A stretch of DNA of 64,000 nucleotides from Acidobacterium sp. (GTDB taxonomy: Bacteria > Acidobacteriota > Terriglobia > Terriglobales > Acidobacteriaceae): assembly GCA_003166955.1 (NCBI GenBank), contig PMUI01000086.1:62001-126000 (forward strand). Reading direction: 5' to 3'. Positions 1 through 64,000 of the stretch are shown here, one piece after another. The notes below the pieces were generated by a model. It had not been told where the DNA came from. It worked only from the letters and a program-made list of their open reading frames with translations, and ran no database searches. Every line of letters starts with the position of its first letter. Within the stretch, counting starts at the first letter, position 1. The position numbers and the translations under genes are program-made.

Positions 1-135
1 GGCAATGCGCTGGTGACGGGGACGATGTCGACGCTCGATGAGCGGCTGCAGAGCCGCGTGGTGTGGCTGCTGCCGCTGGCGGCGGTGATGCTGCTGCTGG
101 CGTGGATGGATCGGAAGCGGCCATCGAGAGGCTGA
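1..135 (+). CDS. C-terminal end of a membrane protein (partial)
   Basis: An open frame runs in from the left edge and ends at a TGA at 133-135. The 44 visible residues contain one hydrophobic segment (about residues 22-36, rich in Leu, Ala and Val) followed by a short basic tail ending in RKRPSRG. This looks like the last membrane helix and cytoplasmic tail of a multi-pass protein. It lies 49 bp before a GT-C glycosyltransferase gene on the same strand, so it may be a related membrane glycosyltransferase, but too little is visible to assign a family. Confidence 0.6.
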   Translation, partial: GNALVTGTMSTLDERLQSRVVWLLPLAAVMLLLAWMDRKRPSRG

Positions 136-184
136 TCACGAGGGGCTGATAGAGTGGGTTCAGATTTTTTCTTCGGACAGCTCT

Positions 185-1597
185 TTGGAAGATTTGCGGA
201 CGCAGCGGCGCGACAGGCTGATGGTGGCAGCTCTTTTGGCGGCGGGGCTGGCGCTGCGGGTTTTCTTCATTGCGCATGGCGTCTCACAGGATGACGATTC
301 GGATGTTTACCAAGAGCTGGCGCGGAACTGGTTCCATCATGGCGTGTACGGGTTTTCCGGCGACACCGGGATCGACCCGACGCTGATCCGGCTGCCTGGC
401 TATCCACTGTTTCTGGGCATTGTGTTCTCGATTTTCGGCGATGGGCACATGCGGACGGTGGAGCTGCTGCAGGCGCTGCTCGATCTGTGTGAATGCTGGC
501 TGATTTTCGATACGGCGCGACGGGAGGTCTCGCAGCATGCGGGATGGGTGGCGCTGACGCTGGCGATGCTGTGCCCGTTCACAGCAGGGTATGCGGCCAG
601 CGGGATGACGGAGAGCCTCTCGATCGGGTGCGTGGCGCTGGCGATCTGGTCGACGGCGCGACTGCTGCGTGCCGTGCGAGCCAACCAGAGCACGGTGCTG
701 CCGATGGCGGGATTGGTCGTCGCGCTGGCGTGTGCCATTCTGCTGCGGCCGGATGGCGTTCTGCTGCCGGCGGCTTTTTGCACGGGTCTGTTCTGGTACG
801 CGAAGGGACAAGCAGGTGCGGCGCGGGCGCTGCGCCTTGCTGTGCTGGCCGGAGTGCTGGCGGTGCTGCCGTTAGTCCCGTGGACGATCCGGAATTATCG
901 CGTGTTTCATGTGGTGCAGCCGCTGGCGCCGAGGAACGCGAACAATCCTGTAGAATTTGTGCCGAACGGTTTTCACCGCTGGATGCGCACCTGGTCGATC
1001 GAGTTTGTGAATACCGGAACGGTGGCGTGGAATATGGGGACCGACCCCATCGGCCTCGATGTGATCCCCGCGCGCGCTTGCGACCCGGGCCCCGAGTGTA
1101 CGGAGATGGCAGCGGTGATCGCGGCTTACAACGTGCACAATGCCATCACGCCGGAGCTGGACGCGCGCTTCGGTGCGCTGGCGGATGAGCACATCCGCAG
1201 GCATCCGCTCGAGTATTACGTCGAGATGCCGGTGCTGCGGGTTTTGGATATGTGGCTGCGGCCGCGTACGGAGCTGTTTGACATCGATGTGTTCTGGTGG
1301 CGGATTCACGAGCATCCGCTTGGCAGCGGCATCGCGATCGGGCTGGCTGCGGTGAACCTGGGATATCTGGTGCTGTCGGTGATCGGATTTACAACACACC
1401 GCGTGCCCCTGGCCATCCCGCTGCTGCTGTACGTCCTGCTGCGCTGTATTTTGTTGGGGACCCTGGAGAGTCCCGAGCAGCGATACACCATGGAGGCGTT
1501 TCCGATCCTGTTTCTGGGGGGTGGGTGCGCGCTGGCGGGAAGCGGAGAGGGTCGGAGGCGGCGGGCCATTCTTCGTTCCAATACGGAACCGGGTTAA
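185..1597 (+). CDS. GT-C fold membrane glycosyltransferase (PMT/ArnT-like)
   Basis: A 470-residue multi-pass membrane protein. It has an N-terminal helix (about residues 15-30), then a loop with the acidic cluster SQDDDSDVYQELARNW. Such an acidic pair in the first large loop is typical of GT-C transferases that take sugar from polyprenyl-phosphate donors (PMT/ArnT, GT39/GT83-like). About nine further hydrophobic segments follow, with a long extracytoplasmic stretch around residues 235-345. The likely role is transfer of a sugar to a protein or lipid on the outer face of the inner membrane; the acceptor cannot be told. The start shown is a TTG. An in-frame ATG at 221 would remove 12 residues without harming the first helix, so the start is uncertain. 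Confidence 0.7.
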   Translation: MEDLRTQRRDRLMVAALLAAGLALRVFFIAHGVSQDDDSDVYQELARNWFHHGVYGFSGDTGIDPTLIRLPGYPLFLGIVFSIFGDGHMRTVELLQALLDLCECWLIFDTARREVSQHAGWVALTLAMLCPFTAGYAASGMTESLSIGCVALAIWSTARLLRAVRANQSTVLPMAGLVVALACAILLRPDGVLLPAAFCTGLFWYAKGQAGAARALRLAVLAGVLAVLPLVPWTIRNYRVFHVVQPLAPRNANNPVEFVPNGFHRWMRTWSIEFVNTGTVAWNMGTDPIGLDVIPARACDPGPECTEMAAVIAAYNVHNAITPELDARFGALADEHIRRHPLEYYVEMPVLRVLDMWLRPRTELFDIDVFWWRIHEHPLGSGIAIGLAAVNLGYLVLSVIGFTTHRVPLAIPLLLYVLLRCILLGTLESPEQRYTMEAFPILFLGGGCALAGSGEGRRRRAILRSNTEPG

Positions 1598-1606
1598 ACT
1601 CCCTGC

Positions 1607-1885
1607 ATGCTCTTCATGGTGGTCGAGTCTTTCCGGCATGGTGACGCGCGCCCGGTGGGCGAGCGATTCCAGCGGCGCGGGCGGATGATGCCCGACGGGC
1701 TGACGTATCACGCGAGCTGGGTGGATCTGGCGGGCCGGAGGTGTTTCCAGATTATGGAGGCGGCCGACGAGGGGCTGCTCCGGGAGTGGATGGGGAACTG
1801 GGACGATCTGGTGGATTTTGAGGTGATTCCGGTAATGACGTCGGTGCAGTTCTGGTCGAAGACCGAATTGGGAGCAGACGCGTAA
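1607..1885 (+). CDS. DUF3303 family protein
   Basis: A 92-residue soluble protein starting MLFMVVESF and carrying the pattern typical of DUF3303: an opening beta strand, a RGRMMPDGL segment, a SWVDLAGRRCFQIME strand and a closing DFEVIPVMTS strand. The family has a dimeric alpha-beta barrel-like layout and no known function. It begins 9 bp after the glycosyltransferase stop and may be co-transcribed with it. Confidence 0.75.
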   Translation: MLFMVVESFRHGDARPVGERFQRRGRMMPDGLTYHASWVDLAGRRCFQIMEAADEGLLREWMGNWDDLVDFEVIPVMTSVQFWSKTELGADA

Positions 1886-1969
1886 ATCGGGCGCGGTGTT
1901 TCATTGCGCGACTGTGCTCCGGCGGGGCGCTGCCGATAGAATCGTTAGAGCAAACTACCGGAAACTCAG

Positions 1970-3019
1970 GTGCCCATGTTGACCGTATCGACCACGCCTG
2001 TTGCGCTGAAGGCGCTGACTTTTCAGGAACTGCTGCTCCGGCTCCAGAATTTCTGGGCGGAGCGGGGCTGCGTACTGGCGCAGCCCTACGACATGGAGGT
2101 GGGCGCGGGGACGATGTCGCCGGACACCTTTCTGCGCGTGCTGGGGCCGGACCCGGTAGCGATTGCCTACATGCAGCCTTCGCGGCGGCCGGCGGACGGG
2201 CGGTACGGCGAGAATCCGAACCGGCTGTACAAGCACACGCAGCTGCAGGTGATCCTGAAGCCGCCGCCGGAGGATATCCAGGACATTTACCTGCAGTCGC
2301 TTGAGGCGATCGGGATTCGTCTGCGCGAGCACGACATCAAGTTCGAGGAAGACAACTGGGAATGGCCGGTGGGTGGGGCGTGGGGCGTGGGCTGGCAGGT
2401 GATGCTGGACGGTCTCGAGATCACGCAGTTCACGTACTTCCAGCAGTGCGGCGGGATGGATCTGGACCCGATCTCGGGCGAGATCACGTATGGCCTGGAG
2501 AGAATCGCGGCGTTTCTGCAGGATGTGGATTCGCTGTACGACGTGGTGTGGGCGGTCGATCCGAAGACGGGGAAGCAGGTGACGTACGGCGACATACGGC
2601 TCGAAGAGGAGCTGCAGCTTTCGGTATATAACTTCGAGGCGGCAGACATCGGCAAGCTGTGGGAGCATCTGCGGCTGTATGAGGCCGAGTGCCAGGCGCT
2701 GCTGGATGCGTTTCACCAGCAGTTCAAGGTGGAGAAGTCGGCGGAGCGGAAGGAGAAGATCCACGACCGGTTGGTGCATGACGGCGCGGCGACCCCGGCG
2801 GACGAGGATATGCGCAGGGCGCTGCGGCGGTTTCCAGTGCTGGCAGCTTATGAGCTGTGCCTGAAGTGCTCGCACTTATTCAATCTGCTGGATGCGCGCG
2901 GGGCGATTTCGGTGACGGAGCGCGTGGCGGTGATGGCGCGGATTCGCAATATGGTAGTGGGCGTGGCGAAGGCGTACGCCCAGCAACGGCAAAGAGCGGG
3001 GGCCCGGTACGATGGCTGA
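1970..3019 (+). CDS. glyQ: Glycine--tRNA ligase alpha subunit
   Basis: Catalytic subunit of the bacterial two-subunit (alpha2beta2) glycyl-tRNA synthetase, which charges tRNA-Gly with glycine in the cytosol. The N-terminus [19 protein letters not shown] and the motif [19 protein letters not shown] are hallmarks of GlyQ, and [19 protein letters not shown] follows. At 349 residues it is slightly longer than the usual 290-310. The start is either GTG 1970 or ATG 1976. The last 8 bp overlap glyS, as expected for coupled translation of a fixed-ratio complex. Confidence 0.97.
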
Positions 3020-5237
3020 CCTGTTGTTCGAAGCAGGACTGGAAGAGATTCCGGCGCGCATGATTGCCGCCGCGGAAGCGGAGCTGACCGAGCGCGTGGT
3101 GGAGCTGCTGCGGCGCGAGCGGCTGCTGGAAGAGGAGCACGAGGTACACAGCTATTCGACGCCGCGGCGCCTGGCGGTGCAGGTGAATGGGGTGCGGCGG
3201 CGACAGCGGGACGCGACGCGGGAGCTGACCGGGCCCGCATGGAATGTGGCATTCAGGAACGGCGAGCCGACCGCGGCGGCGCTGGCTTTTGCGCGCAAGG
3301 CGGGGATGACCGAACAGCAGCTGCGCAAGGCAAGCGTCGAGGAGGAGCATCTGCGGGGCACCGACCTGAACTCCGAACTGCTGAACCGGGCAGAGATGAA
3401 GAGCAAGCTCGAGGAGGACCCCAACGGAGAGACGCGTCTGTTCAAAGTGACGAGCGCGAAGGGCGAATATCTGGCGGCCATGGTGCGGGACAAGGGCCGC
3501 GCCGCCACTGAGGTGCTGCCCGATCGGCTGGCCGGGGAGCTGGCCGCGGTTTACTGGCCGAAGAATATGTACTGGCGGCCGCTGAAGGTGGAGTTTTTTG
3601 TCCGGCCGGTGCGCTGGCTGGTGGCGCTGCTGGATCACGAGATCCTTCCGGTGGAATTTGCGGGCGTTCATGCGGCGAACCTTACCTGGGGGCACCGCAT
3701 TCTGCATGGCGACGCGCCGGTGGCGGTCGATCATCCGGACGATTATCTGGGGGTGCTGGAAGCAGCGAAGGTGACGGCGGATGTGAAGCTGCGGCGGTAT
3801 CGGATTCGCAAGGCGCTGGATGCGGAGACGCGCGCTGTGCCGGGCGCGCGCTGGCGCGAGGATCAGGCGCTGGTGGAGACGGTGACGCACCTGACGGAGT
3901 GGCCGTCGGTGGTGCTGGGGAACTTCGATCCTGAATTTCTGCAGTTGCCGGAGGAAGTGCTGGTGACGGTGATGCGGGATCACCAGAAATACTTTGCGGT
4001 CGAGAACGCGGAGGGCAGGCTGGAGCCGTATTTTCTGGCGGTGCTGAACACGCATCCGGAGGAGACGGGGATTGAGACGATCCGACACGGACACGAACGG
4101 GTGCTGCGGGCGCGCTTCAACGACGCGCGGTTTTTCTGGCGGATGGATCAGAAGACGCCGCTTGAAGATCGCGTGCAGATGCTGAAGTCGGTGACGTTCC
4201 ACAAGGAACTGGGCACCTACTGGGACAAGACGCAGGCGAACCTGAAGATTGCGGAAACCCTGGCCGGATTGCTCAAACAGCGGGGAATCGAGGTCGATCA
4301 GTCGGCGTTGTTGAAGGGGGTCGAGCTGGCAAAGACCGACCTGACGACCGAGTTGGTGAAGGAGTTCACGGAGCTTCAGGGCATAGTGGGCGGACTGTAT
4401 GCGCGGGCGCAGGGCCTGGGCGAGAAGGTGGCGCAGGCGATCTACTGGCAGTATTCGCCGGCCGCGGTGGAGGCCCCGATTCCACCGACGGTGGAAGGGC
4501 AGGTGCTGGGCATCGCGGATCGCATCCAGACCATTACCGCGATGTTCTCGATCGGCCTCGAGCCGACGGGATCGAAGGATCCGTTTGCGTTGCGGCGGGC
4601 GGCGAATGCCATTGTGAAGATTCTGGCGGAGACGGGATTGCCGCTGGTGCGTTCGGATCTGTTCCGGGCGGTTCCGGCCGATGTGAGCGAAGAGACGCAG
4701 AAGAAGCTGGCGGCGTTCTTTGAGGAGCGGTTTGAGTTCTGGCTGCGCGATATGCGCGGGTTTGCGTATGACGTAGTGAATGCCGTGGTGGCGGTGCGTT
4801 CGGACAACATGCGCGATGCGATCGCACGCGCGGAGGCGCTGACAGCGGTGCGCGGGTCGGAAGACCTGGCGGCGATTGCGGCGGCGTTCAAGCGGATCAA
4901 GAATATTCTGCGCCAGGCGCAGGAGAAGGGGATTCTGCAGCCAAGGCAGGACGTCGGCGCTCTTAACCCCACATTGCTGGCCGATCCTGCGGAGAAGGCG
5001 CTGCATTCCGAGGCGATGAAGCTGGCTCCTGTGGTGGAAGATCTGCGGCGCCGTCAGGAGTATCGCGAGGCTCTGGAGAAGATCGCCACCCTGCGGCCGC
5101 ATGTCGACCTGTTCTTCGACAAGGTGATGGTGATGGTAGACGAGGTGGCGCTGCGCAACAATCGGCTGGCGCTGATCGGCGAAGTGCTGGGTGCGTTTTC
5201 GAAGATTGCGGATTTTTCCGAACTGGTTGCGGCGTAG
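3012..5237 (+). CDS. glyS: Glycine--tRNA ligase beta subunit
   Basis: A 741-residue tRNA-binding subunit of glycyl-tRNA synthetase. It opens with the typical [17 protein letters not shown] and continues with the YSTPRRLAV segment. The HD-like region [10 protein letters not shown] lies in the middle, with [14 protein letters not shown] after it. The C-terminal DALR anticodon-binding domain contains [14 protein letters not shown] and [12 protein letters not shown]. The ATG lies inside the glyQ end (8 bp overlap). A 15-bp gap separates it from the next gene, so the methyltransferase may be transcribed with it. Confidence 0.97.
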
Positions 5238-5252
5238 GGAGACCTCAGACGA

Positions 5253-5948
5253 TTGAAATTCCCCGGAAACACAAAGCGAAAGCCAGCAAAGACCTGGGTC
5301 GCGGTGGAGAACTACCTCGACGGGCTGCTGATTCCGTCGGATCCGGCACTCGATGCAGCGCTGGCGGACAGCGCTGCATCGAAGTTGCCGGACATCGCGG
5401 TGACGCCGAGCCAGGGAAAGTTACTGCATCTGCTGGCGAAGATGAAGGGCGCACGGAAGATCCTCGAGATCGGAACACTGGGTGGGTACAGCACGATCTG
5501 GCTGGCGCGCGCGCTGCCCAGCGATGGGATTCTGGTGACGCTGGAATCGGATCAAAAGCATTTTGAGGTTGCACAGCAGAATATTCTGCGTGCCGGTTTT
5601 GCGAAGCTCGTCCAGCGGCGGCTGGGGCGCGCACTCGACGCGCTGCCGCAGATTTCGGCTGAGGGGATTGGGCCCTTCGATTTCTTTTTTATCGACGCGG
5701 ACAAAGAGAATACGGCAGAGTATTTCGACTGGGCGCTGCGGCTGTCGCGGGCGGGCTCGGTGATCATCGTCGACAACGTGATCCGCGATGGTGAGGTGGC
5801 GAATGCGGAGACGGCCGATCCGCGGGTGCAGGGGATTCGGCGGTTCAACGAGGCGCTGGCGCGCGAAGAGCGGGTGAGCGCGACGACGCTCCAGACCGTG
5901 GGCAGCAAGGGATACGACGGCTTCACGCTGGCGGTGGTGCTCGACTAG
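5253..5948 (+). CDS. O-methyltransferase, caffeoyl-CoA OMT family (family 3)
   Basis: A SAM-dependent O-methyltransferase of about 231 residues. The SAM-binding motif LEIGTLGGYSTIWLARALP is clear, as are the metal-binding and catalytic stretch FIDADKENTAEYFDWAL and the VDNVIRDGEV loop of class-I-like, divalent-cation-dependent OMTs. The substrate cannot be predicted. The start shown is TTG 5253; the N-terminal TWVAVENYLDGLL segment of the family begins about 13 residues later, so TTG fits the length. Its stop TAG overlaps the stop of the convergent alcohol dehydrogenase inside one CTAG palindrome. Confidence 0.88.
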   Translation: MKFPGNTKRKPAKTWVAVENYLDGLLIPSDPALDAALADSAASKLPDIAVTPSQGKLLHLLAKMKGARKILEIGTLGGYSTIWLARALPSDGILVTLESDQKHFEVAQQNILRAGFAKLVQRRLGRALDALPQISAEGIGPFDFFFIDADKENTAEYFDWALRLSRAGSVIIVDNVIRDGEVANAETADPRVQGIRRFNEALAREERVSATTLQTVGSKGYDGFTLAVVLD

Positions 5949-6943
5949 GGAATCACCACGGCGGCGCCGTCGATGGCGTCGTTCGCGACGGCGGCCAGCG
6001 CGTCGTTGACCTGATCGAGGCGGAAGACGGTGGTGCGCGGGCGGATTCCGATTTTCGCGGCGAGAGCGATGAAATCGCGGCCATCCTGACGGGTCATGTT
6101 GGCGACGCTGCGCAGCTGGCGCTCGCCCCACAGCAGCGAATCGTAGTCGAACTGCGGGATGCGGTCGAGGTGGATGGCGTTGATGGCGACGATGCCGCCT
6201 TTGCGCAGCGAGGCCAGCGCCGCGACGACGACATCGCCGCTGGGCGCGAAGGTGACGGCCGAGTCGAGCGGGACGGGCGGGCGTTCGGTGGCGTCGCCGA
6301 CCCATGTTGCGCCCATGTCGCGGGCCAGCTGCCGATGCGATGCGCCGCGCGTGGAGACATAGACTTCGCAGTTCCAGGACTTGAGGACCTCGATGGCGAG
6401 ATGCGCGGAGGCACCGAAGCCGAAGAGGCCGACGCGATCGCCGGTGGCGACTTCAGCGACACGAAGACTGCGGAAACCGATGATGCCTGCACAGAGGAGT
6501 GGCGCAAGGTTGGTGGCTGAGGGTTCTTCGGGAAGCGGGGTGAGGAAGTCGGCGCGGGCGACGGCATATTCGGCGTAGCCGCCGTTGACGGAATAGCCGG
6601 TGTAAGTGGGATGGTCGCAGAGGTTCTCGCGATTCTTGCGGCAGAGCGGGCAGGTGCCGTCGACACCGCCGAGCCAGGAGACGCCGGCACGGTGGCCGAT
6701 GTGGATCGAGTCGACGCCGGGCCCAAGTTTTTCGACGCGCGCGACGATTTGATGGCCGGGCGTAACGGAGTCGCGCAGGGGCTTGAGTTCGCCCGCGGTG
6801 ATGTGAAGGTCGGTGCGGCAGACGCCACAGGCTTCCACCTTGAGGAGAACCTGGCCGGGCCCAGGCTCGGGGATGGGCAGGTCTTCGAGAACCAGCGGGC
6901 GCGAGGCGATGGGAGCGGGATGGTGGAGGACGGCGGCGCGCAT
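5945..6943 (-). CDS. Zinc-dependent alcohol dehydrogenase (MDR family)
   Basis: A 332-residue medium-chain dehydrogenase/reductase. It has the N-terminal catalytic-zinc Cys in ACGVCRTDLHI. A GHQIV motif stands where GHE is usual, so the second zinc-site residue Glu is Gln here. The structural-zinc lobe is CPLCRKNRENLC, and the Rossmann glycine motif is GLFGFGASAHLA. It resembles the AdhA-like alcohol dehydrogenases that act on short and aromatic alcohols or aldehydes. It lies 29 bp downstream of the YiaK-like gene and ends a four-gene redox cluster. Confidence 0.85.
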   Translation of the reverse strand: MRAAVLHHPAPIASRPLVLEDLPIPEPGPGQVLLKVEACGVCRTDLHITAGELKPLRDSVTPGHQIVARVEKLGPGVDSIHIGHRAGVSWLGGVDGTCPLCRKNRENLCDHPTYTGYSVNGGYAEYAVARADFLTPLPEEPSATNLAPLLCAGIIGFRSLRVAEVATGDRVGLFGFGASAHLAIEVLKSWNCEVYVSTRGASHRQLARDMGATWVGDATERPPVPLDSAVTFAPSGDVVVAALASLRKGGIVAINAIHLDRIPQFDYDSLLWGERQLRSVANMTRQDGRDFIALAAKIGIRPRTTVFRLDQVNDALAAVANDAIDGAAVVIP

Positions 6944-6972
6944 CTTTTCTTTAGATTAGCGCCGGAACGCAA

Positions 6973-7965
6973 TCAGAGTCGTCGCAGATCGATCCACAAT
7001 TCTTCGCGGACGGGAAGGCCGAGGGCAAGATTTTCGGCGCGGGTTTGCAGAACCTGCTGGCCGGGATAGCGCACGGCGCCGGGGTTGCCGGCGAGGACGG
7101 AGTCAACGATGGCGTCGGCTGTACGGACGGAGTCTTCGCTGGGTTGCAGGCGCGCGAGATTGAATGCGAGGAAGACCTGAGAGAGGCTGGTTTCCTTCAC
7201 CGGCTCGATGGGAATCTGGTGCGTCGCGAGTCCGCCGGAGAGGAGAGCCGCTACCGTGTCGAGCATCATGGCGAGACCTGAGCCTTTCCAGTAGCCGATG
7301 GGGAGCGGGCGCTGCGAGGCTTCGATGGCGGCGGGATCGCGCGTGAGATTGCCGGCGGTGTCGAATCCGCCGTCGACGGGGAGTAGCCGACCCTTCTGCT
7401 GGTAGGTGGCAAGTGCGCCGTAGGAAAACTGTGACATCGCCATGTCGAGGACGACGTGTCCGGCGGGACGCGGCACCGCGACGATGAGCGGATTGTTACC
7501 GAGTGCGGGAGCCGACGCGCCCCACGGCGGAAGATTGGCGAGGGTGTTGGTCCAGCAAACGCCAATGAAACCTGTGTCCGCGACCTGCCAGCCGTAAGTG
7601 CCACCGCGCATCCAGTGATTCGTGTTGGCGAGCGCGACGCAGCCGATGCCGTGTTCGCGGCTGAGCTCGATGGCGCGTGCCATCGATGACCATGCGTTGA
7701 GATTGCCCGGGCCGCGTCGGCCATCCCAGCGCTCGATGGCGCCGAGTTGCTGGATGCACTCGGGCGCGGCATGGATATCGACGGTGCCGTTGCGGATCGT
7801 TTCGAGAAAACGCGGGAAACGCTCGATGCCGTGGGAGTAGATGCCGTCGCGCGTGGTCTCAGCAAAGAGACGGGCACAATGCTCGGCGCGTTCGCGCTCA
7901 AAGCCGATGCCGACGAGGATCGCGGTGAGTGTCGACGCGATTTCAGCGAAGGGGATGCGGAGCAT
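6973..7965 (-). CDS. yiaK: 3-dehydro-L-gulonate 2-dehydrogenase (YiaK/Ldh2 family)
   Basis: A 330-residue member of the malate/L-lactate/ureidoglycolate dehydrogenase superfamily, an NAD(P)H enzyme without a Rossmann fold. It closely follows the E. coli YiaK pattern: GIYSHGIERFPRF, NHWMRGGTYGWQ, PPWGA, GNNPLIVAVP, PVDGGFDTAGNLT and LPIGYWKGSG. YiaK reduces 2,3-diketo-L-gulonate to 3-keto-L-gulonate during ascorbate and gulonate breakdown. No other yia/ula genes are nearby, so the true substrate may be another 2-keto acid. Its ATG overlaps the preceding stop by one base (TAATG), so it is translationally coupled to the disulfide reductase. Confidence 0.85.
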   Translation of the reverse strand: MLRIPFAEIASTLTAILVGIGFERERAEHCARLFAETTRDGIYSHGIERFPRFLETIRNGTVDIHAAPECIQQLGAIERWDGRRGPGNLNAWSSMARAIELSREHGIGCVALANTNHWMRGGTYGWQVADTGFIGVCWTNTLANLPPWGASAPALGNNPLIVAVPRPAGHVVLDMAMSQFSYGALATYQQKGRLLPVDGGFDTAGNLTRDPAAIEASQRPLPIGYWKGSGLAMMLDTVAALLSGGLATHQIPIEPVKETSLSQVFLAFNLARLQPSEDSVRTADAIVDSVLAGNPGAVRYPGQQVLQTRAENLALGLPVREELWIDLRRL

Positions 7966-9341
7966 TATTCGAGAGGCTTCAGGTCTTCGAATGTCGTCGG
8001 GATGAGCTCGGCGACGGTGGGATGGATATGCACGGAGTGGGTAAGCAGCGACGCGGGTTGGCGCGCATACATCGCTGTGAGAATGCAGTGAACAGCCTCG
8101 TCGCCGCCGGTGCCGAAGACGGTTGCGCCGAGGATTTGCTGCGTCTCAGCATCGACGAGGACCTTGATGAAGCCGAAGGTCTCGCCTTTTTCGATGGCGC
8201 GATTGACGCGGGTCATGGGGCGCTTGCCGATGAGCGCGGCCTTCTTTGTTGCGCGAACCTCGGCTTCGGACATGCCTATTTGCGCGAGGGGAGGATCGAT
8301 ATAGAGGGCGCTGGCGGGAATGCGGTTGCTGATGCGGCGTCCTGCATTGTCGAGCAGGTTTTCAGCGGCGATTTCGTAGTCGTTGTACGACGTGTGGGTG
8401 AAAGCGCCGCGGCCGTTGCAGTCTCCGAGGGCGAAGATGCCGGCGACGCTGGTGCGCAGCTGATCGTCGACGGGGATGAAGCCGCGCTCGTCGGGCGTTA
8501 TCCCGGCGGCTTGCAGATTCAGATCATCGGTATTGGGTGTGCGGCCGACGGCGAGCAGGATGTGGGAGCCGTCGATGTGCGGCTCACCTTCGTCGCAATC
8601 AAGGCCGACGGAGACCTGGCTGCCGCTCTGTTCAAGGTGAATGCAGTTGGCGTTGAGACGGACGTCGATGCCTTCGGAGTCGAAGATTTCGCGAATCACT
8701 TTGGAGGCGTCCTCATCCTCATGCGGGGCGAGGCGGGAACTCTTGTCGACGATGGTGACCTGCGATCCGAAGCGGCGAAACATCTGTGCGAATTCGAGGC
8801 CGACGTAGCCTGCACCCACAACGATCAGGTGCTCGGGAAGCAGCTCGATATCGAGGAGGGTGGTGCTGGTGAGAAACGGGACGGAATCGACGCCGGTCAT
8901 TTTGGGGACGGTGGGCCGCGCGCCGACGTTGAGAAATATCTTCGGGGCCTCCAGAACATCATCGTCGACGCGCATCGTAGTGGCCGATTCGAAGGCGGCG
9001 GTTCCGGTGAAGACGGTGCAGTTTTCGGTTCCGCGCAGCAATTTTTCGACGCCGGTGCGGGAGTTGAGCACGATGGCATCCTTGCGGGCTTTAACGGCGC
9101 GCAGATCGACGGCGACGGGACCGGCATGCACGCCGAAGTCGGCGCCGCGGCGGGCGAGATGAGCAGCGTGGGCGCTGGCGACCATGGCCTTGGTCGGCGT
9201 GCATCCGTTGTTGACGCAGGTGCCGCCGAACAGATGGCGCTCGACCATGGCGACTTTCCAGCCCGCGCCGGCAAGGCGAGTGGCGAGCGAAGGACCGGCC
9301 TGACCTGCGCCCACGACGATCGCGTCGAAACTGTATTTCAT
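7965..9341 (-). CDS. Class I pyridine nucleotide-disulfide oxidoreductase (MerA-like, no Hg-binding Cys pair)
   Basis: A 458-residue flavoprotein starting MKYSFDAIVVGAGQAG, with an FAD-binding GxGxxG motif. The redox-active disulfide is at C42/C47 in GGTCVNNGCTPTKA. The NAD(P) site is in LIVVGAGYVGLEFA, the second FAD contact is FALGDCNGRGAFTHT, and the C-terminal dimer domain carries the catalytic base in HSVHIHPTVAELIP. It lacks the vicinal Cys pair at the C-terminus and the N-terminal metal-binding domain of mercuric reductase, so Hg(II) reduction is unlikely. The longer upstream frame is a shadow of the DUF4126 gene. ATGA overlap (4 bp) with DUF4126 upstream and TAATG with yiaK downstream mark one operon. 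Confidence 0.9.
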   Translation of the reverse strand: MKYSFDAIVVGAGQAGPSLATRLAGAGWKVAMVERHLFGGTCVNNGCTPTKAMVASAHAAHLARRGADFGVHAGPVAVDLRAVKARKDAIVLNSRTGVEKLLRGTENCTVFTGTAAFESATTMRVDDDVLEAPKIFLNVGARPTVPKMTGVDSVPFLTSTTLLDIELLPEHLIVVGAGYVGLEFAQMFRRFGSQVTIVDKSSRLAPHEDEDASKVIREIFDSEGIDVRLNANCIHLEQSGSQVSVGLDCDEGEPHIDGSHILLAVGRTPNTDDLNLQAAGITPDERGFIPVDDQLRTSVAGIFALGDCNGRGAFTHTSYNDYEIAAENLLDNAGRRISNRIPASALYIDPPLAQIGMSEAEVRATKKAALIGKRPMTRVNRAIEKGETFGFIKVLVDAETQQILGATVFGTGGDEAVHCILTAMYARQPASLLTHSVHIHPTVAELIPTTFEDLKPLE

Positions 9342-9799
9342 CGAAGCCTCAGGATGGGGATGATGGCGATGGCGAGCGCCGCGATGTCTTCGAGAATGGC
9401 AGCGGGCCAATCCCGGCCAAAGGCGGAAGCCAGTTTGGCGCGAACTGCAGCGCCGCCGAGCGTGCCGACGACAGCACCGATGGCCCCGAGGCACAGGCCG
9501 ATGAGAAGTTTGCCTCCGGATGCTCCGACCGTGGCGCCAACCAGCGAGCCGCTGAGGATACGGATGACGAAAGAGGGCGGTTGCTTGCGGCTGGGCGTCT
9601 TCGGCAGCTTGTCGGCGACGAGTTCGCCCGCGGCGAGGATGGTGAAGACGAGGGCAGTGACGCGGTAACTCATCAAGGCGACGTACGTCTCCCCGACGTT
9701 GAGCAGATTGAGGCGAGCCGCCCAGCTGACGACGGCGGGAGCGAGCATGGAGCGCAGGCCCGCTACCAGGCCAACGAGAAAGGCACAAAGCAGAAGCAT
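9338..9799 (-). CDS. DUF4126 integral membrane protein
   Basis: A 153-residue protein with four hydrophobic segments (about residues 1-25, 43-60, 80-100 and 103-125) and the glycine-rich GSLVGATVGASGGKL and GLCLGAIGAVVGTLGG stretches typical of DUF4126. The function is not established. The 3' end overlaps the start of the disulfide reductase by 4 bp, so the two products are made together. A role in supplying the reductase with a membrane partner is possible but only an inference. Confidence 0.8.
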   Translation of the reverse strand: MLLLCAFLVGLVAGLRSMLAPAVVSWAARLNLLNVGETYVALMSYRVTALVFTILAAGELVADKLPKTPSRKQPPSFVIRILSGSLVGATVGASGGKLLIGLCLGAIGAVVGTLGGAAVRAKLASAFGRDWPAAILEDIAALAIAIIPILRLR

Positions 9800-9855
9800 T
9801 TCAATCCTCCGAGAATAAAAAGCAGCGTGACGACGGTTGCTTTCCTGGAATTGGG

Positions 9856-12800
9856 TTATTGGTAGTTACCGATCAACACGAAGGGAGCCCAATAATAAGG
9901 ATGAGCATACGACGTTGAGGCGGGTGGAGTCGCGGGTTCGCCCACGATTTGTATGCCGCGGCCGGTCGCCGATTGCGGGGCACCGGGGGATCCGTGCAGG
10001 AGGGCAAGCTGCGCCCGGCGCAACGCTTCGGCTTTGCCGATCGCGGGTTCCTTGACCCAGCGCGAGTAAAAGTCGCTCATGATGCGGCTGGTGCTGGCAT
10101 CGTTCACGTCCCACAGTGTGGCGAGGACGGCTTCAGCATCCTTCTGCTGGGCGACCATGCCGAGGCTGTCCATTTCGAGCCCATCATTCGCGGTGTCACC
10201 CTTCGCGGTGCTGCAGGCGGAGAGGGTCAGCAGGCGGGTTCCGTGGAAACTGACGGCCGAGTTCTCGAGTTGCGAGAGGGACAGGGGAAATCCCTGCGGA
10301 TCGCCGGCGTCGTTGCCGCCGAGCATCAGGTAGGGCTCGGTTCCGCTGCCGGCTTCGAGAACGAAGTGGCTCGCGATATGGACGACGGGAAATCCGGAAC
10401 CGGGACCCAGCTGCGCTTTGAGTGCGGCCCAGGTGAAGCGCTCGTTGGGGAGCAGGATTCCGTCGATCGGACCGTGGGATTCCGGATCGGCAGGGTCGTG
10501 CACCACGGCGTCGAGTTCAGGAATGACGCCGGGCAGCGCCGGCAGCCCGCCGTAGCTCTTCGATAATCCCACGGCGAGAACGCGCAACGTCGACTTGTCA
10601 GCGCCGGGGGCGGCCATGTGGCCATAACTTTCCGGCGTGAAGAGGACGTTGTTAAAGCGCTCGGCCATGTAGCGGTGGCCATCGTAGAGCGCGGCCATGG
10701 GCAGGTAGCGCATGGCACCGTCGAGAGACCAGAGCAGCGTGGGTGCGCGGCCTTTCTCTTGCGGGGCTCGCTCGATCGCGGCCAGTTCGGCTTCGAGGGG
10801 CGCGACGACGATGGAATACATTTCGGCAAGGTGCGGCTTGGGATCGGACGAGGGCGTGCGCAGTTCTTTGCGCAGCAGCTGCACTTTGTCGTTGAGCTGC
10901 GCGGGCGTGGCTTTCAGTTCATACTTCTTGCGGGACTGCGGAGTGATGACGATGGCGTACGCGTGCTCGTCGCCGAGGAGCAGGCGGATGCCGATGATGT
11001 GGGGGCCGAGTTCAGCCAGCGTGTTTTGGAGCCGGCTGACTTCTGACTTCTCCTGGTTCAGCAGCGCGTTCGCGTTTTGCGTTCCGGCGTTCTGCGCCAG
11101 CTCGGGATAGAGGGTCTTGCGGAAGAAGTCGGTAACGCCGCTGTTGCCGGATTCGATTTTCGTTTCGAGGGCTTTGAGCTGGGCGGTTTCAGCGGGAGTG
11201 CGATTGGTCTTGCCCAGCAACGCGGCGTATTGCGCGCTCAGCTCTGTGAGGGCGACCGCGGTCTGCTCGTGCGCAACAAGGTCGGCTTCAACCTGTTGCT
11301 CGTTGGGCGTGAGATTGAGCGGCGTCGCATGAGGATCGGGGTGGTCCGCTGCGCCGATGACCACTTCCTGCAGTTCCTGTTTTTTGAGGAGGTCGAGGAC
11401 CTGTTCGGCTTCGCCGAGACGGTTCGCTTGCACGAGGAGCTCGGCGAGGATTCGGTAGGTGGCGGACTTCGACTGCGCAAACCGCTCCTGGAGACTCTGA
11501 TCGAGGCCGCTGATGTTTCTGCGCATCAGCTGATACGAATTGACGGCTTCGGTGCCGAAGAAAATCGCCTCCTCCAAACGATGCTGGGTGCGGAAATCGA
11601 GCATGAGTGACGCGTCGATGCCACCCTGGAGGTCGGGATCGCCAGCGGCTTTCGCGAGCGATAATGCGGCGAGTTTTTGCGGCAGAGCCTGGTCGAGTTT
11701 TCCCTGGTCCGACAACACGCGGCCGATGCTGTTCAACGCGAAGGCCTCACCGCGGCGGTTCTGTACTTCGCGCCACATGGCGAGCGCCTGATAGTCGAAG
11801 TCGAGCGCTTTGTCGCGCTGGCCGAGGTCGGAGTATGCGCGACCGATGTGATTCAGCACTGCCGCCAGGCCGCGATGGTCCTGGGTTTCGCGCCAGATGT
11901 CGAGAGCCTGGTTGTAGAAGTCGAGGGCTTGTTGCGGGTCGCCGAGCTGGACGCGGATGCGGCCGATGTCGTAAAGCGCGAGGGCTACGCCGCTGCGATT
12001 GCCGACCTGGCGCCAGAGGGGCAGCGCCTGATTGTAGTAGTCGAGGCCCCGCTGCTTCTGGCCGAGGTCGTCGTAGATGCGGCCGATGCCATTCAGCGAG
12101 GCGGCCTCGCCTTCAGGGTGGCCGAGTTGGCGCCACAGGGGGAGCGCGGCCTGATAGGACTCAAGCGCTTTTTCTTTCTGGCCGAGATTCGTGTAGGTTC
12201 GGCCGAGGTTGTTGAGGGTCTGCGCCTCACCGCCGATTTCACCGACGGCGTGCCAAAGCGGGAGAGCCTGATTGAGATTGTCGAGCGCCTCCTGGCTGCG
12301 GCCCATGTCGGAATAGCAGCGGCCGAGATTGTCGAGAGCGCTGGCTTCGCCGCCGCGGTTGTTGAGCTGGCGCCACATGGGCAGCGCCTGATTGAGGACC
12401 TCGAGCGCTTTATCGTGCTGGCCGAGGTCGTTGTAGACGCGGCCCATGTTGTTGAGCGTGGAGGCTTCGCCCATCAGGATGTTGAGCTGGCGCCACACGG
12501 GCAGGATTTCGTTGAAAAGGTCGAGCGCTTTTTGTTCCTGCCCCAGATCGGTGAGAATGCGGCCTTCGACATTCTTGCTTTGCGCCTGCTGGCCTTTGCT
12601 GGTTTCGATGGAGAGGGCCTGCTCGCAATAGTCGAGGCCTTTTTGGGGATCGCCGGCTTCGCGGTAGAGGCTCGCGAGCGTGTTCAGCTCGGTGGCTTCG
12701 CTTCTTGTATTGTGCGACCCGCGAGCGTCGGCGAGGGCCTGCTCGTGCTCGGAAATGAGTCTGTGCAGGCTTCCGGGCTGCTGTGCGGAAACTGGAGGCG

Positions 12801-12864
12801 CTGACACGCCGGCGATGAGACAGACTGCGATCAGGGTTGTTGTTGCCAGATTCGCCGCGTTCAT
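9856..12864 (-). CDS. Secreted TPR-CHAT protease
   Basis: A 1002-residue protein with a signal peptide (residues 1 to about 27, ending VSA-QQ). Nine tandem TPR units of 40 residues follow (about residues 45-400), each resembling GEASTLNNMGRVYNDLGQ followed by KALEVLNQALPMWRQL. A coiled-coil-prone linker leads to a C-terminal CHAT domain, a caspase-like clan CD peptidase. The likely catalytic His is in VVHIASHFVLE (about residue 832) and Cys in LTLSACSTAKGD (about residue 885). The near-identical repeats also show at DNA level as a 120-bp period. It follows the caspase-fold gene by 34 bp on the same strand. The substrate is unknown; TPRs usually bind the partner or substrate. Confidence 0.9.
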   Translation of the reverse strand: MNAANLATTTLIAVCLIAGVSAPPVSAQQPGSLHRLISEHEQALADARGSHNTRSEATELNTLASLYREAGDPQKGLDYCEQALSIETSKGQQAQSKNVEGRILTDLGQEQKALDLFNEILPVWRQLNILMGEASTLNNMGRVYNDLGQHDKALEVLNQALPMWRQLNNRGGEASALDNLGRCYSDMGRSQEALDNLNQALPLWHAVGEIGGEAQTLNNLGRTYTNLGQKEKALESYQAALPLWRQLGHPEGEAASLNGIGRIYDDLGQKQRGLDYYNQALPLWRQVGNRSGVALALYDIGRIRVQLGDPQQALDFYNQALDIWRETQDHRGLAAVLNHIGRAYSDLGQRDKALDFDYQALAMWREVQNRRGEAFALNSIGRVLSDQGKLDQALPQKLAALSLAKAAGDPDLQGGIDASLMLDFRTQHRLEEAIFFGTEAVNSYQLMRRNISGLDQSLQERFAQSKSATYRILAELLVQANRLGEAEQVLDLLKKQELQEVVIGAADHPDPHATPLNLTPNEQQVEADLVAHEQTAVALTELSAQYAALLGKTNRTPAETAQLKALETKIESGNSGVTDFFRKTLYPELAQNAGTQNANALLNQEKSEVSRLQNTLAELGPHIIGIRLLLGDEHAYAIVITPQSRKKYELKATPAQLNDKVQLLRKELRTPSSDPKPHLAEMYSIVVAPLEAELAAIERAPQEKGRAPTLLWSLDGAMRYLPMAALYDGHRYMAERFNNVLFTPESYGHMAAPGADKSTLRVLAVGLSKSYGGLPALPGVIPELDAVVHDPADPESHGPIDGILLPNERFTWAALKAQLGPGSGFPVVHIASHFVLEAGSGTEPYLMLGGNDAGDPQGFPLSLSQLENSAVSFHGTRLLTLSACSTAKGDTANDGLEMDSLGMVAQQKDAEAVLATLWDVNDASTSRIMSDFYSRWVKEPAIGKAEALRRAQLALLHGSPGAPQSATGRGIQIVGEPATPPASTSYAHPYYWAPFVLIGNYQ

Positions 12865-12898
12865 CTGTGCCTCTTCACCATTGCGGATAAGGCCGTTT

Positions 12899-15295
12899 CT
12901 ACTGCGTGGCCTGCTGAGGAACGCTGTGAACGGTGGTGAGTCCGATGCCCCAGTTGGTAGGGACGTGGCCGGGATCGCCGCGCGTGCCGCTGCTGGTGTT
13001 GCTCAGCAGTTGCTCCAGCGGGGACTGCGCGCCACGCGAGCGCGAGACCCCCTCGAAGTTGAGCACATAGGGATCGGACAGGGGCTGCGCGGTGCTCAGC
13101 AGAATAAAGGTGTCCACGCCGAAGGGCGGTCCGATACGCAGCGTCGGTGCGCCGGGTAGCGGAAACTGCTTGCCGATGTCGGACTCGTTGGGAAACTGAT
13201 TGTTCGAATTTCCTGCTGGGTAAAGAACGGTGCCCTTGCCGTGGCAGTCGATGTCGAGAATGTAGACCCAGCGTTTGTCGCTGACTTCGGTTGTGGACTG
13301 TAAGCCCATCTTCAGCAGATCGCCCTGATGGAGGGGCTTGTCGCCGATGGATGAAATGCCGGCCGAAGCAGGAGTCAGAGAGAGAGAATAATACGGCGCA
13401 TGCGACGCGTCGGCGGGACTGTTGGCCATCTCGAGCCAGCCATGCACCTTGGCCAGCAGCGACGCATAGCGGTTCAGGGTTGCCGCGCCTGATTCGATTG
13501 CGCCGGCGTCGGCCATTGCGATCCAGTCGCTGCGGACGGGATATGGTGAGGTTGGCGAGCAGCCGGGACTGTGCGGGGGCAGGTTGGGGGACGGAGGTCC
13601 GGCGGACAGCTCATTCTTGTGGAACCACGCCCAGGCGGGGCCTTTGGAAGTGAGTGTGCCGGTCAATGCGTATTCGGCGCTGGCGAGGTCGGCGGCGGTT
13701 TGCACCGCGCTGCTCGGATCCGCGGGCAAAAGTTGCGCGGCCAGTTCGCGTGAAGGTGGAAGGTTGACCCAGAGTTTTGCGCCGTCGGGAGCACGATGCA
13801 GGGCCTGCGCAGTGAGGGCCGCTCCCAGCGGAATCGGCGCGGGCGCACCGGCTTTTTGCAGCGTCCAGGCCGTTCCGTTCCAGCTCAGCATGTGCGTCCA
13901 TGGTTCTTCCGCGGGGTCGGAGACGGTGGTGATGCCAGCGGCCTGGATCTGTGCGGCTGCGGCGAGGATGTCCGCCTGGGACAGCGTCGCAGGCCAATGA
14001 AAGACGCGCAGCGGCGGGGAGGGAGCGGGGCTCCACTTTGTCATTTCAAAAATATCCCCGGTTTGCACCGTCGCGTGGGCGGGACTGACGACCGTCGCCA
14101 CCGAGCGGGCGATGCCGTCGAGGGCAATGACGCGCAACTGGGTCTTCTGGCCGTCGCTGCTCGTGCTTGAGGTGAACTCCGTGCCGGGTCCGATTCCGGA
14201 GACGCGGCCAACATCGAGCCAGACATTGCCGTTGCTTGCGGCGCCCAGCACGGCGGCGCGAGTCGCGCCGGAGCCGGACTTTGCTCCGCCGAAGAGCGGC
14301 TGCTCGCGACGTTCCGCGGTGGCGTCCAGATCGGGATCCTCGTCGGGGACATCTTCGTTGCCGATGACGGCTCGCACGCGCCGATACACGACTTCAGCCG
14401 GTGCGTCGGCGGGAAGAACCTGCAGCGCCTCGATCAGAGCAGCGGTAAACGCGCCGTGCGCCTCGGTCGGGGGATTCGTGTCGGGCGTTTCTTTGGAGCT
14501 CTGGTCCTGCTGCACCGCGGAGAAGACCAGCGCTGGATTGTCCGCTCGTTGCGTGGGTCCGGGACGCGGGTCGCCATTCGGGAGTACCTCGGGAGGCTCG
14601 GCAACGTCGCGCGAATCGAAGGGCAGATCGCGCTCGCGGTACTTCGGGTTGATGCCACGGCTGATGCCGCCGCTGTGGCAATTGTCGAAGATCAGAGTGA
14701 GATGAATGCCCTTGTCGAGGGCGGCGTTGAAGATGCGGGTCATCTCGCGGTCACGCACGTCGTAGCCGCCTTTGTAGGCGTCGGCGGGGACCAGGGTGCT
14801 GTCCGCGTGGACATACTGACCGTTCACCAGGACGGTGAGTTTCGTTCCCTTGCTGTTGACGCGCAGCGATCCGTGACTCGCGACGTACAGGACGACGGTA
14901 TCGCCACGCTGCGGTGCATCGACCAGATATTTCTGCATGGCGGCGAGGATGCCGTCGTGGGTGGCCTGGCCGGCAGGGAGCAGAACCAGGCCGGGAGCGG
15001 GGTGAGGCGGATTTGGGTTGGTGAGCAGAACGACCTGACTCGCGGGAAATCCGAACCTGGGGCTGGTGAGCAGATCGGCCATGGACTGAACATCGTTGAC
15101 GGTGCCGTCGAGGTTCTCGAAATATCCGAGTTCACAGCGTCCGTAGACGCAGCCGGGAGGATGGGTTGGCGTGGTGCCGGGAGGCTCGTAGGTATCGATG
15201 CCGATCAGAAGGGCGTGTTGCGTCTGCGCGGAGGCCGTGGCGGAACACAGAACACTGCAGAAACAGAGGAAAACGGCGGCACAGCCGGATTTCAT
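12899..15295 (-). CDS. Secreted caspase-family (peptidase C14) protein with DUF4384-like C-terminus
   Basis: A 798-residue protein starting MKSGCAAVFLCFCSVLC, a signal peptide cut near ASA-QTQ. This ATG is preferred over an upstream in-frame start because the signal peptide directly follows it. The caspase/metacaspase fold spans about residues 25-320: HALLIGIDTYE strand, His141 in YVASHGSLR and Cys206 in LIFDNCHSGG. The C-terminal region (about 640-790), with the WVYILDIDCHGKGTVLYP stretch and a terminal FILLSTAQPL strand, resembles DUF4384. It is the first gene of a likely operon with the TPR-CHAT protein. Proteolysis at basic or acidic sites in the periplasm or outside is plausible but unproven. 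Confidence 0.88.
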   Translation of the reverse strand: MKSGCAAVFLCFCSVLCSATASAQTQHALLIGIDTYEPPGTTPTHPPGCVYGRCELGYFENLDGTVNDVQSMADLLTSPRFGFPASQVVLLTNPNPPHPAPGLVLLPAGQATHDGILAAMQKYLVDAPQRGDTVVLYVASHGSLRVNSKGTKLTVLVNGQYVHADSTLVPADAYKGGYDVRDREMTRIFNAALDKGIHLTLIFDNCHSGGISRGINPKYRERDLPFDSRDVAEPPEVLPNGDPRPGPTQRADNPALVFSAVQQDQSSKETPDTNPPTEAHGAFTAALIEALQVLPADAPAEVVYRRVRAVIGNEDVPDEDPDLDATAERREQPLFGGAKSGSGATRAAVLGAASNGNVWLDVGRVSGIGPGTEFTSSTSSDGQKTQLRVIALDGIARSVATVVSPAHATVQTGDIFEMTKWSPAPSPPLRVFHWPATLSQADILAAAAQIQAAGITTVSDPAEEPWTHMLSWNGTAWTLQKAGAPAPIPLGAALTAQALHRAPDGAKLWVNLPPSRELAAQLLPADPSSAVQTAADLASAEYALTGTLTSKGPAWAWFHKNELSAGPPSPNLPPHSPGCSPTSPYPVRSDWIAMADAGAIESGAATLNRYASLLAKVHGWLEMANSPADASHAPYYSLSLTPASAGISSIGDKPLHQGDLLKMGLQSTTEVSDKRWVYILDIDCHGKGTVLYPAGNSNNQFPNESDIGKQFPLPGAPTLRIGPPFGVDTFILLSTAQPLSDPYVLNFEGVSRSRGAQSPLEQLLSNTSSGTRGDPGHVPTNWGIGLTTVHSVPQQATQ

Positions 15296-15432
15296 AGTAG
15301 CCCTCGATATGAGGTCCCGGGGGGGAACTTCCATCGAAGTATAACGGGTCGGTGCGACCTGGCACGACGGCATGGAGCAGAGCTGCGTCGTCACGGATCG
15401 TAATATGGTCTGGATGAAAAGCATCCTGGTAA

Positions 15433-16425
15433 TTGCGGACGGACCTGATTGTGGCGCTGAACTCTGAAATTCATGTCATCGATTCGCATACGGCGGGCGA
15501 GCCGACGCGAGTCGTTATTCGCGGAGGACCGGATCTCGGCCATGGGCCGCTGGAGGAGCGTCTGCGGCGATTTGCCGCGGAGCACGACGATATTCGCTCG
15601 GGGGTAGTGAACGAGCCGCGCGGGTCGGAGGTGGTGGTGGGGGCGCTGCTGGTGGAGCCTGTAGACGCAGGGTGTGCCGCCGGCGTGATTTTCTTCAACA
15701 ACGTTGGGTATCTGGGCATGTGTGGGCACGGCACCATCGGCGTGATGGCGACGCTGGCGTTTCTGGGGCGCATCACGCCGGGAAAACACAGGATTGAGAC
15801 GCCGGTGGGCGTGGTGTGTGCAGAGCTGCGCAGCGATGGGCGCGTGACGGTCGAGAACGTTGCCAGCTATCGCCATCGCAAGGGCGTGAGCGTTGAGGTT
15901 CCGGGATTCGGCCGGGCGATGGGCGACGTTGCGTGGGGCGGGAATTGGTTTTTCCTGACGGAGAATGCGCCGGCGCCGCTGACCCTGGAAAATCGAGAGA
16001 CGCTGACGAGTTTTGCGGTTGCGGTGAAGGCCGCGCTGGATGCCAGCGCGATCACCGGCGCTAACGAGAAGGCGATCGACCACATCGAGTTGTTTGCTGC
16101 GTCGCCGGAGCCTGGAATCGACAGCAGAAATTTCGTCTTGTGCCCGGGGAATGCCTATGACCGCTCGCCGTGCGGCACGGGAACGAGCGCGAAGCTGGCG
16201 TGTCTTGCGGCGGATGGAAAGCTTGCGCCGGGCCAGTTGTGGCGGCAGGAGGGAATTCTGGGGACGGTGTTCGAAGGCAGCTATCGAGTGCCGGAGGGCG
16301 AGCAGCGCGGAGTGATTCCAGCGATCACCGGGTCGGCCTGGATCACAGCGGAGAGCCGGCTGCTGTTGCAGGAGGATGATCCGTTCCGCGCAGGCATTCA
16401 GGCGCCGGTGTTGGCTGCGCCATGA
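15433..16425 (+). CDS. lhpA: 4-hydroxyproline 2-epimerase (proline racemase family)
   Basis: Converts trans-4-hydroxy-L-proline to cis-4-hydroxy-D-proline, the first step of hydroxyproline catabolism. The proline racemase fold is shown by [13 protein letters not shown], the catalytic Cys in [10 protein letters not shown] (about residue 97) and the second Cys in [11 protein letters not shown] (about residue 247). The first catalytic position keeps Cys, as in racemases and epimerases; trans-3-hydroxyproline dehydratases carry another residue there. The start is TTG 15433 or GTG 15451; the family usually begins a few residues before the IDSHTAGEP strand. The 3' end overlaps the next gene by 4 bp (ATGA), starting a five-gene operon. 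Confidence 0.9.
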
Positions 16426-17585
16426 ATCAATCCTGGGACGTGGTGGTTGTTGGCGGGGGAATTGTTGGCGCGGCGTGCGCGCGAGAATGCGCCAGCCGCG
16501 GGCTGAAGACCGCGGTCGTCGAGAGCGGAGTGGTTGGCGGTGGAGCGACGGCGGCAGGGATGGGCCACATCGTGGTGATGGACGATTCGCCGGCGCAGCT
16601 TGCGCTGACTCACTATTCGCAGAGTCTGTGGGTCGCGCTGGCGGAGCAGATGCCGGACGATGTGGAATTTGAGCGTTGCGGAACGCTGTGGGTTGCGGCG
16701 GACGACGAGGAGATGGACGAGGTTCGCCACAAGCAGGTCGTGTATGCAGGGGCGGGCGTGGCGACCGAGATTCTCGATGGCGATGCGCTGGCGGAGGAGG
16801 AGCCGCATTTGAGGCGACCGATGGCAGGAGCGCTGTTGGTGCCGTCGGATGCGGTCGTCTATCCGCCATGCGCGGCGGCGTGGATGATGCGAGAGGCGGT
16901 GCGAGCCGGGGCGACGCTGTGTTTGCCCCGGCGTGTTGTGCGGGCGGGGCAGGGCTGTGCTCGGCTCGATGACGGGAGTGAGTTGCACGCTGCGCGCATT
17001 GTGATTGCGTGCGGAGCGGACTCGATGCGGCTGCTGCCGGAGATCCCGGTTCGCAAACGCAAAGGGCATCTGGTGATCACGGATCGCTATCCTGGGCTGG
17101 TGCGTCATCAGCTCGTCGAACTGGGTTATCTCAAAAGCGCGCACTCGGTGACAGCCGATTCGGTAGCGTTCAACGTGCAGCCGCGCAGGACGGGACAGGT
17201 CCTGATCGGTTCCTCACGCCAGTTCGGAGACGAGGGAACCGCGGTCGATCATGCGATCCTGTCGGCGATGCTGGAGCGAGCGAAGTTGTATCTGCCGGAG
17301 ATCGGCTCGTGTTCGGCAATCCGCGTGTGGACCGGGTTCCGCGCTGCGACGCCGGATAAGCTGCCGCTGATTGGTCCATGGCCTGGAGACGAGACAGTTT
17401 TTCTCGCGACGGGACACGAGGGGCTGGGCATCACGACTTCACTGGCTACGGGACGCCTGGTCGCGGATCATCTGACGGAGGCGAAGGCAGAAATTCCAGC
17501 GGAGGCTTATCTGCCGCAACGATTCTACAAGCGAGCGAACGCCGGATTCGAGGGCGCCGCGCAAGAGAGCAATGCGCATGCCTGA
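16422..17585 (+). CDS. D-hydroxyproline dehydrogenase, DAO-type FAD subunit
   Basis: A 387-residue FAD-dependent oxidoreductase of the D-amino acid oxidase/glycine oxidase fold. It has [17 protein letters not shown] at the N-terminus and [15 protein letters not shown] near the C-terminus. Between the epimerase and two iron-sulfur partners it fits the catalytic subunit that oxidises cis-4-hydroxy-D-proline to 1-pyrroline-4-hydroxy-2-carboxylate (LhpB-type). It overlaps the epimerase stop by 4 bp and its own end overlaps the ferredoxin-like gene by 14 bp. The substrate comes from context and not from residues that can be read directly. Confidence 0.85.
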
Positions 17586-17829
17586 GGGGAAGCTCGTCGT
17601 TTCGCTGACGGTGAATGGCCAGCCGGTGAGCGCGACGCCGGAAACGACGGTCGCGGCAGCGGTTCTCATCGCTGGCGGGTACACCCGCGCATCGGTGAGC
17701 GGCGAGCCGCGCGCGCCGTTGTGCGGGATGGGCATCTGCTTCGAATGCCGCGTGTGGATCGACGGAAGGCAACACCAGCGCAGTTGCCAGATCCTGTGCG
17801 CGCCAGGCATGGACGTGCGCACGCCATGA
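17572..17829 (+). CDS. D-hydroxyproline dehydrogenase, small [2Fe-2S] subunit
   Basis: An 85-residue ferredoxin-like protein (Fer2_4 type). The cluster-binding cysteines lie in PLCGMGICFECRVWID, with a further Cys in QRSCQ. Such small 2Fe-2S proteins form the gamma subunit of three-part amine and imino-acid dehydrogenases and pass electrons between the two flavin subunits. It starts inside the end of the DAO-type gene (ATG 17572, or ATG 17578) and its TGA overlaps the next ATG by 4 bp, so the three subunits are translated in series. Confidence 0.85.
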   Translation: MRMPEGKLVVSLTVNGQPVSATPETTVAAAVLIAGGYTRASVSGEPRAPLCGMGICFECRVWIDGRQHQRSCQILCAPGMDVRTP

Positions 17830-19106
17830 GGGATTCGTCGGAGATGCGGTTCGATGTCGTCGTTGTTGGCGCGGGGCCAGCGGGCATCGCTGCGTCGGTC
17901 ACGTCCGCGCGTGAGGGCAGGCGTGTTGCGCTGGTGGACGACAATCTCGCCGCAGGTGGGCAAATCTGGCGATCGGGAGAAGCCTTGCCGCGAAACGCCC
18001 AGAAATGGATCGCCGCACTGCGAAGCTCGGAGGTGCTTCATCTCCGCGGGTTGCAGGTTTTCGATCATCCGGCCGCTGGCGTGATTCTTGCGGAGCGCGG
18101 TGAAGATTGTGTTGCGTTGCGGTATAGCAAGCTGATCCTCGCGACAGGCGCGCGGGAGTTGTTCCTTCCGTTTCCGGGATGGACCTTGCCCAACGTGTTC
18201 GGAGCCGGAGGGCTGGATGCGATGGCGCGGGGCGGATTGCCGGTAGCCGGCAAGCGCGTGGTCGTTGCGGGAACAGGGCCGCTGCTGCTGGCGGTGGCTG
18301 CGCATCTGGCTGCGCGTGGCGCGAAGATTGTTGCGATCTGCGAGCAGGCTCCTCTGCGCAGGGTCGTTGCGTTCGCGGGAAGGATGTTGAAGCAGCCCGG
18401 CAAGCTGCTGCAGGGAGTCGGCTATGGGTGGGGTGTGCGATCGAAGATTCATTTCAGTTGCTGGCCTGTGGCGGCGTATGGGAAGACCGCGATCGAGAGC
18501 GTGACGCTGCGCAAAGGGAAGAAGCAATGGACCGTCTTTTGCGATTTTCTGGGGTGCGGTTTTCACCTGGTGCCGAATACCGAGCTGGCGCAGCTGATTG
18601 GTTGCCAAATCGACGAAGGATTTGTGGCGACTGACGAGCTCCAGCAAACATCTGTGGAGAATGTGCTGTGCGCGGGCGAGCCGACGGGCATCGGCGGCGT
18701 CGAAATGGCGCTGATCGAAGGCCAGATCGCAGGGCTGGCGGCTGTGGGTGCTGTGGAAGAAGCGCGAAGGCTCGCGCGGCGGCGAAGGAAGATGCTCGGT
18801 TTTGTGAGCGCGCTGCGGAAGGCGTACGCGCTTGATCCGGAACTGCGAAGGCTCGCGGCCGAGAACACCATCGTTTGCCGCTGCGAGGATGTGGCGCATG
18901 GAGCGTTGCGAGAGCACCGTTGCTGGCGCGATGCGAAACTGCAAACGCGGTGCGGCATGGGTCCTTGCCAGGGACGCGTTTGTGGCGCAGCGACGGAGTT
19001 CCTTTTTGGCTGGCGTGCGGATGGGGTTCGGCCGCCGGTCTTTCCTGCTCTTGTGTCGAGCCTGGCTGGAGCAAACTTCGTTTCTGGAAATTCTTCGGAG
19101 GCCTGA
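17826..19106 (+). CDS. D-hydroxyproline dehydrogenase, FAD/NAD(P) subunit with C-terminal BFD-like [2Fe-2S] domain
   Basis: A 426-residue flavoprotein. It starts at ATG 17826 (MRDSSEMRFDVVVVGAGPAG); the open frame upstream is a shadow of the ferredoxin gene. The N-terminal FAD motif is VVVVGAGPAGIAASV and a second dinucleotide motif is VVVAGTGPLLLAVA. The C-terminal 60 residues hold four cysteines in the BFD-like pattern VCRCEDV, then RCGMGPCQGRVCG. This is the typical large subunit of hydrogen-cyanide-synthase-like and octopine/hydroxyproline dehydrogenases. It likely takes electrons from the DAO subunit to the respiratory chain. TGATG joins it to the deaminase gene. Confidence 0.87.
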   Translation: MRDSSEMRFDVVVVGAGPAGIAASVTSAREGRRVALVDDNLAAGGQIWRSGEALPRNAQKWIAALRSSEVLHLRGLQVFDHPAAGVILAERGEDCVALRYSKLILATGARELFLPFPGWTLPNVFGAGGLDAMARGGLPVAGKRVVVAGTGPLLLAVAAHLAARGAKIVAICEQAPLRRVVAFAGRMLKQPGKLLQGVGYGWGVRSKIHFSCWPVAAYGKTAIESVTLRKGKKQWTVFCDFLGCGFHLVPNTELAQLIGCQIDEGFVATDELQQTSVENVLCAGEPTGIGGVEMALIEGQIAGLAAVGAVEEARRLARRRRKMLGFVSALRKAYALDPELRRLAAENTIVCRCEDVAHGALREHRCWRDAKLQTRCGMGPCQGRVCGAATEFLFGWRADGVRPPVFPALVSSLAGANFVSGNSSEA

Positions 19107-20017
19107 TGAAGTGGTCTGGTGTAATGCCCGCAATGACGACCTGCTTTGACGAGCGGCTGCAGGTCGATCACAGTTTCATGACGCGTCACGCGCGCTGGAT
19201 GCTGGCGAACGGCTGCACGGGGATCATCTCGCTGGGATCGCTGGGCGAGGCAGCGACGCTGAACTTCGCTGAGAAGGAAGCGATCCTGCGCAACGTGACG
19301 GCGGCGGCAGGAGGAGCGCCCGCGGTTGCGGCGATCTCGGCGCTGTCGACCGCGGAGGCGGTGGCGCTGGCGAAAGCGGCGGAGCAGGCCGGATGCGCGG
19401 GGCTGATGGTCCTGCCGCCTTACGTCTACCCTGGAGACTGGCGCGAGACAAAGGTGCACGTGGCGGCGATTTTTCGCGCCACGAAGCTCTCGGGCATGCT
19501 GTACAACAACCCGGTTTCCTATGGGACCGATTTTGTTCCGGAGCAGATTGCGGAGCTCGCGGAGGAACACGAGAACTTTGCGGCGGTCAAGGAGTCGAGC
19601 ACCGACGTGCGGCGGGTGACGGCGATTCGCGCGCTGTCCGGAGATCGGCTGAAGATATTTGTTGGTGTGGACGATGCCATTGTCGAGGGAATCGGAGCGG
19701 GCGCGGTGGGCTGGGTCGCGGGACTGGTGAATGCGTTTCCGGCGGAGTCCGTCGCGCTGTTCAACTATGCGATGAACGGAGAGCGGGAGAAGGCGTTCGA
19801 GCTGTATCGGTGGTTTCTGCCGCTGCTGCGCATGGACACGGTTCCGAAGTTCGTCCAGCTGATCAAACAGGTACAGCAGGAAACCGGGACCGGCTGCGCG
19901 TGGGTGAGGCCGCCGCGCCTTGAAGTGATCGGTGAGGAACTGGAAGCGACGCGAGCCGCGGTACAACACGCGATGGCTACGCGTTTAGCTGTTCGCGGCA
20001 CGGCGTTTCCAGGCTGA
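19106..20017 (+). CDS. lhpC: 1-pyrroline-4-hydroxy-2-carboxylate deaminase (DHDPS family)
   Basis: A 303-residue (beta/alpha)8 lyase of the dihydrodipicolinate synthase/N-acetylneuraminate lyase family. The Schiff-base Lys is K162 in FAAVKESS, the family Tyr is Y133 in GMLYNNPVSYG, and LGSLGEAATL is the phosphate/carboxylate loop. In this operon it should convert 1-pyrroline-4-hydroxy-2-carboxylate to alpha-ketoglutarate semialdehyde with loss of ammonia. ATG 19106 overlaps the preceding TGA by one base. The final pathway enzyme, alpha-ketoglutarate semialdehyde dehydrogenase, is not in this window. Confidence 0.88.
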   Translation: MKWSGVMPAMTTCFDERLQVDHSFMTRHARWMLANGCTGIISLGSLGEAATLNFAEKEAILRNVTAAAGGAPAVAAISALSTAEAVALAKAAEQAGCAGLMVLPPYVYPGDWRETKVHVAAIFRATKLSGMLYNNPVSYGTDFVPEQIAELAEEHENFAAVKESSTDVRRVTAIRALSGDRLKIFVGVDDAIVEGIGAGAVGWVAGLVNAFPAESVALFNYAMNGEREKAFELYRWFLPLLRMDTVPKFVQLIKQVQQETGTGCAWVRPPRLEVIGEELEATRAAVQHAMATRLAVRGTAFPG

Positions 20018-20043
20018 ACGGGCTCGCTGCCGTTCTGAGTTGG

Positions 20044-21828
20044 TTAAGGCTGTCGGCAAACCGGGGCAGCCCGCGCACGCGGAGGTTCGGAAATTCCCGC
20101 GCTGCGCAACAGTGCCCCCATCTTCAGATAGGCGGCGTTGGTCCAGCCGAAGCCGACTACGTTTTGGCGATAACCCATCGCTACCCGAACGTCGGATGAC
20201 GCTGTGACTACGTCGTATTTTTCACGGATGGTGTGATCGCAGGCGAAATTGTTGCGCACGGTCGTCATGAATTCCCTGGAAACCCGTGCTGCGTCTTTGA
20301 TGTCTCCCGCTGCTCTCAGTCCCTGGACCGTCACCCAGGTGACGGGAGCCCAGCCATAGGGCAGATCCCACTGCACGCCCGAGTTCACCGTGCTCATGGC
20401 AACGCCGCCGGGCTTCTCGAACAGGGCCAGATGGGACTCTACCTGCCGCGCCTGGTGCGGCGTGGCCGCGCCCGCCCACAGCGGATAAAACGTCGTCAGA
20501 TATTCGTAGGTCGATTGCCTGCCCGCGACGAAGTCGTAGTCGAAATATCTTCCCTTTTCCGCATTCCAAAGATAGCGGTCCATCGCCCCGCGGCGGGCCT
20601 GCGCCGCGGCATTCCACTTCTTCGCATCATCGGGCTTGCCGAGTCGATCGGCCATCCAGGCCAGGTCGAGCTCATATTTGTAGAGCAGCGCGTTCAGGCA
20701 TACAGGCGCGAAATGGTGCGTCGAGCCATCAAACACGCCAAACCGGAAGCTCGGGTCGAAGCCCGACTCACGCATTGCCCGATCGCCTTTGTAGAAATCC
20801 CTGCTGAGCCAGTGCGCACCCACATGCGCGCGGGCGCAGACGGCTGATACGGCAGGGTCGCAACTGATCTCCGCCAGATGCTGGCGATCACCTGGGCCAG
20901 GATTTTCGGGACCATCGACCAGATAATCGGTGTGGACGTCAGGATGGGCGAGCAGCCATGCGATCACGTTTTGGTAGTAGGTGTCGTCGTCTGCCATCTC
21001 GGCGACCGGGCCATCGCCGAAGTCGAAATAGCGCGCCAGACCCGTGTCGCTGGCGCGATGCGCTTCAGTCGTCCAGAGTGCGTGATCCCGAACCGCGTAT
21101 GCGTAGCCCTGTTCCAGCCAGGCGCTCGCCTCCTGTTGTTTTCCCGCCGCGACTTCGGCCTGCCACACATCGCGAATCTCCGACGACAGAAAAGGCGGCT
21201 GTGAGCGCGTGAGGTAGTAAGTGCGGTTGGCATTCAGAATGCCGCCGTAATGTTCGATCTCGAAGAAGAAGTTCTCCACCATGTCGCGCGCCAGATCGAC
21301 GCGCCCGCTCTCGAGCAGGCCCAGAATGATGAAGTAGCTGTCCCATCCATACATCTCGTTGAAGCGGCCGCCGGGGACCACGTAAGGATGCGGGAGATAG
21401 AGCAGGCCCTGCGACGGCAGGTCGACACTCTGACCGAGCCGTCCGATCTTCGCTGGAAGCCGCTGGACATCGAGTCCGCATTTCTGCCGGAGAGCAGCGA
21501 CCTCGGGCGGCTCCGCAAAATCCTGCGGCAGATAGAGGACCGGCCTGGTGGCGATCTTGGTATCGACCAGGGTTGTGCAGTTCAGCATCGAGCGAGTGAG
21601 CGTGTTCCATGCATTCTGGATGTAGGCGTCGATGGGTGGAGGGGATGCGGGGGACAGTGCAGGCGGCTTCGCTTGCGCTGGCGCAGCCGGCTGGGTTGGT
21701 TGCGCAAACGCACTGACCCGGCCCAGCGCGACGACCGAAACCAGGATGATCGCGCTTCCGAAAGCCCTCGTAAAGCGACTCACAAACGTACGGATTCTCG
21801 TATTCGCCTCCACTCTTCGCGTCAGCAT
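20044..21828 (-). CDS. treA: Exported trehalase (GH37)
   Basis: A 594-residue hydrolase of trehalose to two glucoses. Both GH37 signatures are present: PGGRFNEMYGWDSYF (residues 152-166) and QWDLPYGWAPVTW. The loop ESGFDPSFRFG matches the part of the family that carries the catalytic Asp. A hydrophobic segment at about residues 24-41 followed by FAQPTQ indicates export to the periplasm, and a Pro/Ala-rich linker follows. The start chosen is ATG 21828; the upstream frame overlaps the divergent glucosidase promoter. Convergent with the hydroxyproline operon (26-bp gap) and divergent from the glucosidase gene. Confidence 0.93.
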   Translation of the reverse strand: MLTRRVEANTRIRTFVSRFTRAFGSAIILVSVVALGRVSAFAQPTQPAAPAQAKPPALSPASPPPIDAYIQNAWNTLTRSMLNCTTLVDTKIATRPVLYLPQDFAEPPEVAALRQKCGLDVQRLPAKIGRLGQSVDLPSQGLLYLPHPYVVPGGRFNEMYGWDSYFIILGLLESGRVDLARDMVENFFFEIEHYGGILNANRTYYLTRSQPPFLSSEIRDVWQAEVAAGKQQEASAWLEQGYAYAVRDHALWTTEAHRASDTGLARYFDFGDGPVAEMADDDTYYQNVIAWLLAHPDVHTDYLVDGPENPGPGDRQHLAEISCDPAVSAVCARAHVGAHWLSRDFYKGDRAMRESGFDPSFRFGVFDGSTHHFAPVCLNALLYKYELDLAWMADRLGKPDDAKKWNAAAQARRGAMDRYLWNAEKGRYFDYDFVAGRQSTYEYLTTFYPLWAGAATPHQARQVESHLALFEKPGGVAMSTVNSGVQWDLPYGWAPVTWVTVQGLRAAGDIKDAARVSREFMTTVRNNFACDHTIREKYDVVTASSDVRVAMGYRQNVVGFGWTNAAYLKMGALLRSAGISEPPRARAAPVCRQP

Positions 21829-21901
21829 GATATACGGGAAGCCTCGGTCCGCGTCGCAGACCGGGCGGCGCCGCGCGACGCAGCACAGGGAGGCAGAGGT
21901 T

Positions 21902-24433
21902 ATGAGCAGTCCATCGCGCAAGAATCGCTCCATGATTTCGATACTGATGAGTGCGGCGAGCTTCGCGATGCTCGGCTTCTTTTGTATGGCCGCACTGGGT
22001 CAGGCGCCGGGACCGGGTACGGCGGCGGATGACGGAACGCTGAGGATTCAGCGCCATGCCGCTGCTGAAGCGCCGTTTTCGGTTGTGGGGACGCGGGGCG
22101 CGATTCTCGGGCGGCAAAATGGCACGTTCGAAGCCTGGATCTTTCCCTGGAAGATACTCAGCGGGATGCGGATATCGGTTCGCATGCAGGATTATCCGGT
22201 GCCGATCGATGTGAACGAGCAGGCGGCTGCGATCGATGTAGAACCGGATCACACGACCATCACGTACTCGCATGCGAACTTCACCATTCGGCAAACGATG
22301 CTGGCGCCTGAGTCATCGAACGCGGGGACGGGAGTGATGGTGTTGTACGAGATGCAGGCGATTCGTCCGATGACGGTGACGTTCAGTTTCGATCCGGCGA
22401 TGCAGCGGATGTGGCCTGCTGATTCGCCCTCTCCGACGTCTGCGGAATGGGTGGGACGCAGCGGCGGTTCGGGATTCTACATTTTACATCTGGCGTTTCC
22501 GGATCAGGCGGCTGCGTTGTCGATTCCAGGCAGCGAGTCGGGCATCATGCCGCCGTACCAGGAGCGCGCGAGCACGTGGCCGCTGCAGTTCGTTCTGAAC
22601 TTCGACCCTAAGCGGGACAGACAGGCCGCGTTTCCGCTGCTCGTGACGTTTGCCACCTCCGCCGCCTCGGCGACGAAAGAGGCGCTGGGGCAGAGTCTCA
22701 GAGAACTGGAGAGCCAGACCATCGCGATCCGTGAGGCGAATCGCGAGTACTACTCGAAGTTGTTGGCGCAGCGCACGGCGATTGAAACGCCGGATGCGGA
22801 TCTGAATGCGGCGTTTTCGTGGGCGGAGACGGCCATCGATCAGCTCCGAGTAAAGACTGCGCCGGATGCGCAGGAGGAGGCGCTGACGGCGGGGTTTGTT
22901 GGCTCGGGTGAATCGACGCGCCCAGGGTTCGGATGGTTCTTCGGCCGCGATTCGCTATGGTCGTTGTATGCGATCAACAGCTTTGGGGATTTTGGGACGA
23001 CGCGGGAGGAGATTACGTTTCTGCTACAGCACGAGCGCGCCGATGGAAAGATCATGCATGAGCGCTCGCAGACGGCCGACCTGGTGAGCTGGGCGTCGTT
23101 GCCGTACGAGTTTGCGGCGGCCGACTCGACACCGCTGCTTGCGATGGCTGTGGACGATTATCTGAAGATCAGCGGCGATCGGGAATTCGTTGCGTCGATC
23201 TGGCCGGGGCTGGAACGGGCCTGGGATTTTGAAACCACGCACGACACCGATGGCGATGGAATTTACGACAACTCGCAGGGAACGGGGTGGGTGGAGTCGT
23301 GGGTGCCGACGATGCCGCATCAGGAGATTTACCTGGCGGCGCTCGACGAGCAGGCCAGCATCGCGTTTGCCGATCTGGCGCGGGCAACCGGGCACAGCGA
23401 TCTGTCCGAGCAGGCACGGCAGCGAGCTGCTCGGATCGCCAGCACCATCGAGAAGGAGTACTACGTCGCCGATTCGCAGGATTATGCGTTCAGCTGGAAC
23501 GGCAAGGATGGCGTGGACAAGACGGCGAGCATTTTTCCGTCGGTGGCGTGGTGGGACGGGACCTGGAGCCTTAAGCATGCGGATCCGATGATGCAGCGCT
23601 GGGCCGGCAGCGACATTTCGACGGACTGGGGCACGCGCATCGTCAGCGACCAGACGAGTTTTTACGATCCGATCAGCTATCACCAGGGAACGGTGTGGCC
23701 GCTCTACACGGGATGGGTGGCGGTAGCGGAGTATCGCGCCGGGCATGATTTGTCTGGCTACGCGCACCTGATGCAGAATGCGAATCTGACCTGGGCGCAG
23801 GACCTCGGCGACGTGACGGAGTTGCTTTCGGGCCGGTTCTATCAGGTGCTGGGGCGGAGCACGGCGCATCAGTTGTGGTCGTCGGCAATGGTTATCTCGC
23901 CGGTGCTGCGCGGCATGTTCGGACTGGAATGGAGCGCAGCTGCGAATACGCTGACGATTTCGCCTCATCTTCCCGCAGCGTGGGAGAAGGCTGCGATTCG
24001 GCGGTTGCCCTTTGGAAACAGGACTGTCGACGTAACCTTGCAGCGCGAAGGCCGAGAGCTCGTGGTGCAGGCGAGCGATCCGGAGTTGCATCTCGCCTCA
24101 CGCATTCCTGGTGCGGAGCAAAAGAATGGCGCACTCCACATACCGCTGCACGCGGTGGAGATCGGCATCGAGGAACATCTGCCGGAGGCCGGGACCGAGA
24201 CACACCAGATGAAAGTGCTCGACGAGAAATACAACGAGCGCTCACTGGTTCTGCAGCTCTCTGCGCCCGGGGGCAGCACGCAGAAGCTGACGGTTCGGGA
24301 GAATGCTTCGGCACTCAGGCTGACCACGAAGGATGGAGAACTGGGCGCAGCGGACGGCGGATTGCGCCCGCTGCGGGTTCGCTTCCCCGATGGCGCCGGC
24401 TACGTGGGCAAGACCGTAACCCTGAGCTGGTGA
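21902..24433 (+). CDS. Exported (alpha/alpha)6-barrel glucosidase, amylo-alpha-1,6-glucosidase/GH63-like
   Basis: An 843-residue protein with a hydrophobic N-terminal segment (about residues 11-31, MISILMSAASFAMLGFF). An N-terminal beta-sandwich domain precedes a six-hairpin glycosidase domain. Family-like motifs are GFGWFFGRDSLWSLYAIN, GTGWVESWVPTMPHQEIYLA and SYHQGTVWPLYTGW; the acidic residues in WVESW and in HQEIY are candidate catalytic groups. The start ATG 21902 has a good ribosome-binding site (GGAGG, about 10 bp upstream). The likely role is release of glucose from alpha-glucans next to trehalase and alpha-glucosidase. The exact bond specificity cannot be read from sequence. Confidence 0.82.
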   Translation: MSSPSRKNRSMISILMSAASFAMLGFFCMAALGQAPGPGTAADDGTLRIQRHAAAEAPFSVVGTRGAILGRQNGTFEAWIFPWKILSGMRISVRMQDYPVPIDVNEQAAAIDVEPDHTTITYSHANFTIRQTMLAPESSNAGTGVMVLYEMQAIRPMTVTFSFDPAMQRMWPADSPSPTSAEWVGRSGGSGFYILHLAFPDQAAALSIPGSESGIMPPYQERASTWPLQFVLNFDPKRDRQAAFPLLVTFATSAASATKEALGQSLRELESQTIAIREANREYYSKLLAQRTAIETPDADLNAAFSWAETAIDQLRVKTAPDAQEEALTAGFVGSGESTRPGFGWFFGRDSLWSLYAINSFGDFGTTREEITFLLQHERADGKIMHERSQTADLVSWASLPYEFAAADSTPLLAMAVDDYLKISGDREFVASIWPGLERAWDFETTHDTDGDGIYDNSQGTGWVESWVPTMPHQEIYLAALDEQASIAFADLARATGHSDLSEQARQRAARIASTIEKEYYVADSQDYAFSWNGKDGVDKTASIFPSVAWWDGTWSLKHADPMMQRWAGSDISTDWGTRIVSDQTSFYDPISYHQGTVWPLYTGWVAVAEYRAGHDLSGYAHLMQNANLTWAQDLGDVTELLSGRFYQVLGRSTAHQLWSSAMVISPVLRGMFGLEWSAAANTLTISPHLPAAWEKAAIRRLPFGNRTVDVTLQREGRELVVQASDPELHLASRIPGAEQKNGALHIPLHAVEIGIEEHLPEAGTETHQMKVLDEKYNERSLVLQLSAPGGSTQKLTVRENASALRLTTKDGELGAADGGLRPLRVRFPDGAGYVGKTVTLSW

Positions 24434-24443
24434 CGATTGCGGG

Positions 24444-26192
24444 TTATTCGACGCGGCCGATGTAGACGCCGAAGGGCCCGAGCTGGATGGAGCCGAGCGA
24501 AGTCGGCTCCGCTGCGCCTGGTGTTTTCAGCAGCGTCTTCGGGCTCGAGCCGCGAACGCCCTGTGGGGCCAGATCAAAACTCACGGTCTGCGGCTGGTCG
24601 GTGAAGTTGCACGCGACGACGACCGCTTCACCGTTCTCCGCTTTGCGCAGCCAGGAGAGAACGTGCTCGTCGTTCGTGTTGAGCATGGTCTCAGCGCCGT
24701 CGTGCAGAGCAGGGTCCTGTCTCTTGAGCGCGATGAGCTGCTGGTACCAGTGCAGCATGGAATCTGGCTCGTGCTCGTCGGCGGTGACATTGATCTGTTC
24801 ATAGCTCGGCGGGATGGGCAGCCAGGTCTTGACGCCAGATGGTGCGAAGCCCGCGTCCGGACCGTCGTTCCACTGCATCGGAGTGCGCTCGCCATCGCGG
24901 CCTTTCTCTTTGGGCCAGCCGGTGACGCCGATGGGATCCTTCACATCCTCTTTGCGCGTGGGCGGCGTAGTGACCATGCCGATTTCATCGCCGTAGTACA
25001 TCATGGCGGTGTCGCGTGAAGCGAACAACACGGCCGCGATGACGCGACCGGCGTCTTCATGGTGGGCGTCGTGATCGTAGCGATCCCAGCGGATGTTGTC
25101 GTGGTTATCGAAGACGAAGAGCGGCTCGTCGCCGTTGATTTGCGTCTCCGCCTGGTTGATGCGCTCGCGGAACATGTTCACGTCGAAGCGATTGATGAAA
25201 CCGACCTCCATGTCCATAGGCAGATCGAGCTCATCGTTGTGCGCGCCGTACATCTTGCGGAGATCGCCGACCGAGCGCAGGTAAGTTTCGCCGATGAGGA
25301 CAACTTTGCGGCCCTGGGTTTGGTCAGCCACCTGGCGCAGCTCACGCAGCACGTCGTGCACTTCGGGCAGATTGTCGGTCTTGAGCGTGTCGACGCGCTT
25401 ATCGCCGTAGGCGTTGATGAGTGGCTTGCCATCCGGACCGAGGACGTAGTTCTCGTCGCTGAACGTAGGATCTTCGAAGAGTGAAGTGATGGCGTCGAGG
25501 CGAAAACCGGCGACGCCGTGCTGGATCCAGAAGCGCTCCGCGTCGTACATTGCCTTGCGTACCAGGGGATTGTTCCAGTTGAGGTCGGGCTGCTGAATGT
25601 AGAAGCGGTGGTAGTAGTACTGCTGTCTGGCCGGGTCCCATTCCCACGCCGAATGGCCGAAAACCGAAAGCCAGTTGTTGGGCGGCTGGGGTTTGCCGTC
25701 GACCATTTTCGGATCGTGCCACATGTACCAATCGGCTTTGGGATTGTTGCGGGAGCTTGCCGACTCGATGAGCCACGGATGTTTGTCGGAAGTGTGGTTC
25801 AGGACGAGGTCCATGATGATGCCGATGTTGCGCTTCTTTGCTTCGGCGACGAGGCGGTCGAAGTCCGCGAGGGTGCCATACTGCGGATCGATGTTGTAGT
25901 AGTCGGAGATGTCATAGCCGAAGTCGACCTGGGGCGAGGGATAGATGGGCGTGAGCCAGATCGCGTCGATGCCGAGCGCCTGGAGATAGTCGAGGCGCGA
26001 GGTGATGCCGTTGAGGTCGCCGATGCCGTCGCCGTTGCTGTCCTGAAAACTGCGTGGATAGATTTCGTAGATGACGGCGTTCTTCCACCAGTCCGGGTTT
26101 TGGGTGGAGGTTGAGCTTTGCTGGGCGAAGAGGGAGGCGCTCAAGAAAATCGCAAGGAAAAAGGAAGTGAGGCCGCGGGCCACTGCATTCAT
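24444..26192 (-). CDS. Exported alpha-glucosidase (GH13)
   Basis: A 582-residue GH13 enzyme. It has a signal peptide (MNAVARGLTSFFLAIFLSAS, cleaved near LFAQQ) and the catalytic (beta/alpha)8 barrel opening WWKNAVIYEIYPRSFQDSNG. The nucleophile Asp is in GVAGFRLDAI, the acid/base Glu in VLIGETYLR and the transition-state Asp in FVFDNHD. The C-terminal beta domain resembles the oligo-1,6-glucosidase/maltase group. It likely splits maltose or isomaltose-type oligosaccharides in the periplasm. ATG 26192 is used; the longer frame upstream runs into a pseudogene region. It converges on the glucosidase gene with a 10-bp gap. Confidence 0.93.
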   Translation of the reverse strand: MNAVARGLTSFFLAIFLSASLFAQQSSTSTQNPDWWKNAVIYEIYPRSFQDSNGDGIGDLNGITSRLDYLQALGIDAIWLTPIYPSPQVDFGYDISDYYNIDPQYGTLADFDRLVAEAKKRNIGIIMDLVLNHTSDKHPWLIESASSRNNPKADWYMWHDPKMVDGKPQPPNNWLSVFGHSAWEWDPARQQYYYHRFYIQQPDLNWNNPLVRKAMYDAERFWIQHGVAGFRLDAITSLFEDPTFSDENYVLGPDGKPLINAYGDKRVDTLKTDNLPEVHDVLRELRQVADQTQGRKVVLIGETYLRSVGDLRKMYGAHNDELDLPMDMEVGFINRFDVNMFRERINQAETQINGDEPLFVFDNHDNIRWDRYDHDAHHEDAGRVIAAVLFASRDTAMMYYGDEIGMVTTPPTRKEDVKDPIGVTGWPKEKGRDGERTPMQWNDGPDAGFAPSGVKTWLPIPPSYEQINVTADEHEPDSMLHWYQQLIALKRQDPALHDGAETMLNTNDEHVLSWLRKAENGEAVVVACNFTDQPQTVSFDLAPQGVRGSSPKTLLKTPGAAEPTSLGSIQLGPFGVYIGRVE

Positions 26193-26290
26193 TGAGGTGG
26201 TACTCCTGATCGGCAACAAAGTGCTCGCCATCCGGAATTCGTTGGATGACGGCTGCGATCCAGTGCCGAATGCTACCACGATGAGGAGAG

Positions 26291-26499
26291 TCAATGCGGC
26301 GGAAGCCGGGGGAGATTGGCGCGCGCCTGCGCGTTGTCCGGGGCGAGCCGCAGTACGTGCTGAAAGCCGGCGCGATCCGCATCGGGTTTTCCGTTGCGGC
26401 TTCGAGGACGCCGAGGTGATCCCATTCGTCAGGGTTCCGCGGCTGGAGACGCGGCGCGTGGTTTGTTCGTCGAATTGCGGCAAGGAGTTTTGCTCAATC
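26291..26499 (-). pseudogene. Frameshifted C-terminal remnant of a TPR protein
   Basis: Read on the minus strand, one frame gives NPDEWDHLGVLEAAT (about 26433-26389). After a one-base shift near 26390 it continues GKPDADRAGFQHVLRLAPDN and AQARANLPRLPPH, then TGA at 26293-26291. Together this is a textbook TPR motif (W..LG......P..A...F...L.L.P....A), but it is split between two frames, and the upstream part ends at an in-frame TGA near 26499. It is best read as the decayed end of a lost TPR gene. Confidence 0.6.
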
Positions 26500-26559
26500 G
26501 ATTCATCTGCGCATTTGCAGCGAGGCATCCTTCAAACGGCAAGTTGCAGCGCGCATGCA

Positions 26560-26898
26560 AAAGGGTATTGGAGGGCCAAAGTGAAGCTCGCCGGAACCAG
26601 ATCCAACCGCACCGGCATTGGCGCGCGGGTGCGCGTGCTGGCCCGCATGCAGCCGGACAAGCCGGAGCCGATGACGCTGATCGGCGAGGTGCGCAGCGGT
26701 GGCAGCTACTATTCGCAGAGCGATCTGCGGCTCCACTTCGGACTCGATCAAGCCAAGACCATCGACGTGATCGAGATTCGATGGCCCTTCGGACAGATCA
26801 ACACGTTCAGGGATTTGCCGGTGGATCGGTTGTGCGTCGTGGAAGAGGGCGCGAAAGAGCCAAAGGCGTTTCTGTTGCCTTCGATGAGGAAAGTCTGA
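26560..26898 (+). pseudogene. ASPIC/UnbV domain fragment (CRTAC1-like remnant)
   Basis: The plus frame ending in TGA at 26896-26898 encodes KVKLAGTRSNRTGIGARVRV, then RSGGSYYSQSDLRLHFGL, TIDVIEIRWPFGQINTFRDL and DRLCVVEEG. This is the ASPIC/UnbV domain found at the C-terminus of FG-GAP/CRTAC1 proteins. The beta-propeller part that normally precedes it is absent; upstream sequence in the same frame has no recognisable domain. It therefore looks like the tail of a deleted gene. Confidence 0.65.
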
Positions 26899-26954
26899 AG
26901 CGCGGCGGAGCGTTGAACGAGCAGTGGCGCTCAATCCGCCGTGGTGTGAATTGG

Positions 26955-27584
26955 TCAGCGGTAATTGAGAAATGCCGTCAGCCGTTGCTTCGCCTCAGGC
27001 CACTCGGGCGCGACGATGGAAAAGCGGGCGGAGTTGCGGGGCTTAGAGTCAGCGGCCAGGCGATGCGCGCGCAGAATGCCCTCGAACTTGCCGCCGATGC
27101 GCTCGATTGCATTGCGTGATCGCTCGTTGCGCTCGTCGGTGTGCAGACAAACCCGCAGCACCTGCCAGACCTCGAACGCATGCGTCAGCATCAGCAGTTT
27201 GGCCTCGGTGTTCGCGGAGGTGCGGATGGACGAACTGGCAAGCCAGGTGTAGCCGATCTCGCAAACGTCGGGGCGAAGCCGTCCGTGACGGTCGTGCCCT
27301 TCCGGCCACGGCCATCGCTCGATGTCGAAGAACCGAGTGGAGCCGATCAGCACGCCGTCCGCCTGACGCACCGTCGCGAACGGGACCGCCGTTCCAGCAT
27401 CACGCCAGCTGATGGCGGTGTTCACATAGGCTGTCGTCTCCTCGATGCTGCGCGGAACAACAGTCCAGCGATACAGGTCGCCCGCATCGCCCGCGGCCGC
27501 CGCGGAGAGCTCTTCGATGTGGCGGGTCTCCAGCGGTTCAAGGCGGACGTGCTTTCCGGTCAGACTAAAAAGTTCCTCGCTCAT
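26955..27584 (-). CDS. GNAT family N-acetyltransferase (RimJ/RimL-like)
   Basis: A 209-residue GNAT acetyltransferase starting MSEELFSLTGKHVRLEPLE, with the RimJ-type pattern: VLIGSTRFFDIE strand, EIGYTWLASSSIRTSANTEA before the acetyl-CoA loop, and VCLHTDERNERSRNAIERIG for motif A/B. It may acetylate protein N-termini or small amines. The ATG lies 2 bp after the GH74 stop (TAACCATG), indicating coupling to that gene, though a functional link is not obvious. Confidence 0.88.
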   Translation of the reverse strand: MSEELFSLTGKHVRLEPLETRHIEELSAAAAGDAGDLYRWTVVPRSIEETTAYVNTAISWRDAGTAVPFATVRQADGVLIGSTRFFDIERWPWPEGHDRHGRLRPDVCEIGYTWLASSSIRTSANTEAKLLMLTHAFEVWQVLRVCLHTDERNERSRNAIERIGGKFEGILRAHRLAADSKPRNSARFSIVAPEWPEAKQRLTAFLNYR

Positions 27585-27586
27585 GG

Positions 27587-29911
27587 TTATTTCCTCTGAG
27601 AACGAGTCGACACAGGATCGCCATAGAATATGCCACGGCCGTGCGTGCCTACGTAAACGCGCCCGTAGATGCGCGGGTCGCCGGCGATTTGCAGGATAAG
27701 ACCCCACTGATGCTGGTCGTCGTTGATGCGCACCCAGGAGCGTGCCTCGTCGATGGACCGGAAGATGCCGGGCTGCCCGCTAACGACTCCGGCAAGATAC
27801 AGAGCCGGGTAGCGGCGCCGGGGAGCAGATTTGCCGAAGCCGAAGGCATGAATCTCGGTGACGCCGGGGAGACGCGCGAAGGTGACGGCGCTGTTGTTGC
27901 CAGGCACCAGGAGCGTGGTGCGATAGAGACCGTCGAAGGCTGCGAACCAGAGATCGCCCGTACTGCCGTTCGCGGCGTAAAGGCGGTCTTGTCCGCCGCG
28001 TGGGTCTCCGCGTGGAGTGCTCGAAGCGACCGCCGCGTTCTGCAACGTGAAGTGCTCGCTCGCAAAGGTCGCGGCTGCGTCCTCGCTGCGCCAGAGCAAG
28101 TGGTCCTGGAGCGAGACGGCATAGAAAACGCGGGCGTCCTGCGGATCGGCGATGACCCGCGTGCCGGCGGGGAGCCCCTGCGCGGGCGTCCAGGTTGCGC
28201 CGTTGTTGCGGGTCAGGAAGGGCGGCTCGCGCTCGGGCGTCCAGACCCACGTGCTGCCGTCGACTGAGACAGCAATCGATCCTGCGCGGCTGATGGGCGT
28301 GGGATGCGCTGTAGTGGCCTTCCAGGTGCGGCCGGAGTCGAGCGAGTAGCTAATGCTCTCACCAGGTTTGTGCTCCGCGCTGACGCCAACGCGGACGACA
28401 ACATTAGGCCGAAGCGCGGCCGAAACAACGCTGGTGGTATTGCCAAAGCGCGGCGGCGCGGACGAGTCGTTGGGTGCGGGGCGATCCAGGTCCCAGTGCA
28501 CGAAGCCGCCATAGTCGCCGATGGCGCTGATCAGTTGCGCGCCGTCCGTCGGGCTGTCGAGTTCGAGCGCGACCGTCTCCTCGATGCCAGGAACAAGAAT
28601 GCTCCAGTGTGTCGACTGGCCGCGATCCATTGCAGTCAGGTCGAAGGTCTCCCACCCTCCGTACCCGGTCGTGAAGACGGCGTGATCAGAGTTAGTGGGG
28701 TCGATCTCAATGTCGAAGAGCCAATGGATCGGGGTCGGTTCCACGTATGGCGCGAGCGAGTAATCAAAGAAGCCGCTGTGCGAGCCGCCGAAAACCGGCT
28801 TCCACGTCGCGCCGGCATCGGTGGATCGGAGCAGAGTTTCGCCGCCATCGGATCCCGGGCGGCCGAAGGTGCTTGCGATGACGTTTTGCGGGTGGTGCGC
28901 GTCGACCGCAACCGCGGCGTAGCCGAATTCTTTGCTGCCCGCGACAGGATGCTCCGGCGTGACGTCGGTCCACGCTCCGGTTCGCGTGTTGAGCTTCCAC
29001 ACCGCGCCGTCGGTCATGCGCGAAGGTCCAGGCGCGTTGCCGTAGGCGACGTAGAGGAAGCCATCGGAGGAAAGAGCGGCGCGCGTGGGGCGATCCTGCG
29101 CCGGCGCGCCGGCAACGGCTTGCCAGGTGGCGCCCGCATCGGTTGAGACAAACAGGTTGGGCCGGTTCATCAGTGAAACGCCGGCATAGAGAGTCTGCGT
29201 TGCGGAATGCGTCCGGGCTCCGCCGGACGCGGGAACAAATTTAACGAAGACGATGCCGCTGCCGCGAACCGGCATCCGCTGCCAGTGCTGCTCAGGTGTT
29301 TCGCCAGGAATCGGGGCAGGCACGGATGGGGCAGCTTCCGTCACATCGGGAAAACTCGCGACCCGCGTCCATGTCACGCCGCGGTCAACGGAGCGCCACA
29401 GTCCGTCGTGGCGTGTGCCCAGAAAGAGAATGCGGCCGTCCTGCGGATCGACAGCAAGCCGCTCGCCATTGCCGCGTCCGTCTTCATTGCCGCCAAACTT
29501 GATCGGGACATTCGTGCGCTGAAATCTCCTGCCGCCATCGCTCGAGCGAAGGATCGTGCCGTCGGGCGCCTCGGCATTGGTGTAGGTCCCGCACGCGAGG
29601 TAGACGCGGTTAGCATTCGACGGATCGACAGCGATGGACTCGACGCCCATCAGGTTCCGATCCCTGTAGGAAATCCAGTCCAGCATTGGTTGCCAGCGGT
29701 GCGTGGCATTGTCCCAGCGATAAGCCCCACCGATATCGGTACGCGCGTAGCGAACACCAGAAGCCGAGGGAGAGAAGACAATGCCATCGACGAAACCGCC
29801 GCCCACGATCTGGACGTTCTTCCAGGAGTAGCGCTCGGAAGGCGCCAACTGAGCGGAGCTCGTCACGGCAGTGAGCAGAAGCAGAAGCGCAGCGAGGTGG
29901 GAGGGCTTCAA
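27587..29911 (-). CDS. Secreted xyloglucan-specific endo-beta-1,4-glucanase (GH74)
   Basis: A 774-residue protein with a signal peptide (MKPSHLAALLLLLTAVTSSA). It shows the tandem seven-bladed beta-propeller fold of GH74, with typical stretches SWKNVQIVGGGFVDGIVF, VRYARTDIGGAYRWD, LMGVESIAVDPSNANRVYLA and several Asp-box-like turns (SSDGGRRF, SVDRGVTW, STDAGATW). The Asp in ARTDIGG is in the position of a family catalytic Asp. It should cleave plant xyloglucan outside the cytoplasm. The N-terminal start is well supported by the signal peptide. It is probably co-transcribed with the downstream GNAT gene. Confidence 0.9.
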   Translation of the reverse strand: MKPSHLAALLLLLTAVTSSAQLAPSERYSWKNVQIVGGGFVDGIVFSPSASGVRYARTDIGGAYRWDNATHRWQPMLDWISYRDRNLMGVESIAVDPSNANRVYLACGTYTNAEAPDGTILRSSDGGRRFQRTNVPIKFGGNEDGRGNGERLAVDPQDGRILFLGTRHDGLWRSVDRGVTWTRVASFPDVTEAAPSVPAPIPGETPEQHWQRMPVRGSGIVFVKFVPASGGARTHSATQTLYAGVSLMNRPNLFVSTDAGATWQAVAGAPAQDRPTRAALSSDGFLYVAYGNAPGPSRMTDGAVWKLNTRTGAWTDVTPEHPVAGSKEFGYAAVAVDAHHPQNVIASTFGRPGSDGGETLLRSTDAGATWKPVFGGSHSGFFDYSLAPYVEPTPIHWLFDIEIDPTNSDHAVFTTGYGGWETFDLTAMDRGQSTHWSILVPGIEETVALELDSPTDGAQLISAIGDYGGFVHWDLDRPAPNDSSAPPRFGNTTSVVSAALRPNVVVRVGVSAEHKPGESISYSLDSGRTWKATTAHPTPISRAGSIAVSVDGSTWVWTPEREPPFLTRNNGATWTPAQGLPAGTRVIADPQDARVFYAVSLQDHLLWRSEDAAATFASEHFTLQNAAVASSTPRGDPRGGQDRLYAANGSTGDLWFAAFDGLYRTTLLVPGNNSAVTFARLPGVTEIHAFGFGKSAPRRRYPALYLAGVVSGQPGIFRSIDEARSWVRINDDQHQWGLILQIAGDPRIYGRVYVGTHGRGIFYGDPVSTRSQRK

Positions 29912-30017
29912 GAAACCCGCGTTCCTTTCCGGGAGGTTCTATGGCATCAGTTTATGGCACATGGGCGACGGAGAGTCGCGCCACAAAACTGCTGTTCCCG
30001 CGCAAAGGCCGAGATCG

Positions 30018-31526
30018 TCAGACCATTTCCGGATGTGGTGACGGGCTCTCGGCGAATAGACAGCGCCATGAGGAATCAAGACAGAGCCAGCGCTGCGTGC
30101 TGAACCAGCTGGTCGGCAATTCGGGGATGTGGAGCAGGCCGTGCCCGCTAACACAAAACAGTTCGGTGCCATTCCACGACAGAAAATTGCACGAGGCCTG
30201 ACCGACGCGAGCCGGGTTCGACAACAGACGCAGGCATTCTGGGCAACGCCTCCGCTGATCCTGCAGTGTCCAGCGAAAGCCGAACAGAAGAGCAGGGAAG
30301 GCCGTCGCCAGCTGAATGTAGAGCGCGGAGACGGGGTCGCTCGCGTAGAAGCCGTAAGCCAGATCGGTGGAGCAGAGGTCGACGATGACGATCACCAGCG
30401 CGAATTTAGCGATGAGAAATCCCCACCGTTGCGCGTTGACCGTGCCAGGCAGATGATCGCGGCGCCGCGGGTAGTCGCCCAGCGGCAGCGCAGTGGTTGC
30501 CGGCAAAGCCAGCAATGCCATCAGCATCGCGAACAGGAACACGAACGACGGTTGCCCGAGCAAATGCGTCACCGAAATGCAGTCGAAGCCGCGCGTGACC
30601 TTGTCGCGGGTCTCGACCATTTTTCGCCAGCCGCCGCGCGGCGGAGGAAAGGCGGAGTTGCGAATCCTGGCAACGACAAATCCTCTGGTTCGCGATGGCA
30701 AAACCGCAAGCGAGCGCTGGTCCTCGAGCAGGACCGCATCGATTTTGCCGGCAAAGCCCCAGTCTCCATCGGGTATGATGCCCGCGATGAGCACGGGCCG
30801 GCCGTCGATGTCGGCGGTATGGCCGACCAGATGCGGATCGCTGTGATAAAGGGTGCGCCACGCTGTACGGCTCAGCACCAAACGAGCTTCGCCCGGAGCT
30901 GCCGCCGGCATCACCCTTCCTGAGTCCGGCAGATCGAGCAGCTGAAGCAGGTTGTCGCTGGCTTGCGCCATTGCAAGGCGCGCGCTGGCGTGGCGCGCTA
31001 CATGCAATCCTTTGGTTGTCGGCCGGTAAAACGCAATTTGCGTGAAGAGGGCAGCGGTGTCGGTGGTCCACTCCTCGTAATCGGCCAGCGCGATCGACGG
31101 AGACTGCGTGCCGGCGTACCCGCTGCTGGAAATCATGACCAGGTCGGCGGAGTGGCGATACGGCAGCCACAGCAGAGCCCTTCGAGCCCCGGGCAGGAGC
31201 AGGCACAGCAGCAACGCCGCGACCGCAGCCGTGGCCAGGATCAACCCGGAACGTGCGGCCGATCCGGAACGAAGCATCGGCAGTGAATCGGAGCGCAGAG
31301 TATCCCAGCGAATCCAGAAAGCATCATGAAAAGCTCCGAAGCTGAACTCAAACGGGTCGCACTGCGGCGATTCGGCAATCTCGTCCGGCGCAGCGTGGCA
31401 CAGGTGATGCAGCTCAGCGCTCCACTCGGCCATCCAGTTTTCGCGATCCGCATGCGGAATCAGGAGCGACGCCGCGCGCAGGTTGATCCGCGCGAGGGAA
31501 CCGGAGTGGAGCCAATGGCGCGTCAT
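30018..31526 (-). CDS. Membrane protein encoded with PadR regulator
   Basis: A 502-residue protein starting MTRHWLHSGSLARINLRAAS. A cytoplasmic N-terminal part with WMAEWSAELHHL is followed by a helix (about residues 90-110, LILATAAVAALLLCLLLPGA), an extracytoplasmic region resembling the MacB periplasmic domain (DYEEWTTDTAALFTQIAFY and later strands), three more helices, and a Cys-bearing tail with RRCPECLRLLSNPARVGQ. The combination occurs next to PadR genes in Acidobacteriota and its function is not known. It overlaps the PadR gene by 4 bp (ATGA). Confidence 0.75.
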   Translation of the reverse strand: MTRHWLHSGSLARINLRAASLLIPHADRENWMAEWSAELHHLCHAAPDEIAESPQCDPFEFSFGAFHDAFWIRWDTLRSDSLPMLRSGSAARSGLILATAAVAALLLCLLLPGARRALLWLPYRHSADLVMISSSGYAGTQSPSIALADYEEWTTDTAALFTQIAFYRPTTKGLHVARHASARLAMAQASDNLLQLLDLPDSGRVMPAAAPGEARLVLSRTAWRTLYHSDPHLVGHTADIDGRPVLIAGIIPDGDWGFAGKIDAVLLEDQRSLAVLPSRTRGFVVARIRNSAFPPPRGGWRKMVETRDKVTRGFDCISVTHLLGQPSFVFLFAMLMALLALPATTALPLGDYPRRRDHLPGTVNAQRWGFLIAKFALVIVIVDLCSTDLAYGFYASDPVSALYIQLATAFPALLFGFRWTLQDQRRRCPECLRLLSNPARVGQASCNFLSWNGTELFCVSGHGLLHIPELPTSWFSTQRWLCLDSSWRCLFAESPSPHPEMV

Positions 31527-31852
31527 GCGCGCTCCATCTCCGGCGAAGGGATCATCTTCTCCAGCAGCGGGTAGCGCTCGTAGGCGGCCTGGAGCGTCGC
31601 TCTGCCAGTGCGGGTCAGCCGGTAGTACTTGCGAGGCGGCCGCTGCTCCGCGTCGGCGATGGATTGCTGCTCCCATTTGGAAACGATGAGCCCGTCACGC
31701 TCCAGACGGCGCATCGCAGGATAAACGGTGCCACTGGGCAGCCCCGTCATCTGCATCACGCTGAAGCCGTAGATGTGGCCCGCATGGATGGCCTGGAGAA
31801 TCATCGCCGCAGTGTGGGAAAGCCTGGCGTCGACTGGCATGACCGAAATCAT
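31523..31852 (-). CDS. PadR family transcriptional regulator
   Basis: A 109-residue winged-helix repressor. The PadR pattern is clear: LQAIHAGHIYGFSVMQMTGL, the recognition helix and wing SGTVYPAMRRLERDGL, and RKYYRLTRTGRATLQAAYE. It likely senses an antimicrobial or phenolic compound and represses its own operon and the divergent ABC operon. Its start codon directly abuts one arm of a 15-bp inverted repeat, and its product would be well placed to bind there. It is followed with 4-bp overlap by the membrane protein gene. Confidence 0.9.
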   Translation of the reverse strand: MISVMPVDARLSHTAAMILQAIHAGHIYGFSVMQMTGLPSGTVYPAMRRLERDGLIVSKWEQQSIADAEQRPPRKYYRLTRTGRATLQAAYERYPLLEKMIPSPEMERA

Positions 31853-31904
31853 ACCCTATGTAGCATTCTGTTGACACCCTAAGAGCAGTATGCTACATAG
31901 GGTA
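31852..31904. promoter_or_regulatory. Divergent promoter region with perfect 15-bp inverted repeat (candidate PadR operator)
   Basis: Left arm TACCCTATGTAGCAT at 31852-31866 and right arm ATGCTACATAGGGTA at 31890-31904 are exact reverse complements. On the plus strand TTGACA (31871-31876), a 17-bp spacer and TACATA (31894-31899) form a good sigma70-type promoter for the ABC operon, with the -10 inside the right arm. The mirrored TACATA of the left arm lies 4 bp from the PadR ATG on the other strand. PadR factors usually bind such palindromes; binding here is inferred. Confidence 0.7.
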
Positions 31905-31915
31905 GTGGGGCCGCC

Positions 31916-32689
31916 ATGCTCGAACTCCAGCACCTCTCGAGAAGCTACCGTGGCATCCCCGCCATCAGCGACGTCAGTTTCCAGGTCGGTGCGGGCGAGA
32001 TCGTCGGCTTCCTGGGTCCCAACGGTGCAGGAAAGTCGACCACAGTAAAGATCATTACCGGCCTTCTGCGCCCCAACGATGGACGCGTGCTGTTCGAAGG
32101 CAAAGACATTCATGCCGACCTCCTCGCCTGGCGTGCCACCTTCGGCTATATCCCGGAGGAAGCGCACCTGTATGCGTGGATGTCCGCCTTCGAGTATCTG
32201 CAGCTGGTGGGCCGGTTGCGGGGCATGCGCGAGCGGCTGATCGAAGAGAAAGCAACCGCCATGCTGCAGTTGCTGGGCCTCGAATCGTGGCGGCACTCGC
32301 CCATGACTTCGTACTCGAAGGGAATGCGGCAACGGGTGCTGATGGCGGCGTCGCTGATGCACGATCCGAAGATGCTGGTCTTCGACGAGCCGCTGTCGGG
32401 GCTCGATGTGTTGTCATCGCGTTTCTTCCGTGACCTGTTGCACGAGCTCGCCGCTGCCGGCAAGGCGGTGCTGTATATCTCGCATGTGCTCGAAATTGTC
32501 GAGCAGATTTGCGATCGAGTCATCGTGATTGCGCAGGGCAAGCTCTTGGCGGACGCCGCGCCTTCGGAGCTGACGCGGCTCATGGAGTTGCCGAGCCTCG
32601 AGAAAGTCTTCGCGCAGCTGGTGCGCCAGCAGGACACGCGTACTGCGGCGAAAGAGATGGTCGAGGTGATGAGGATCGGCGATGGCTAG
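31916..32689 (+). CDS. ABC transporter ATP-binding protein
   Basis: A 257-residue nucleotide-binding subunit with Walker A GPNGAGKSTTVKI, signature SYSKGMRQRVLMAASL, Walker B KMLVFDEPLSGLD and the switch His in VLYISHVLE. It belongs to the CcmA-like group that pairs with ABC-2 type permeases. It is the first gene of the operon controlled from the divergent palindrome and overlaps the permease gene by 8 bp. The substrate is unknown; PadR control suggests export of a toxic compound or lipid. Confidence 0.93.
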   Translation: MLELQHLSRSYRGIPAISDVSFQVGAGEIVGFLGPNGAGKSTTVKIITGLLRPNDGRVLFEGKDIHADLLAWRATFGYIPEEAHLYAWMSAFEYLQLVGRLRGMRERLIEEKATAMLQLLGLESWRHSPMTSYSKGMRQRVLMAASLMHDPKMLVFDEPLSGLDVLSSRFFRDLLHELAAAGKAVLYISHVLEIVEQICDRVIVIAQGKLLADAAPSELTRLMELPSLEKVFAQLVRQQDTRTAAKEMVEVMRIGDG

Positions 32690-34433
32690 CGTGTTGCGAG
32701 CACCGAAGGCCGAGCGTGACGAAGTGCTGTCGCTGGAAGTGCTCGCGCGCCAGGACCCCGCGGAAGTTGAAGACCAGCCCTCGCAGTTTCGCGCGCTGGT
32801 GCGGCACTTCCTCCAGCGCTTTTTCACCAACGAGATGGCATCGGCCGACGGAGACGCGAAGACACGGCTGGTGCAGACGGCGTGCGCCATCGGTATTCCC
32901 GGCTTCGTAGTGGCGCTCTACCTCTACACGCCCTACCACATGCCGCATCAGGTGCGACCGTACTGGGCGCAGGTGGGAGATCACTACTTCTACACGCTGT
33001 ATTCGATGGTGGCGATGGGCATCGTTACCATCTTCGAGTGGGATTTGCTCTTTCCCGATCTGCTGGACGTCTTTGTTCTCTCACCGCTGCCGACGCGAAC
33101 CAGTAAAGTACTCGGCGCACGCGTGGCGGCAATCTTCCTGCTGATGGGCGCGGCGCTGTTCGACTCAAATTTTCTCGCTCCCATCGTCCTGCCGGCAGCT
33201 GTGGATCCGCCTCATCTGCTGCGATTCTGGGCGGCTCATCTTCTTGCCGTTACAGCGAGCGGCGTCTTCGGTGCGGCCTTCTTCCTGGCACTCGAAGGGG
33301 TTCTCCTCGGACTGATGGGCGACCGGCTCTTCCGGAAGATTTCGCTGGGTCTGCAGGGATTCTTCGTCGTCGCGATGCTCACGTTGCTGTTTCTGTACTC
33401 GGCCATCGCGTCATCGCTCGGAGCCATTCTCCAGTCGAACAGCCGGCTCGTGCCGTGGATCCCGTCCTTCTGGTTTCTGGGAATCTATCAGCGAATCCTC
33501 GACGGACCTTCGGTGCCATCGGTTTTCATTCGCCTTGCGCACGTCGGCTGGACGGCGCTCGCAATCGCCGTGGCGCTGGCCGTCGCCTCCTATCCCCTGG
33601 CGTGGTGGCGGAAGATGCGCGGCCTGGTGGAAGGGTCCGCGAAGCGCGAGCGGCAGAGCTGGATCATGATGCCAGCGCGCCAGGCATTGCACGCGACCCT
33701 GGCTCGGACGCCCGCATGCTGTGCCATCTGGCAATTCATCGCACAGAATCTGCTGCGCGTGCCGCGCTACCGGATGGTGCTCGTGATGTACGGAGGCATG
33801 GGTGCCGCGCTGCTCCTGGCGACCGTGACGCGCGTGAGCCTCGCGCACGGCAGAATCGCCTTCGTTCTCTCGCGCGAAGGCCTGCGCGCGACCGTCCCCA
33901 TCGTCGCATTCTGGACGGTCTCCGGTTTGCGCAGCACGTTTCTGGCGCCAGCGGATCAGCGCGGACGCTGGATCTTCCGCGTGATCCTCGGCAAGGCGGG
34001 ACCGGCAGAAGTCGCAGCGGCGAACCGATGGGTTTTTCTCTGGAGCGAACTGTTTAGCCTGATCGCCGCCGGATGTGCGTGGACCTACGCGGCGCCGTCC
34101 TCGCATCGCTGGTTATTCGCAGCGGGGCAGGCCGTGGTCGCGGTGGGATGGAGCTTGGTGCTCACCGATCTGTTCTTCCTGAACGTGACCACGATCCCAT
34201 TCACGGGCGCGCGATCCAACTCCGCAACGAATTTCGCGCTCCTGCTCATTCCCTATCTTGGCTTCTTTCCGGCCGTCGTCATGTCCGACACTGGCTTCGA
34301 TGACCGGCTCCAGCGCAACGGTGAACATGACAGTCCGACGCGATCCCCTTTGCGAATCCCCAGTGACCACAGCCCGCGGGCTACACGGTCGGCTTGCTCG
34401 TTCAGCTCGGTCCATGTCAGACGCCGCTGCTGA
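32682..34433 (+). CDS. ABC transporter permease with truncated, chimeric C-terminus
   Basis: A 583-residue protein with an N-terminal cytoplasmic stretch and about nine to ten membrane helices (for example GIPGFVVALYLYTPY, YTLYSMVAMGIVTIFEW, LLPIVLP-type and SLGLQGFFVVAMLTLLFLYS segments). The normal protein runs to about residue 535 (TNFALLLIPYLGFFPAVVM). The remaining 45 or so residues are low in hydrophobicity, Arg/Ser-rich and read through DNA that on the opposite strand encodes an acyl-CoA synthetase start. The true C-terminus is therefore lost and replaced. The membrane core is intact, so it may still work. Confidence 0.82.
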   Translation: MASVLRAPKAERDEVLSLEVLARQDPAEVEDQPSQFRALVRHFLQRFFTNEMASADGDAKTRLVQTACAIGIPGFVVALYLYTPYHMPHQVRPYWAQVGDHYFYTLYSMVAMGIVTIFEWDLLFPDLLDVFVLSPLPTRTSKVLGARVAAIFLLMGAALFDSNFLAPIVLPAAVDPPHLLRFWAAHLLAVTASGVFGAAFFLALEGVLLGLMGDRLFRKISLGLQGFFVVAMLTLLFLYSAIASSLGAILQSNSRLVPWIPSFWFLGIYQRILDGPSVPSVFIRLAHVGWTALAIAVALAVASYPLAWWRKMRGLVEGSAKRERQSWIMMPARQALHATLARTPACCAIWQFIAQNLLRVPRYRMVLVMYGGMGAALLLATVTRVSLAHGRIAFVLSREGLRATVPIVAFWTVSGLRSTFLAPADQRGRWIFRVILGKAGPAEVAAANRWVFLWSELFSLIAAGCAWTYAAPSSHRWLFAAGQAVVAVGWSLVLTDLFFLNVTTIPFTGARSNSATNFALLLIPYLGFFPAVVMSDTGFDDRLQRNGEHDSPTRSPLRIPSDHSPRATRSACSFSSVHVRRRC

Positions 34434-34585
34434 TGACACGCGACCACGGCATCGCGATCGGGAAAGCGTGACGCGGTGCGGTGCAGCAGATCGCCAATCG
34501 TAAGTTCGAGCAGCGGACGGTCAGGTCCGCGGGTCTGACTCCGCGTCAGACATTCGGCACCGGGCAAAGTCGGGGTTTCCAGCAC
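34253..34585 (-). pseudogene. Truncated N-terminus of an AMP-dependent acyl-CoA synthetase
   Basis: On the minus strand, GTG 34585 begins a frame reading LLELTIGDLLHRTASRFPDR, DAVVACHQQRRLTWTELNEQ, then ADRVARGLWSLGIRKGDRVG. This is the N-terminal start of fatty-acyl-CoA synthetases. After GDRVG (34348-34334) the family sequence stops abruptly and continues into the antisense of the ABC permease tail. About 450 residues with the AMP-binding and catalytic motifs are missing, so the gene is dead. Confidence 0.75.
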
Positions 34586-34639
34586 GGGCTGCAGTGTATC
34601 CGCTGCCGAACCGCCAGGGATGTGACCGAGTTCACAAAT

Positions 34640-34703
34640 GTTAATGCGTGCAGGAGGGCACCAGGGACCAGAAAAAGCGCCAGAGGGGTCTGCCCCTTTT
34701 AGG
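34640..34703 (+). repeat. REP-like palindromic element
   Basis: Sequence ending AGAGGGGTCTGCCCCTTTT forms a short GC hairpin (AGGGG/CCCCT) preceded by a GTTAA..GTGCA block and an AAAAAGCGCCAG stretch. A diverged copy of the same layout lies on the minus strand at 45553-45625. The shared order of blocks suggests a dispersed extragenic repeat of the REP type, such as those mobilised by RAYT transposases. No transposase gene is present here. Confidence 0.35.
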
Positions 34704-35235
34704 ATTTTGCCGCTTTGGACGGCTCGCTTGAGGATCGCAGCGCGTCCAGCACTAGCAGGATGCCGCCGACCACGATGGCTGAATCGGCCACGTTAAAGTC
34801 CGGCCAGTGGTAGTGGACGATGTGGACCTCGAGGAAGTCGGTGACCAGGCCAAAGCGGAGACGGTCCCAGACGTTGCCAATCGTGCCGCCCAGGATGAGC
34901 GCGAGCGCGATCGTGGTCGGCGTCAGACGCCGGCCGAAACGGAGAATCACGAACAGTACGATGGCTGCAGCGACCAGTGAGAAGCCCGTAAGGATCCAGC
35001 GGGTCAGCTCGGGGCGCGCTGATTCGGTGAACATGGAAAATGCCGCGCCCGGGTTGCACACGTGCGTGATGCGGAAGACGTGCCGGATGACGACAATCGC
35101 GTCACCCTCAGGGATGCGAGCGCTGACCCAGAGTTTCGTGAGCCTGTCGAGAAGAAGCACGATGGCCGAGACCAGCAGCAGCCAGAGGCGGCGATCCGGC
35201 GCAGGGGCCGTCGCGGAAGAGGCGCGTTGGCTCAC
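34699..35235 (-). CDS. lspA: Lipoprotein signal peptidase (signal peptidase II)
   Basis: A 178-residue inner-membrane aspartic protease that removes signal peptides from diacylglyceryl-prolipoproteins. It has four helices, the CNPGAAFSMF motif and the two catalytic aspartates in GLVTDFLEV (about D133) and DFNVADSAIV (about D151). The start is the GTG at 35235, which overlaps the ileS stop as GTGA; no in-frame ATG precedes the first helix. The ileS-lspA order with 4-bp overlap is common in bacteria and indicates co-expression. Confidence 0.95.
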   Translation of the reverse strand: MSQRASSATAPAPDRRLWLLLVSAIVLLLDRLTKLWVSARIPEGDAIVVIRHVFRITHVCNPGAAFSMFTESARPELTRWILTGFSLVAAAIVLFVILRFGRRLTPTTIALALILGGTIGNVWDRLRFGLVTDFLEVHIVHYHWPDFNVADSAIVVGGILLVLDALRSSSEPSKAAKS

Positions 35236-38207
35236 TTCGCATCCTCGCTGTAGCCCATTTGGCGCAGGGCTCCGGCGCAGCGGCCGCAGACGTTCGGCCA
35301 CGCACCAAATTGTCTGACGCGCTGCGGACCGTCGTCGGCGTAGTAGTTCCAGCAGCGGTCGCATTTGTGACCTTCAGCGGGAAGAATTAGCGGATTGAGC
35401 TGGTAGTTGAGAATGTCCACGTTGCTCATCGGCACAGCCCCAGCCCTATTCGGTCCAACATCAACGAGTTCCACATTGGAAACAACGAGGTCAACACTGG
35501 AAACATTCAATAGCTCCTTCAGGCTCGACTTGAACTTTTTCAAAAGAGCGCCATCACCGACTGGTCCCATTGAATTGCTTTGATATTCGATCTGGACTTT
35601 TGACTCGAGGGCCTTGCCGATTACCCCGGCCTTCCTTTGGGCCTCCAACGCGATCAGAACCTTGTCGCGAATCTCGAGCAATCGACGCCAATCCGCCATC
35701 ATGGTGGGATCGGCAGAGCCCAGTTCGTCCACCGTGGGGAACCACGCCAAGTGCACGCTCCCCGGCCGGTCGACCATGCCCGGCAGATACTGCCAAACCT
35801 CGTCCGATGTGAAAGTCAGAATCGGCGCCACGAGCCGAACCAGCGCCTCGGCGATCCTCCACAGCACCGTCTGCGCTGACCGCCGCTCCACACCCTTCGG
35901 CGCAAAGGTGTACAGCCGGTCCTTCAGCACATCCAGATAAAACGCGCTCAGATCGACAATGCAGAACTCGTTGACAGCGTGGTAGACCCGGTGAAACTGA
36001 AAGTCGCCGTACCAGCCGCCCTTGCCGTCAGCCCCACACACTTTCTCGACCAGCTCACGGCAGCGCACCAGCATGTAGCGATCCAGTGGCAGCAGCTCCG
36101 TGTCCGACACGGCGTCCGACGCGGGATCGAACCCAGCAAGATTCCCCAGCAGGAACCGAAACGTGTTCCGCAGCTTGCGGTAATTGTCTGCCAGGCGCTG
36201 CATGATGGCTTCGCTCGAAACAACGTCCTCGCGAAAGTCGACGCTGGCCACCCAGAGGCGGACAATCTCGGCGCCCAGGCGGTCGGCGATGTCCACCGGA
36301 TCGACGCCGTTGCCGAGTGACTTGGACATCGCGCGCCCCTGCTCGTCCAGCGTCCAGCCCGCCGTCCCCACCATGCAAAACGGCGTCTCGTGCTTTTGTC
36401 CGACGCCGACTGACGTGAGCAGCGAAGTATGGAACCACCCGCGATACTGGTCCCCACCCTCGAAGTAAAGGTCGGCGGGCGGCGCGAGTCCCGGCTCGGT
36501 CTCGAGCACCGCATGCCAGCTGGAGCCGGAGTCGAACCAGACGTCCAGGATGTCCTTCTCGCGCCGAAATGCCGAACTGCCGCAATGAACGCAGACCGTC
36601 TCCGGCGGCAACAATCCATCGGCAGCCGATGAGTGCCACGCCTCCAGGCCTTCCTTCTCAAACAGCTCCACAATCCGCCGATTCAGCGCAGGATCCATCA
36701 GCGGCCGTTGGCAGCCCTCGCACAAAAAAACTGCAATGGGCACACCCCACACCCTCTGGCGCGAAATGCACCAGTCCGGCCGCGTCGCGATCATATTAGC
36801 GATGCGTTCCTCGCCCCACGCCGGATCCCACTTGACGCTGTTCTTGATCTCGTCGAGCGTGCGCTGGCGGAAGGTCGTCTCCGCTCCATCCGCATTCTTC
36901 ATCGGCGTATCGATGTTGATGAACCACTGCTCCGTCGCGCGGAAGATGACGGGGTGGTGGCAACGCCAGCAGTGCGGATAGCTGTGGTAGATGTCCGACC
37001 GGCCCATCAGCGCGCCGCGGCTCGCGACCAGGTCGATGATCGGCAGATTCGCCTGAAAAACCGTCTTGCCGTCATACTCCGGAAGGCCGTCGCGGATGCG
37101 CCCGGCATTGTCGACATGGCAGGTTTGGTCGAGCCCGTAGCGAGTGCCGGTCTGGAAGTCGTCGGCTCCATGCGCGGGCGCGGTGTGGACGGCTCCGGTG
37201 CCCTGATCGGCCGTGACATAGTCGGCCAGCACGCCCAGGACGGAGCGGTCCAGAAACGGATGTTGGAAAGTCACGCGCTCCAGGCGCGACCCCTTGAAGC
37301 CCGCGATGGGCACGGCGGCCTCGAGATTGCACGCTTCCCGCACAGCCGGGGCCAGCGCCTGCGCCACGATATAAACCCGGCCCTCCAACTCCAGCGCCAC
37401 GTAGTCAAAATCCGGATGAAACGCCACGGCGAGCGACGCGGGAAGCGTCCAGGGCGTCGTGGTCCAGATGATCGTCGCGACCTTCTTGCCGGCAAGCGCA
37501 GGATGGATCGCCGCCGGATCGCTGGTCAGGTCGTAGCGCACATAAATACTGGGGCTGGAGTGCTGCTCGTACTCGATCTCGGCGTCGGCCAGCGCGGTCC
37601 GGTCGTGGATGCACCAATAGACCGGCCTCAGCCCGCGATACACAAAGCCGCCCTCGAGGAACCGGTAGAAGGTCTCGAGAATCCGCGCCTCATACCCCCG
37701 CGACATGGTCGAGTAGGGATCGTCCCACCGGCCAAAAACCCCCAGCCGTACGAACTGGCTCGTCTGCAGATCGACAAATTTCTGCGCATATTCGCGGCAA
37801 TGGCGCAGGAACTCGCCGGCCGGCATATCCAGCTTTTTGCGCCCCAGCTTCTCGTCCACCTTGATCTCGATGGGCAGGCCGTGACAGTCAAAGCCAGGCA
37901 CATACGGCGAATCGAACCCCGCCATCGTTTTGCACTTGACAATGAAGTCCTTGAGGCACTTATTTAGCGCATGGCCTAAATGCAGCGGTCCGTTGGCGTA
38001 AGGCGGGCCGTCGTGCAGAATCCAGCGCGGCGCACCGCGCCGGGTGTCGCGAATCTGGTCATAAAGGCGAGATTTCTCCCATGCCTGCAGCCGGGCTGGC
38101 TCACTCTGCGGCAGGTTGGCCTTCATGGGGAAGTCCGTACGAGGCAGGGAAAGTGTATCCTTCAGTGTAAGAGGCTTTTGGTCGCCGGATGGCGGCGCAG
38201 CAGACAT
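35232..38207 (-). CDS. ileS: Isoleucine--tRNA ligase
   Basis: A 991-residue class I synthetase that charges tRNA-Ile in the cytosol. The HIGH motif is PPYANGPLHLGHALNK (about residues 68-83) and the KMSKS motif reads GRAMSKSLGNGVDP. The editing (CP1) domain with TIIWTTTPWTLPASLAVA lies between them. The C-terminal zinc ribbon is CDRCWNYYADDG and then CGRCAGAL. This is the bacterial type-1 IleRS. The ATG at 38207 is followed by a short leader before DFPMKANLPQSEP. The 3' end overlaps lspA. Confidence 0.97.
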   Translation of the reverse strand: MSAAPPSGDQKPLTLKDTLSLPRTDFPMKANLPQSEPARLQAWEKSRLYDQIRDTRRGAPRWILHDGPPYANGPLHLGHALNKCLKDFIVKCKTMAGFDSPYVPGFDCHGLPIEIKVDEKLGRKKLDMPAGEFLRHCREYAQKFVDLQTSQFVRLGVFGRWDDPYSTMSRGYEARILETFYRFLEGGFVYRGLRPVYWCIHDRTALADAEIEYEQHSSPSIYVRYDLTSDPAAIHPALAGKKVATIIWTTTPWTLPASLAVAFHPDFDYVALELEGRVYIVAQALAPAVREACNLEAAVPIAGFKGSRLERVTFQHPFLDRSVLGVLADYVTADQGTGAVHTAPAHGADDFQTGTRYGLDQTCHVDNAGRIRDGLPEYDGKTVFQANLPIIDLVASRGALMGRSDIYHSYPHCWRCHHPVIFRATEQWFINIDTPMKNADGAETTFRQRTLDEIKNSVKWDPAWGEERIANMIATRPDWCISRQRVWGVPIAVFLCEGCQRPLMDPALNRRIVELFEKEGLEAWHSSAADGLLPPETVCVHCGSSAFRREKDILDVWFDSGSSWHAVLETEPGLAPPADLYFEGGDQYRGWFHTSLLTSVGVGQKHETPFCMVGTAGWTLDEQGRAMSKSLGNGVDPVDIADRLGAEIVRLWVASVDFREDVVSSEAIMQRLADNYRKLRNTFRFLLGNLAGFDPASDAVSDTELLPLDRYMLVRCRELVEKVCGADGKGGWYGDFQFHRVYHAVNEFCIVDLSAFYLDVLKDRLYTFAPKGVERRSAQTVLWRIAEALVRLVAPILTFTSDEVWQYLPGMVDRPGSVHLAWFPTVDELGSADPTMMADWRRLLEIRDKVLIALEAQRKAGVIGKALESKVQIEYQSNSMGPVGDGALLKKFKSSLKELLNVSSVDLVVSNVELVDVGPNRAGAVPMSNVDILNYQLNPLILPAEGHKCDRCWNYYADDGPQRVRQFGAWPNVCGRCAGALRQMGYSEDAK

Positions 38208-38390
38208 CGGTTCTCCAGCTGGTCAGGTAAAACTTCATTGTATCCGCCGGAACAGCAGTAACTTCCTGTCGGATCAAGCGTCTATCGCTAAAGGGAGGCG
38301 TGCAGGTGATTTTTAGGCCTGGACCCGCATCTCAGCAAGTGCAGCAAAGCCCCGGGGGCGCGACAGAGAGGGCAGCTGTCATTCATAATC

Positions 38391-38429
38391 AGGAGAAAGC
38401 CGGGTGGCAACACCCGGTGAAGAAACATG
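38391..38429 (+). promoter_or_regulatory. Ribosome-binding region with a stable GNRA hairpin between Shine-Dalgarno and start
   Basis: AGGAG (38391-38395) is a strong Shine-Dalgarno but sits 31 nt before the ATG at 38427. Between them CCGGGTG (38400-38406), the tetraloop GCAA and CACCCGG (38411-38417) form a perfect 7-bp hairpin. If it folds, the effective spacing drops to about 13 nt. The hairpin may set or tune translation of the TonB-type gene. Confidence 0.5.
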
Positions 38430-39443
38430 GGGCATACGGTTTTGACGTCTCCGAACCTGGTACCGGACTCAAATCGGGGTAGGGAACCCCAGCCGCCGGC
38501 ATTGCACTTCGCCGGGCTGGATTCGATTGTCGAGGAGCCGATCTGGAAGACGCTGTTCGCCAGCGTCGTCGACGTGCTCTTCCCGAAGAAACTGCCGCCG
38601 CTCAAGCTGAGTTCTGTGCCGATCGCGGTGCGCGATCCGATGGCGGTGAAGCGCAGCCCGGCCTCCAGCGCTGTTTCGTTCATCACCCATGCGGTGGTGT
38701 TTGGGCTGATCCTGCTCTTCACCCTGCAGCAGTGGCACGAGCGCGCCATCGCGAAGAAAGCAGTTGTAACCCCGATCGACGTGACCCCCTTTGTTCCTGC
38801 TGCTCCCGCTAAAGATGTGATGGGCGGCGGTGGCGGCGGCGGCAATCACGATTTGGTCGAGGCTTCCAAAGGCAAGCTCCCGAAGATGGAGAAGGCGCCG
38901 CTTGCGCCTCCGCAGATTCTTAAGCTGGATCATCCCAAACTGCCGGTCGAGCCGGCGGTCATGATGCCGCAGCAGATCAAGCTGCCGGATAACCCGAATA
39001 TGCCGAATATCGGGGTGCCGCAGTCGACGCAGATCGCGCTGGCCTCGCAGGGCGGCGGGTCGGGTTCGGGATTTGGCAGCGGTTCCGGCGGTGGCATCGG
39101 TTCCGGCAACGGCAATGGCATTGGACCGGGCACGGGCGGCGGATACGGCGGCGGGCTCTACCATCCGGGCGGCGGCGTTTCGAACCCGGTGCTGGTCTAC
39201 GCGCCCGATCCGGAGTTCTCCGACGAAGCGCGGCGCGCCAAGTACCAGGGCGTCTGCGTAGTGGGTCTGATCGTCGACGCGCAGGGCAACCCGCAGCGCG
39301 TGCGGATCGTGCGGCCGCTGGGCATGGGCCTGGATGAGAAGGCTCTCGAAGCGGTGCGCCAGTACAAGTTCAAGCCGGCCGTTTTCAATGGGAAACCGGT
39401 TCCGGTGGAAATCAACATCGAGGTTAACTTCCGGATCTACTGA
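38427..39443 (+). CDS. TonB-type energy transducer
   Basis: A 338-residue protein. A cytoplasmic N-terminus of about 80 residues contains SIVEEPIWKTLFASVVDVLF. One membrane helix (about residues 88-108, AVSFITHAVVFGLILLFTLQ) is followed by a long periplasmic linker rich in Pro and Gly, with a poly-Gly run near residue 135 and a Gly/Ser tract near 210-245. The C-terminal TonB domain has VLVYAPDPEFSDEARRAKYQ, GVCVVGLIVDAQGNPQ and ALEAVRQYKFKPAVFNGKPV. It should couple the proton motive force to outer-membrane receptors. No receptor or ExbBD gene is adjacent. A terminator follows. Confidence 0.92.
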   Translation: MGHTVLTSPNLVPDSNRGREPQPPALHFAGLDSIVEEPIWKTLFASVVDVLFPKKLPPLKLSSVPIAVRDPMAVKRSPASSAVSFITHAVVFGLILLFTLQQWHERAIAKKAVVTPIDVTPFVPAAPAKDVMGGGGGGGNHDLVEASKGKLPKMEKAPLAPPQILKLDHPKLPVEPAVMMPQQIKLPDNPNMPNIGVPQSTQIALASQGGGSGSGFGSGSGGGIGSGNGNGIGPGTGGGYGGGLYHPGGGVSNPVLVYAPDPEFSDEARRAKYQGVCVVGLIVDAQGNPQRVRIVRPLGMGLDEKALEAVRQYKFKPAVFNGKPVPVEINIEVNFRIY

Positions 39444-39462
39444 TCTCCTGGTCCGGAAACGC

Positions 39463-39501
39463 AAAGGCCTTCGCAGCCATATCTGGCGCGAAGGCTTTTT
39501 T
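39463..39501 (+). terminator. Rho-independent terminator after the TonB-type gene
   Basis: The arms GCCTTCGC (39467-39474) and GCGAAGGC (39488-39495) pair exactly around a 13-nt loop. The stem is extended by an AAA/TTT closing stretch and a run of six T at 39496-39501. It lies 20 bp after the stop codon on the same strand. Confidence 0.85.
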
Positions 39502-39581
39502 GCGCGCCGATTTGAAGCGCGGGTGGGTGGGAAACCGGCCAACCGCATCCTGCGTATGATCCTTTTGAAGGAGATGGACCG

Positions 39582-40082
39582 ATGACTCCCCAGGAAGCAC
39601 AGATGCTGCAGGACCTGGTCCGCAAAGTCGAGGAAACGCAGCTCGCCGAGAAGGATCCCGAGGCTGAGGCGCTGCTCAACGGGCTGGCACGCGATCCGGA
39701 CGCGCTCTACAAGCTGGCGCAAACGGTGCTCATCCAGAACATCGCGCTCGAGCAGGCGAGCGCGCAGATGAAGGGCATGCAGCAGCAACTCGCCCTGGGG
39801 CAGCAGCAACCGGGGCGCGCGACGAGTTTCCCAGGCGGAGTGCCGCAGCCCGGCCAGCCGCCGTATCCGCCGCCTCCTCCGCAGTATCAGGCAGCGCCGC
39901 CTCGGTACACACCGCCTCCTGAATACGCCTATCAGCCCGCCCCCAGCGGCGGCGGATTTCTGCACTCGGCCGCATCCACGGCGGTGGGAGTTGCGGGCGG
40001 GATCCTGGCTTTTGAGGGGATCGAGTCGCTGCTGCACCACGGCGAGGGCGGCGGCTGGGGTGGAGTCGGCGAAGCGCCCTAG
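39582..40082 (+). CDS. DUF2076 family protein, cut by an in-frame amber codon
   Basis: A 166-residue product. The N-terminus MTPQEAQMLQDLVRKVEETQ and the following DPDALYKLAQTVLIQNIALE helix match DUF2076. A Pro/Gln-rich linker and a Gly-rich hydrophobic segment GGGFLHSAASTAVGVAGGIL come next. The frame stops at TAG 40080-40082, yet the next codons in the same frame continue the family tail (ETVINNYYDD). The intact protein would have about 259 residues. The start is sound: GGAG lies about 10 bp before ATG 39582. The function of DUF2076 is unknown; exported or membrane location is suggested by the hydrophobic segment. Confidence 0.85.
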   Translation: MTPQEAQMLQDLVRKVEETQLAEKDPEAEALLNGLARDPDALYKLAQTVLIQNIALEQASAQMKGMQQQLALGQQQPGRATSFPGGVPQPGQPPYPPPPPQYQAAPPRYTPPPEYAYQPAPSGGGFLHSAASTAVGVAGGILAFEGIESLLHHGEGGGWGGVGEAP

Positions 40083-40361
40083 GAAACAGTCATCAACAAC
40101 TACTACGACGACCCCTCCCAGGGGAGCGGGTCCGTGGCCGGGTCGGATGAGCAGCCGCAGGGAGCCTACGATGCTTCATCGGATATCGGCGGACCTGACG
40201 AGCAGCCGCAGGACCCCTACGAGGTGAGCGGTTCCGAGCCAGGCGATGCGCAGGCTTACATCGACGACTCCGGTGGCGGAGACTTTGGTGGCGATCCTGG
40301 CGGCGATCCTGGCGGCGATCCCGGAGGCGATCCCGGAGGCGGCGACTTCGGCGGGAACTAG
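40083..40361 (+). pseudogene. C-terminal part of the DUF2076 gene, in frame after the amber stop
   Basis: Starting right after TAG 40080-40082, the same frame gives ETVINNYYDDPSQGSGS, two DEQPQ repeats and a run of GGDPGGDP units ending at TAG 40359-40361. The NNYYDD stretch and acidic Gly/Asp tail are what DUF2076 proteins normally carry at the C-terminus. It has no ribosome-binding site of its own, so it would be made only by readthrough. Confidence 0.65.
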
Positions 40362-40403
40362 GATCCAGTCTTCAGGCGCGAACCCCGCAGGTCTTTGCCC
40401 GAG

Positions 40404-41525
40404 CTACAAAGACCGCAGCGCTTCCACGACCACGTCGTGAAACACCGGCCGGACCCGGCGGATCGCGTCATTCGAGCGGTCCGGCCAGGTGCGATTCGTG
40501 AGCAGCGCGACGGCGAGTTCCTGATCCGGGTCGATCCACAGCGAGCAACCCGAGTAGCCGAGGTGCCCGATCGAGCGCGGTCCGAAATAACGTCCTGACG
40601 ATGAGCCCTCCGTCGGCACATCCCACCCCAGGGCGCGCGACTTGCCATCGGGCGTACCCTGGCGTGTTGCGAAGTGCTCGACGGTGGAAGCTTGAAAAAG
40701 CACCTGGTCATCCCTCGCTCGCCCCTGCGCGAGGATGCATTGTGCAAATCCCAGCACATCTTTGACATTGCCAAAGAGCCCCGCGTGTCCCGCCACTCCG
40801 CCGAGGACGAAGCAGTTCTCGTCCTGCACCTCTCCCTGAATCACGCGGCCACGGAAAGTCTGGTCGTCCTCCGTCGGTGGAATCGAAGGCCGGCTCTCCT
40901 CCAGCGGTCGAAAGCGCAGGCCTGTCAGGCCGAGTGGCCCGAAAATTTCGCGCGCGCAGAAAACGTCGAGCGGGTGCCCCGCCAGAATCTCGATGGCTTT
41001 GCCCAGCAGGATATAGCCAAAGTCGGAGTACTCCGTCCGCGTCCCCGGTTTCGCCTCCAGAGGAAGCTGCAGTGTCGCGCGCAGCAATGCATCCGGCGTG
41101 GTGTGCGTGCGAAACAGCGTTTCGTAGGCCGGTAGTCCCGAGGTGTGCGCCAGCAACATGCGCAGCGTCACACGCTCCTTGCCACTGCCCGGTTCCATGC
41201 CGATCACGAACCCGGGCAGAATGTCGCCGAGGCGCGTATCCAGGTCGAGAACCCCGCGATCCACCAGCAGCATCGCCGCAGCGGTGGTGGCCAGCACTTT
41301 ACTCACGCTGGCCAGATCGAACCCCGTCTCCGCCCTGACCGCGGGCGCGCTCGGTTCATACGTGAAGCGCCCCACCGCATCCAGCGCGACCAGAGCCCCG
41401 CGGTGCAGCACACCATAGGCGGCTCCGGGAAAGGCGCGCTCCGCGACGGCATTCTTCAGAACCGCGCGGGCCGCGGCGAAACCGCTCCCCAGGCCCGTCT
41501 TTGACGCAACCACCTCCAATGGCAT
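40404..41525 (-). CDS. Serine hydrolase, class C beta-lactamase family
   Basis: A 373-residue penicillin-binding-fold serine hydrolase (PF00144 type). The SxxK motif is S73-V-S-K76 in FDLASVSKVLATT. The second motif reads YSD in GTRTEYSDFGYILLG, where Tyr-x-Asn is more common, and HLG in GHLGYSG stands for the third (KTG-like) motif. There is no clear signal peptide, so it is probably a cytoplasmic esterase or peptidase such as EstB or a D-aminopeptidase-like enzyme, and less likely a resistance factor. ATG 41525 is used; the longer upstream frame runs into the divergent PilZ gene. Confidence 0.85.
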   Translation of the reverse strand: MPLEVVASKTGLGSGFAAARAVLKNAVAERAFPGAAYGVLHRGALVALDAVGRFTYEPSAPAVRAETGFDLASVSKVLATTAAAMLLVDRGVLDLDTRLGDILPGFVIGMEPGSGKERVTLRMLLAHTSGLPAYETLFRTHTTPDALLRATLQLPLEAKPGTRTEYSDFGYILLGKAIEILAGHPLDVFCAREIFGPLGLTGLRFRPLEESRPSIPPTEDDQTFRGRVIQGEVQDENCFVLGGVAGHAGLFGNVKDVLGFAQCILAQGRARDDQVLFQASTVEHFATRQGTPDGKSRALGWDVPTEGSSSGRYFGPRSIGHLGYSGCSLWIDPDQELAVALLTNRTWPDRSNDAIRRVRPVFHDVVVEALRSL

Positions 41526-41613
41526 GGCAACAGAGTACCGCGAGGACTGCCCGAAGGATGTATCGGCGGTCACGAAAATCCTCTGCAGCAGTGCCGCCTT
41601 GCGGTGTCCGGCA

Positions 41614-42012
41614 ATGGGACAGTCGCAATCGACCGCCCCCGTCCGGCGCGACCTTTCATGCATCCAGGTCGGCCCGCCGATATCTCCATCAGGACCAGAA
41701 CCCGAAGGGAGCGCTGTGGCGCCAGGGGGAGAAGATCGAAGACAGCATCCTCGGTTCGTGTGCGCCGGTGAGGCGGAGATTCGCAGCTTGTCCTCTGGCC
41801 TCGACGGCCGCGGAAAGATAGCAAACCTGAGCCTCGGCGGGTGCCTGCTCGATCTTGGCAAGGGTCACAACTTCATGCGAGCGGAAGCCGTCGAAATGAC
41901 CTTTACCGTGCGCCAGCTTCCCCTGCGCGTCCAGGGTGCCGTCCGCGAGCGTCATGGCGAGACCGCCGTCGGTGTCCAATTCACGCTGCTCACCGAGCGC
42001 GGAAAACGCTAG
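41614..42012 (+). CDS. PilZ domain protein
   Basis: About 132 residues ending in a PilZ domain. The c-di-GMP-binding motif is EDRRQHPRFVC (RRxxR type), followed by IANLSLGGCLLDLG (the N/DxSxxG motif) and VGVQFTLL. It likely binds cyclic di-GMP and alters motility, secretion or polysaccharide output. Start ATG 41614 is preferred. An ATG at 41524 in the same frame overlaps the divergent hydrolase start codon and would leave no room for that gene's promoter. The first 45 or so residues are Pro/Ser-rich and of no known domain. Confidence 0.78.
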   Translation: MGQSQSTAPVRRDLSCIQVGPPISPSGPEPEGSAVAPGGEDRRQHPRFVCAGEAEIRSLSSGLDGRGKIANLSLGGCLLDLGKGHNFMRAEAVEMTFTVRQLPLRVQGAVRERHGETAVGVQFTLLTERGKR

Positions 42013-42257
42013 CTCCTCCAGCTCATCCAGGAACTGGCCGAGATCCTCCAGGAACAGGCAGAAAGCCTCGCGAAAGCGGAGCTGGCCCACGGTAAATTTC
42101 ATTGTGGGCCGCAGCGTCCGCCCGTGCGCTGACCGTTACCTCGCACGCTACAGCCGCAAGCCAGGTGAAGCCAGGCCCTGATTACAACTTAGACCTGCTC
42201 CTTTTTCGCTGCTCGCCACATCTATATTTCAAGCTGTTCCTCAGGCGGGCCCCACGC

Positions 42258-43208
42258 ATGCCGATCGCGCTCGATTTCTTCATCAAATACGGGTACTGGC
42301 TGGTCTTTGTCTGGGTGCTCACTGAGCAGCTCGGCCTGCCCATCCCGAGCGCACCGCTACTGCTCACCGCTGGCACGCTGACCGCCACGCACCAGCTGAG
42401 TCTGCCTTTCGTTCTGTTGGCGGCGCTTGCGGCCGGTCTCATTGCCGACAGCACCTGGTACATCTTCGGCAAGCGATACGGCTCCGCTGTCGTGCGTCTC
42501 ATGTGTCGCCTCAGCCTCGAAAGCTCCGCATGCGTGCGCAAAACCGAAGGTGTCTTCACCAAACGTGGATCCACTGCGCTGCTGTTTGCGAAATTCGTTC
42601 CTGGCCTGGGCTCCGTCGCCGCCCCTATCGCCGGACAAATCGGTATGCCCTATGGCAGGTTCCTGGTGTGCGATGCCGGCGGCATCCTGCTTTGGATCCT
42701 CACGCTCACCCTTGGCGGCCGCTTCTTCGGCGACGTTCTCAAGCACCATCCGGAGGCGCTCTCTGAAGCCGCGCATTTCTTCGGCGCAATTTTTGCGCTG
42801 CTCGTCATCGGCTTTGTCGTGTGGCGCATGCTGCAGCGCCGCGCCTTTCTGCGCTCAGTGCGCATGGCGCGCATCGAGCCGAGCGAGCTGAAGGATCTGA
42901 TTGACTCCGGGCAGGCCGTGTTTGTCGTCGACCTGCGCCATCCCCTCGACTATCTCCCCGACCCGCGCACCCTGCCCGGCGCGTTCAGCATGACGCCCGA
43001 CAAGCTGGTCGAGCTGAGCGACCGCATCCCGCGCGATCAGGAAATCGTCCTCTTCTGCACCTGCCCCAGCGAAGCCACGGCGGCGCGCATGGCCCTGCGA
43101 CTGCGCGCCATGGGCATCAATCGTGTGCGTCCGCTGCGTGGCGGCTACGATGAATGGAAAAAGCTCGGCTATCCGCTGGTCGACATCCCGACCTCCGCCG
43201 CAGCCTGA
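42258..43208 (+). CDS. DedA family membrane protein fused to a rhodanese domain
   Basis: A 316-residue protein. The DedA/VTT part (residues 1 to about 190) has FIKYGYWLVFVWVLTEQLGL, a PIPSAPLLLTAG motif, FGKRYG and the FAKFVPGLGSVAAPIAG segment seen in DedA undecaprenyl-phosphate/lipid translocases. A helix around 175-190 leads to a C-terminal rhodanese domain: VFVVDLRHPLDYLPDPRTLPGAF and the active-site Cys loop VLFCTCPSEATAARMA. The fusion suggests a link between membrane lipid handling and sulfur or redox chemistry. The start is ATG 42258, as the family begins directly before the first helix. Confidence 0.9.
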   Translation: MPIALDFFIKYGYWLVFVWVLTEQLGLPIPSAPLLLTAGTLTATHQLSLPFVLLAALAAGLIADSTWYIFGKRYGSAVVRLMCRLSLESSACVRKTEGVFTKRGSTALLFAKFVPGLGSVAAPIAGQIGMPYGRFLVCDAGGILLWILTLTLGGRFFGDVLKHHPEALSEAAHFFGAIFALLVIGFVVWRMLQRRAFLRSVRMARIEPSELKDLIDSGQAVFVVDLRHPLDYLPDPRTLPGAFSMTPDKLVELSDRIPRDQEIVLFCTCPSEATAARMALRLRAMGINRVRPLRGGYDEWKKLGYPLVDIPTSAAA

Positions 43209-43212
43209 CTCC

Positions 43213-44382
43213 CTAAAGCGTCCGCAGCATCGCGCAGGCGCGCGCCAGGTCCTCGTCGCGTTTGGCAAAACAGAACCGGATCAGATTCTCGCCGCGCCCC
43301 GCCGCAAAGAACGCCGTTCCCGCCACCGCCGCCACACCCGTATTGCGTAACAGTGTGCGCGCTTTCTCCTGCGCCGTCGCGCCGGGAAGTTTTGTAACAT
43401 CGGCGAGCACATAATACGCGCCCTGCGGAATCGACGGCTCGAGCCCCACGTCGCTCAGAGCGGCGCACAGCATGTCGCGCTTGGCCTGGTACTCGCCGGC
43501 CAGTCCGGAATAAAACGACTCGGGAAGCTGCAGCAGTCCTGCGGCAGAGGCGTGCTGGAACGGCGCGGGAGCGCAGACGTAAACCAAGTCGTGAAAATAG
43601 TTGATCGCGCCCATCCACCGCTTGTCCGCGACCACATACCCGATACGCCAGCCTGTGATGCTAAAGGTCTTCGACAATCCTGAGATTGAAATCGTGCGTT
43701 CCGCCATGCCCGGCAGCGTTACCAGACTGATGTGCTGCGCCCCGTCGAAGACGAAGTATTCGTAAATCTCATCGGTGATGACGAACAGATCGTTTTCGAT
43801 CGCCAGCGCCGCGACGGCTTCGAGTTCCGCGCGTGAAAACACCTTGCCGCAGGGGTTCGAGGGCGAATTCACGACGATGCCGCGCGTCCGTGGCGTGATC
43901 GAGGCCCGCAGCGCGTCGAGATCGAGGGCCCAGTCCGACTCAATCAGCGGAACCGATGTCGCGTTGACGCGCAGAGCCCGCAGCGTGTTCAGGTGATAGC
44001 CGTAGAACGGTTCAAACAGGATGACTTCATCGCCGGGATCGAACAACGCCATACACGCGGCCTGGAATCCCGCAGTAGCGCCCGACGTCACGAGGATCTC
44101 CCCGTCGGGATCGGCCTTCACGCCGTTGTGCCGCGCCAGCTTGTTGGCAATCGACTTGCGCAGAACCTCGATGCCGTCCATGCGCGTGTAGATGTTGAGT
44201 CCCTGCCCGATGGCTTCGACCGCCCGCGCTGCCACCGGTGCGGGGACCTCGGTATCGCACACGCCCTGGGCCAGGTTCACTCCTCCCGCCAGGTCGCACG
44301 CCACGGTCATGGCGCGAATCTCCGACTGGACCATGCCCGGCGAAATCTCACTCAGGTGCAGCTTTTCCGCAACAGCTCGCAT
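43213..44382 (-). CDS. PLP-dependent aminotransferase, class I/II
   Basis: A 389-residue fold-type I aminotransferase. The PLP-binding Lys is K238 in ISGLSKTFSITGWRIGY; NSPSNPCGKVF and TDEIYEYFVFDG are the other cofactor-site motifs, and RFCFAKRDED holds the substrate-carboxylate Arg. It resembles the aspartate/kynurenine aminotransferase group. The donor cannot be fixed from sequence. It lies convergent to the DedA-rhodanese gene with a 4-bp gap. Confidence 0.92.
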   Translation of the reverse strand: MRAVAEKLHLSEISPGMVQSEIRAMTVACDLAGGVNLAQGVCDTEVPAPVAARAVEAIGQGLNIYTRMDGIEVLRKSIANKLARHNGVKADPDGEILVTSGATAGFQAACMALFDPGDEVILFEPFYGYHLNTLRALRVNATSVPLIESDWALDLDALRASITPRTRGIVVNSPSNPCGKVFSRAELEAVAALAIENDLFVITDEIYEYFVFDGAQHISLVTLPGMAERTISISGLSKTFSITGWRIGYVVADKRWMGAINYFHDLVYVCAPAPFQHASAAGLLQLPESFYSGLAGEYQAKRDMLCAALSDVGLEPSIPQGAYYVLADVTKLPGATAQEKARTLLRNTGVAAVAGTAFFAAGRGENLIRFCFAKRDEDLARACAMLRTL

Positions 44383-44492
44383 TTGTCACGTTTACCACAA
44401 ACGCTGGCCGAATCGCATTTGCGTTCGATTTCGAGGCAGATCTTGCGCCGTAACTTGCCGTCTCAACCGGCGATATCTGCGAGTATGACGGC

Positions 44493-45182
44493 TCACCGCA
44501 CTCCAACCGCGAGCTCCTCCTCCATTCGTTCATCCAACGGCTCAGCCTGTGCCGCGAGGACCCCCTCCCGGGTCTCTTCGTAGCGTGGGGCGAACCTGTC
44601 CGTCGTGTCGTTCTCCACGTTGCTTCGGTCCTTGTCCCAGTTCTTTTCCGAATCGCGGAAAGGCAGGGCACCGGGTTCCGGGCACCGGGCACCGGGCTCC
44701 GGGTGCAGGGCACCGCACTCCGGATTCGGCTCCGAGCTTCCAGCTTCCTGCTTCCGGCTTCCTGCTTCACGCTCCTGCCTCTCCTCACCCATCTCGTCTT
44801 CGCGCATACCCGTCCGCCTGCGGCTGCGTTCGGCGTTCGCCGCCCTCACCCTCTCCATTTGCATAGTGTGGGCGAGGCGGCAGCCCTCCAGCAGCAGGCT
44901 TCCGTTCTTCAGCGCAATGGTCCCCTGGGCCACGGCGCGCAGGGTTTCCGACAAGACCAGCACAATGGAGGCCTCGTCCTCGAGCAGGGGCACATCGATG
45001 CCCCGCCCGGCGTGCAGGAAGACGCCGTGCCGGTAACAAAACTCCTGGCTGCGAACGGCCCAGTCGCGGCACCCCTTCCCATCGGCTTTGATGTACTGGC
45101 AGCGGCGGTGCTCCGGCGCCGCTCCGCCGCGGTTGGTCTGCTCGCCCTCGAAACTCGCCTGCTGGTTTTCTTCCTGACGCAT
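44493..45182 (-). CDS. Hypothetical protein with Cys/His N-terminal motif and repeat-derived insertion
   Basis: A 229-residue protein. The N-terminal third has RRCQYIKADGKGCRDW and EFCYRHGVFL, a C-x8-C...C-x2-H arrangement that could bind zinc. An Ala/Leu-rich helix (SIVLVLSETLRAVAQGTIAL) follows. Residues of about 133-178 (EREAGSRKQEAGS, PEPGARCPEPGALPF) are encoded by a GGGCACCGGGCTCC-like low-complexity tract of the kind normally found between genes, so this part is probably inserted. No known family was recognised beyond acidobacterial hypotheticals. Confidence 0.65.
   Translation of the reverse strand: MRQEENQQASFEGEQTNRGGAAPEHRRCQYIKADGKGCRDWAVRSQEFCYRHGVFLHAGRGIDVPLLEDEASIVLVLSETLRAVAQGTIALKNGSLLLEGCRLAHTMQMERVRAANAERSRRRTGMREDEMGEERQEREAGSRKQEAGSSEPNPECGALHPEPGARCPEPGALPFRDSEKNWDKDRSNVENDTTDRFAPRYEETREGVLAAQAEPLDERMEEELAVGVR
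44655..44790. repeat. Low-complexity GGGCACCGGG/CTTCCTGCTT repeat tract inside a gene
   Basis: Short imperfect units (CACCGGGTTCCGGG, CACCGGGCACCGGG, then GCTTCCTGCTTCCGG) are repeated in tandem. Comparable tracts lie between genes at 59578-59655 (GGGAGCAGGGAGCTGG) and 62476-62496 (TACAGGGTACAGGG). The unit style is the same on opposite strands, suggesting one family of spreading short repeats. Confidence 0.6.
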
Positions 45183-45272
45183 CCTTAATTCTCCGAAACT
45201 TGAAATCCCGGTTGCCCAAAATTCGTAGGCTGTAGCCTGTAGCCCGGACCCGTAACCCGACGCAGAAAAAGC

Positions 45273-45306
45273 AAAAGCCCCGTCTGCGAGGACGGAGCTT
45301 TTTTCT
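45273..45306. terminator. Bidirectional intrinsic terminator or attenuator
   Basis: AAAAGCCCCGTC (45273-45284), loop TGCGAG and GACGGAGCTTTTTT (45291-45304) pair through a GACGG/CCGTC core with AAAAGC/GCTTTT flanks (one bulged C). There are T runs on both strands. It lies 91 bp upstream of the start of the minus-strand gene at 45182, so on that strand it would act in the leader. Confidence 0.65.
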
Positions 45307-45552
45307 TTCTTTACTCTATAAGTTCAGAATATCAGGTTGAGAGAATTAAGCTGCCAAATATCTTTTGTGGTTTCGGCGCGTAAGTCATGGTAAGTCAAGG
45401 GTTATTATTTTGGACTTTTCCACAAAAGCTTGACAAATTTTCGACGTTCGGCCGGAATCGAAATTTTTCCATCAGGAAGTGACCGTGGCTTTCATGCCGG
45501 ACCACGAGAACGTATCACGGCATGACTTCGCTTAGCCTGCCGTGCGCAAGCC

Positions 45553-45625
45553 CGGAGAAGGGGGTCAGGCCCCCAGCAAGTTTTTGATTCGAAGGGGACG
45601 CCGGTGGGGAGAAGCCGTGCATGTT
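45553..45625 (-). repeat. REP-like palindromic element (second copy)
   Basis: On the minus strand the order is GTTAACATGCACGG, a CACCGGCGTCCCC block, CAAAAACTTGCTGGGGGCC and TGACCCCCTTCTCC. This mirrors the block order of the element at 34640-34703. The hairpin is GGGGG/CCCCC around TCAGG. The copies are diverged and the relation is inferred from layout. Confidence 0.35.
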
Positions 45626-45812
45626 AACTACTCGGTTAATGGGATGCGCACACTTGTTAAGAAACCTCTGATCAGGTGGCGTTTTTGACTGCCCGTACGT
45701 CGAGGCGGGGGAAAGGGAGACGGTGGCTGGAGTGAAGGCTTCCATCGATTGTTCCGTATGGCCGACTTTACGGCAAAGTGAGCCGATATAGACTCTTCGC
45801 ACGAGGCGAAAC

Positions 45813-46211
45813 ATGGCTTGGCTGCATCTCTTTGTCGCTTCCGGGTTGCCACAAAGCCGCAAACGGGTATATCGTGCCGCATTCTGGCTTTCCTTCATCT
45901 TTACGCTGGACCTTGTGCTGACGAACGCAAAACGCGCCGCAGACTGGAGCGGTCAATTGCAACCACCAGCACATTTCGTTCTCGTGTTCATCGGGATTGT
46001 TGGCCTCCTTGCCGCAGTACTCCTGTGGGTGGGGATGGTCGCGGACTGCCGGTTGAGCCAGCGACCCTTTATCACAAAGTCGGTCTGGCTCATTGCGTTG
46101 TTCGTTGGAAATATTTGGGCCGCTGAAATCTACTACCTTTTTTTCTATCCCTCCACGCAGGAAAGGTCAGTCATTGGCAAAGATGTTTCTCGGGACGCAG
46201 CGGGTGGTTAA
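45813..46211 (+). CDS. Small membrane protein, unknown
   Basis: A 132-residue protein with three hydrophobic segments: AFWLSFIFTLDLVLT (about 23-37), HFVLVFIGIVGLLAAVLLWV (about 54-73) and SVWLIALFVGNIWAAEIYYL (about 90-109). The last of these ends YYLFFY, like the second helix of PLDc_N-type domains. Codon use is less GC-rich than in neighbouring genes and it stands alone in a repeat-rich patch, which suggests recent gain. The function is unknown. Confidence 0.6.
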   Translation: MAWLHLFVASGLPQSRKRVYRAAFWLSFIFTLDLVLTNAKRAADWSGQLQPPAHFVLVFIGIVGLLAAVLLWVGMVADCRLSQRPFITKSVWLIALFVGNIWAAEIYYLFFYPSTQERSVIGKDVSRDAAGG

Positions 46212-46565
46212 CCGGCATTCCGGAAGTTTGAAGCGGACCGCAGGAGAAGAGCAACCGCAGATCCTTCGTCGCTCGCGCTCCTCAGGATGACGGCGTCAGT
46301 GGGTGGTCGAGATTTGTATCGTGTGACCGGCCAACCTGAAGTTAGTGGGCGAATCCATCTGAGGAGGGGAGCAACCGCGGATCCTTCGTCGCTGCGCTCC
46401 TCAGGATGACGGCGTCGGTGGGTGGTCGGGATTTGTATCGTGTGACGGGCATTCGGGAATAACGCTCAATGCGCTTCGTATTTTTTTCAATGGCCGCTTG
46501 ACTCGTGCCCTGATACAAAACCTAAGGGCAATTCTTTATCGAACTTCTGGAACAGGACGTTCGCG
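46212..46565. other. Gene-free region carrying a direct repeat
   Basis: No gene is seen between the small membrane protein and the end of purH. The stretch contains two copies of an 80-bp repeat (46251-46330 and 46371-46450) and then about 110 bp of T-rich sequence without clear signals. Confidence 0.6.
46251..46450. repeat. Two direct copies of an 80-bp repeat with 120-bp spacing
   Basis: Copy 1 (46251-46330) and copy 2 (46371-46450) both read GCAACCGC, GATCCTTCGTCGCT, CGCTCCTCAGGATGACGGCG, GTGGGTGGTCG and GATTTGTATCGTGTGAC with only a few substitutions and one 1-bp indel. Each contains an imperfect palindrome (ATCCT...AGGAT around CGC/GCG). This resembles widely spread intergenic repeats with the GATCCTTCGTCGC core. 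Confidence 0.85.
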
Positions 46566-48134
46566 TTAGTGGCGGAAATGCCGAATCCCGGTAAACACCA
46601 TCGCCAGCCCCAGGCGATCCGCCGCGGCGATCACGTCCTTATCCTTCACCGAACCGCCCGGCTGAATCACCGCCGTGGCTCCGGCCTGCGCCACCACCTC
46701 CAGCCCATCAGGAAACGGGAAAAACGCATCCGAGGCTGCGACGCAGCCCCTGAGCGGCAGCACCGCCTTCATGGCGCCAAAGCGTGCCGCATCCACGCGG
46801 CTCATCTGTCCCGCGCCTACGCCCAGCGTCTGCCCATCGCGCGCGTAGACAATCGCGTTCGATTTGACGTGCTTGACGACCTTCCACGCAAACAGCATCG
46901 CGTTGAGTTCTTCCTCCGTCGGAGCGCGGCGCGTGGCCACCTTCAAATCCGCAACCGAGAGCTTGAGATCGTCGGCGTCCTGCATCAGCATGCCGCCGGA
47001 AACCTGCTTGAGAGCCCGTGCGGCATTCGCCGGCTTTACGACGACCAACCGCAGATTCTTCTTCGAAGAAAATCGCACCATAGCGTCGTCGGTGAAGCCC
47101 GGCGCCGCGATCGCCTCCACAAACAGCGCCGCCATCTCCTCCGCGGTGTCGCCATTCACCTCCTGGTTGACCCCGATCACGCCGCCATACGCCGACACCG
47201 GATCGGCGACCAGCGCCTTTCGATAAGCCTCCAGCAGGTTCGAGCCCGTAGCCGCGCCGCAGGGATTTGTATGCTTGATGATCGCCACGCCCGGCTCGTC
47301 GAACTCCTGGGCCAGATCCCAGCAGGCATCGAGGTCGACGAGGTTGTTGTAGCTCAGCTCCTTGCCCTGCAGTTGCTGCGCCGCGGCAACACCGGCGCCG
47401 GAGGTATCTCGATAGAGGGCCGCGCGCTGATGGGGGTTTTCTCCGTACCGCAGCGTTTGCGCCAGCGGATAGGAGATGCGCAGCGTCTGCGGAAACTCGT
47501 CGTTGTCGCGGAGCGACAAGCCAGGCGGGGACGGCTCCAGCTTCTCCAGCGCGTTGGCAATCGTGGTGTCGTAGGTCCCGGTCGCGGCGAAAGCCCGCTG
47601 TGCCAGGCGCCAGCGCGTCTCGCGGCTCAGCATGCCGCGGTTCAGGTCCATTTCATCGGCCAGAAACTCATACTCGGCAGGCGCGGCGACCACCGCGACA
47701 TCTTCGAAGTTCTTCGCCGCAGATCGCACCATGGCCGGACCACCGATGTCGATGTTCTCGATGATATCGGCAAATTTCGCGTCCGGATTCGCCGCGGTCT
47801 TCTCGAATGCGTACAGATTCACGACGACCATGTCGATGGGCTCGATGTGGTGCGCGGCTGCCTGCTCGCGATGTTCGCGATCGCCGCGCATGTACAAGAT
47901 GCCGCCATGCACTTTCGGATGCAGCGTCTTCACGCGCCCGTCGAACATCTCTGGAAACCCGGTCAGGTCCGCGACCTCGCGCACGGTGAGCCCAGCATCG
48001 CGCAGCGCGCGCGCCGTGCCTCCCGTTGAAATCAGTTCGACGCCATGGCGTGCCAGGCATTGCGCAAGACTCACGATGCCGGTCTTATCCGTCACGCTCA
48101 GCAGCGCGCGGCCGATCTTTTTGTCACCGCTCAA
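46566..48134 (-). CDS. purH: Bifunctional AICAR formyltransferase/IMP cyclohydrolase
   Basis: Catalyses the last two steps of IMP synthesis in the cytosol. The N-terminal IMP cyclohydrolase (MGS-like) domain has [32 protein letters not shown] and [16 protein letters not shown]. The C-terminal transformylase domain has [45 protein letters not shown] and [10 protein letters not shown]-like [15 protein letters not shown] at 48134 is the likely start: GGGAG lies 8 nt before it and it gives 522 residues, the usual length. No ATG is near. It diverges from the carotenoid gene. Confidence 0.95.
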
Positions 48135-48238
48135 AATGATGCTCCCGAAACCAAGACCCAGTGTTGCAGGGGTTGAACAGAGAATTGTATATAACGTTGG
48201 CTCAACGGCCAGTGGACAAGCGCATCTACAATCGTCGC

Positions 48239-49150
48239 ATGGCGGAACGGCGCGCCACGCGCAGTGCACTTATAGTGTTGCTGCTCCTCTATGTCGTTGC
48301 GCGGTTGTTGCAGATTTTCCCAACCCGGGTTCCCACGCTGCTGATTGTCGTTCTTCACGTGCTGCCGCCGGCCCTCTTCGCGTTCGTTCATGGCAGGCGC
48401 GTTTACGGGCCAAGAGGGATTGCCATCTTCATGGCGCTCTGTCTCGGAATTGGCAGCCTCCTCGAAAGCCTCAGCCTGCGCACCGGATTTCCGTTCGGCC
48501 ACTACTTCTTCACCGGCGTGATGGGGCCGAAGTTGCTCCAGCTTCCCATTCCGCTGGCCCTGGCGTACGTAGGTGTGGGATACCTGGCGTGGGTCGTGGC
48601 GTCCTTCGTGGTCGCCGCGCCGCCACGCTCGCGCGCCGCGCTGTTTGTTGTGCCCTGCATCGCAGCGGTCGTAATGACCGCCTGGGATCTGGCCATGGAC
48701 CCGGTGTGGACGCACATCGATCGCGCCTGGGTTTGGCTCGACGGTGGCGGTTATTTCGGCGTCCCCTTCAGCAACTATTTCGGCTGGCTCCTCACCACCT
48801 GGCTCTTCTATCAGGCCTTCGCGCTGTGGCTGCGTCGTCAGCCTCACGCCACGGTGCAACCGCGATGGAGTCGCCTCGCCCTCCTTATGTACGGCATCAC
48901 GGCCGCCGGGAATCTGCTGTTGGCGATTCCATCCGCTGTGCCGCCGTTGTTCCCAAAAACCATCACGGACGCCGCTGGCCGCCATTGGTTCACTTCTGAC
49001 GTCATTGGGGCCTGCATCCTCGTCACCGTCTTCGTCATGGCGCCGTTCGCGCTCGTTGCCTGGGTGCGGGCCGGGTCGGCGCCCCCGCCCGAGTCCGGGC
49101 GGCGGGAACCACGCGCACAGCGCGCTTCGGATCAGGTGACCGTGGGTTAG
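48239..49150 (+). CDS. Carotenoid biosynthesis protein (DUF422, CruF-like)
   Basis: A 303-residue membrane protein with about seven helices. Family patterns include RTGFPFGHYFFTGVMGPKLL, TAWDLAMDPVWTHIDRAWVW and GGYFGVPFSNYFGW, as in PF04240 proteins that include the carotenoid 1',2'-hydratase CruF and bisanhydrobacterioruberin hydratase. It may modify the end of a C40/C50 carotenoid. No other carotenoid gene is nearby. ATG 48239 (MAERRATRSALIV) starts just before the first helix and is chosen over an upstream TTG. Confidence 0.85.
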   Translation: MAERRATRSALIVLLLLYVVARLLQIFPTRVPTLLIVVLHVLPPALFAFVHGRRVYGPRGIAIFMALCLGIGSLLESLSLRTGFPFGHYFFTGVMGPKLLQLPIPLALAYVGVGYLAWVVASFVVAAPPRSRAALFVVPCIAAVVMTAWDLAMDPVWTHIDRAWVWLDGGGYFGVPFSNYFGWLLTTWLFYQAFALWLRRQPHATVQPRWSRLALLMYGITAAGNLLLAIPSAVPPLFPKTITDAAGRHWFTSDVIGACILVTVFVMAPFALVAWVRAGSAPPPESGRREPRAQRASDQVTVG

Positions 49151-49208
49151 TCTGGCCAGCACCGATTGTTGGATTGTCAGCGCGAGGCGGGAACGGTAGG
49201 GTAGCACT

Positions 49209-50090
49209 ATGGACCCCGAACAGGGCGCGGACCGGCGCGTCACGTCACAGCCAGAGATCCTGCCGCCCGGAACGTATCCTGAGCCGCCCCAGGAGCAGCC
49301 CGAGCCGCGCGGATGGTATCCGCCGCCACAACCGGCACCGCGGCCACGCCGGCACTGGGCCTCGGCGCCGGCCACCTACACTCTGGTAGGCATCAATTGC
49401 GCCGTCTACCTGCTCACCCTGATCTTGAGCGGTTCCCTGGCCGGTCCCACCTTTCAGGACCCCTTCTCGTTCCACCTGCTCTGCAACGGGGGATTCGTGT
49501 TTCAGGGCCAGTGGTGGCTGCTGGTGACCTCGATCTTCGTGCACTTTAACTGGTGGCACATCCTGGGAAACATGTGGTGCCTGTGGAATCTGGGCCTGCT
49601 GGGCGAGCCGCTGCTGGGCGAATTCGGCATCGTGGCCGCCTATCTGCTGACCGGAGTCGCGGGCAATCTGCTCAGTGTTGCCTTCCATCCGCAGGAATAC
49701 GGCCAGCCGGGCGCGATCATGAGTGCCGGCGCGTCGGGCGCGGTCTTCGGGCTGGCGGGCGTGATCCTGATGCTGTTGCGTTCACCGTTGCTGCCCATTC
49801 CGCAGTCCGATCTGAAAAAGCTGCGGCGCAGCGTCTGGTATTTCGCCATCCTGAACTTCGTGATCGGCGCGGGCGTTTGGCTGGCGCACACCGTCATTCA
49901 GGTCGATAACCTGGCGCACCTAGGAGGCTTCCTCAGCGGCCTGGCACTCGGCATGCTGCTGGTGCCGCGTATCGGCGCACCGCGCGATCGGTTCGTCCGC
50001 CGGCGCGCTTTCGCGGTGGGCGTGATGACCTTTCTGCTGCTTCTAATTGCCTGGGGACTGCGCGCGCGCTATCAAAACGGGGGTGGATAA
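49209..50090 (+). CDS. Rhomboid family intramembrane serine protease
   Basis: A 293-residue protein. A Pro-rich cytoplasmic N-terminus of about 50 residues is followed by a six-helix rhomboid core. HILGNMWCLWNLG provides the conserved HxxxN, the nucleophile is S176 in SAGASGAVFGLAG and the catalytic His is H237 in NLAHLGGFLSG. One more helix lies at the C-terminus. It should cleave membrane proteins within the bilayer. ATG 49209 follows the carotenoid gene by 58 bp on the same strand. Confidence 0.92.
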   Translation: MDPEQGADRRVTSQPEILPPGTYPEPPQEQPEPRGWYPPPQPAPRPRRHWASAPATYTLVGINCAVYLLTLILSGSLAGPTFQDPFSFHLLCNGGFVFQGQWWLLVTSIFVHFNWWHILGNMWCLWNLGLLGEPLLGEFGIVAAYLLTGVAGNLLSVAFHPQEYGQPGAIMSAGASGAVFGLAGVILMLLRSPLLPIPQSDLKKLRRSVWYFAILNFVIGAGVWLAHTVIQVDNLAHLGGFLSGLALGMLLVPRIGAPRDRFVRRRAFAVGVMTFLLLLIAWGLRARYQNGGG

Positions 50091-50156
50091 GGCTCTCCCC
50101 AGCCTCGGAACGCCGGTCCGGAGCCTCAAGCGCGGTTTTGGGGGAATGCAGGTTGG

Positions 50157-50504
50157 CTATCGAGTCGCCGTGGCTGCAAACTTCTTGACCATCGCCAGCA
50201 GCAGCTTTCGATCGCTGTCGTTCAGATTCGTGGAATAACGCCGGATTTGCGTTAGGAAGCGGAGTTCATCGTCGGAGAGTTTCTGAGACTGGAGCTGCCG
50301 CCCCAGGGTGTCTTCAGCGAACAACTGGGCCAGAGGCAATTCGAGCGCCCCGGCGATTTTGGCAAGCGTGTCCAGCGAAGGAACTGTATGACCGTTTTCA
50401 ACCCTCGATAAATAGCAGCGAAGAAGCCCGGTGCGCTTCTCGATGTCCCCTTGAGACAGCCCTTTTTGCAGGCGGTACCCTCGAATAGTCGTTCCAATTT
50501 TCAT
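50157..50504 (-). CDS. XRE-family helix-turn-helix regulator
   Basis: A 115-residue protein. The N-terminal Cro/C1 HTH (about residues 5-62) reads IRGYRLQKGLSQGDIEKRTG and LLRCYLSRVENGHTVPSLDT; the C-terminal half (ELRFLTQIRRYSTNL, DRKLLLAMVKKFA) is helical and probably dimerises. ATG 50504 is used. An inverted repeat 43-71 bp upstream may be its own operator. Confidence 0.88.
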   Translation of the reverse strand: MKIGTTIRGYRLQKGLSQGDIEKRTGLLRCYLSRVENGHTVPSLDTLAKIAGALELPLAQLFAEDTLGRQLQSQKLSDDELRFLTQIRRYSTNLNDSDRKLLLAMVKKFAATATR

Positions 50505-50821
50505 AGTGGTGGCCTTATAGACCGCACTTTCCCCTGTTGTACTGCAAGGCAGGAATTTCAAGATATTGCCTGCCTAGTTAACACGTTCCGAGATACACAA
50601 GCAAGAAGTATTTTCCCGCCTTTGGTAACCATGGCCAGAACCAAAGATACTTACTTTGGGGCCGAATTGCACAATTTTTCATGCACTTACGGCCGCAGAA
50701 ACTCGGCGGGCTCATTTAGCATCCTGCTGGGATCGTCCAACTTTCGTGCCTACGGGCTTCCCGAAACGGGAATAACAACCCATCGCGCCCCATTACTTCT
50801 CGGATGTAACTGCCTTTCCAG
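50505..50821. other. Gene-free stretch with two inverted repeats
   Basis: 317 bp with no supported gene and lower GC than the flanks. AGGCAGG (50547-50553) and CCTGCCT (50569-50575) are inverted around 15 bp, upstream of the XRE gene. TTCCCG-AAA-CGGGAA (50758-50772) is a perfect short hairpin about 50 bp after the dienelactone hydrolase stop. It has no T run, so it is not a typical terminator. Confidence 0.5.
50547..50575. promoter_or_regulatory. Candidate XRE operator (inverted repeat)
   Basis: The arms AGGCAGG and CCTGCCT, centred 57 bp before the XRE start codon, have the size and place of an autoregulatory operator. No -35/-10 pair could be assigned with confidence. Confidence 0.3.
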
Positions 50822-51589
50822 TCATTGCCGAACTGGGTGCAGGTGGTCGGCCAGGAACTGGTGCGACCGGCTCTGCGCGTCCTTCGCGTCCTCCGGGCGA
50901 TAACCCGCAGTGTTGTTGGGGTTCTCAAAGGCGTGTCCGGCGTCCGGGTAGATCTTCAGGTCCGTGCTCTTGCCCAGAGACTGCATCGCCGCCTCAAAGG
51001 CGTGGACGTCGTCCGGGGTGATGCCCCGGTCGAGGCCGCCAAAATTGCCCAGCACCGGCGCCTGGATTTTTTCGAGCGCAGCCTTGTCAGTGGGCAGGGA
51101 CCCGTAGTTGATGACCACCGCTTTCAGACTGGGATCGGCAATCGCCAGTTGGGCCGAGTAGCCTCCGCCCATGCACCAGCCGATCGCGCCCATGCGGTGC
51201 GGATCGACGTCGGGCCGCTTCTCCAGCCACGCCACCGCCGAGGTCAGGTCGCGTACACCGCGATCCTGGGGCAGCCCGCGCATCAACTCATGCGCCATAT
51301 CGGAATCCGTCGCCACCTTGCCGCGATATAAATCCACGGCCAGCGCCACGTATCCTTCAGCGGCGAAATGCTGCGCCTGCTCTTTGATCCAATCGTTCAC
51401 CCCCCACCATTCCTGAATGACCACCACCGCCGCATGAGGCCCGGAGCCGCCCGGCAGATACAGGAGTCCCTGGGCGGTGTCGCTGCCGCTGGGAAAGGTG
51501 ACGGCCTGCATATTCGCCGGATTAGCGGCGTGCGCGAGAGACAAACCGAAAAGCACGAACAGGGTGCCTGCAAAAACCTTGCGTTTCAT
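50822..51589 (-). CDS. Exported dienelactone hydrolase family protein
   Basis: A 255-residue alpha/beta hydrolase with a signal peptide (MKRKVFAGTLFVLFGLSLAH, cleaved near AANPA). The catalytic triad is C139 in IGWCMGGGYS, D187 in FGGLDRGIT and H219 in DAGHAFEN; E60 in IQEWWGVN is the family Glu. It hydrolyses dienelactone-like cyclic esters or related substrates outside the cytoplasm. GAGGAG precedes ATG 51589, which also begins the signal peptide. Confidence 0.92.
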   Translation of the reverse strand: MKRKVFAGTLFVLFGLSLAHAANPANMQAVTFPSGSDTAQGLLYLPGGSGPHAAVVVIQEWWGVNDWIKEQAQHFAAEGYVALAVDLYRGKVATDSDMAHELMRGLPQDRGVRDLTSAVAWLEKRPDVDPHRMGAIGWCMGGGYSAQLAIADPSLKAVVINYGSLPTDKAALEKIQAPVLGNFGGLDRGITPDDVHAFEAAMQSLGKSTDLKIYPDAGHAFENPNNTAGYRPEDAKDAQSRSHQFLADHLHPVRQ

Positions 51590-51864
51590 CGTGACTCCTC
51601 CGGGCAAACCATTCATGTATCGCAGAAAAGCCGCATCCGAGGCAAGTGCGGGGCGGAGTCGACGGGAATCGACTGGCCCAGCGCATCCGCAGCCACGATT
51701 CCGCCATCGCCCTAATGGGGGCCGCCTCGTGCCGCCTGACCCGGACCCGGAAGGAACTGCAGTACGAGGGGAGGCTGGAGAACTTCAGGATGCCGCAGAT
51801 GCAGGGCTCTGGAGCAGTGGTTGGGACGGAGGGGCCGAGGTTCTGAGCGCACGGACACAGTCGA

Positions 51865-52398
51865 TCAGCGGTTGAGGGGGTATTCCTGGACCCAGTGGAA
51901 GCCTCGGCTGACGAGGAGAAATTTGTGTGGGTCGTCGAGGCGGAGCTGGATATGGGTTGGGTGGCCGTCGATGAGGCCGTCGAGGATGAGCTGATTGGGC
52001 GCGGGGCGGGCGAAGGTGAAGTTGAGTTTGACATTCGCGGCGCGGCGCTGGGTTAGCGCCAGGGTGTTCTTCTTCGTGTCTATGGTGGCGGAGTAGAACG
52101 CAGGCGTGTCGCCGCTGCCGCTGCCGGTGAAGACGAGGGGATCTTTGTGGTGGGAGATGCGGATGGCGGTGAAGGTGATGATCTGGCGCCAGGGCGGTAT
52201 CGAGGATGGGTCGGGAAGGTCGATGATGGGGATGGCGATGAGGGCGGTGATGATTTGCGAGGAAAGGCAGTAGAGGCCGAAGCAGACGAAACAGAAGCGG
52301 AAGGCGATGCAGGCGGCGAGGCTCCAGGGAGCCGTGGTGTGCTGGGTCTGGGGCGGATCGATGACGGTTGGAGAAGCCAAGGGTTCACCTGCAAGCAC
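51865..52398 (-). pseudogene. DoxX-like membrane protein with a large in-frame internal deletion
   Basis: A 177-residue frame. The N-terminal part (IAFRFCFVCFGLYCLSSQII, PDPSSIPPWRQIITFTA, PLVFTGSGSGDT) and the C-terminal part (FYSATIDTKKNTLALT, NQLILDGLIDGHPTHIQLRL, FLLVSRGFHWVQEYPLNR) match the two ends of a family of about 440-residue DoxX-like membrane proteins known from Acidobacteriota. The central membrane helices (roughly 260 residues) that normally lie between are missing, joined near 52108. The frame is still open, so a short product could be made. The family comparison is from memory. Confidence 0.55.
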
Positions 52399-52465
52399 GA
52401 GGATGGAGGAATTTGAAAATCATGCAGGAAAACGCATGGCTGCGCAAATGGATTGGGCGCGGGCG

Positions 52466-53899
52466 TCAGGAGCAGGGAAGGTCGACGCGAAAAAGGGTGC
52501 GGAAGCCCGCGGGCAGGTTCCTGGTTTCGACGGCGATGCGTCCGCCGTTTTTCTCGACGAGGTCTTTGGCAACCCAGAGGCCGATGCCGGTGCCCACTTC
52601 GCCCTTGGTAGTGAAGAAGGGATCGAAGATGCGGGGAAGGTTCTCGGGCGGGATGCCGGCGCCGCTGTCACGGATGGAGATGGAGGCGATGGCACCGGCG
52701 CGGGCGGTCTCGACCTGGACGCGGCCGCCGGTTTCGGGCAGTGCGTCGCAGGCGTTGGAGACGATGTTGGTGAGAATCTGGCGGAGGTCGTCGGCGGGGA
52801 TGGGCAGGCTGAAGTCAGTCGCGGGGACGACGCTGATCTCCGCACCACGCGTGGAGCAGCGCGGCTCAAACATAGCGATGACGCTGTCGATGATTTCGAG
52901 GACACTGACCGGGCCGGGAGAAGACCGGGAGCGCACGAAGGTGAGGGTGCGTCGGGCGATGGCGCCGAGGCGGGCGAGCTCCTGATCGGCGCGCTGCAGA
53001 TAGTCGCTGGCCTGAGGCGAGAGATGCGGATCGGATCGCGCGAGATAGATCAGGTTGGTGACGGCCTCGAGGGGATTGTTAACCTCATGGGCGATGGTGG
53101 CGGAGAGGCGGCCGATGGCGGCGAGCTTTTCGGAACGGACGAGGGCGGCTTCGGCATTCTTGCGTTCGGTGATGTCGATGGTGACGCCATGCCAGATTTT
53201 GGGGTTCGAGGCGGAGGGGGTGCCGCGGCTCTCGAGCCAGTGGAGATCGCCGTTGGGCCAGCGCACGCGGAACTCTACGCGGAAGCTTTGACCGATGGAG
53301 GTCGCGGCCTCGACGGCGTGCAGAACGCGGTCGCGATCCTCGGCGAGGATGAAGCTGGTCCAGTCATCGGAGACGCTGGTTTCGGAATACGGGCGGCCAA
53401 AGATTTCGGCGCCGCCCTCAGCCCATTCGATGCGGCCCTTGCCCGCATCGTGCATCCACGCAGCGGAGTTGCTGGCCTGCTGGGCTTCCATTAGAGCGTT
53501 GGTGCGCACCCGGAGGGAGGTCAGCGCGGCGCGTAGGTCGCTGCTGGTGATGCGCTGGCGATCGCAAAGGAAGGCGATGATCGTTCCGATGACGAGGATG
53601 ACGATGGTGTAGAGGATCGATTGCGGGTCCAGCGCAATCCAGCTGTTGCGCGCGAGGGCGAGGTGGTTGAAGAAGAGCGCGGTGAGGGCGACCGAAACGA
53701 GGCCGGAACCGAGGCTGGTAAAGATGGTGATGCCGGCGACAAAGACGAAGCTGAGCGCCAGGGGCGTGCCGCGCAGCGCGGGCGTATGCATGCTAGCGGT
53801 GACGCCGACCCAGGGAAGGATCACGGCGGCGATATAGCCACAGATTTGCAGGAGCAAACGCGAGCGGCCCGATGCGCCGGATCGTAAGGAGTGGGTCAA
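52466..53899 (-). CDS. PAS-containing sensor histidine kinase
   Basis: About 477 residues. Four closely spaced N-terminal helices (LLLQICGYIAAVILPWVG to TIVILVIGTIIAFLCD) resemble the DUF4118 sensor module. A PAS domain (about residues 145-250) with WPNGDLHWLESRGTP follows. The HisKA H-box is SATIAHEVNNPLEAVTNL, and the HATPase has N-box TNIVSNACDALPETGG, then DSGAGIPPENLPRIFDPFFT and GTGIGLWVAKDLV. There is no receiver domain and no adjacent response regulator. The start is uncertain: TTG 53899 has GAGG 8 nt upstream; TTG 53983 is an alternative. Confidence 0.88.
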   Translation of the reverse strand: MTHSLRSGASGRSRLLLQICGYIAAVILPWVGVTASMHTPALRGTPLALSFVFVAGITIFTSLGSGLVSVALTALFFNHLALARNSWIALDPQSILYTIVILVIGTIIAFLCDRQRITSSDLRAALTSLRVRTNALMEAQQASNSAAWMHDAGKGRIEWAEGGAEIFGRPYSETSVSDDWTSFILAEDRDRVLHAVEAATSIGQSFRVEFRVRWPNGDLHWLESRGTPSASNPKIWHGVTIDITERKNAEAALVRSEKLAAIGRLSATIAHEVNNPLEAVTNLIYLARSDPHLSPQASDYLQRADQELARLGAIARRTLTFVRSRSSPGPVSVLEIIDSVIAMFEPRCSTRGAEISVVPATDFSLPIPADDLRQILTNIVSNACDALPETGGRVQVETARAGAIASISIRDSGAGIPPENLPRIFDPFFTTKGEVGTGIGLWVAKDLVEKNGGRIAVETRNLPAGFRTLFRVDLPCS

Positions 53900-54033
53900 A
53901 ATTGCGGCCTCGTGCAACGGATCGCGCGTCCGTAGGATCGGGAACCGGGGCAGCCGGCGGCGATGTGAAGACAGGATACACAAGTAGTAATGGGGTGGGG
54001 CGGAAAGGAATCAGACAAGAGACGCCGCGCTGG

Positions 54034-56337
54034 TCAGGCCGGGCTGCGTTCTTCACGCAGGCGGAGCCAGCAGTAGAGCGGCCAGGCGTGGGCGTGCGCG
54101 CACCAGGGAATCATCTGGGAGAGGCCGGTGGTGGGCAGCAGTGAGGAGTCGAGAGAATCGGAGGCTGACCAGAGGCCGGTCCAGTAGTTGGGGAAGGTGC
54201 GCGCGTAGTTGGCGAAGGTCATGCGGTGGAGAAGAGCTTCGGCGGTGGCGCGGTCGAAGGTGGCGACGCCAAGAATGACGGGGCCGTGGAGTGCGTACCA
54301 GAAGCCGCCGTTTTCGCGCGAGCCCTGGGGAGTGCCGGGCTGGACCGCGGGCGTTTCGATTTGGCGCGGGCCGAGGGCTTCGCCGGTGAGGAGGCGATGG
54401 TCGAGCTCGGCATAGAGGCGGCGCTTGCGGTCGGTTGGGATGTCGGGGTTGAGGAGGGTGAAGCCCTGGGGCTCGAGCCACATTTCTTTTTCGCCGAGGG
54501 GCTCGTTGTACCAGGCCCAGGCGCGGCGCGGGAAGGCGCGGTCGCCGAGGTCGCGCATGAAGGCCTCGTGGAGCTGGGTGCGGTATTCGCGCATGGCGGC
54601 GGCGAGGTCGGCGGCGTCGGGGCTTTGCGCTGCGTCGAGCATCGCAGCCAGATCGCCGAGGATGACGATGGCCATCGCGGAGTTCATGTGGCTTTCGGAG
54701 ACGACGAAGACGTCGTTGTAGGGATGCGCGGAGGGCCACCAGCCGAACATGTCGTTCCAGTCGGAGTTCCAGCGGAGGATGATGCCGTGCGGGCCGACTC
54801 CGACGCGATCGCGGAGGAAGAGGAAGGCCTGGCGGACGTGGGCGAGGCCGGTGTCCCGGCCGGAATTTTCGAGCGGGTAGTAGCCGATGGGTTCGGTGAG
54901 GATGGTGTGGTCGCGGGTGACGCGGAGATATTCGGCGAGGAGGAGGAAGAGGTAGAGCTGCTGATCGCTGGTTTGCTGCGCACCGGAGGGCGACCAGCCG
55001 AAGCCGCCGTCGTTGAGCAGGATGTTGCCGTCGGGGAGGGTGCGCTTCATGATGAAGCGCAGGGTGGAGCGGGCGATGGCGGGGTTGGTGTGGCAGAAGG
55101 GCAGCGCGTGCTGGGCCTGGTCGCGCATGGAGCCGACCATGCCCCAGGTGTAGTCGTAGTCGGTGCCCTGGGGGATGATGGTTTCGTCGTAGTACTCGCG
55201 CCAGATGGCCATCTGTTCGAGGGTGGCGGCGTTCCAGCGCATTTCGCGGCGGAGGGCCGGGTCGGTTTCGTTGGTGAAGGCGGGGATTTTTTCGCGCCAT
55301 GCTGGGGCAAAGGCGGAGGCGTTGCGGTCGAGGGTGCTGTGTGACGGCGGGAGCTGGGAGGCCAGAGCTGGAATTTCGGAGCGCTCGCGGGTGTAGCCGA
55401 TAACGAAGGCGAGGTCGCGGACTTCGCCGGGCTGGAGATCGCCGGACCATTTTGCTCCGAGCCAGGTGCCGGGGGCCGAGGAGTCGGAGTTGGAGACCGA
55501 GGTCTGGGTATTTGTATCTATGGGCTGAACAAATAGCGCCGGAGGGAACTGCTCGAGGCGGGACATCTGGCCGGCAGGGGGAAAGGCGAGCTTGCTTTTG
55601 GGGTTCGGGGTGAAGCGGACGAGGAGGGCGCGGCCGGCTTTTTCGGCGGCTTGCGACGAATAGGAGACTTCGTGCTGGTCGTTGTCCCAGGCAGCGAAGA
55701 TCGGCTGATATCGGGCGAGCATGGATTCGATATACGCGAGGTGCAGCGGATCGCTTCCGGTGTTGCGGAGGCGGACTTCGACGAGGAAGGCGGAGCTGCC
55801 CTGGTGGAGTTTGGCCGAGGGAGCGACAGAGATGCGGCGAGTGATGGAGAGCGCGGGGGTGACGGCGTATTCATAGCGAGCGAATCCGACGCCGAAGATC
55901 TTGTTGGCGGCGAGAGCGGCGGGGGAGTCGAGGCCGGTGAGGGGGTAATTTGTACTGTTGACTGTTACAGAAGCCTGGTAAGCGCCGGCGAAGTTGAGCG
56001 GGCGGGGAGCCGGGTCCTGATTCATGCGGCCCCAGGCTCGTTCGCCGGTGAGAAGCTGCAATGATCCGCTGGCGTGAGTGAAGAGGGTGAGGCGGTAGTT
56101 GCCGAGGAGGAAGTAAGGATCGTCGGGGAGCATCGGCGCGTGGTCGTAGACGGGGCTCGAGGGGAAGCGCAGCGGTCCGGTGTAGCGAAAGGCGGGGAGG
56201 CCGAAGTCGTCGTCGATCCACTGGCCGAGTGAGGAGGATTCCGCGGCGGCGGAGAGGGATGAAGGCAGGAGCGAAGCGGCGGTGGCGGCACTGGCTGCGG
56301 CAAGGAATTCGCGGCGGGTGAGGTCGTTGGATGTCAT
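54034..56337 (-). CDS. Tat-exported GH94-like (alpha/alpha)6 glycoside hydrolase/phosphorylase
   Basis: A 767-residue protein with a Tat signal (TRREFLAAASAATAASLLPS). An N-terminal beta-sandwich carries two-strand repeats, and an (alpha/alpha)6 barrel contains WGMVGSMRDQAQHAL, LNDGGFGWSPSG and RWNSDWNDMFGWWP. The DWND stretch is where GH94 phosphorylases hold their catalytic Asp. Tat export means it folds before secretion. Whether it phosphorolyses or hydrolyses, and which glucan, is not clear. ATG 56337 gives the Tat motif at the very start; the longer frame has no support. Confidence 0.8.
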   Translation of the reverse strand: MTSNDLTRREFLAAASAATAASLLPSSLSAAAESSSLGQWIDDDFGLPAFRYTGPLRFPSSPVYDHAPMLPDDPYFLLGNYRLTLFTHASGSLQLLTGERAWGRMNQDPAPRPLNFAGAYQASVTVNSTNYPLTGLDSPAALAANKIFGVGFARYEYAVTPALSITRRISVAPSAKLHQGSSAFLVEVRLRNTGSDPLHLAYIESMLARYQPIFAAWDNDQHEVSYSSQAAEKAGRALLVRFTPNPKSKLAFPPAGQMSRLEQFPPALFVQPIDTNTQTSVSNSDSSAPGTWLGAKWSGDLQPGEVRDLAFVIGYTRERSEIPALASQLPPSHSTLDRNASAFAPAWREKIPAFTNETDPALRREMRWNAATLEQMAIWREYYDETIIPQGTDYDYTWGMVGSMRDQAQHALPFCHTNPAIARSTLRFIMKRTLPDGNILLNDGGFGWSPSGAQQTSDQQLYLFLLLAEYLRVTRDHTILTEPIGYYPLENSGRDTGLAHVRQAFLFLRDRVGVGPHGIILRWNSDWNDMFGWWPSAHPYNDVFVVSESHMNSAMAIVILGDLAAMLDAAQSPDAADLAAAMREYRTQLHEAFMRDLGDRAFPRRAWAWYNEPLGEKEMWLEPQGFTLLNPDIPTDRKRRLYAELDHRLLTGEALGPRQIETPAVQPGTPQGSRENGGFWYALHGPVILGVATFDRATAEALLHRMTFANYARTFPNYWTGLWSASDSLDSSLLPTTGLSQMIPWCAHAHAWPLYCWLRLREERSPA

Positions 56338-56634
56338 GAAGGCCTCGGATGGACTGTAAGGGAGGAATTCTAGCAGCGGGGCGCGAGGCGTGCGGGAAAT
56401 GGCCCGGGATGGTCCGCACAGTGCTATTACGGGCGTAATCGAATTTGATGTTATCGAGGACATCCACCAGGCCGTCGCGGATTGGGGCAACAGGGTCGCT
56501 TTGGGCATCGCTTGCGATGGCCTGAGGCGGGCCCTGTTTGTTTGGAAGTGGTTTGGGAGTCTTTTTGCGCGCGGGCTCATCGAAGTGGGTTGGAGGGCGA
56601 GTCTTGCCTTCTATTTCATGAGGAGAGGTACGCA
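56338..56634. other. Divergent intergenic region, no gene seen
   Basis: About 297 bp between the GH94-like gene (minus) and the quinone oxidoreductase-like gene (plus). Open frames here have no family features. It should hold both promoters, but no -35/-10 pair stands out. Confidence 0.4.
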
Positions 56635-57624
56635 ATGCCGAAGATTGTGCGCTTTTATGAATTGGGTGGGCCGGAGAAGCTAAAGTTGGAGGATGCGCCG
56701 ACGCAGGAGCCGAAGGAAGGTGAGGTGAAGCTGCGGGTACAGGCGACGGGTTTGAATCGCGCGGAGCTCCTGTACATGGCGGGCCGCTATTTTGAGCAGC
56801 CAAAGCCGCCGTCGCGTATTGGGTATGAGGCGGCGGGCGTGGTGGAAGCGGTGGGCGCGGGCGTTGACAAGAGCCTCGTGGGGAAGAAGGTCGCGACGGT
56901 GCCTGGGTATTCGATGAATCAGTTCGGCGTGCTGGGCGAGGAGGCGGTGGTGCCGGCGACGGTACTGGGTGAGTATCCCGAGAAGCTGTCGCCTGCTGAG
57001 GGGGCCGCGATCTGGATGCAGTATCTGACGGCGTGGGGCGCGCTGGTGCATTACGGCAAAGTGACGGCGGGAGATTTTGCGCTGCTGCCGGCGGCGTCAA
57101 GCAGCGTGGGGCTTGCGGCGATCCAGATTGTGAAGGACGCGGGCGGGAAGTCGATTGCGGCGACGCGGACTTCGAAGAAGAAGAAAGAGCTGCTGGAGCT
57201 GGGCGCTGATTATGTGATCGCGACGGAGGAGGAAGATTTGCCGGCGCGGGTGCAGGAGATCACGGACGGCAAAGGCGCGCGGGTGATTTTCGATCCGGTG
57301 GCGGGGCCGTTTGTGGAGAAGCTGGCGGAGGCGGCGGCACCGGGCGGAATCATTTTCGAGTATGGCGGATTGTCGATGCAGCCGACGCCGTTTCCGACGC
57401 GGGCGGCGATGAGCAAGGGGATCTCGCTGCGCGGGTATTCGCTGATGGAGTTTCGCGCGAGGCCGGAGATTGTGGAGGGCGCGAAGAAGTACGTCTACGA
57501 CCGGCTGGCGGACGGGCGGTTCAAGCTGAAGATCGCGAAGACGTTTCCGCTGGCGCAGTTCCGGGAGGCTTACGAGTATCTGGAGTCGAACGCGCAGGTA
57601 GGGAAGGTTGTGATCACGGTATAG
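56635..57624 (+). CDS. Quinone oxidoreductase-like MDR protein (zinc-free)
   Basis: A 329-residue medium-chain reductase: PKIVRFYELGGPEKLKLEDA, LNRAELLYMAGRYFEQPKPP, PSRIGYEAAGVVEAVGAGVD, and the nucleotide loop LLPAASSSVGLAAIQIVKDA. The zinc ligands of alcohol dehydrogenases are absent, as in NADPH:quinone reductases and crotonyl-CoA reductase relatives. ATG 56635 has AGGAGAGG 6 bp upstream. Confidence 0.9.
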   Translation: MPKIVRFYELGGPEKLKLEDAPTQEPKEGEVKLRVQATGLNRAELLYMAGRYFEQPKPPSRIGYEAAGVVEAVGAGVDKSLVGKKVATVPGYSMNQFGVLGEEAVVPATVLGEYPEKLSPAEGAAIWMQYLTAWGALVHYGKVTAGDFALLPAASSSVGLAAIQIVKDAGGKSIAATRTSKKKKELLELGADYVIATEEEDLPARVQEITDGKGARVIFDPVAGPFVEKLAEAAAPGGIIFEYGGLSMQPTPFPTRAAMSKGISLRGYSLMEFRARPEIVEGAKKYVYDRLADGRFKLKIAKTFPLAQFREAYEYLESNAQVGKVVITV

Positions 57625-57666
57625 GTGGCGGCCGCGTCATCAAGCGGATTACTGATTTTGCTGGTC

Positions 57667-58452
57667 CTATTGCTGGATGATTTTGTAATCCGCGGGGATC
57701 TGGAAGAGGTCGGGCGAAGGCTCGTCGCGGCTGATAGCTTTCATTTCCGTTGTGTATCTGTTGCCGCTGCGCGGATCGATGCTTTTCGAAAGAACCCCGA
57801 TCCCGAGTTCGCGCGAGAACCAGGTTTCATGGATGACGGTGATGTCGCGGTCATTGCCCTGTCTACCTGCGGGAATGACCTGGGTGATGCGGGTGCCTTC
57901 GACGTAGAGGCCTTCCATGGTCTGCGGGGGGAGCTTCTCCACCGCGGGTCGGGGGAGCGGGGCGGGGTAAACCGGCGGCGAGGAGTCGGATGCCGCGGGG
58001 CTGCCGGAGACGGTGCCTGGCGCGCTGGTGGGCTGCGGCAGCGGGGCAACGGGGTGGATCGTGGCGACGTGCGCGGTCTTCATGCGGGGGATTATGAAAA
58101 TCTTCTGCCCGGTAACGGGATCGAAGATGGTGACGCTGATCGGCTCTGCGGGATTCTGACCGGTAGCTTCGTCTCCTGGCGGATAAATCTCCATGCGGGT
58201 GCGGCCCTGGGAGTCGCGCGCACCGAATTCCCTATGCATGTCGGTGACGGTGGTGCCGTCGGCCAAGGCCTGCAAGCGCGTGGTGATGTACTGAGCGCTG
58301 TAGGGAAGGTTGGGCGTTCCGCGCGTCACGCCGGCACTGCGGCTGCCAACGAAAAATCCGGCACCTTCCTGGCAAACGGCGACGGGAGTTAGCAGTGCCA
58401 GAGAAAAGGCAGAGATAGAAAGAAACGCAGGCGAGAAACGCTGGAGTAACAT
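57667..58452 (-). CDS. Secreted hypothetical protein
   Basis: A 261-residue protein with a signal peptide (FLSISAFSLALLTPVAVC, cleaved near CQEGA; the Cys could also be a lipobox residue). A folded N-terminal part has YSAQYITTRLQALADGTTVT and DSQGRTRMEIYPPG. A Pro-rich linker (PAPLPRPAVEKLPPQT) and a C-terminal part with ITQVIPAGRQGNDRDI and ELGIGVLSKSIDPRSGNRYT follow. The pattern recurs in acidobacterial secreted proteins of unknown function. Confidence 0.7.
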   Translation of the reverse strand: MLLQRFSPAFLSISAFSLALLTPVAVCQEGAGFFVGSRSAGVTRGTPNLPYSAQYITTRLQALADGTTVTDMHREFGARDSQGRTRMEIYPPGDEATGQNPAEPISVTIFDPVTGQKIFIIPRMKTAHVATIHPVAPLPQPTSAPGTVSGSPAASDSSPPVYPAPLPRPAVEKLPPQTMEGLYVEGTRITQVIPAGRQGNDRDITVIHETWFSRELGIGVLSKSIDPRSGNRYTTEMKAISRDEPSPDLFQIPADYKIIQQ

Positions 58453-58550
58453 GCGAACTTCTCCTCAAGCGGCACGGACAGTATCCCGCAAAGGGAGAAA
58501 GACAGCAAGACTATTACTGCAACCTATATCTGTGCGAAAGACTGCGGCGG

Positions 58551-59561
58551 TCAGGAACCCACGGATTGCCACTGGCCGGATTGCGCGGACTGGAAGATGG
58601 CGTCGATGACGGCCATGTTGGCGATGCCTTCTTCGAGGGAGACGGGGACGGGGGTGCCTTCAAGAATGGCGCGGGAGAAGGCGTCGCCCTGGAGTGTGTA
58701 TTGATCGGTGGTGGGGAAGGTTTCGGTGGAGATGCCGGAGCCGAAGAGGTCGCGGCCGTCGTCGATGAAGAGGCGCGTGGGGCGGTCGGGTGGGGCGTTG
58801 AAGGGGATCTCGACTTCGATGCGGCCTTTGGTGCCGTAAAACTGCACGCGCTGGTACGGGACAAGCTGCGTGCTGCACGTGAAGATGGCGTGGCCCTGGG
58901 GGAAGTCGAGGAGCGCGGAAGTGAGGCGGTCGGTTTGGAGTTGCGGGTCGCGGTCGATGAGGCCGCAGACGCGGGTGGGCTCCTGGGCGAAGGCGAAGCG
59001 CGCGGAGTGGATGCAGTAGCAGCCGATGTCGTAGAGGGCGCCGCCGCCGGTTTCGGAGATGTTGCGGATGTTGGCGGGGTCGGCGTTGAAGTAGCTGAAG
59101 AACGCAGCAATGGAGCGGAGTGTGCCGATGCGGCCTTCGTCGAGGAGCGCGCGGAGGCGGAGCCATTGCGGGTGGCAGCGGATCATGAAGGCTTCGCCGA
59201 TGAGGACGCCGGTGTGGTCGCGTACGGCGAGGAGGGACTCGGCTTCGGCTCGGTTCATGCTGAGGGGCTTTTCGCAGAGGACGTGCTTGCCGGCTTCAGC
59301 GGCTCGGAGGGTCCAGGGGATGTGGAGCTGGTTGGGGAGCGGGTTGTAGATGGCGTCGATGTTGGGGTCGGCGAGGAGTTCTTCGTAGGAGCCGTAGGCT
59401 TTGGGGATGTCGAGTTGGGCGGCGATGGTGCGGGCTTTGGCGAGGTCGCGCGAGGCGATGGCGGCGATGGTGGAGAGCTGTCCTTGCTGCATGGCGGGGA
59501 TGACTTTTTTGACACCGATGTTGGCGGTGGAGAGGACACCCCAGCGGACTTTGTTATTCAT
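58551..59561 (-). CDS. Gfo/Idh/MocA family oxidoreductase
   Basis: A 336-residue NAD(P)-dependent sugar-type dehydrogenase. The N-terminal Rossmann motif is VRWGVLSTANIGVKKVIPAM, the EKPLSM motif carries the conserved Lys, and the C-terminal domain has GGGALYDIGCYCIHSARF with the usual Asp/His active-site layout. The substrate is unknown; relatives act on inositol, glucose-fructose or aldose. It lies 164 bp from the VWFA gene on the other strand. Confidence 0.9.
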   Translation of the reverse strand: MNNKVRWGVLSTANIGVKKVIPAMQQGQLSTIAAIASRDLAKARTIAAQLDIPKAYGSYEELLADPNIDAIYNPLPNQLHIPWTLRAAEAGKHVLCEKPLSMNRAEAESLLAVRDHTGVLIGEAFMIRCHPQWLRLRALLDEGRIGTLRSIAAFFSYFNADPANIRNISETGGGALYDIGCYCIHSARFAFAQEPTRVCGLIDRDPQLQTDRLTSALLDFPQGHAIFTCSTQLVPYQRVQFYGTKGRIEVEIPFNAPPDRPTRLFIDDGRDLFGSGISTETFPTTDQYTLQGDAFSRAILEGTPVPVSLEEGIANMAVIDAIFQSAQSGQWQSVGS

Positions 59562-59577
59562 GGAGAAATGATAGCGA

Positions 59578-59655
59578 GTTGTGGGGAGGAGGAGGCAGGA
59601 GAGGGGAGCAGGGAGCTGGTAGCCGGGAGCCAGGAGCTGGGAGCGAGAAGCGGGT
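59578..59655. repeat. Low-complexity GGGAGCAGGGAGC-type repeat tract
   Basis: Imperfect units GGAGGAGGAGGCAGGAG, GGGAGCAGGGAGCTGG and GGGAGCCAGGAGCTGGGAGC fill the region between the divergent Gfo/Idh/MocA and VWFA genes. It is the same style of repeat as inside the gene at 44493-45182. Confidence 0.6.
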
Positions 59656-59724
59656 CTAAAGTTGGGGGATAGCCGTCTTGAGGGCAGCGACGGTTGTACG
59701 AATCCCCAGGGCCGAGGTTTTTTG

Positions 59725-61341
59725 ATGAGATGCGTTCGAATGCTGCCTTCCGCGGCTTTTCTGCTGCTGGTGCTTTGTGTGTGTGGGGCGATGGCGCGGG
59801 GTCAACAGCAGAGCACTGCGCAGGCGCCGACCTTTCAAGTGACTTCGAAGCTGGTGTTTCTGGATGTGACGGTGCTGGATAAGAAGGGCCGGCCGGTGGT
59901 GACGGGGCTGACGAAGGACGATTTCCTGATCACGGAGGACAAGCGGCCGCAGCGGATTTTTTCGTTCGAGGCGCCGGACGCGCACACGCTGGCTCCGACG
60001 GCGCGCGATGAGAATCCGGACGGCAAAGCTCCGGTGACGATTCTTGTGCTCGACGAGCTGAACTCGGCGTGGCAGGACTTCGCGTATATCCGCTGGGAGG
60101 CGAAGCGTTATCTGGATTCGCAGCCGAAGGAGTTGCGGTCGCTGACGGAGCTGATGGTGGTGGGGAATCAGTCCCTGGAACTGGTGGAGGGCTATACACG
60201 CGATCGCGACGAGCTGCTGAGGGCCTTGGCTCACATACCGCCGTCGTTGCCGTACAAGCAGATGAATGCTTCGTTCGTGGGGGAGAGAATCCAGCAATCC
60301 TTCGACGCGCTGGAGCAGATTGCGCTGGAGAACCAGGGGATTCAGGGACGGAAGAATATTCTGTGGCTCGGTCACGGAGGTCCCGGGATCAATACGGGGT
60401 TTCTTCCAGCGGGCATCTCCACTCCGTTGCTGCAATACGCGCATTCGGTGACGAACATGCTGGTGGACGCGCGCATCACGCTGTTCGTGATGTATCCGGG
60501 GCTCTCCGTCCACCAATCGTCTTTCACAGTGAGCACGATGGACTCGGTGGTGGATCCGGGAAACAACGATTTGTTTGGACCAAACGGGGACATCAACTTT
60601 GGCGTTTTCGCGGACGAGACAGGCGGCAAACTGTTTTTCAATCGCAACGATGTGGATGGCGAGATGCGGGAAGCGGAACGGATCGGGTCAGAGTATTACA
60701 CGCTGACGTATCAGCCGCATGGGGGCGACGACGACGGGCGATTCAGGCGAATTCGCATCACGATGCTTGATCCCAATCTGCGCGCAGTGACGAAGATTGG
60801 TTATTACGCACCGGACCCGAAGGCGGGGGCGGATCCTCTGCAGCAGAGAATACAAAGCCTGATGGAAGCGGTGCAGGCCAGAGTGCCGTTTGACGCGCTG
60901 CATTTATCTTTGAGCGACGTGTTGCGGCATCCGGATGCGCAGACGGCGGAGGTGATTCTGCAGGTGGCTCCGAAAGAACTGCACTGGCTGCCCGAGGATG
61001 AGGGGAAGAGTTACGCCAGGCTGCTGGTGAGCATAGCGGCGCTCAATGGGCGCAGGGACATCGTGCGCATGAGGGCGCTGACGGAGACGTTCACGGCTGT
61101 TACGCAGGACACTTCGCTGATCGACCAGCAATTACCGCTGACGATCGACGTTACGATTTCCACATCGAAGAAGACGCAGAGTATCCGCATTGCTGTAGAG
61201 ACGGAGAAGGGCGGGCGCGTGGGGGCTGTGGAGGTGAACCGCGCCAGGCTTGAGGCAGCGCCTGCGGCGCCGACGCCGGAGCCGCATCTGGCAGCGCCGC
61301 GTCAGGGCGGAAGAATGGCTGCGACGCAACCGCCGCGGTAG
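59725..61341 (+). CDS. Secreted VWFA-related domain protein (acidobacterial type)
   Basis: A 538-residue protein with a signal peptide (MRCVRMLPSAAFLLLVLCVC). It begins its mature part with VTSKLVFLDVTVLDKKGRPV, VTGLTKDDFLITEDKRPQRI and the VWA-like FTILVLDELN-type strand (TILVLDELNSAWQD). This is the VWFA-related domain (TIGR03436) expanded in Acidobacteriota. The C-terminal half has DALHLSLSDVLRHP and further beta strands. The role is unknown; protein-protein contacts are assumed. ATG 59725 is chosen because it starts the signal peptide. Confidence 0.9.
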   Translation: MRCVRMLPSAAFLLLVLCVCGAMARGQQQSTAQAPTFQVTSKLVFLDVTVLDKKGRPVVTGLTKDDFLITEDKRPQRIFSFEAPDAHTLAPTARDENPDGKAPVTILVLDELNSAWQDFAYIRWEAKRYLDSQPKELRSLTELMVVGNQSLELVEGYTRDRDELLRALAHIPPSLPYKQMNASFVGERIQQSFDALEQIALENQGIQGRKNILWLGHGGPGINTGFLPAGISTPLLQYAHSVTNMLVDARITLFVMYPGLSVHQSSFTVSTMDSVVDPGNNDLFGPNGDINFGVFADETGGKLFFNRNDVDGEMREAERIGSEYYTLTYQPHGGDDDGRFRRIRITMLDPNLRAVTKIGYYAPDPKAGADPLQQRIQSLMEAVQARVPFDALHLSLSDVLRHPDAQTAEVILQVAPKELHWLPEDEGKSYARLLVSIAALNGRRDIVRMRALTETFTAVTQDTSLIDQQLPLTIDVTISTSKKTQSIRIAVETEKGGRVGAVEVNRARLEAAPAAPTPEPHLAAPRQGGRMAATQPPR

Positions 61342-61433
61342 GGATGCACGAGAACAACCCACACGGCGCGAACAGGCACTCCGGATGATGGTTCGGGGCG
61401 GGGCACGCCGCTCAGAATGACAACTTGCAAAGT

Positions 61434-62114
61434 TTAGACGCCGGCCTGGGTCATCATTTCTTTAATGCTGGCGCGCCAGCGCTGGAGCTCGACGCGGTCG
61501 CCGAGTTTGAGCTGCTGCGCGGCTTCCTGCAGCGTGATGCGGCGCGAGTAGAGCTCGTCGGTGACACGGTCGGCGAGGTCGGGAAGGAAGAGGGACTTGC
61601 CGCCGCGCTGCTGGATGGTTTCCGGCATGGAGCTGGACTGGTAGAGTTCGAACTTGCTGACGTCGCCGAAATAGCCGTTGCGGACGACGTGGACGACCGT
61701 GCCGGGCATGGCTTCGAGATAGCTGTTGAGCAGCTCGAGCGAGTCGCGCTGGCGGTTGATGACCCAGAGTGTGATGAGGGGGCGGGCGAGTTCCTTGAGC
61801 GCGTCGAGCAGGATGGCACCGTGGACACGCACCGCGTCGTTGTTGCGCGCCGGTGTATTGACGACGACGGCTTTGAAGGGGTTAGCGTCGCAGGTGTTGA
61901 CGAGGTTAATCCAGCCGTCGATCTCGTCAAGGCTCGCGACCTCGCCTTCGACATTGCGGCGGTAGGCCTTCCAGACATCGGGGTTGGTGGTATCGGCTTC
62001 AAGGAGCCGGACGTAGCGGTGCTCCGCGGTGAAGTAATCGAGGACAGCCATAGCGGTGAGCGATTTGCCGACACCTCCTTTGCTGCCACTGACGAAGACG
62101 ATGGGTTGGTTCAT
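61434..62114 (-). CDS. ParA/MinD-like P-loop ATPase (orphan)
   Basis: A 226-residue protein with the deviant Walker A VSGSKGGVGKSLTAMAVLDY, an ARNNDAVRVHGAILLDAL segment and LWVINRQRDSLELL. It belongs to the ParA/MinD/CobQ-like group. There is no ParB or plasmid replication gene next to it, so a role in local positioning or in a transfer function is possible. The C-terminal part LQEAAQQLKLGDRVELQRWR is helical. Confidence 0.82.
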   Translation of the reverse strand: MNQPIVFVSGSKGGVGKSLTAMAVLDYFTAEHRYVRLLEADTTNPDVWKAYRRNVEGEVASLDEIDGWINLVNTCDANPFKAVVVNTPARNNDAVRVHGAILLDALKELARPLITLWVINRQRDSLELLNSYLEAMPGTVVHVVRNGYFGDVSKFELYQSSSMPETIQQRGGKSLFLPDLADRVTDELYSRRITLQEAAQQLKLGDRVELQRWRASIKEMMTQAGV

Positions 62115-62259
62115 GGAAAGGTCCTACATCTGAATTGGAGGGTGAAGGTTTTCGTGGGAGACCCCAGCCCTTCGAGAGTACACGGGAGGGGCGGATGGGG
62201 CAACCAAGAGTGCACAGTGATGAGTGCGGATGGAGTGGACCAGAGGTGGAAGCCCGGAA

Positions 62260-62475
62260 TCAGGGCGCCCCGCCGCCGACGAAGTGGACGATTTCCAGTT
62301 TGTCGCCGTCGGCGACGGCAGTGGCGGGCCAGGCGGGACGAGAGACGATGGAGCCGTTGTGCTCGACAGCGATGCGATCGGAGGGGAGCGCGAGAGCGCT
62401 GAGAAGATCTTGAAGGGTTGCGCCGGGGCCGAGCTCTGGAAAGCTTTGTGGCTGGCCGTTGATGAGGAGGTTCAT
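62260..62475 (-). CDS. thiS: Sulfur carrier protein ThiS with C-terminal GGGAP tail
   Basis: A 71-residue beta-grasp protein: MNLLINGQPQSFPE, ATLQDLLSALALPSDRIAV and DGDKLEIVHFVGGG. It would carry sulfur as a C-terminal thiocarboxylate for thiazole formation. ThiS normally ends in Gly-Gly; here Ala-Pro follow the GGG before TGA. No thiG or thiF is in the window. The ATG at 62475 has no Shine-Dalgarno; the leader there is a CCTGTACCCTGTACCC repeat. Confidence 0.8.
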   Translation of the reverse strand: MNLLINGQPQSFPELGPGATLQDLLSALALPSDRIAVEHNGSIVSRPAWPATAVADGDKLEIVHFVGGGAP

Positions 62476-62540
62476 ACAGGGTACAGGGTACAGGGCTGCG
62501 ACGGGACTCGCAGCCGGCGAGCCTGCCTCGGGATTGCCTC
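62476..62540. other. thiS leader with short repeat and 8-bp hairpin
   Basis: A TACAGGG short repeat (62476-62496) is followed by a perfect inverted repeat GGCTGCGA (62494-62501) and TCGCAGCC (62508-62515) around a 6-nt loop. It sits between the small membrane protein stop and thiS. There is no T run, so it is not a clear terminator. Confidence 0.5.
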
Positions 62541-62756
62541 TCAGCGCAGGATGTGCCAGAGCATCCAGCCGGCGCTGCCGATGATGACGAGCGCAGATTC
62601 GATGACCAGGGCGTAGCCGAGTCCTCGAAAAGCGCCGAGGTTGATTTCGGGCTCGGCGTCGGGACCGAGACCGGAGACGGTGCGGGAGAAATCTGCGAGC
62701 GGCTCAGAGGTGAGGTCGGGAAGATCGATCAGCGATTCGAAGGAACGCGCGGCCAT
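62541..62756 (-). CDS. Small single-pass membrane protein
   Basis: A 71-residue protein starting MAARSFESLIDLPDLTSEPL, soluble for about 45 residues and ending in one helix (YALVIESALVIIGSAGWMLW). ATG 62756 is preceded by a GGGGG Shine-Dalgarno 5-6 nt upstream, which supports this short frame over the longer one that reaches 62966. The family is unknown. Confidence 0.65.
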   Translation of the reverse strand: MAARSFESLIDLPDLTSEPLADFSRTVSGLGPDAEPEINLGAFRGLGYALVIESALVIIGSAGWMLWHILR

Positions 62757-62983
62757 AAAAATCCCCCTTGTAGAAACGCTACCGATCGGGGACGGCCTAT
62801 GCATGAATAGCTGCGAAGGAAACGCGAGGAGTGTGCCGAAAGAGGACGCCCTCCGGCCCGGAGTCAAAACGGGAAAGGCGGCTCGCCCGTGATCAGCCGG
62901 GCAGGCCATAAACTTGGTGGTTTGCTGGGTGAGCGACCGCTGACTCAGCCTGGACGCGGCGGGCATACACGAGAGCGAGGGTT

Positions 62984-63847
62984 ATGACAAAAATTTATGC
63001 GATTCGTACGGGGTCGGTGAAGGTGCGCAGGGGGCAACGGGAGTCGAGGGGCAAGGGTGTGGCCCGCACGCTGAACATGCTGCTCGACAGGGAGTGGACG
63101 GAGTGGCTGCCTATTTATGCGTGGGTGATCGAGCATGATGAGGGCATTATTGTGGTCGATACGGGAGAAACGTCGCGGGTGCACGAGCGCGGATACCATC
63201 CGTCATGGCACCCGTTCTATCGGCGAGCGGTGCAGTTCTCGGTTCATCCTGAGGAGGAACTGGGCCCGCAGCTGCGCGCTCTGGGCATTGCTGCGAGAGA
63301 TGTGCGCCATGTTGTGCTCACGCATCTGCACACCGATCATGCGGGAGGATTGGCGCACCTGACGGGCGCGAGGATATGGGTAGCGGAGGGGGAGTTGCGG
63401 CGGGCCAGCGGTTGGGGCGGGAAGGTGGGCGGATATTTGCCACACCGGTGGCCGAAGTGGTGGGATCCGGAGTTGCTGCGCTTTGAGGAGCGGCCGCTGG
63501 GGCCTTTCCAGCGAAGCGTGCCACTGACGAAATGCGGCGATGTGGTGGCGATTGAGACCCCGGGACACACGCCCCATCATGTGTCAGTGGTGGTGCAGGG
63601 GACGGTGTTGTATTTTCTGGCGGGCGATACGAGCTATAACCAGGGGCTGCTGATGGCGGGCAAGGTGGATGGGGTGAGCCCGAACGAAGCTGTTTCGCGG
63701 GGCACGCTGGCGCGCATCATGAGGCTCGCGAAGGAGCGGCCGCTGGTGTATTTGCCGTCGCACGATCCTGAGAGCGAAGCGCGGCTCGCGGCGAATGCAG
63801 TGCTGGTGGCGGAGGAGGGTTCGTCGCCGGCTGCGTTTGCGCAATAA
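62984..63847 (+). CDS. N-acyl homoserine lactonase-like metallo-beta-lactamase
   Basis: A 287-residue metallo-beta-lactamase-fold hydrolase. The two-metal motif HLHTDH (residues 114-119) is followed by GHTPHHVSVV with a third His, an AGDTSYN Asp and a later LPSHDPESE His. This is the AHL-lactonase-type layout (AiiA/AttM group), so it may open the lactone of N-acyl homoserine lactone signals. Promiscuous lactonases share the motifs. ATG 62984 gives the usual length. No partner gene is on the same strand in the window. Confidence 0.85.
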   Translation: MTKIYAIRTGSVKVRRGQRESRGKGVARTLNMLLDREWTEWLPIYAWVIEHDEGIIVVDTGETSRVHERGYHPSWHPFYRRAVQFSVHPEEELGPQLRALGIAARDVRHVVLTHLHTDHAGGLAHLTGARIWVAEGELRRASGWGGKVGGYLPHRWPKWWDPELLRFEERPLGPFQRSVPLTKCGDVVAIETPGHTPHHVSVVVQGTVLYFLAGDTSYNQGLLMAGKVDGVSPNEAVSRGTLARIMRLAKERPLVYLPSHDPESEARLAANAVLVAEEGSSPAAFAQ

Positions 63848-63915
63848 GGAGGGGGGTCGCCTTGCATCGGCCAAAGGATGGAGAGAAATGCCGACCCGGC
63901 TGCGGTTGTGAGTTG

Positions 63916-64000
63916 TCATTCGGCTCCGGGATAATGGGCGGGCGGTTGCGGTCCCCAGGATTCCTGTTTGGTAAAGACGAACATCGACAAGATGCCGGGC
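63916..64000 (-). CDS. C-terminal end of a minus-strand gene (partial)
   Basis: Read on the minus strand from the right edge, 27 residues end ILSMFVFTKQESWGPQPPAH, then YPGAE and TGA at 63918-63916. There is no membrane segment and no recognisable family in the visible part. Confidence 0.5.
   Translation of the reverse strand, partial: PGILSMFVFTKQESWGPQPPAHYPGAE

Follow-up and report, generated by a model that had tools for sequence, protein, structure and literature searches.

In the sections of the literature compared here, discussion of bacterial caspase homologues and of CHAT proteases mostly concerns their part in intracellular defence and cell-death systems. Caspase-like peptidases (PMC8195603, PMC7159879) and the CHAT domain (PMC10907252) appear in these sections as components of bacterial conflict systems, either as effectors or as proteolytic steps. 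The compared part of a survey (PMC3501461) reports 20 multi-metacaspase operons in four bacterial groups, and passages of PMC7159879 describe NucA-trypsin and EACC1 caspase systems, which combine several peptidases in a proposed cascade; the NucA-trypsin systems have a nuclease together with coupled STAND or EAD1 parts. In the type III-E CRISPR Craspase (gRAMP/Cas7-11), Csx29 makes a single cut in Csx30, located in a small flexible loop (PMC10028731, in the part used here). Among the metacaspases, Asp95 and Asp211 of TbMCA2 are given as potential residues of the S1 pocket in the relevant passage of PMC4357240. Full-text searches of open literature, outside subscription papers and preprints, gave no title or abstract start that describes an exported module of caspase and CHAT proteins among the matches listed.

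The window, i.e. the whole stretch of 64,000 nucleotides analysed here (G000:C79:62001-126000, from an Acidobacterium sp.), contains two clan CD peptidase genes, A and E, which by reading of sequence and open reading frames both lie on the minus strand. We consider it very probable that A and E together represent a two-gene version of a larger, predicted exported multi-peptidase module, A-B-C-D-E, a judgement that concerns module membership alone. The genes at this locus, with coordinates in the window, are as follows.

12899..15295, minus strand: gene A, predicted exported metacaspase-like peptidase, 798 aa (sequence, Pfam, structure model)
9856..12864, minus strand: gene E, predicted exported TPR-CHAT peptidase, 1002 aa (sequence, Pfam, alignments)
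9338..9799, minus strand: DUF4126 gene, a neighbour judged to lie outside the module (Pfam; kept in G011; found at 4 of 77 A loci)

A and E are separated by 34 bp, E and the DUF4126 gene by 56 bp; both spacings had been given by an earlier, sequence-only reading and are reproduced from the coordinates. One flank of the pair consists of genes for a glyS beta subunit, an O-methyltransferase, alcohol and lactate/malate-type dehydrogenases and a flavin disulphide reductase, the other of a proline-racemase family gene, FAD-dependent oxidoreductases, a DHDPS-family gene and a trehalase. All ten flanking genes scanned are metabolic according to Pfam, and PADLOC gave a single match among the ten, that of the O-methyltransferase to a mad2 model. 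A scan for promoters and terminators was uninformative (1 promoter-like site against 0.8 expected; 10 terminator-like sites against 5.8 expected, sd 2.8). The window genome as a whole has 5 C14 and 5 CHAT matches in Pfam.

Gene A encodes a predicted signal peptide, a caspase domain (residues about 26-338) and a beta-rich C-terminal region, whose end is DUF4384-like at a score below the Pfam cut-off. The Peptidase_C14 match (E=5.6e-15) reaches 56.1 bits for PF00656 against a cut-off of 21.4. The open frame extends to 15424; the ATG at 15295 is favoured as start, with a signal peptide that appears clean by eye. The relevant features of A are:

15221..15295, minus strand: predicted Sec signal peptide, about residues 1-25 (sequence; 36 of 37 homologues)
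15092-15094, minus strand: Asp68 codon, predicted S1-pocket acid (37 of 37; aligned to metacaspases)
14873..14875, minus strand: catalytic His141 codon (37 of 37)
14684..14686, minus strand: Asp204 codon, predicted S1-pocket acid (37 of 37; aligned to metacaspases)
14678..14680, minus strand: catalytic Cys206 codon (37 of 37)
14654..14659, minus strand: Arg213-Gly214, candidate self-processing site and the weakest of four (Arg in 37 of 37)

The His141/Cys206 dyad is exactly the one named in the sequence-only reading. A hydrophobic stretch ahead of the caspase domain is found in 36 of the 37 homologues, and the one exception (L139) seems to be mis-started. Export was scored by a heuristic rule, distinct from SignalP, that asks whether the most hydrophobic 12-residue segment near the N-terminus has a mean hydropathy above 1.5; two controls presumed to be non-exported scored 1.16 and 1.43, below the line and not far from it. 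The structure model of A (mean pLDDT 82.2) aligns over residues 22-338 with the plant metacaspases AtMCA4 and AtMCA9 at Z about 27 and rmsd about 3. A second comparison (Z 27.2 to 6w8r and 9n3e) covers mainly residues 23-338. In profile alignments Asp68 and Asp204 coincide with conserved metacaspase acids, and thus occupy positions like the potential S1 residues of TbMCA2 in the cited passage of PMC4357240. Read from these acidic S1 residues, A would cleave after Arg or Lys. A therefore resembles AtMCA4, AtMCA9 and TbMCA2 in its caspase fold, its His/Cys dyad and its presumptive S1 acids. It differs from the plant type II and protist enzymes in being bacterial and predicted to be exported, in having about 430 extra C-terminal residues, and in that its gene adjoins genes for a CHAT protein and for other peptidases.

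Gene E encodes a TPR array followed by a CHAT domain with the His and Cys residues of a peptidase, an arrangement like that of Csx29. Pfam identifies the CHAT domain at E=7.2e-47 (PF12770, 160.6 bits against a cut-off of 24) and TPR_12 at E=4.6e-68. The features of E are:

12781..12864, minus strand: predicted Sec signal peptide, about residues 1-28 (sequence; hydrophobic N-terminus in 15 of 16)
10378-10380, minus strand: His829 codon, also invariant (16 of 16)
10366..10368, minus strand: catalytic His833 codon (16 of 16; 10 of 10 in the CHAT alignment)
10213..10215, minus strand: catalytic Cys884 codon (16 of 16; 10 of 10 in the CHAT alignment)
9955..9960, minus strand: Arg969-Gly970, candidate processing site in a variable loop near the end of the CHAT domain (dipeptide ranking)

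The CHAT alignment of ten comprises seven E-type and three other proteins. The sequence-only reading had placed the catalytic residues at about 832 and 885, off by one at most from His833 (with His829) and Cys884. Its count of nine TPRs is fair, since a motif scan finds eight and one degenerate copy near residue 97 can be read by eye. The dyads, far from being absent from the alignments of the two families, are invariant in both A (37 of 37) and E (16 of 16). The extracytoplasmic location proposed for both proteins agrees with the export signals, which are predicted for 36 of the 37 homologues of A and for all but one (L111) of the 16 homologues of E. The n-region of the E signal in the window genome lacks the positive charge that is present in the orthologues at L057, L059 and L060. 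This predicted export (by the simple rule) separates E from Csx29, for which a cytoplasmic location would be expected, as does the caspase gene that E has as its partner. The likeness of the CHAT profile to CHAT chains in the PDB is weak (E 0.00017 to 0.08), with the entry named Csx29 at 0.08. Craspase-type CRISPR partners (Cas7-11, Csx30) were sought and none is present among the ten flanking genes scanned.

The search for the pair in other genomes that had been proposed alongside the sequence-only reading finds the pairing conserved, as opposed to homologues that almost never pair. Within the genus, 5 of 12 genomes (G000, G002, G005, G006, G010) have orthologues of both A and E, adjacent and in the same order in 5 of 5; in G002 the A gene is interrupted by a contig end, and the A-E gaps in the four relatives range from 19 to 62 bp. 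Six other genomes of the genus have neither A nor E at the thresholds used. The remaining genome, G011, retains about 65 residues of the start of A and a C-terminal scrap, together with an open DUF4126 gene and a reductase gene open to the contig end, and has no E orthologue. A and E were thus lost together in G011, which kept the genes downstream. The suggestion that the DUF4126-reductase genes form part of the same system did not hold: besides their retention in G011, relatives of both genes occur at only 4 of 77 A loci (L087, L088, L089, L103), all in the genus of the window. We therefore treat them as neighbours within the genus that are not supported as part of the module.

The association extends to the family level. 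We searched 300 genomes of the Acidobacteriaceae with thresholds of E<=1e-20 for A, E<=1e-60 for E, E<=1e-40 for D and E<=1e-10 for B, and found matches in 18, 14, 17 and 13 genomes, respectively; the 18 for A include the G011 stub and a weak partial match in G080, and the 14 for E include a 40% paralogue in G011. A and E occur together in 12 genomes against 0.84 expected (Fisher 1.8e-15, kinship ignored). A strict count that leaves out G011 and G080 for A and G011 for E (16 and 13 genomes) gives 11 shared against 0.69 expected. At E<=1e-60, no match for E is obtained in six of the 18 genomes that have A. In three genomes (G340, G352, G334) A and E lie on separate contigs and each is flanked by genes on both sides, so that the co-occurrence is not only a matter of linkage; in G151 and G338 contig ends intervene, and these were not counted as unlinked. 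The distances of A and E among linked genes are correlated (r=0.94 for 17 pairs, r=0.71 for 13 core pairs, the latter falling to r=0.41 when the three unlinked genomes are added), to which we give little weight because such a correlation is expected for linked genes.

These counts bear on the view that A and E have no functional link, with clan CD genes clustering by duplication or in shared islands and the co-occurrence merely reflecting phylogeny. It agrees with this view that half of the 12 co-occurrences come from the genus, with the G011 stub among these six. The co-occurrence nevertheless persists outside the genus (6 against 0.33 expected, p=3.3e-8, kinship again ignored) and where the two genes are unlinked; their products fall into different Pfam families, and G011 has lost both genes while keeping their neighbours. 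Already weakened by these results, an explanation without a functional link is in our estimate very unlikely, and the neighbourhoods of distant A genes bear on it further.

A profile search with the A alignment against genome contigs of 84,980 species yields 77 loci, at 68 of which the gene caller found A (the 9 absent from the maps include L087, which holds the A-E pair). In the gene maps of the Acidobacteriaceae loci A heads an operon that has up to four further members. The order A-B-C-D-E is found at L094, L099 and L095, in the last of which B and E are fragmented; A-C-D-E at L102, L106 and L110; A-D-E at L091; A-B-C-D at L090, L100 and L104; and A-B-E at L093, L098 and L115, of which L115 has another B upstream and, ahead of E, an unlabelled gene. 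Across the 77 loci E-type genes occur at 19, B at 15, D at 12 and C at 11, not all of them adjoining A or on its strand. Genes B-C-D of the window genome lie on contig C87, apart from A-E, and the window hence represents one half of a split module. Among the relatives, B-C-D is found in G008 and C-D in G002, G006, G010 and G011. The pair described by the sequence-only reading is accordingly real and conserved, though incomplete, as the larger module adds a further predicted exported caspase (D) and a protein with a predicted Tat signal (B).

Protein B (about 400 aa) has a twin-arginine motif that is invariant in 15 of 15 sequences, of which 14 also score by the hydropathy rule, and carries a hydrophobic segment. 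It has no match in Pfam, NCBIfam or PADLOC, and its structure model (pLDDT 63.5) has no match in the PDB at E<=0.001. Since the model is poor and unmatched, it speaks neither for nor against a pore-forming or any other fold. Protein C (about 500 aa) has a predicted export signal in 9 of 10 sequences, the short proteins of L095 and L110 being left out of the alignment, and belongs to no firm family. Protein D (about 417 aa, predicted to be exported in 12 of 12) has a C14 domain on the C-terminal side of a part that is TPR-like by eye, where Pfam gave no TPR; H229, C292, D171 and D290 are invariant in 12 of 12, and by analogy with A it probably likewise prefers Arg or Lys. At 10 of 11 loci the end of one of the genes C and D shares 4 bp with the other. 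All parts of the module are therefore predicted to leave the cytoplasm: A, C, D and E by Sec-type signals and B by Tat.

Beyond the Acidobacteriaceae the analysis took in 28 genomes (Bryobacterales, Blastocatellia, Bacteroidetes, Nitrospira, Azospirillum and others) with a total of 30 A genes. Of these 30, 26 have a further gene with a Pfam C14 or CHAT match within 10 kb, among the matches listed. As an internal control in the same genomes, C14 genes away from A have such a neighbour in 28 of 96 cases and CHAT genes in 20 of 131, again among the matches listed, with the control drawing on the 150 rows listed of each family. The former proportion speaks for clustering without a functional link, and the proportion for A speaks against it: clan CD genes cluster somewhat in general, A genes much more. 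An earlier annotation of 30 distant loci with our own HMMs placed a further C14 or CHAT gene at 27 of them, against 1.17 expected; the Pfam-only redo drops L140 and includes the second A of G374, whose two A genes count as mutual neighbours. The partners of distant A genes vary and include a WD40-caspase with a second caspase as well as other CHAT proteins. A Nitrospira locus has an HtrA/trypsin-like protein and a TPR-CHAT protein nearby, the A gene of G084 (35-37% identical) adjoins one for an M48-TPR protein, and weakly A-like caspases in G112 and G127 adjoin caspase-FGE proteins.

With this composition the module can be set beside the multi-peptidase clan CD systems introduced above. It shares with the multi-metacaspase operons the presence of more than one C14 gene in an operon (PMC3501461, compared parts). 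Acidobacteria lie outside the four groups of that survey, the word CHAT is absent from its text, and an exported A-B-C-D-E arrangement is not described in the parts compared. With the NucA-trypsin and EACC1 caspase systems it shares the presence of several peptidases, for which a cascade has been proposed in the cited passages of PMC7159879. In contrast to the NucA-trypsin systems, A, B, C, D and E contain no nuclease, STAND or EAD1 domain according to Pfam, and all five are predicted to be exported. D and A score 100 and 29.2 bits against the EACC1-associated caspase model NF047832, both below its cut-off of 140 bits. Predicted export and the A-B-C-D-E composition thus appear to set the module apart.

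Caspases and CHAT proteases activate gasdermins. By extension, one may consider an extracytoplasmic defence or cell-death system, in which a signal from the envelope or a phage would trigger A, A would cleave B and B would damage the envelope. Such a role draws on the patchy presence of the module (A in 18 of 300 genomes) and on the frequency of B, which at 15 of 77 loci is second only to E (19). Related peptidase domains are also named in conflict systems in the cited parts of PMC8195603, PMC7159879 and PMC10907252. A known anti-phage system was sought with PADLOC-DB 2.0.0, which gave only the generic models 'caspase' and 'TPR'. These generic matches, the metabolic nature of the ten flanking genes with their one mad2 match, and the lack of any Pfam, NCBIfam, PADLOC or PDB match for B (in the case of the PDB, for a model with a pLDDT of only 63.5) count against the idea, which we regard as improbable.

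A different line of evidence comes from Arg-Gly dipeptides, which were noticed in loops of A, B, D and E while reading the alignments, before any ranking. We then ranked every conserved adjacent residue pair of each family by the variability of its flanks. At a conservation threshold of 0.85 Arg-Gly leads the ranking in B (23 pairs), D (116 pairs) and E (92 pairs) and comes eighth among the 16 pairs of A; at 0.80 it leads in B (37 pairs) and E (159 pairs), and comes third among 162 pairs in D and 16th among 27 in A. Because the motif had been noticed beforehand, the ranks are suggestive and not a clean test, and in wider clusters the conservation of RG falls below 85% in D and E. Family C has no conserved Arg-Gly in the dipeptide scan. 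Clustering of neighbouring proteins gave only five clusters of at least 7 proteins, all of them A to E, and so provided no control families; trehalase was used instead and, as a single control family with 16 and 30 members, has no conserved RG.

The Arg-Gly sites are located at non-homologous places. In A the site follows the catalytic Cys, in a low-confidence loop (pLDDT < 50 at 208-216); in D it lies in the linker before the caspase domain; in B it is near the N-terminus, in a low-confidence stretch of the model. E carries its site in an inserted loop close to where the CHAT domain ends; the loop is absent from 11 of 15 other CHAT rows, and RG occurs at this position in 1 of the 15, with one row cut off. 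The residue after the dipeptide is hydrophobic in 12 of 12 D sequences (in one case after Arg-Ala), Pro in 9 of 15 B sequences and mixed in A; of the 16 E rows, one of which is cut off, 10 have I, V, F or L there and 3 have Pro. The site of D reads Arg-Ala in five genomes of the genus (that of the window, G002, G006, G010 and G011) and RP in G195; it is missing in G276, G287, G239, G321 and the second copy of G002. RG persists in the D proteins of three genomes in which A was not found (G008, G350, G074), so the site of D does not need A. Paralogues of E without an adjacent A also carry RG, among them one of G011, where A is a stub; one G006 paralogue has no RG despite an A gene in the genome. 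Two genomes considered here, G299 and G031, have an E-type gene and no A match; both lack Arg-Gly, which fits, though two cases prove little.

The mechanism that we propose builds on features seen in the sequences, namely the pairing, the module, the conserved catalytic residues, the predicted export signals and the conserved Arg-Gly stretches. A, and probably D, would be Arg-directed peptidases of the metacaspase type that cut short flexible Arg-Gly or Arg-Ala stretches in the CHAT domain of E, in the linker of D and near the N-terminus of B; A may also cut itself. E would be recruited through its own TPRs as docking part and act as a second-step peptidase, switched on or off by the cut. What we infer is the specificity for Arg at P1, which protein cuts which, whether a cut activates or inactivates, what the trigger is and what is cut in the end. 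The two-step cascade, called conceivable on first reading and still conjectural, gains support from the predicted Arg/Lys S1 pocket of A and the Arg-Gly loop of E. As a whole mechanism, a module whose parts are processed outside the cytoplasm by Arg-directed cleavage of one another is a tentative proposal that we place close to, and just short of, an even prospect. A more specific version, in which A, D and E activate one another and release or activate B by cuts at Arg-Gly or Arg-Ala, as a signalling relay or death pathway that lies entirely outside the cytoplasm, is possible but rather doubtful.

The main rival to mutual cleavage is an exported set of co-regulated proteins that do not cleave one another: A, D and E would each process outside or envelope proteins, and the conserved Arg-Gly stretches would be structural or serve as autoinhibitory pseudo-substrates. 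The partners are indeed shuffled, with A-E, B-C-D, C-D and A-B also occurring alone, and the varied proteases that adjoin distant A homologues look more like a tool-box than a fixed cascade; that D keeps RG where A was not found points the same way. Arg-Gly in variable stretches at three non-homologous places, on the other hand, is more than structure alone predicts, as judged against the one control family. We regard this reading as a possibility on the unlikely side.

The conserved, predicted exported set of up to three clan CD peptidases with a shared candidate cut site allows the question of what secreted bacterial caspases do to be put to tests with single point mutants. B and C are two unnamed families of predicted exported proteins whose function is tied to the peptidases A, D and E. 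If the cuts are real, the module would constitute a protease relay outside the bacterial cytoplasm and a possible parallel to eukaryotic caspase cascades.

Distant homologues of A, the exported metacaspase-like peptidase of the pair, have varied neighbours. In Nitrospira sp. UBA5699 (L122 9896-18062), three consecutive genes encode proteases, each of another kind: first the A homologue, then an HtrA/trypsin-like protease, then a TPR-CHAT protein of 1444 aa. On contig C131 of genome G141 (L061/L117), A and the genes on either side of it share one strand; one neighbour encodes a WD40-caspase-WD40 protein of 1839 aa, the other a 567-aa protein in which two stretches are C14-like. At two further loci, L084 (G112:C134) and L085 (G127:C82), a caspase-FGE-sulfatase-type domain fusion adjoins an exported caspase. 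Hypervariable proteins use the same FGE-sulfatase-type fold.

The genome of the window (G000) also harbors a separate STAND-type locus on contig C121 (L075 6876-8786 and 12978-17588). It consists of a caspase, which lacks a clear export signal, and, approximately 4 kb away, an nSTAND1-WD40 protein with a weak CHAT match at its N-terminus.

Next to the pair of A and the exported TPR-CHAT peptidase E, genes for a proline racemase, an FAD oxidoreductase, a pyridine-disulphide oxidoreductase and a DHDPS-family protein are clustered (window 15433-20017), resembling a hydroxyproline catabolic set. In G011 (contig C192, L067 1300-2400) a decayed copy of A sits between the proline-racemase gene and an open DUF4126 gene, and E is absent; this locus represents a natural loss of the pair.

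The genes for the exported proteins B and C and the second exported caspase D are located on contig C87 of G000. Downstream of them (L081 7149-9228) lies a 171-aa gene whose product, on visual inspection, resembles an ECF sigma factor, together with genes for two small proteins that appear to be exported; this may be a regulatory link.
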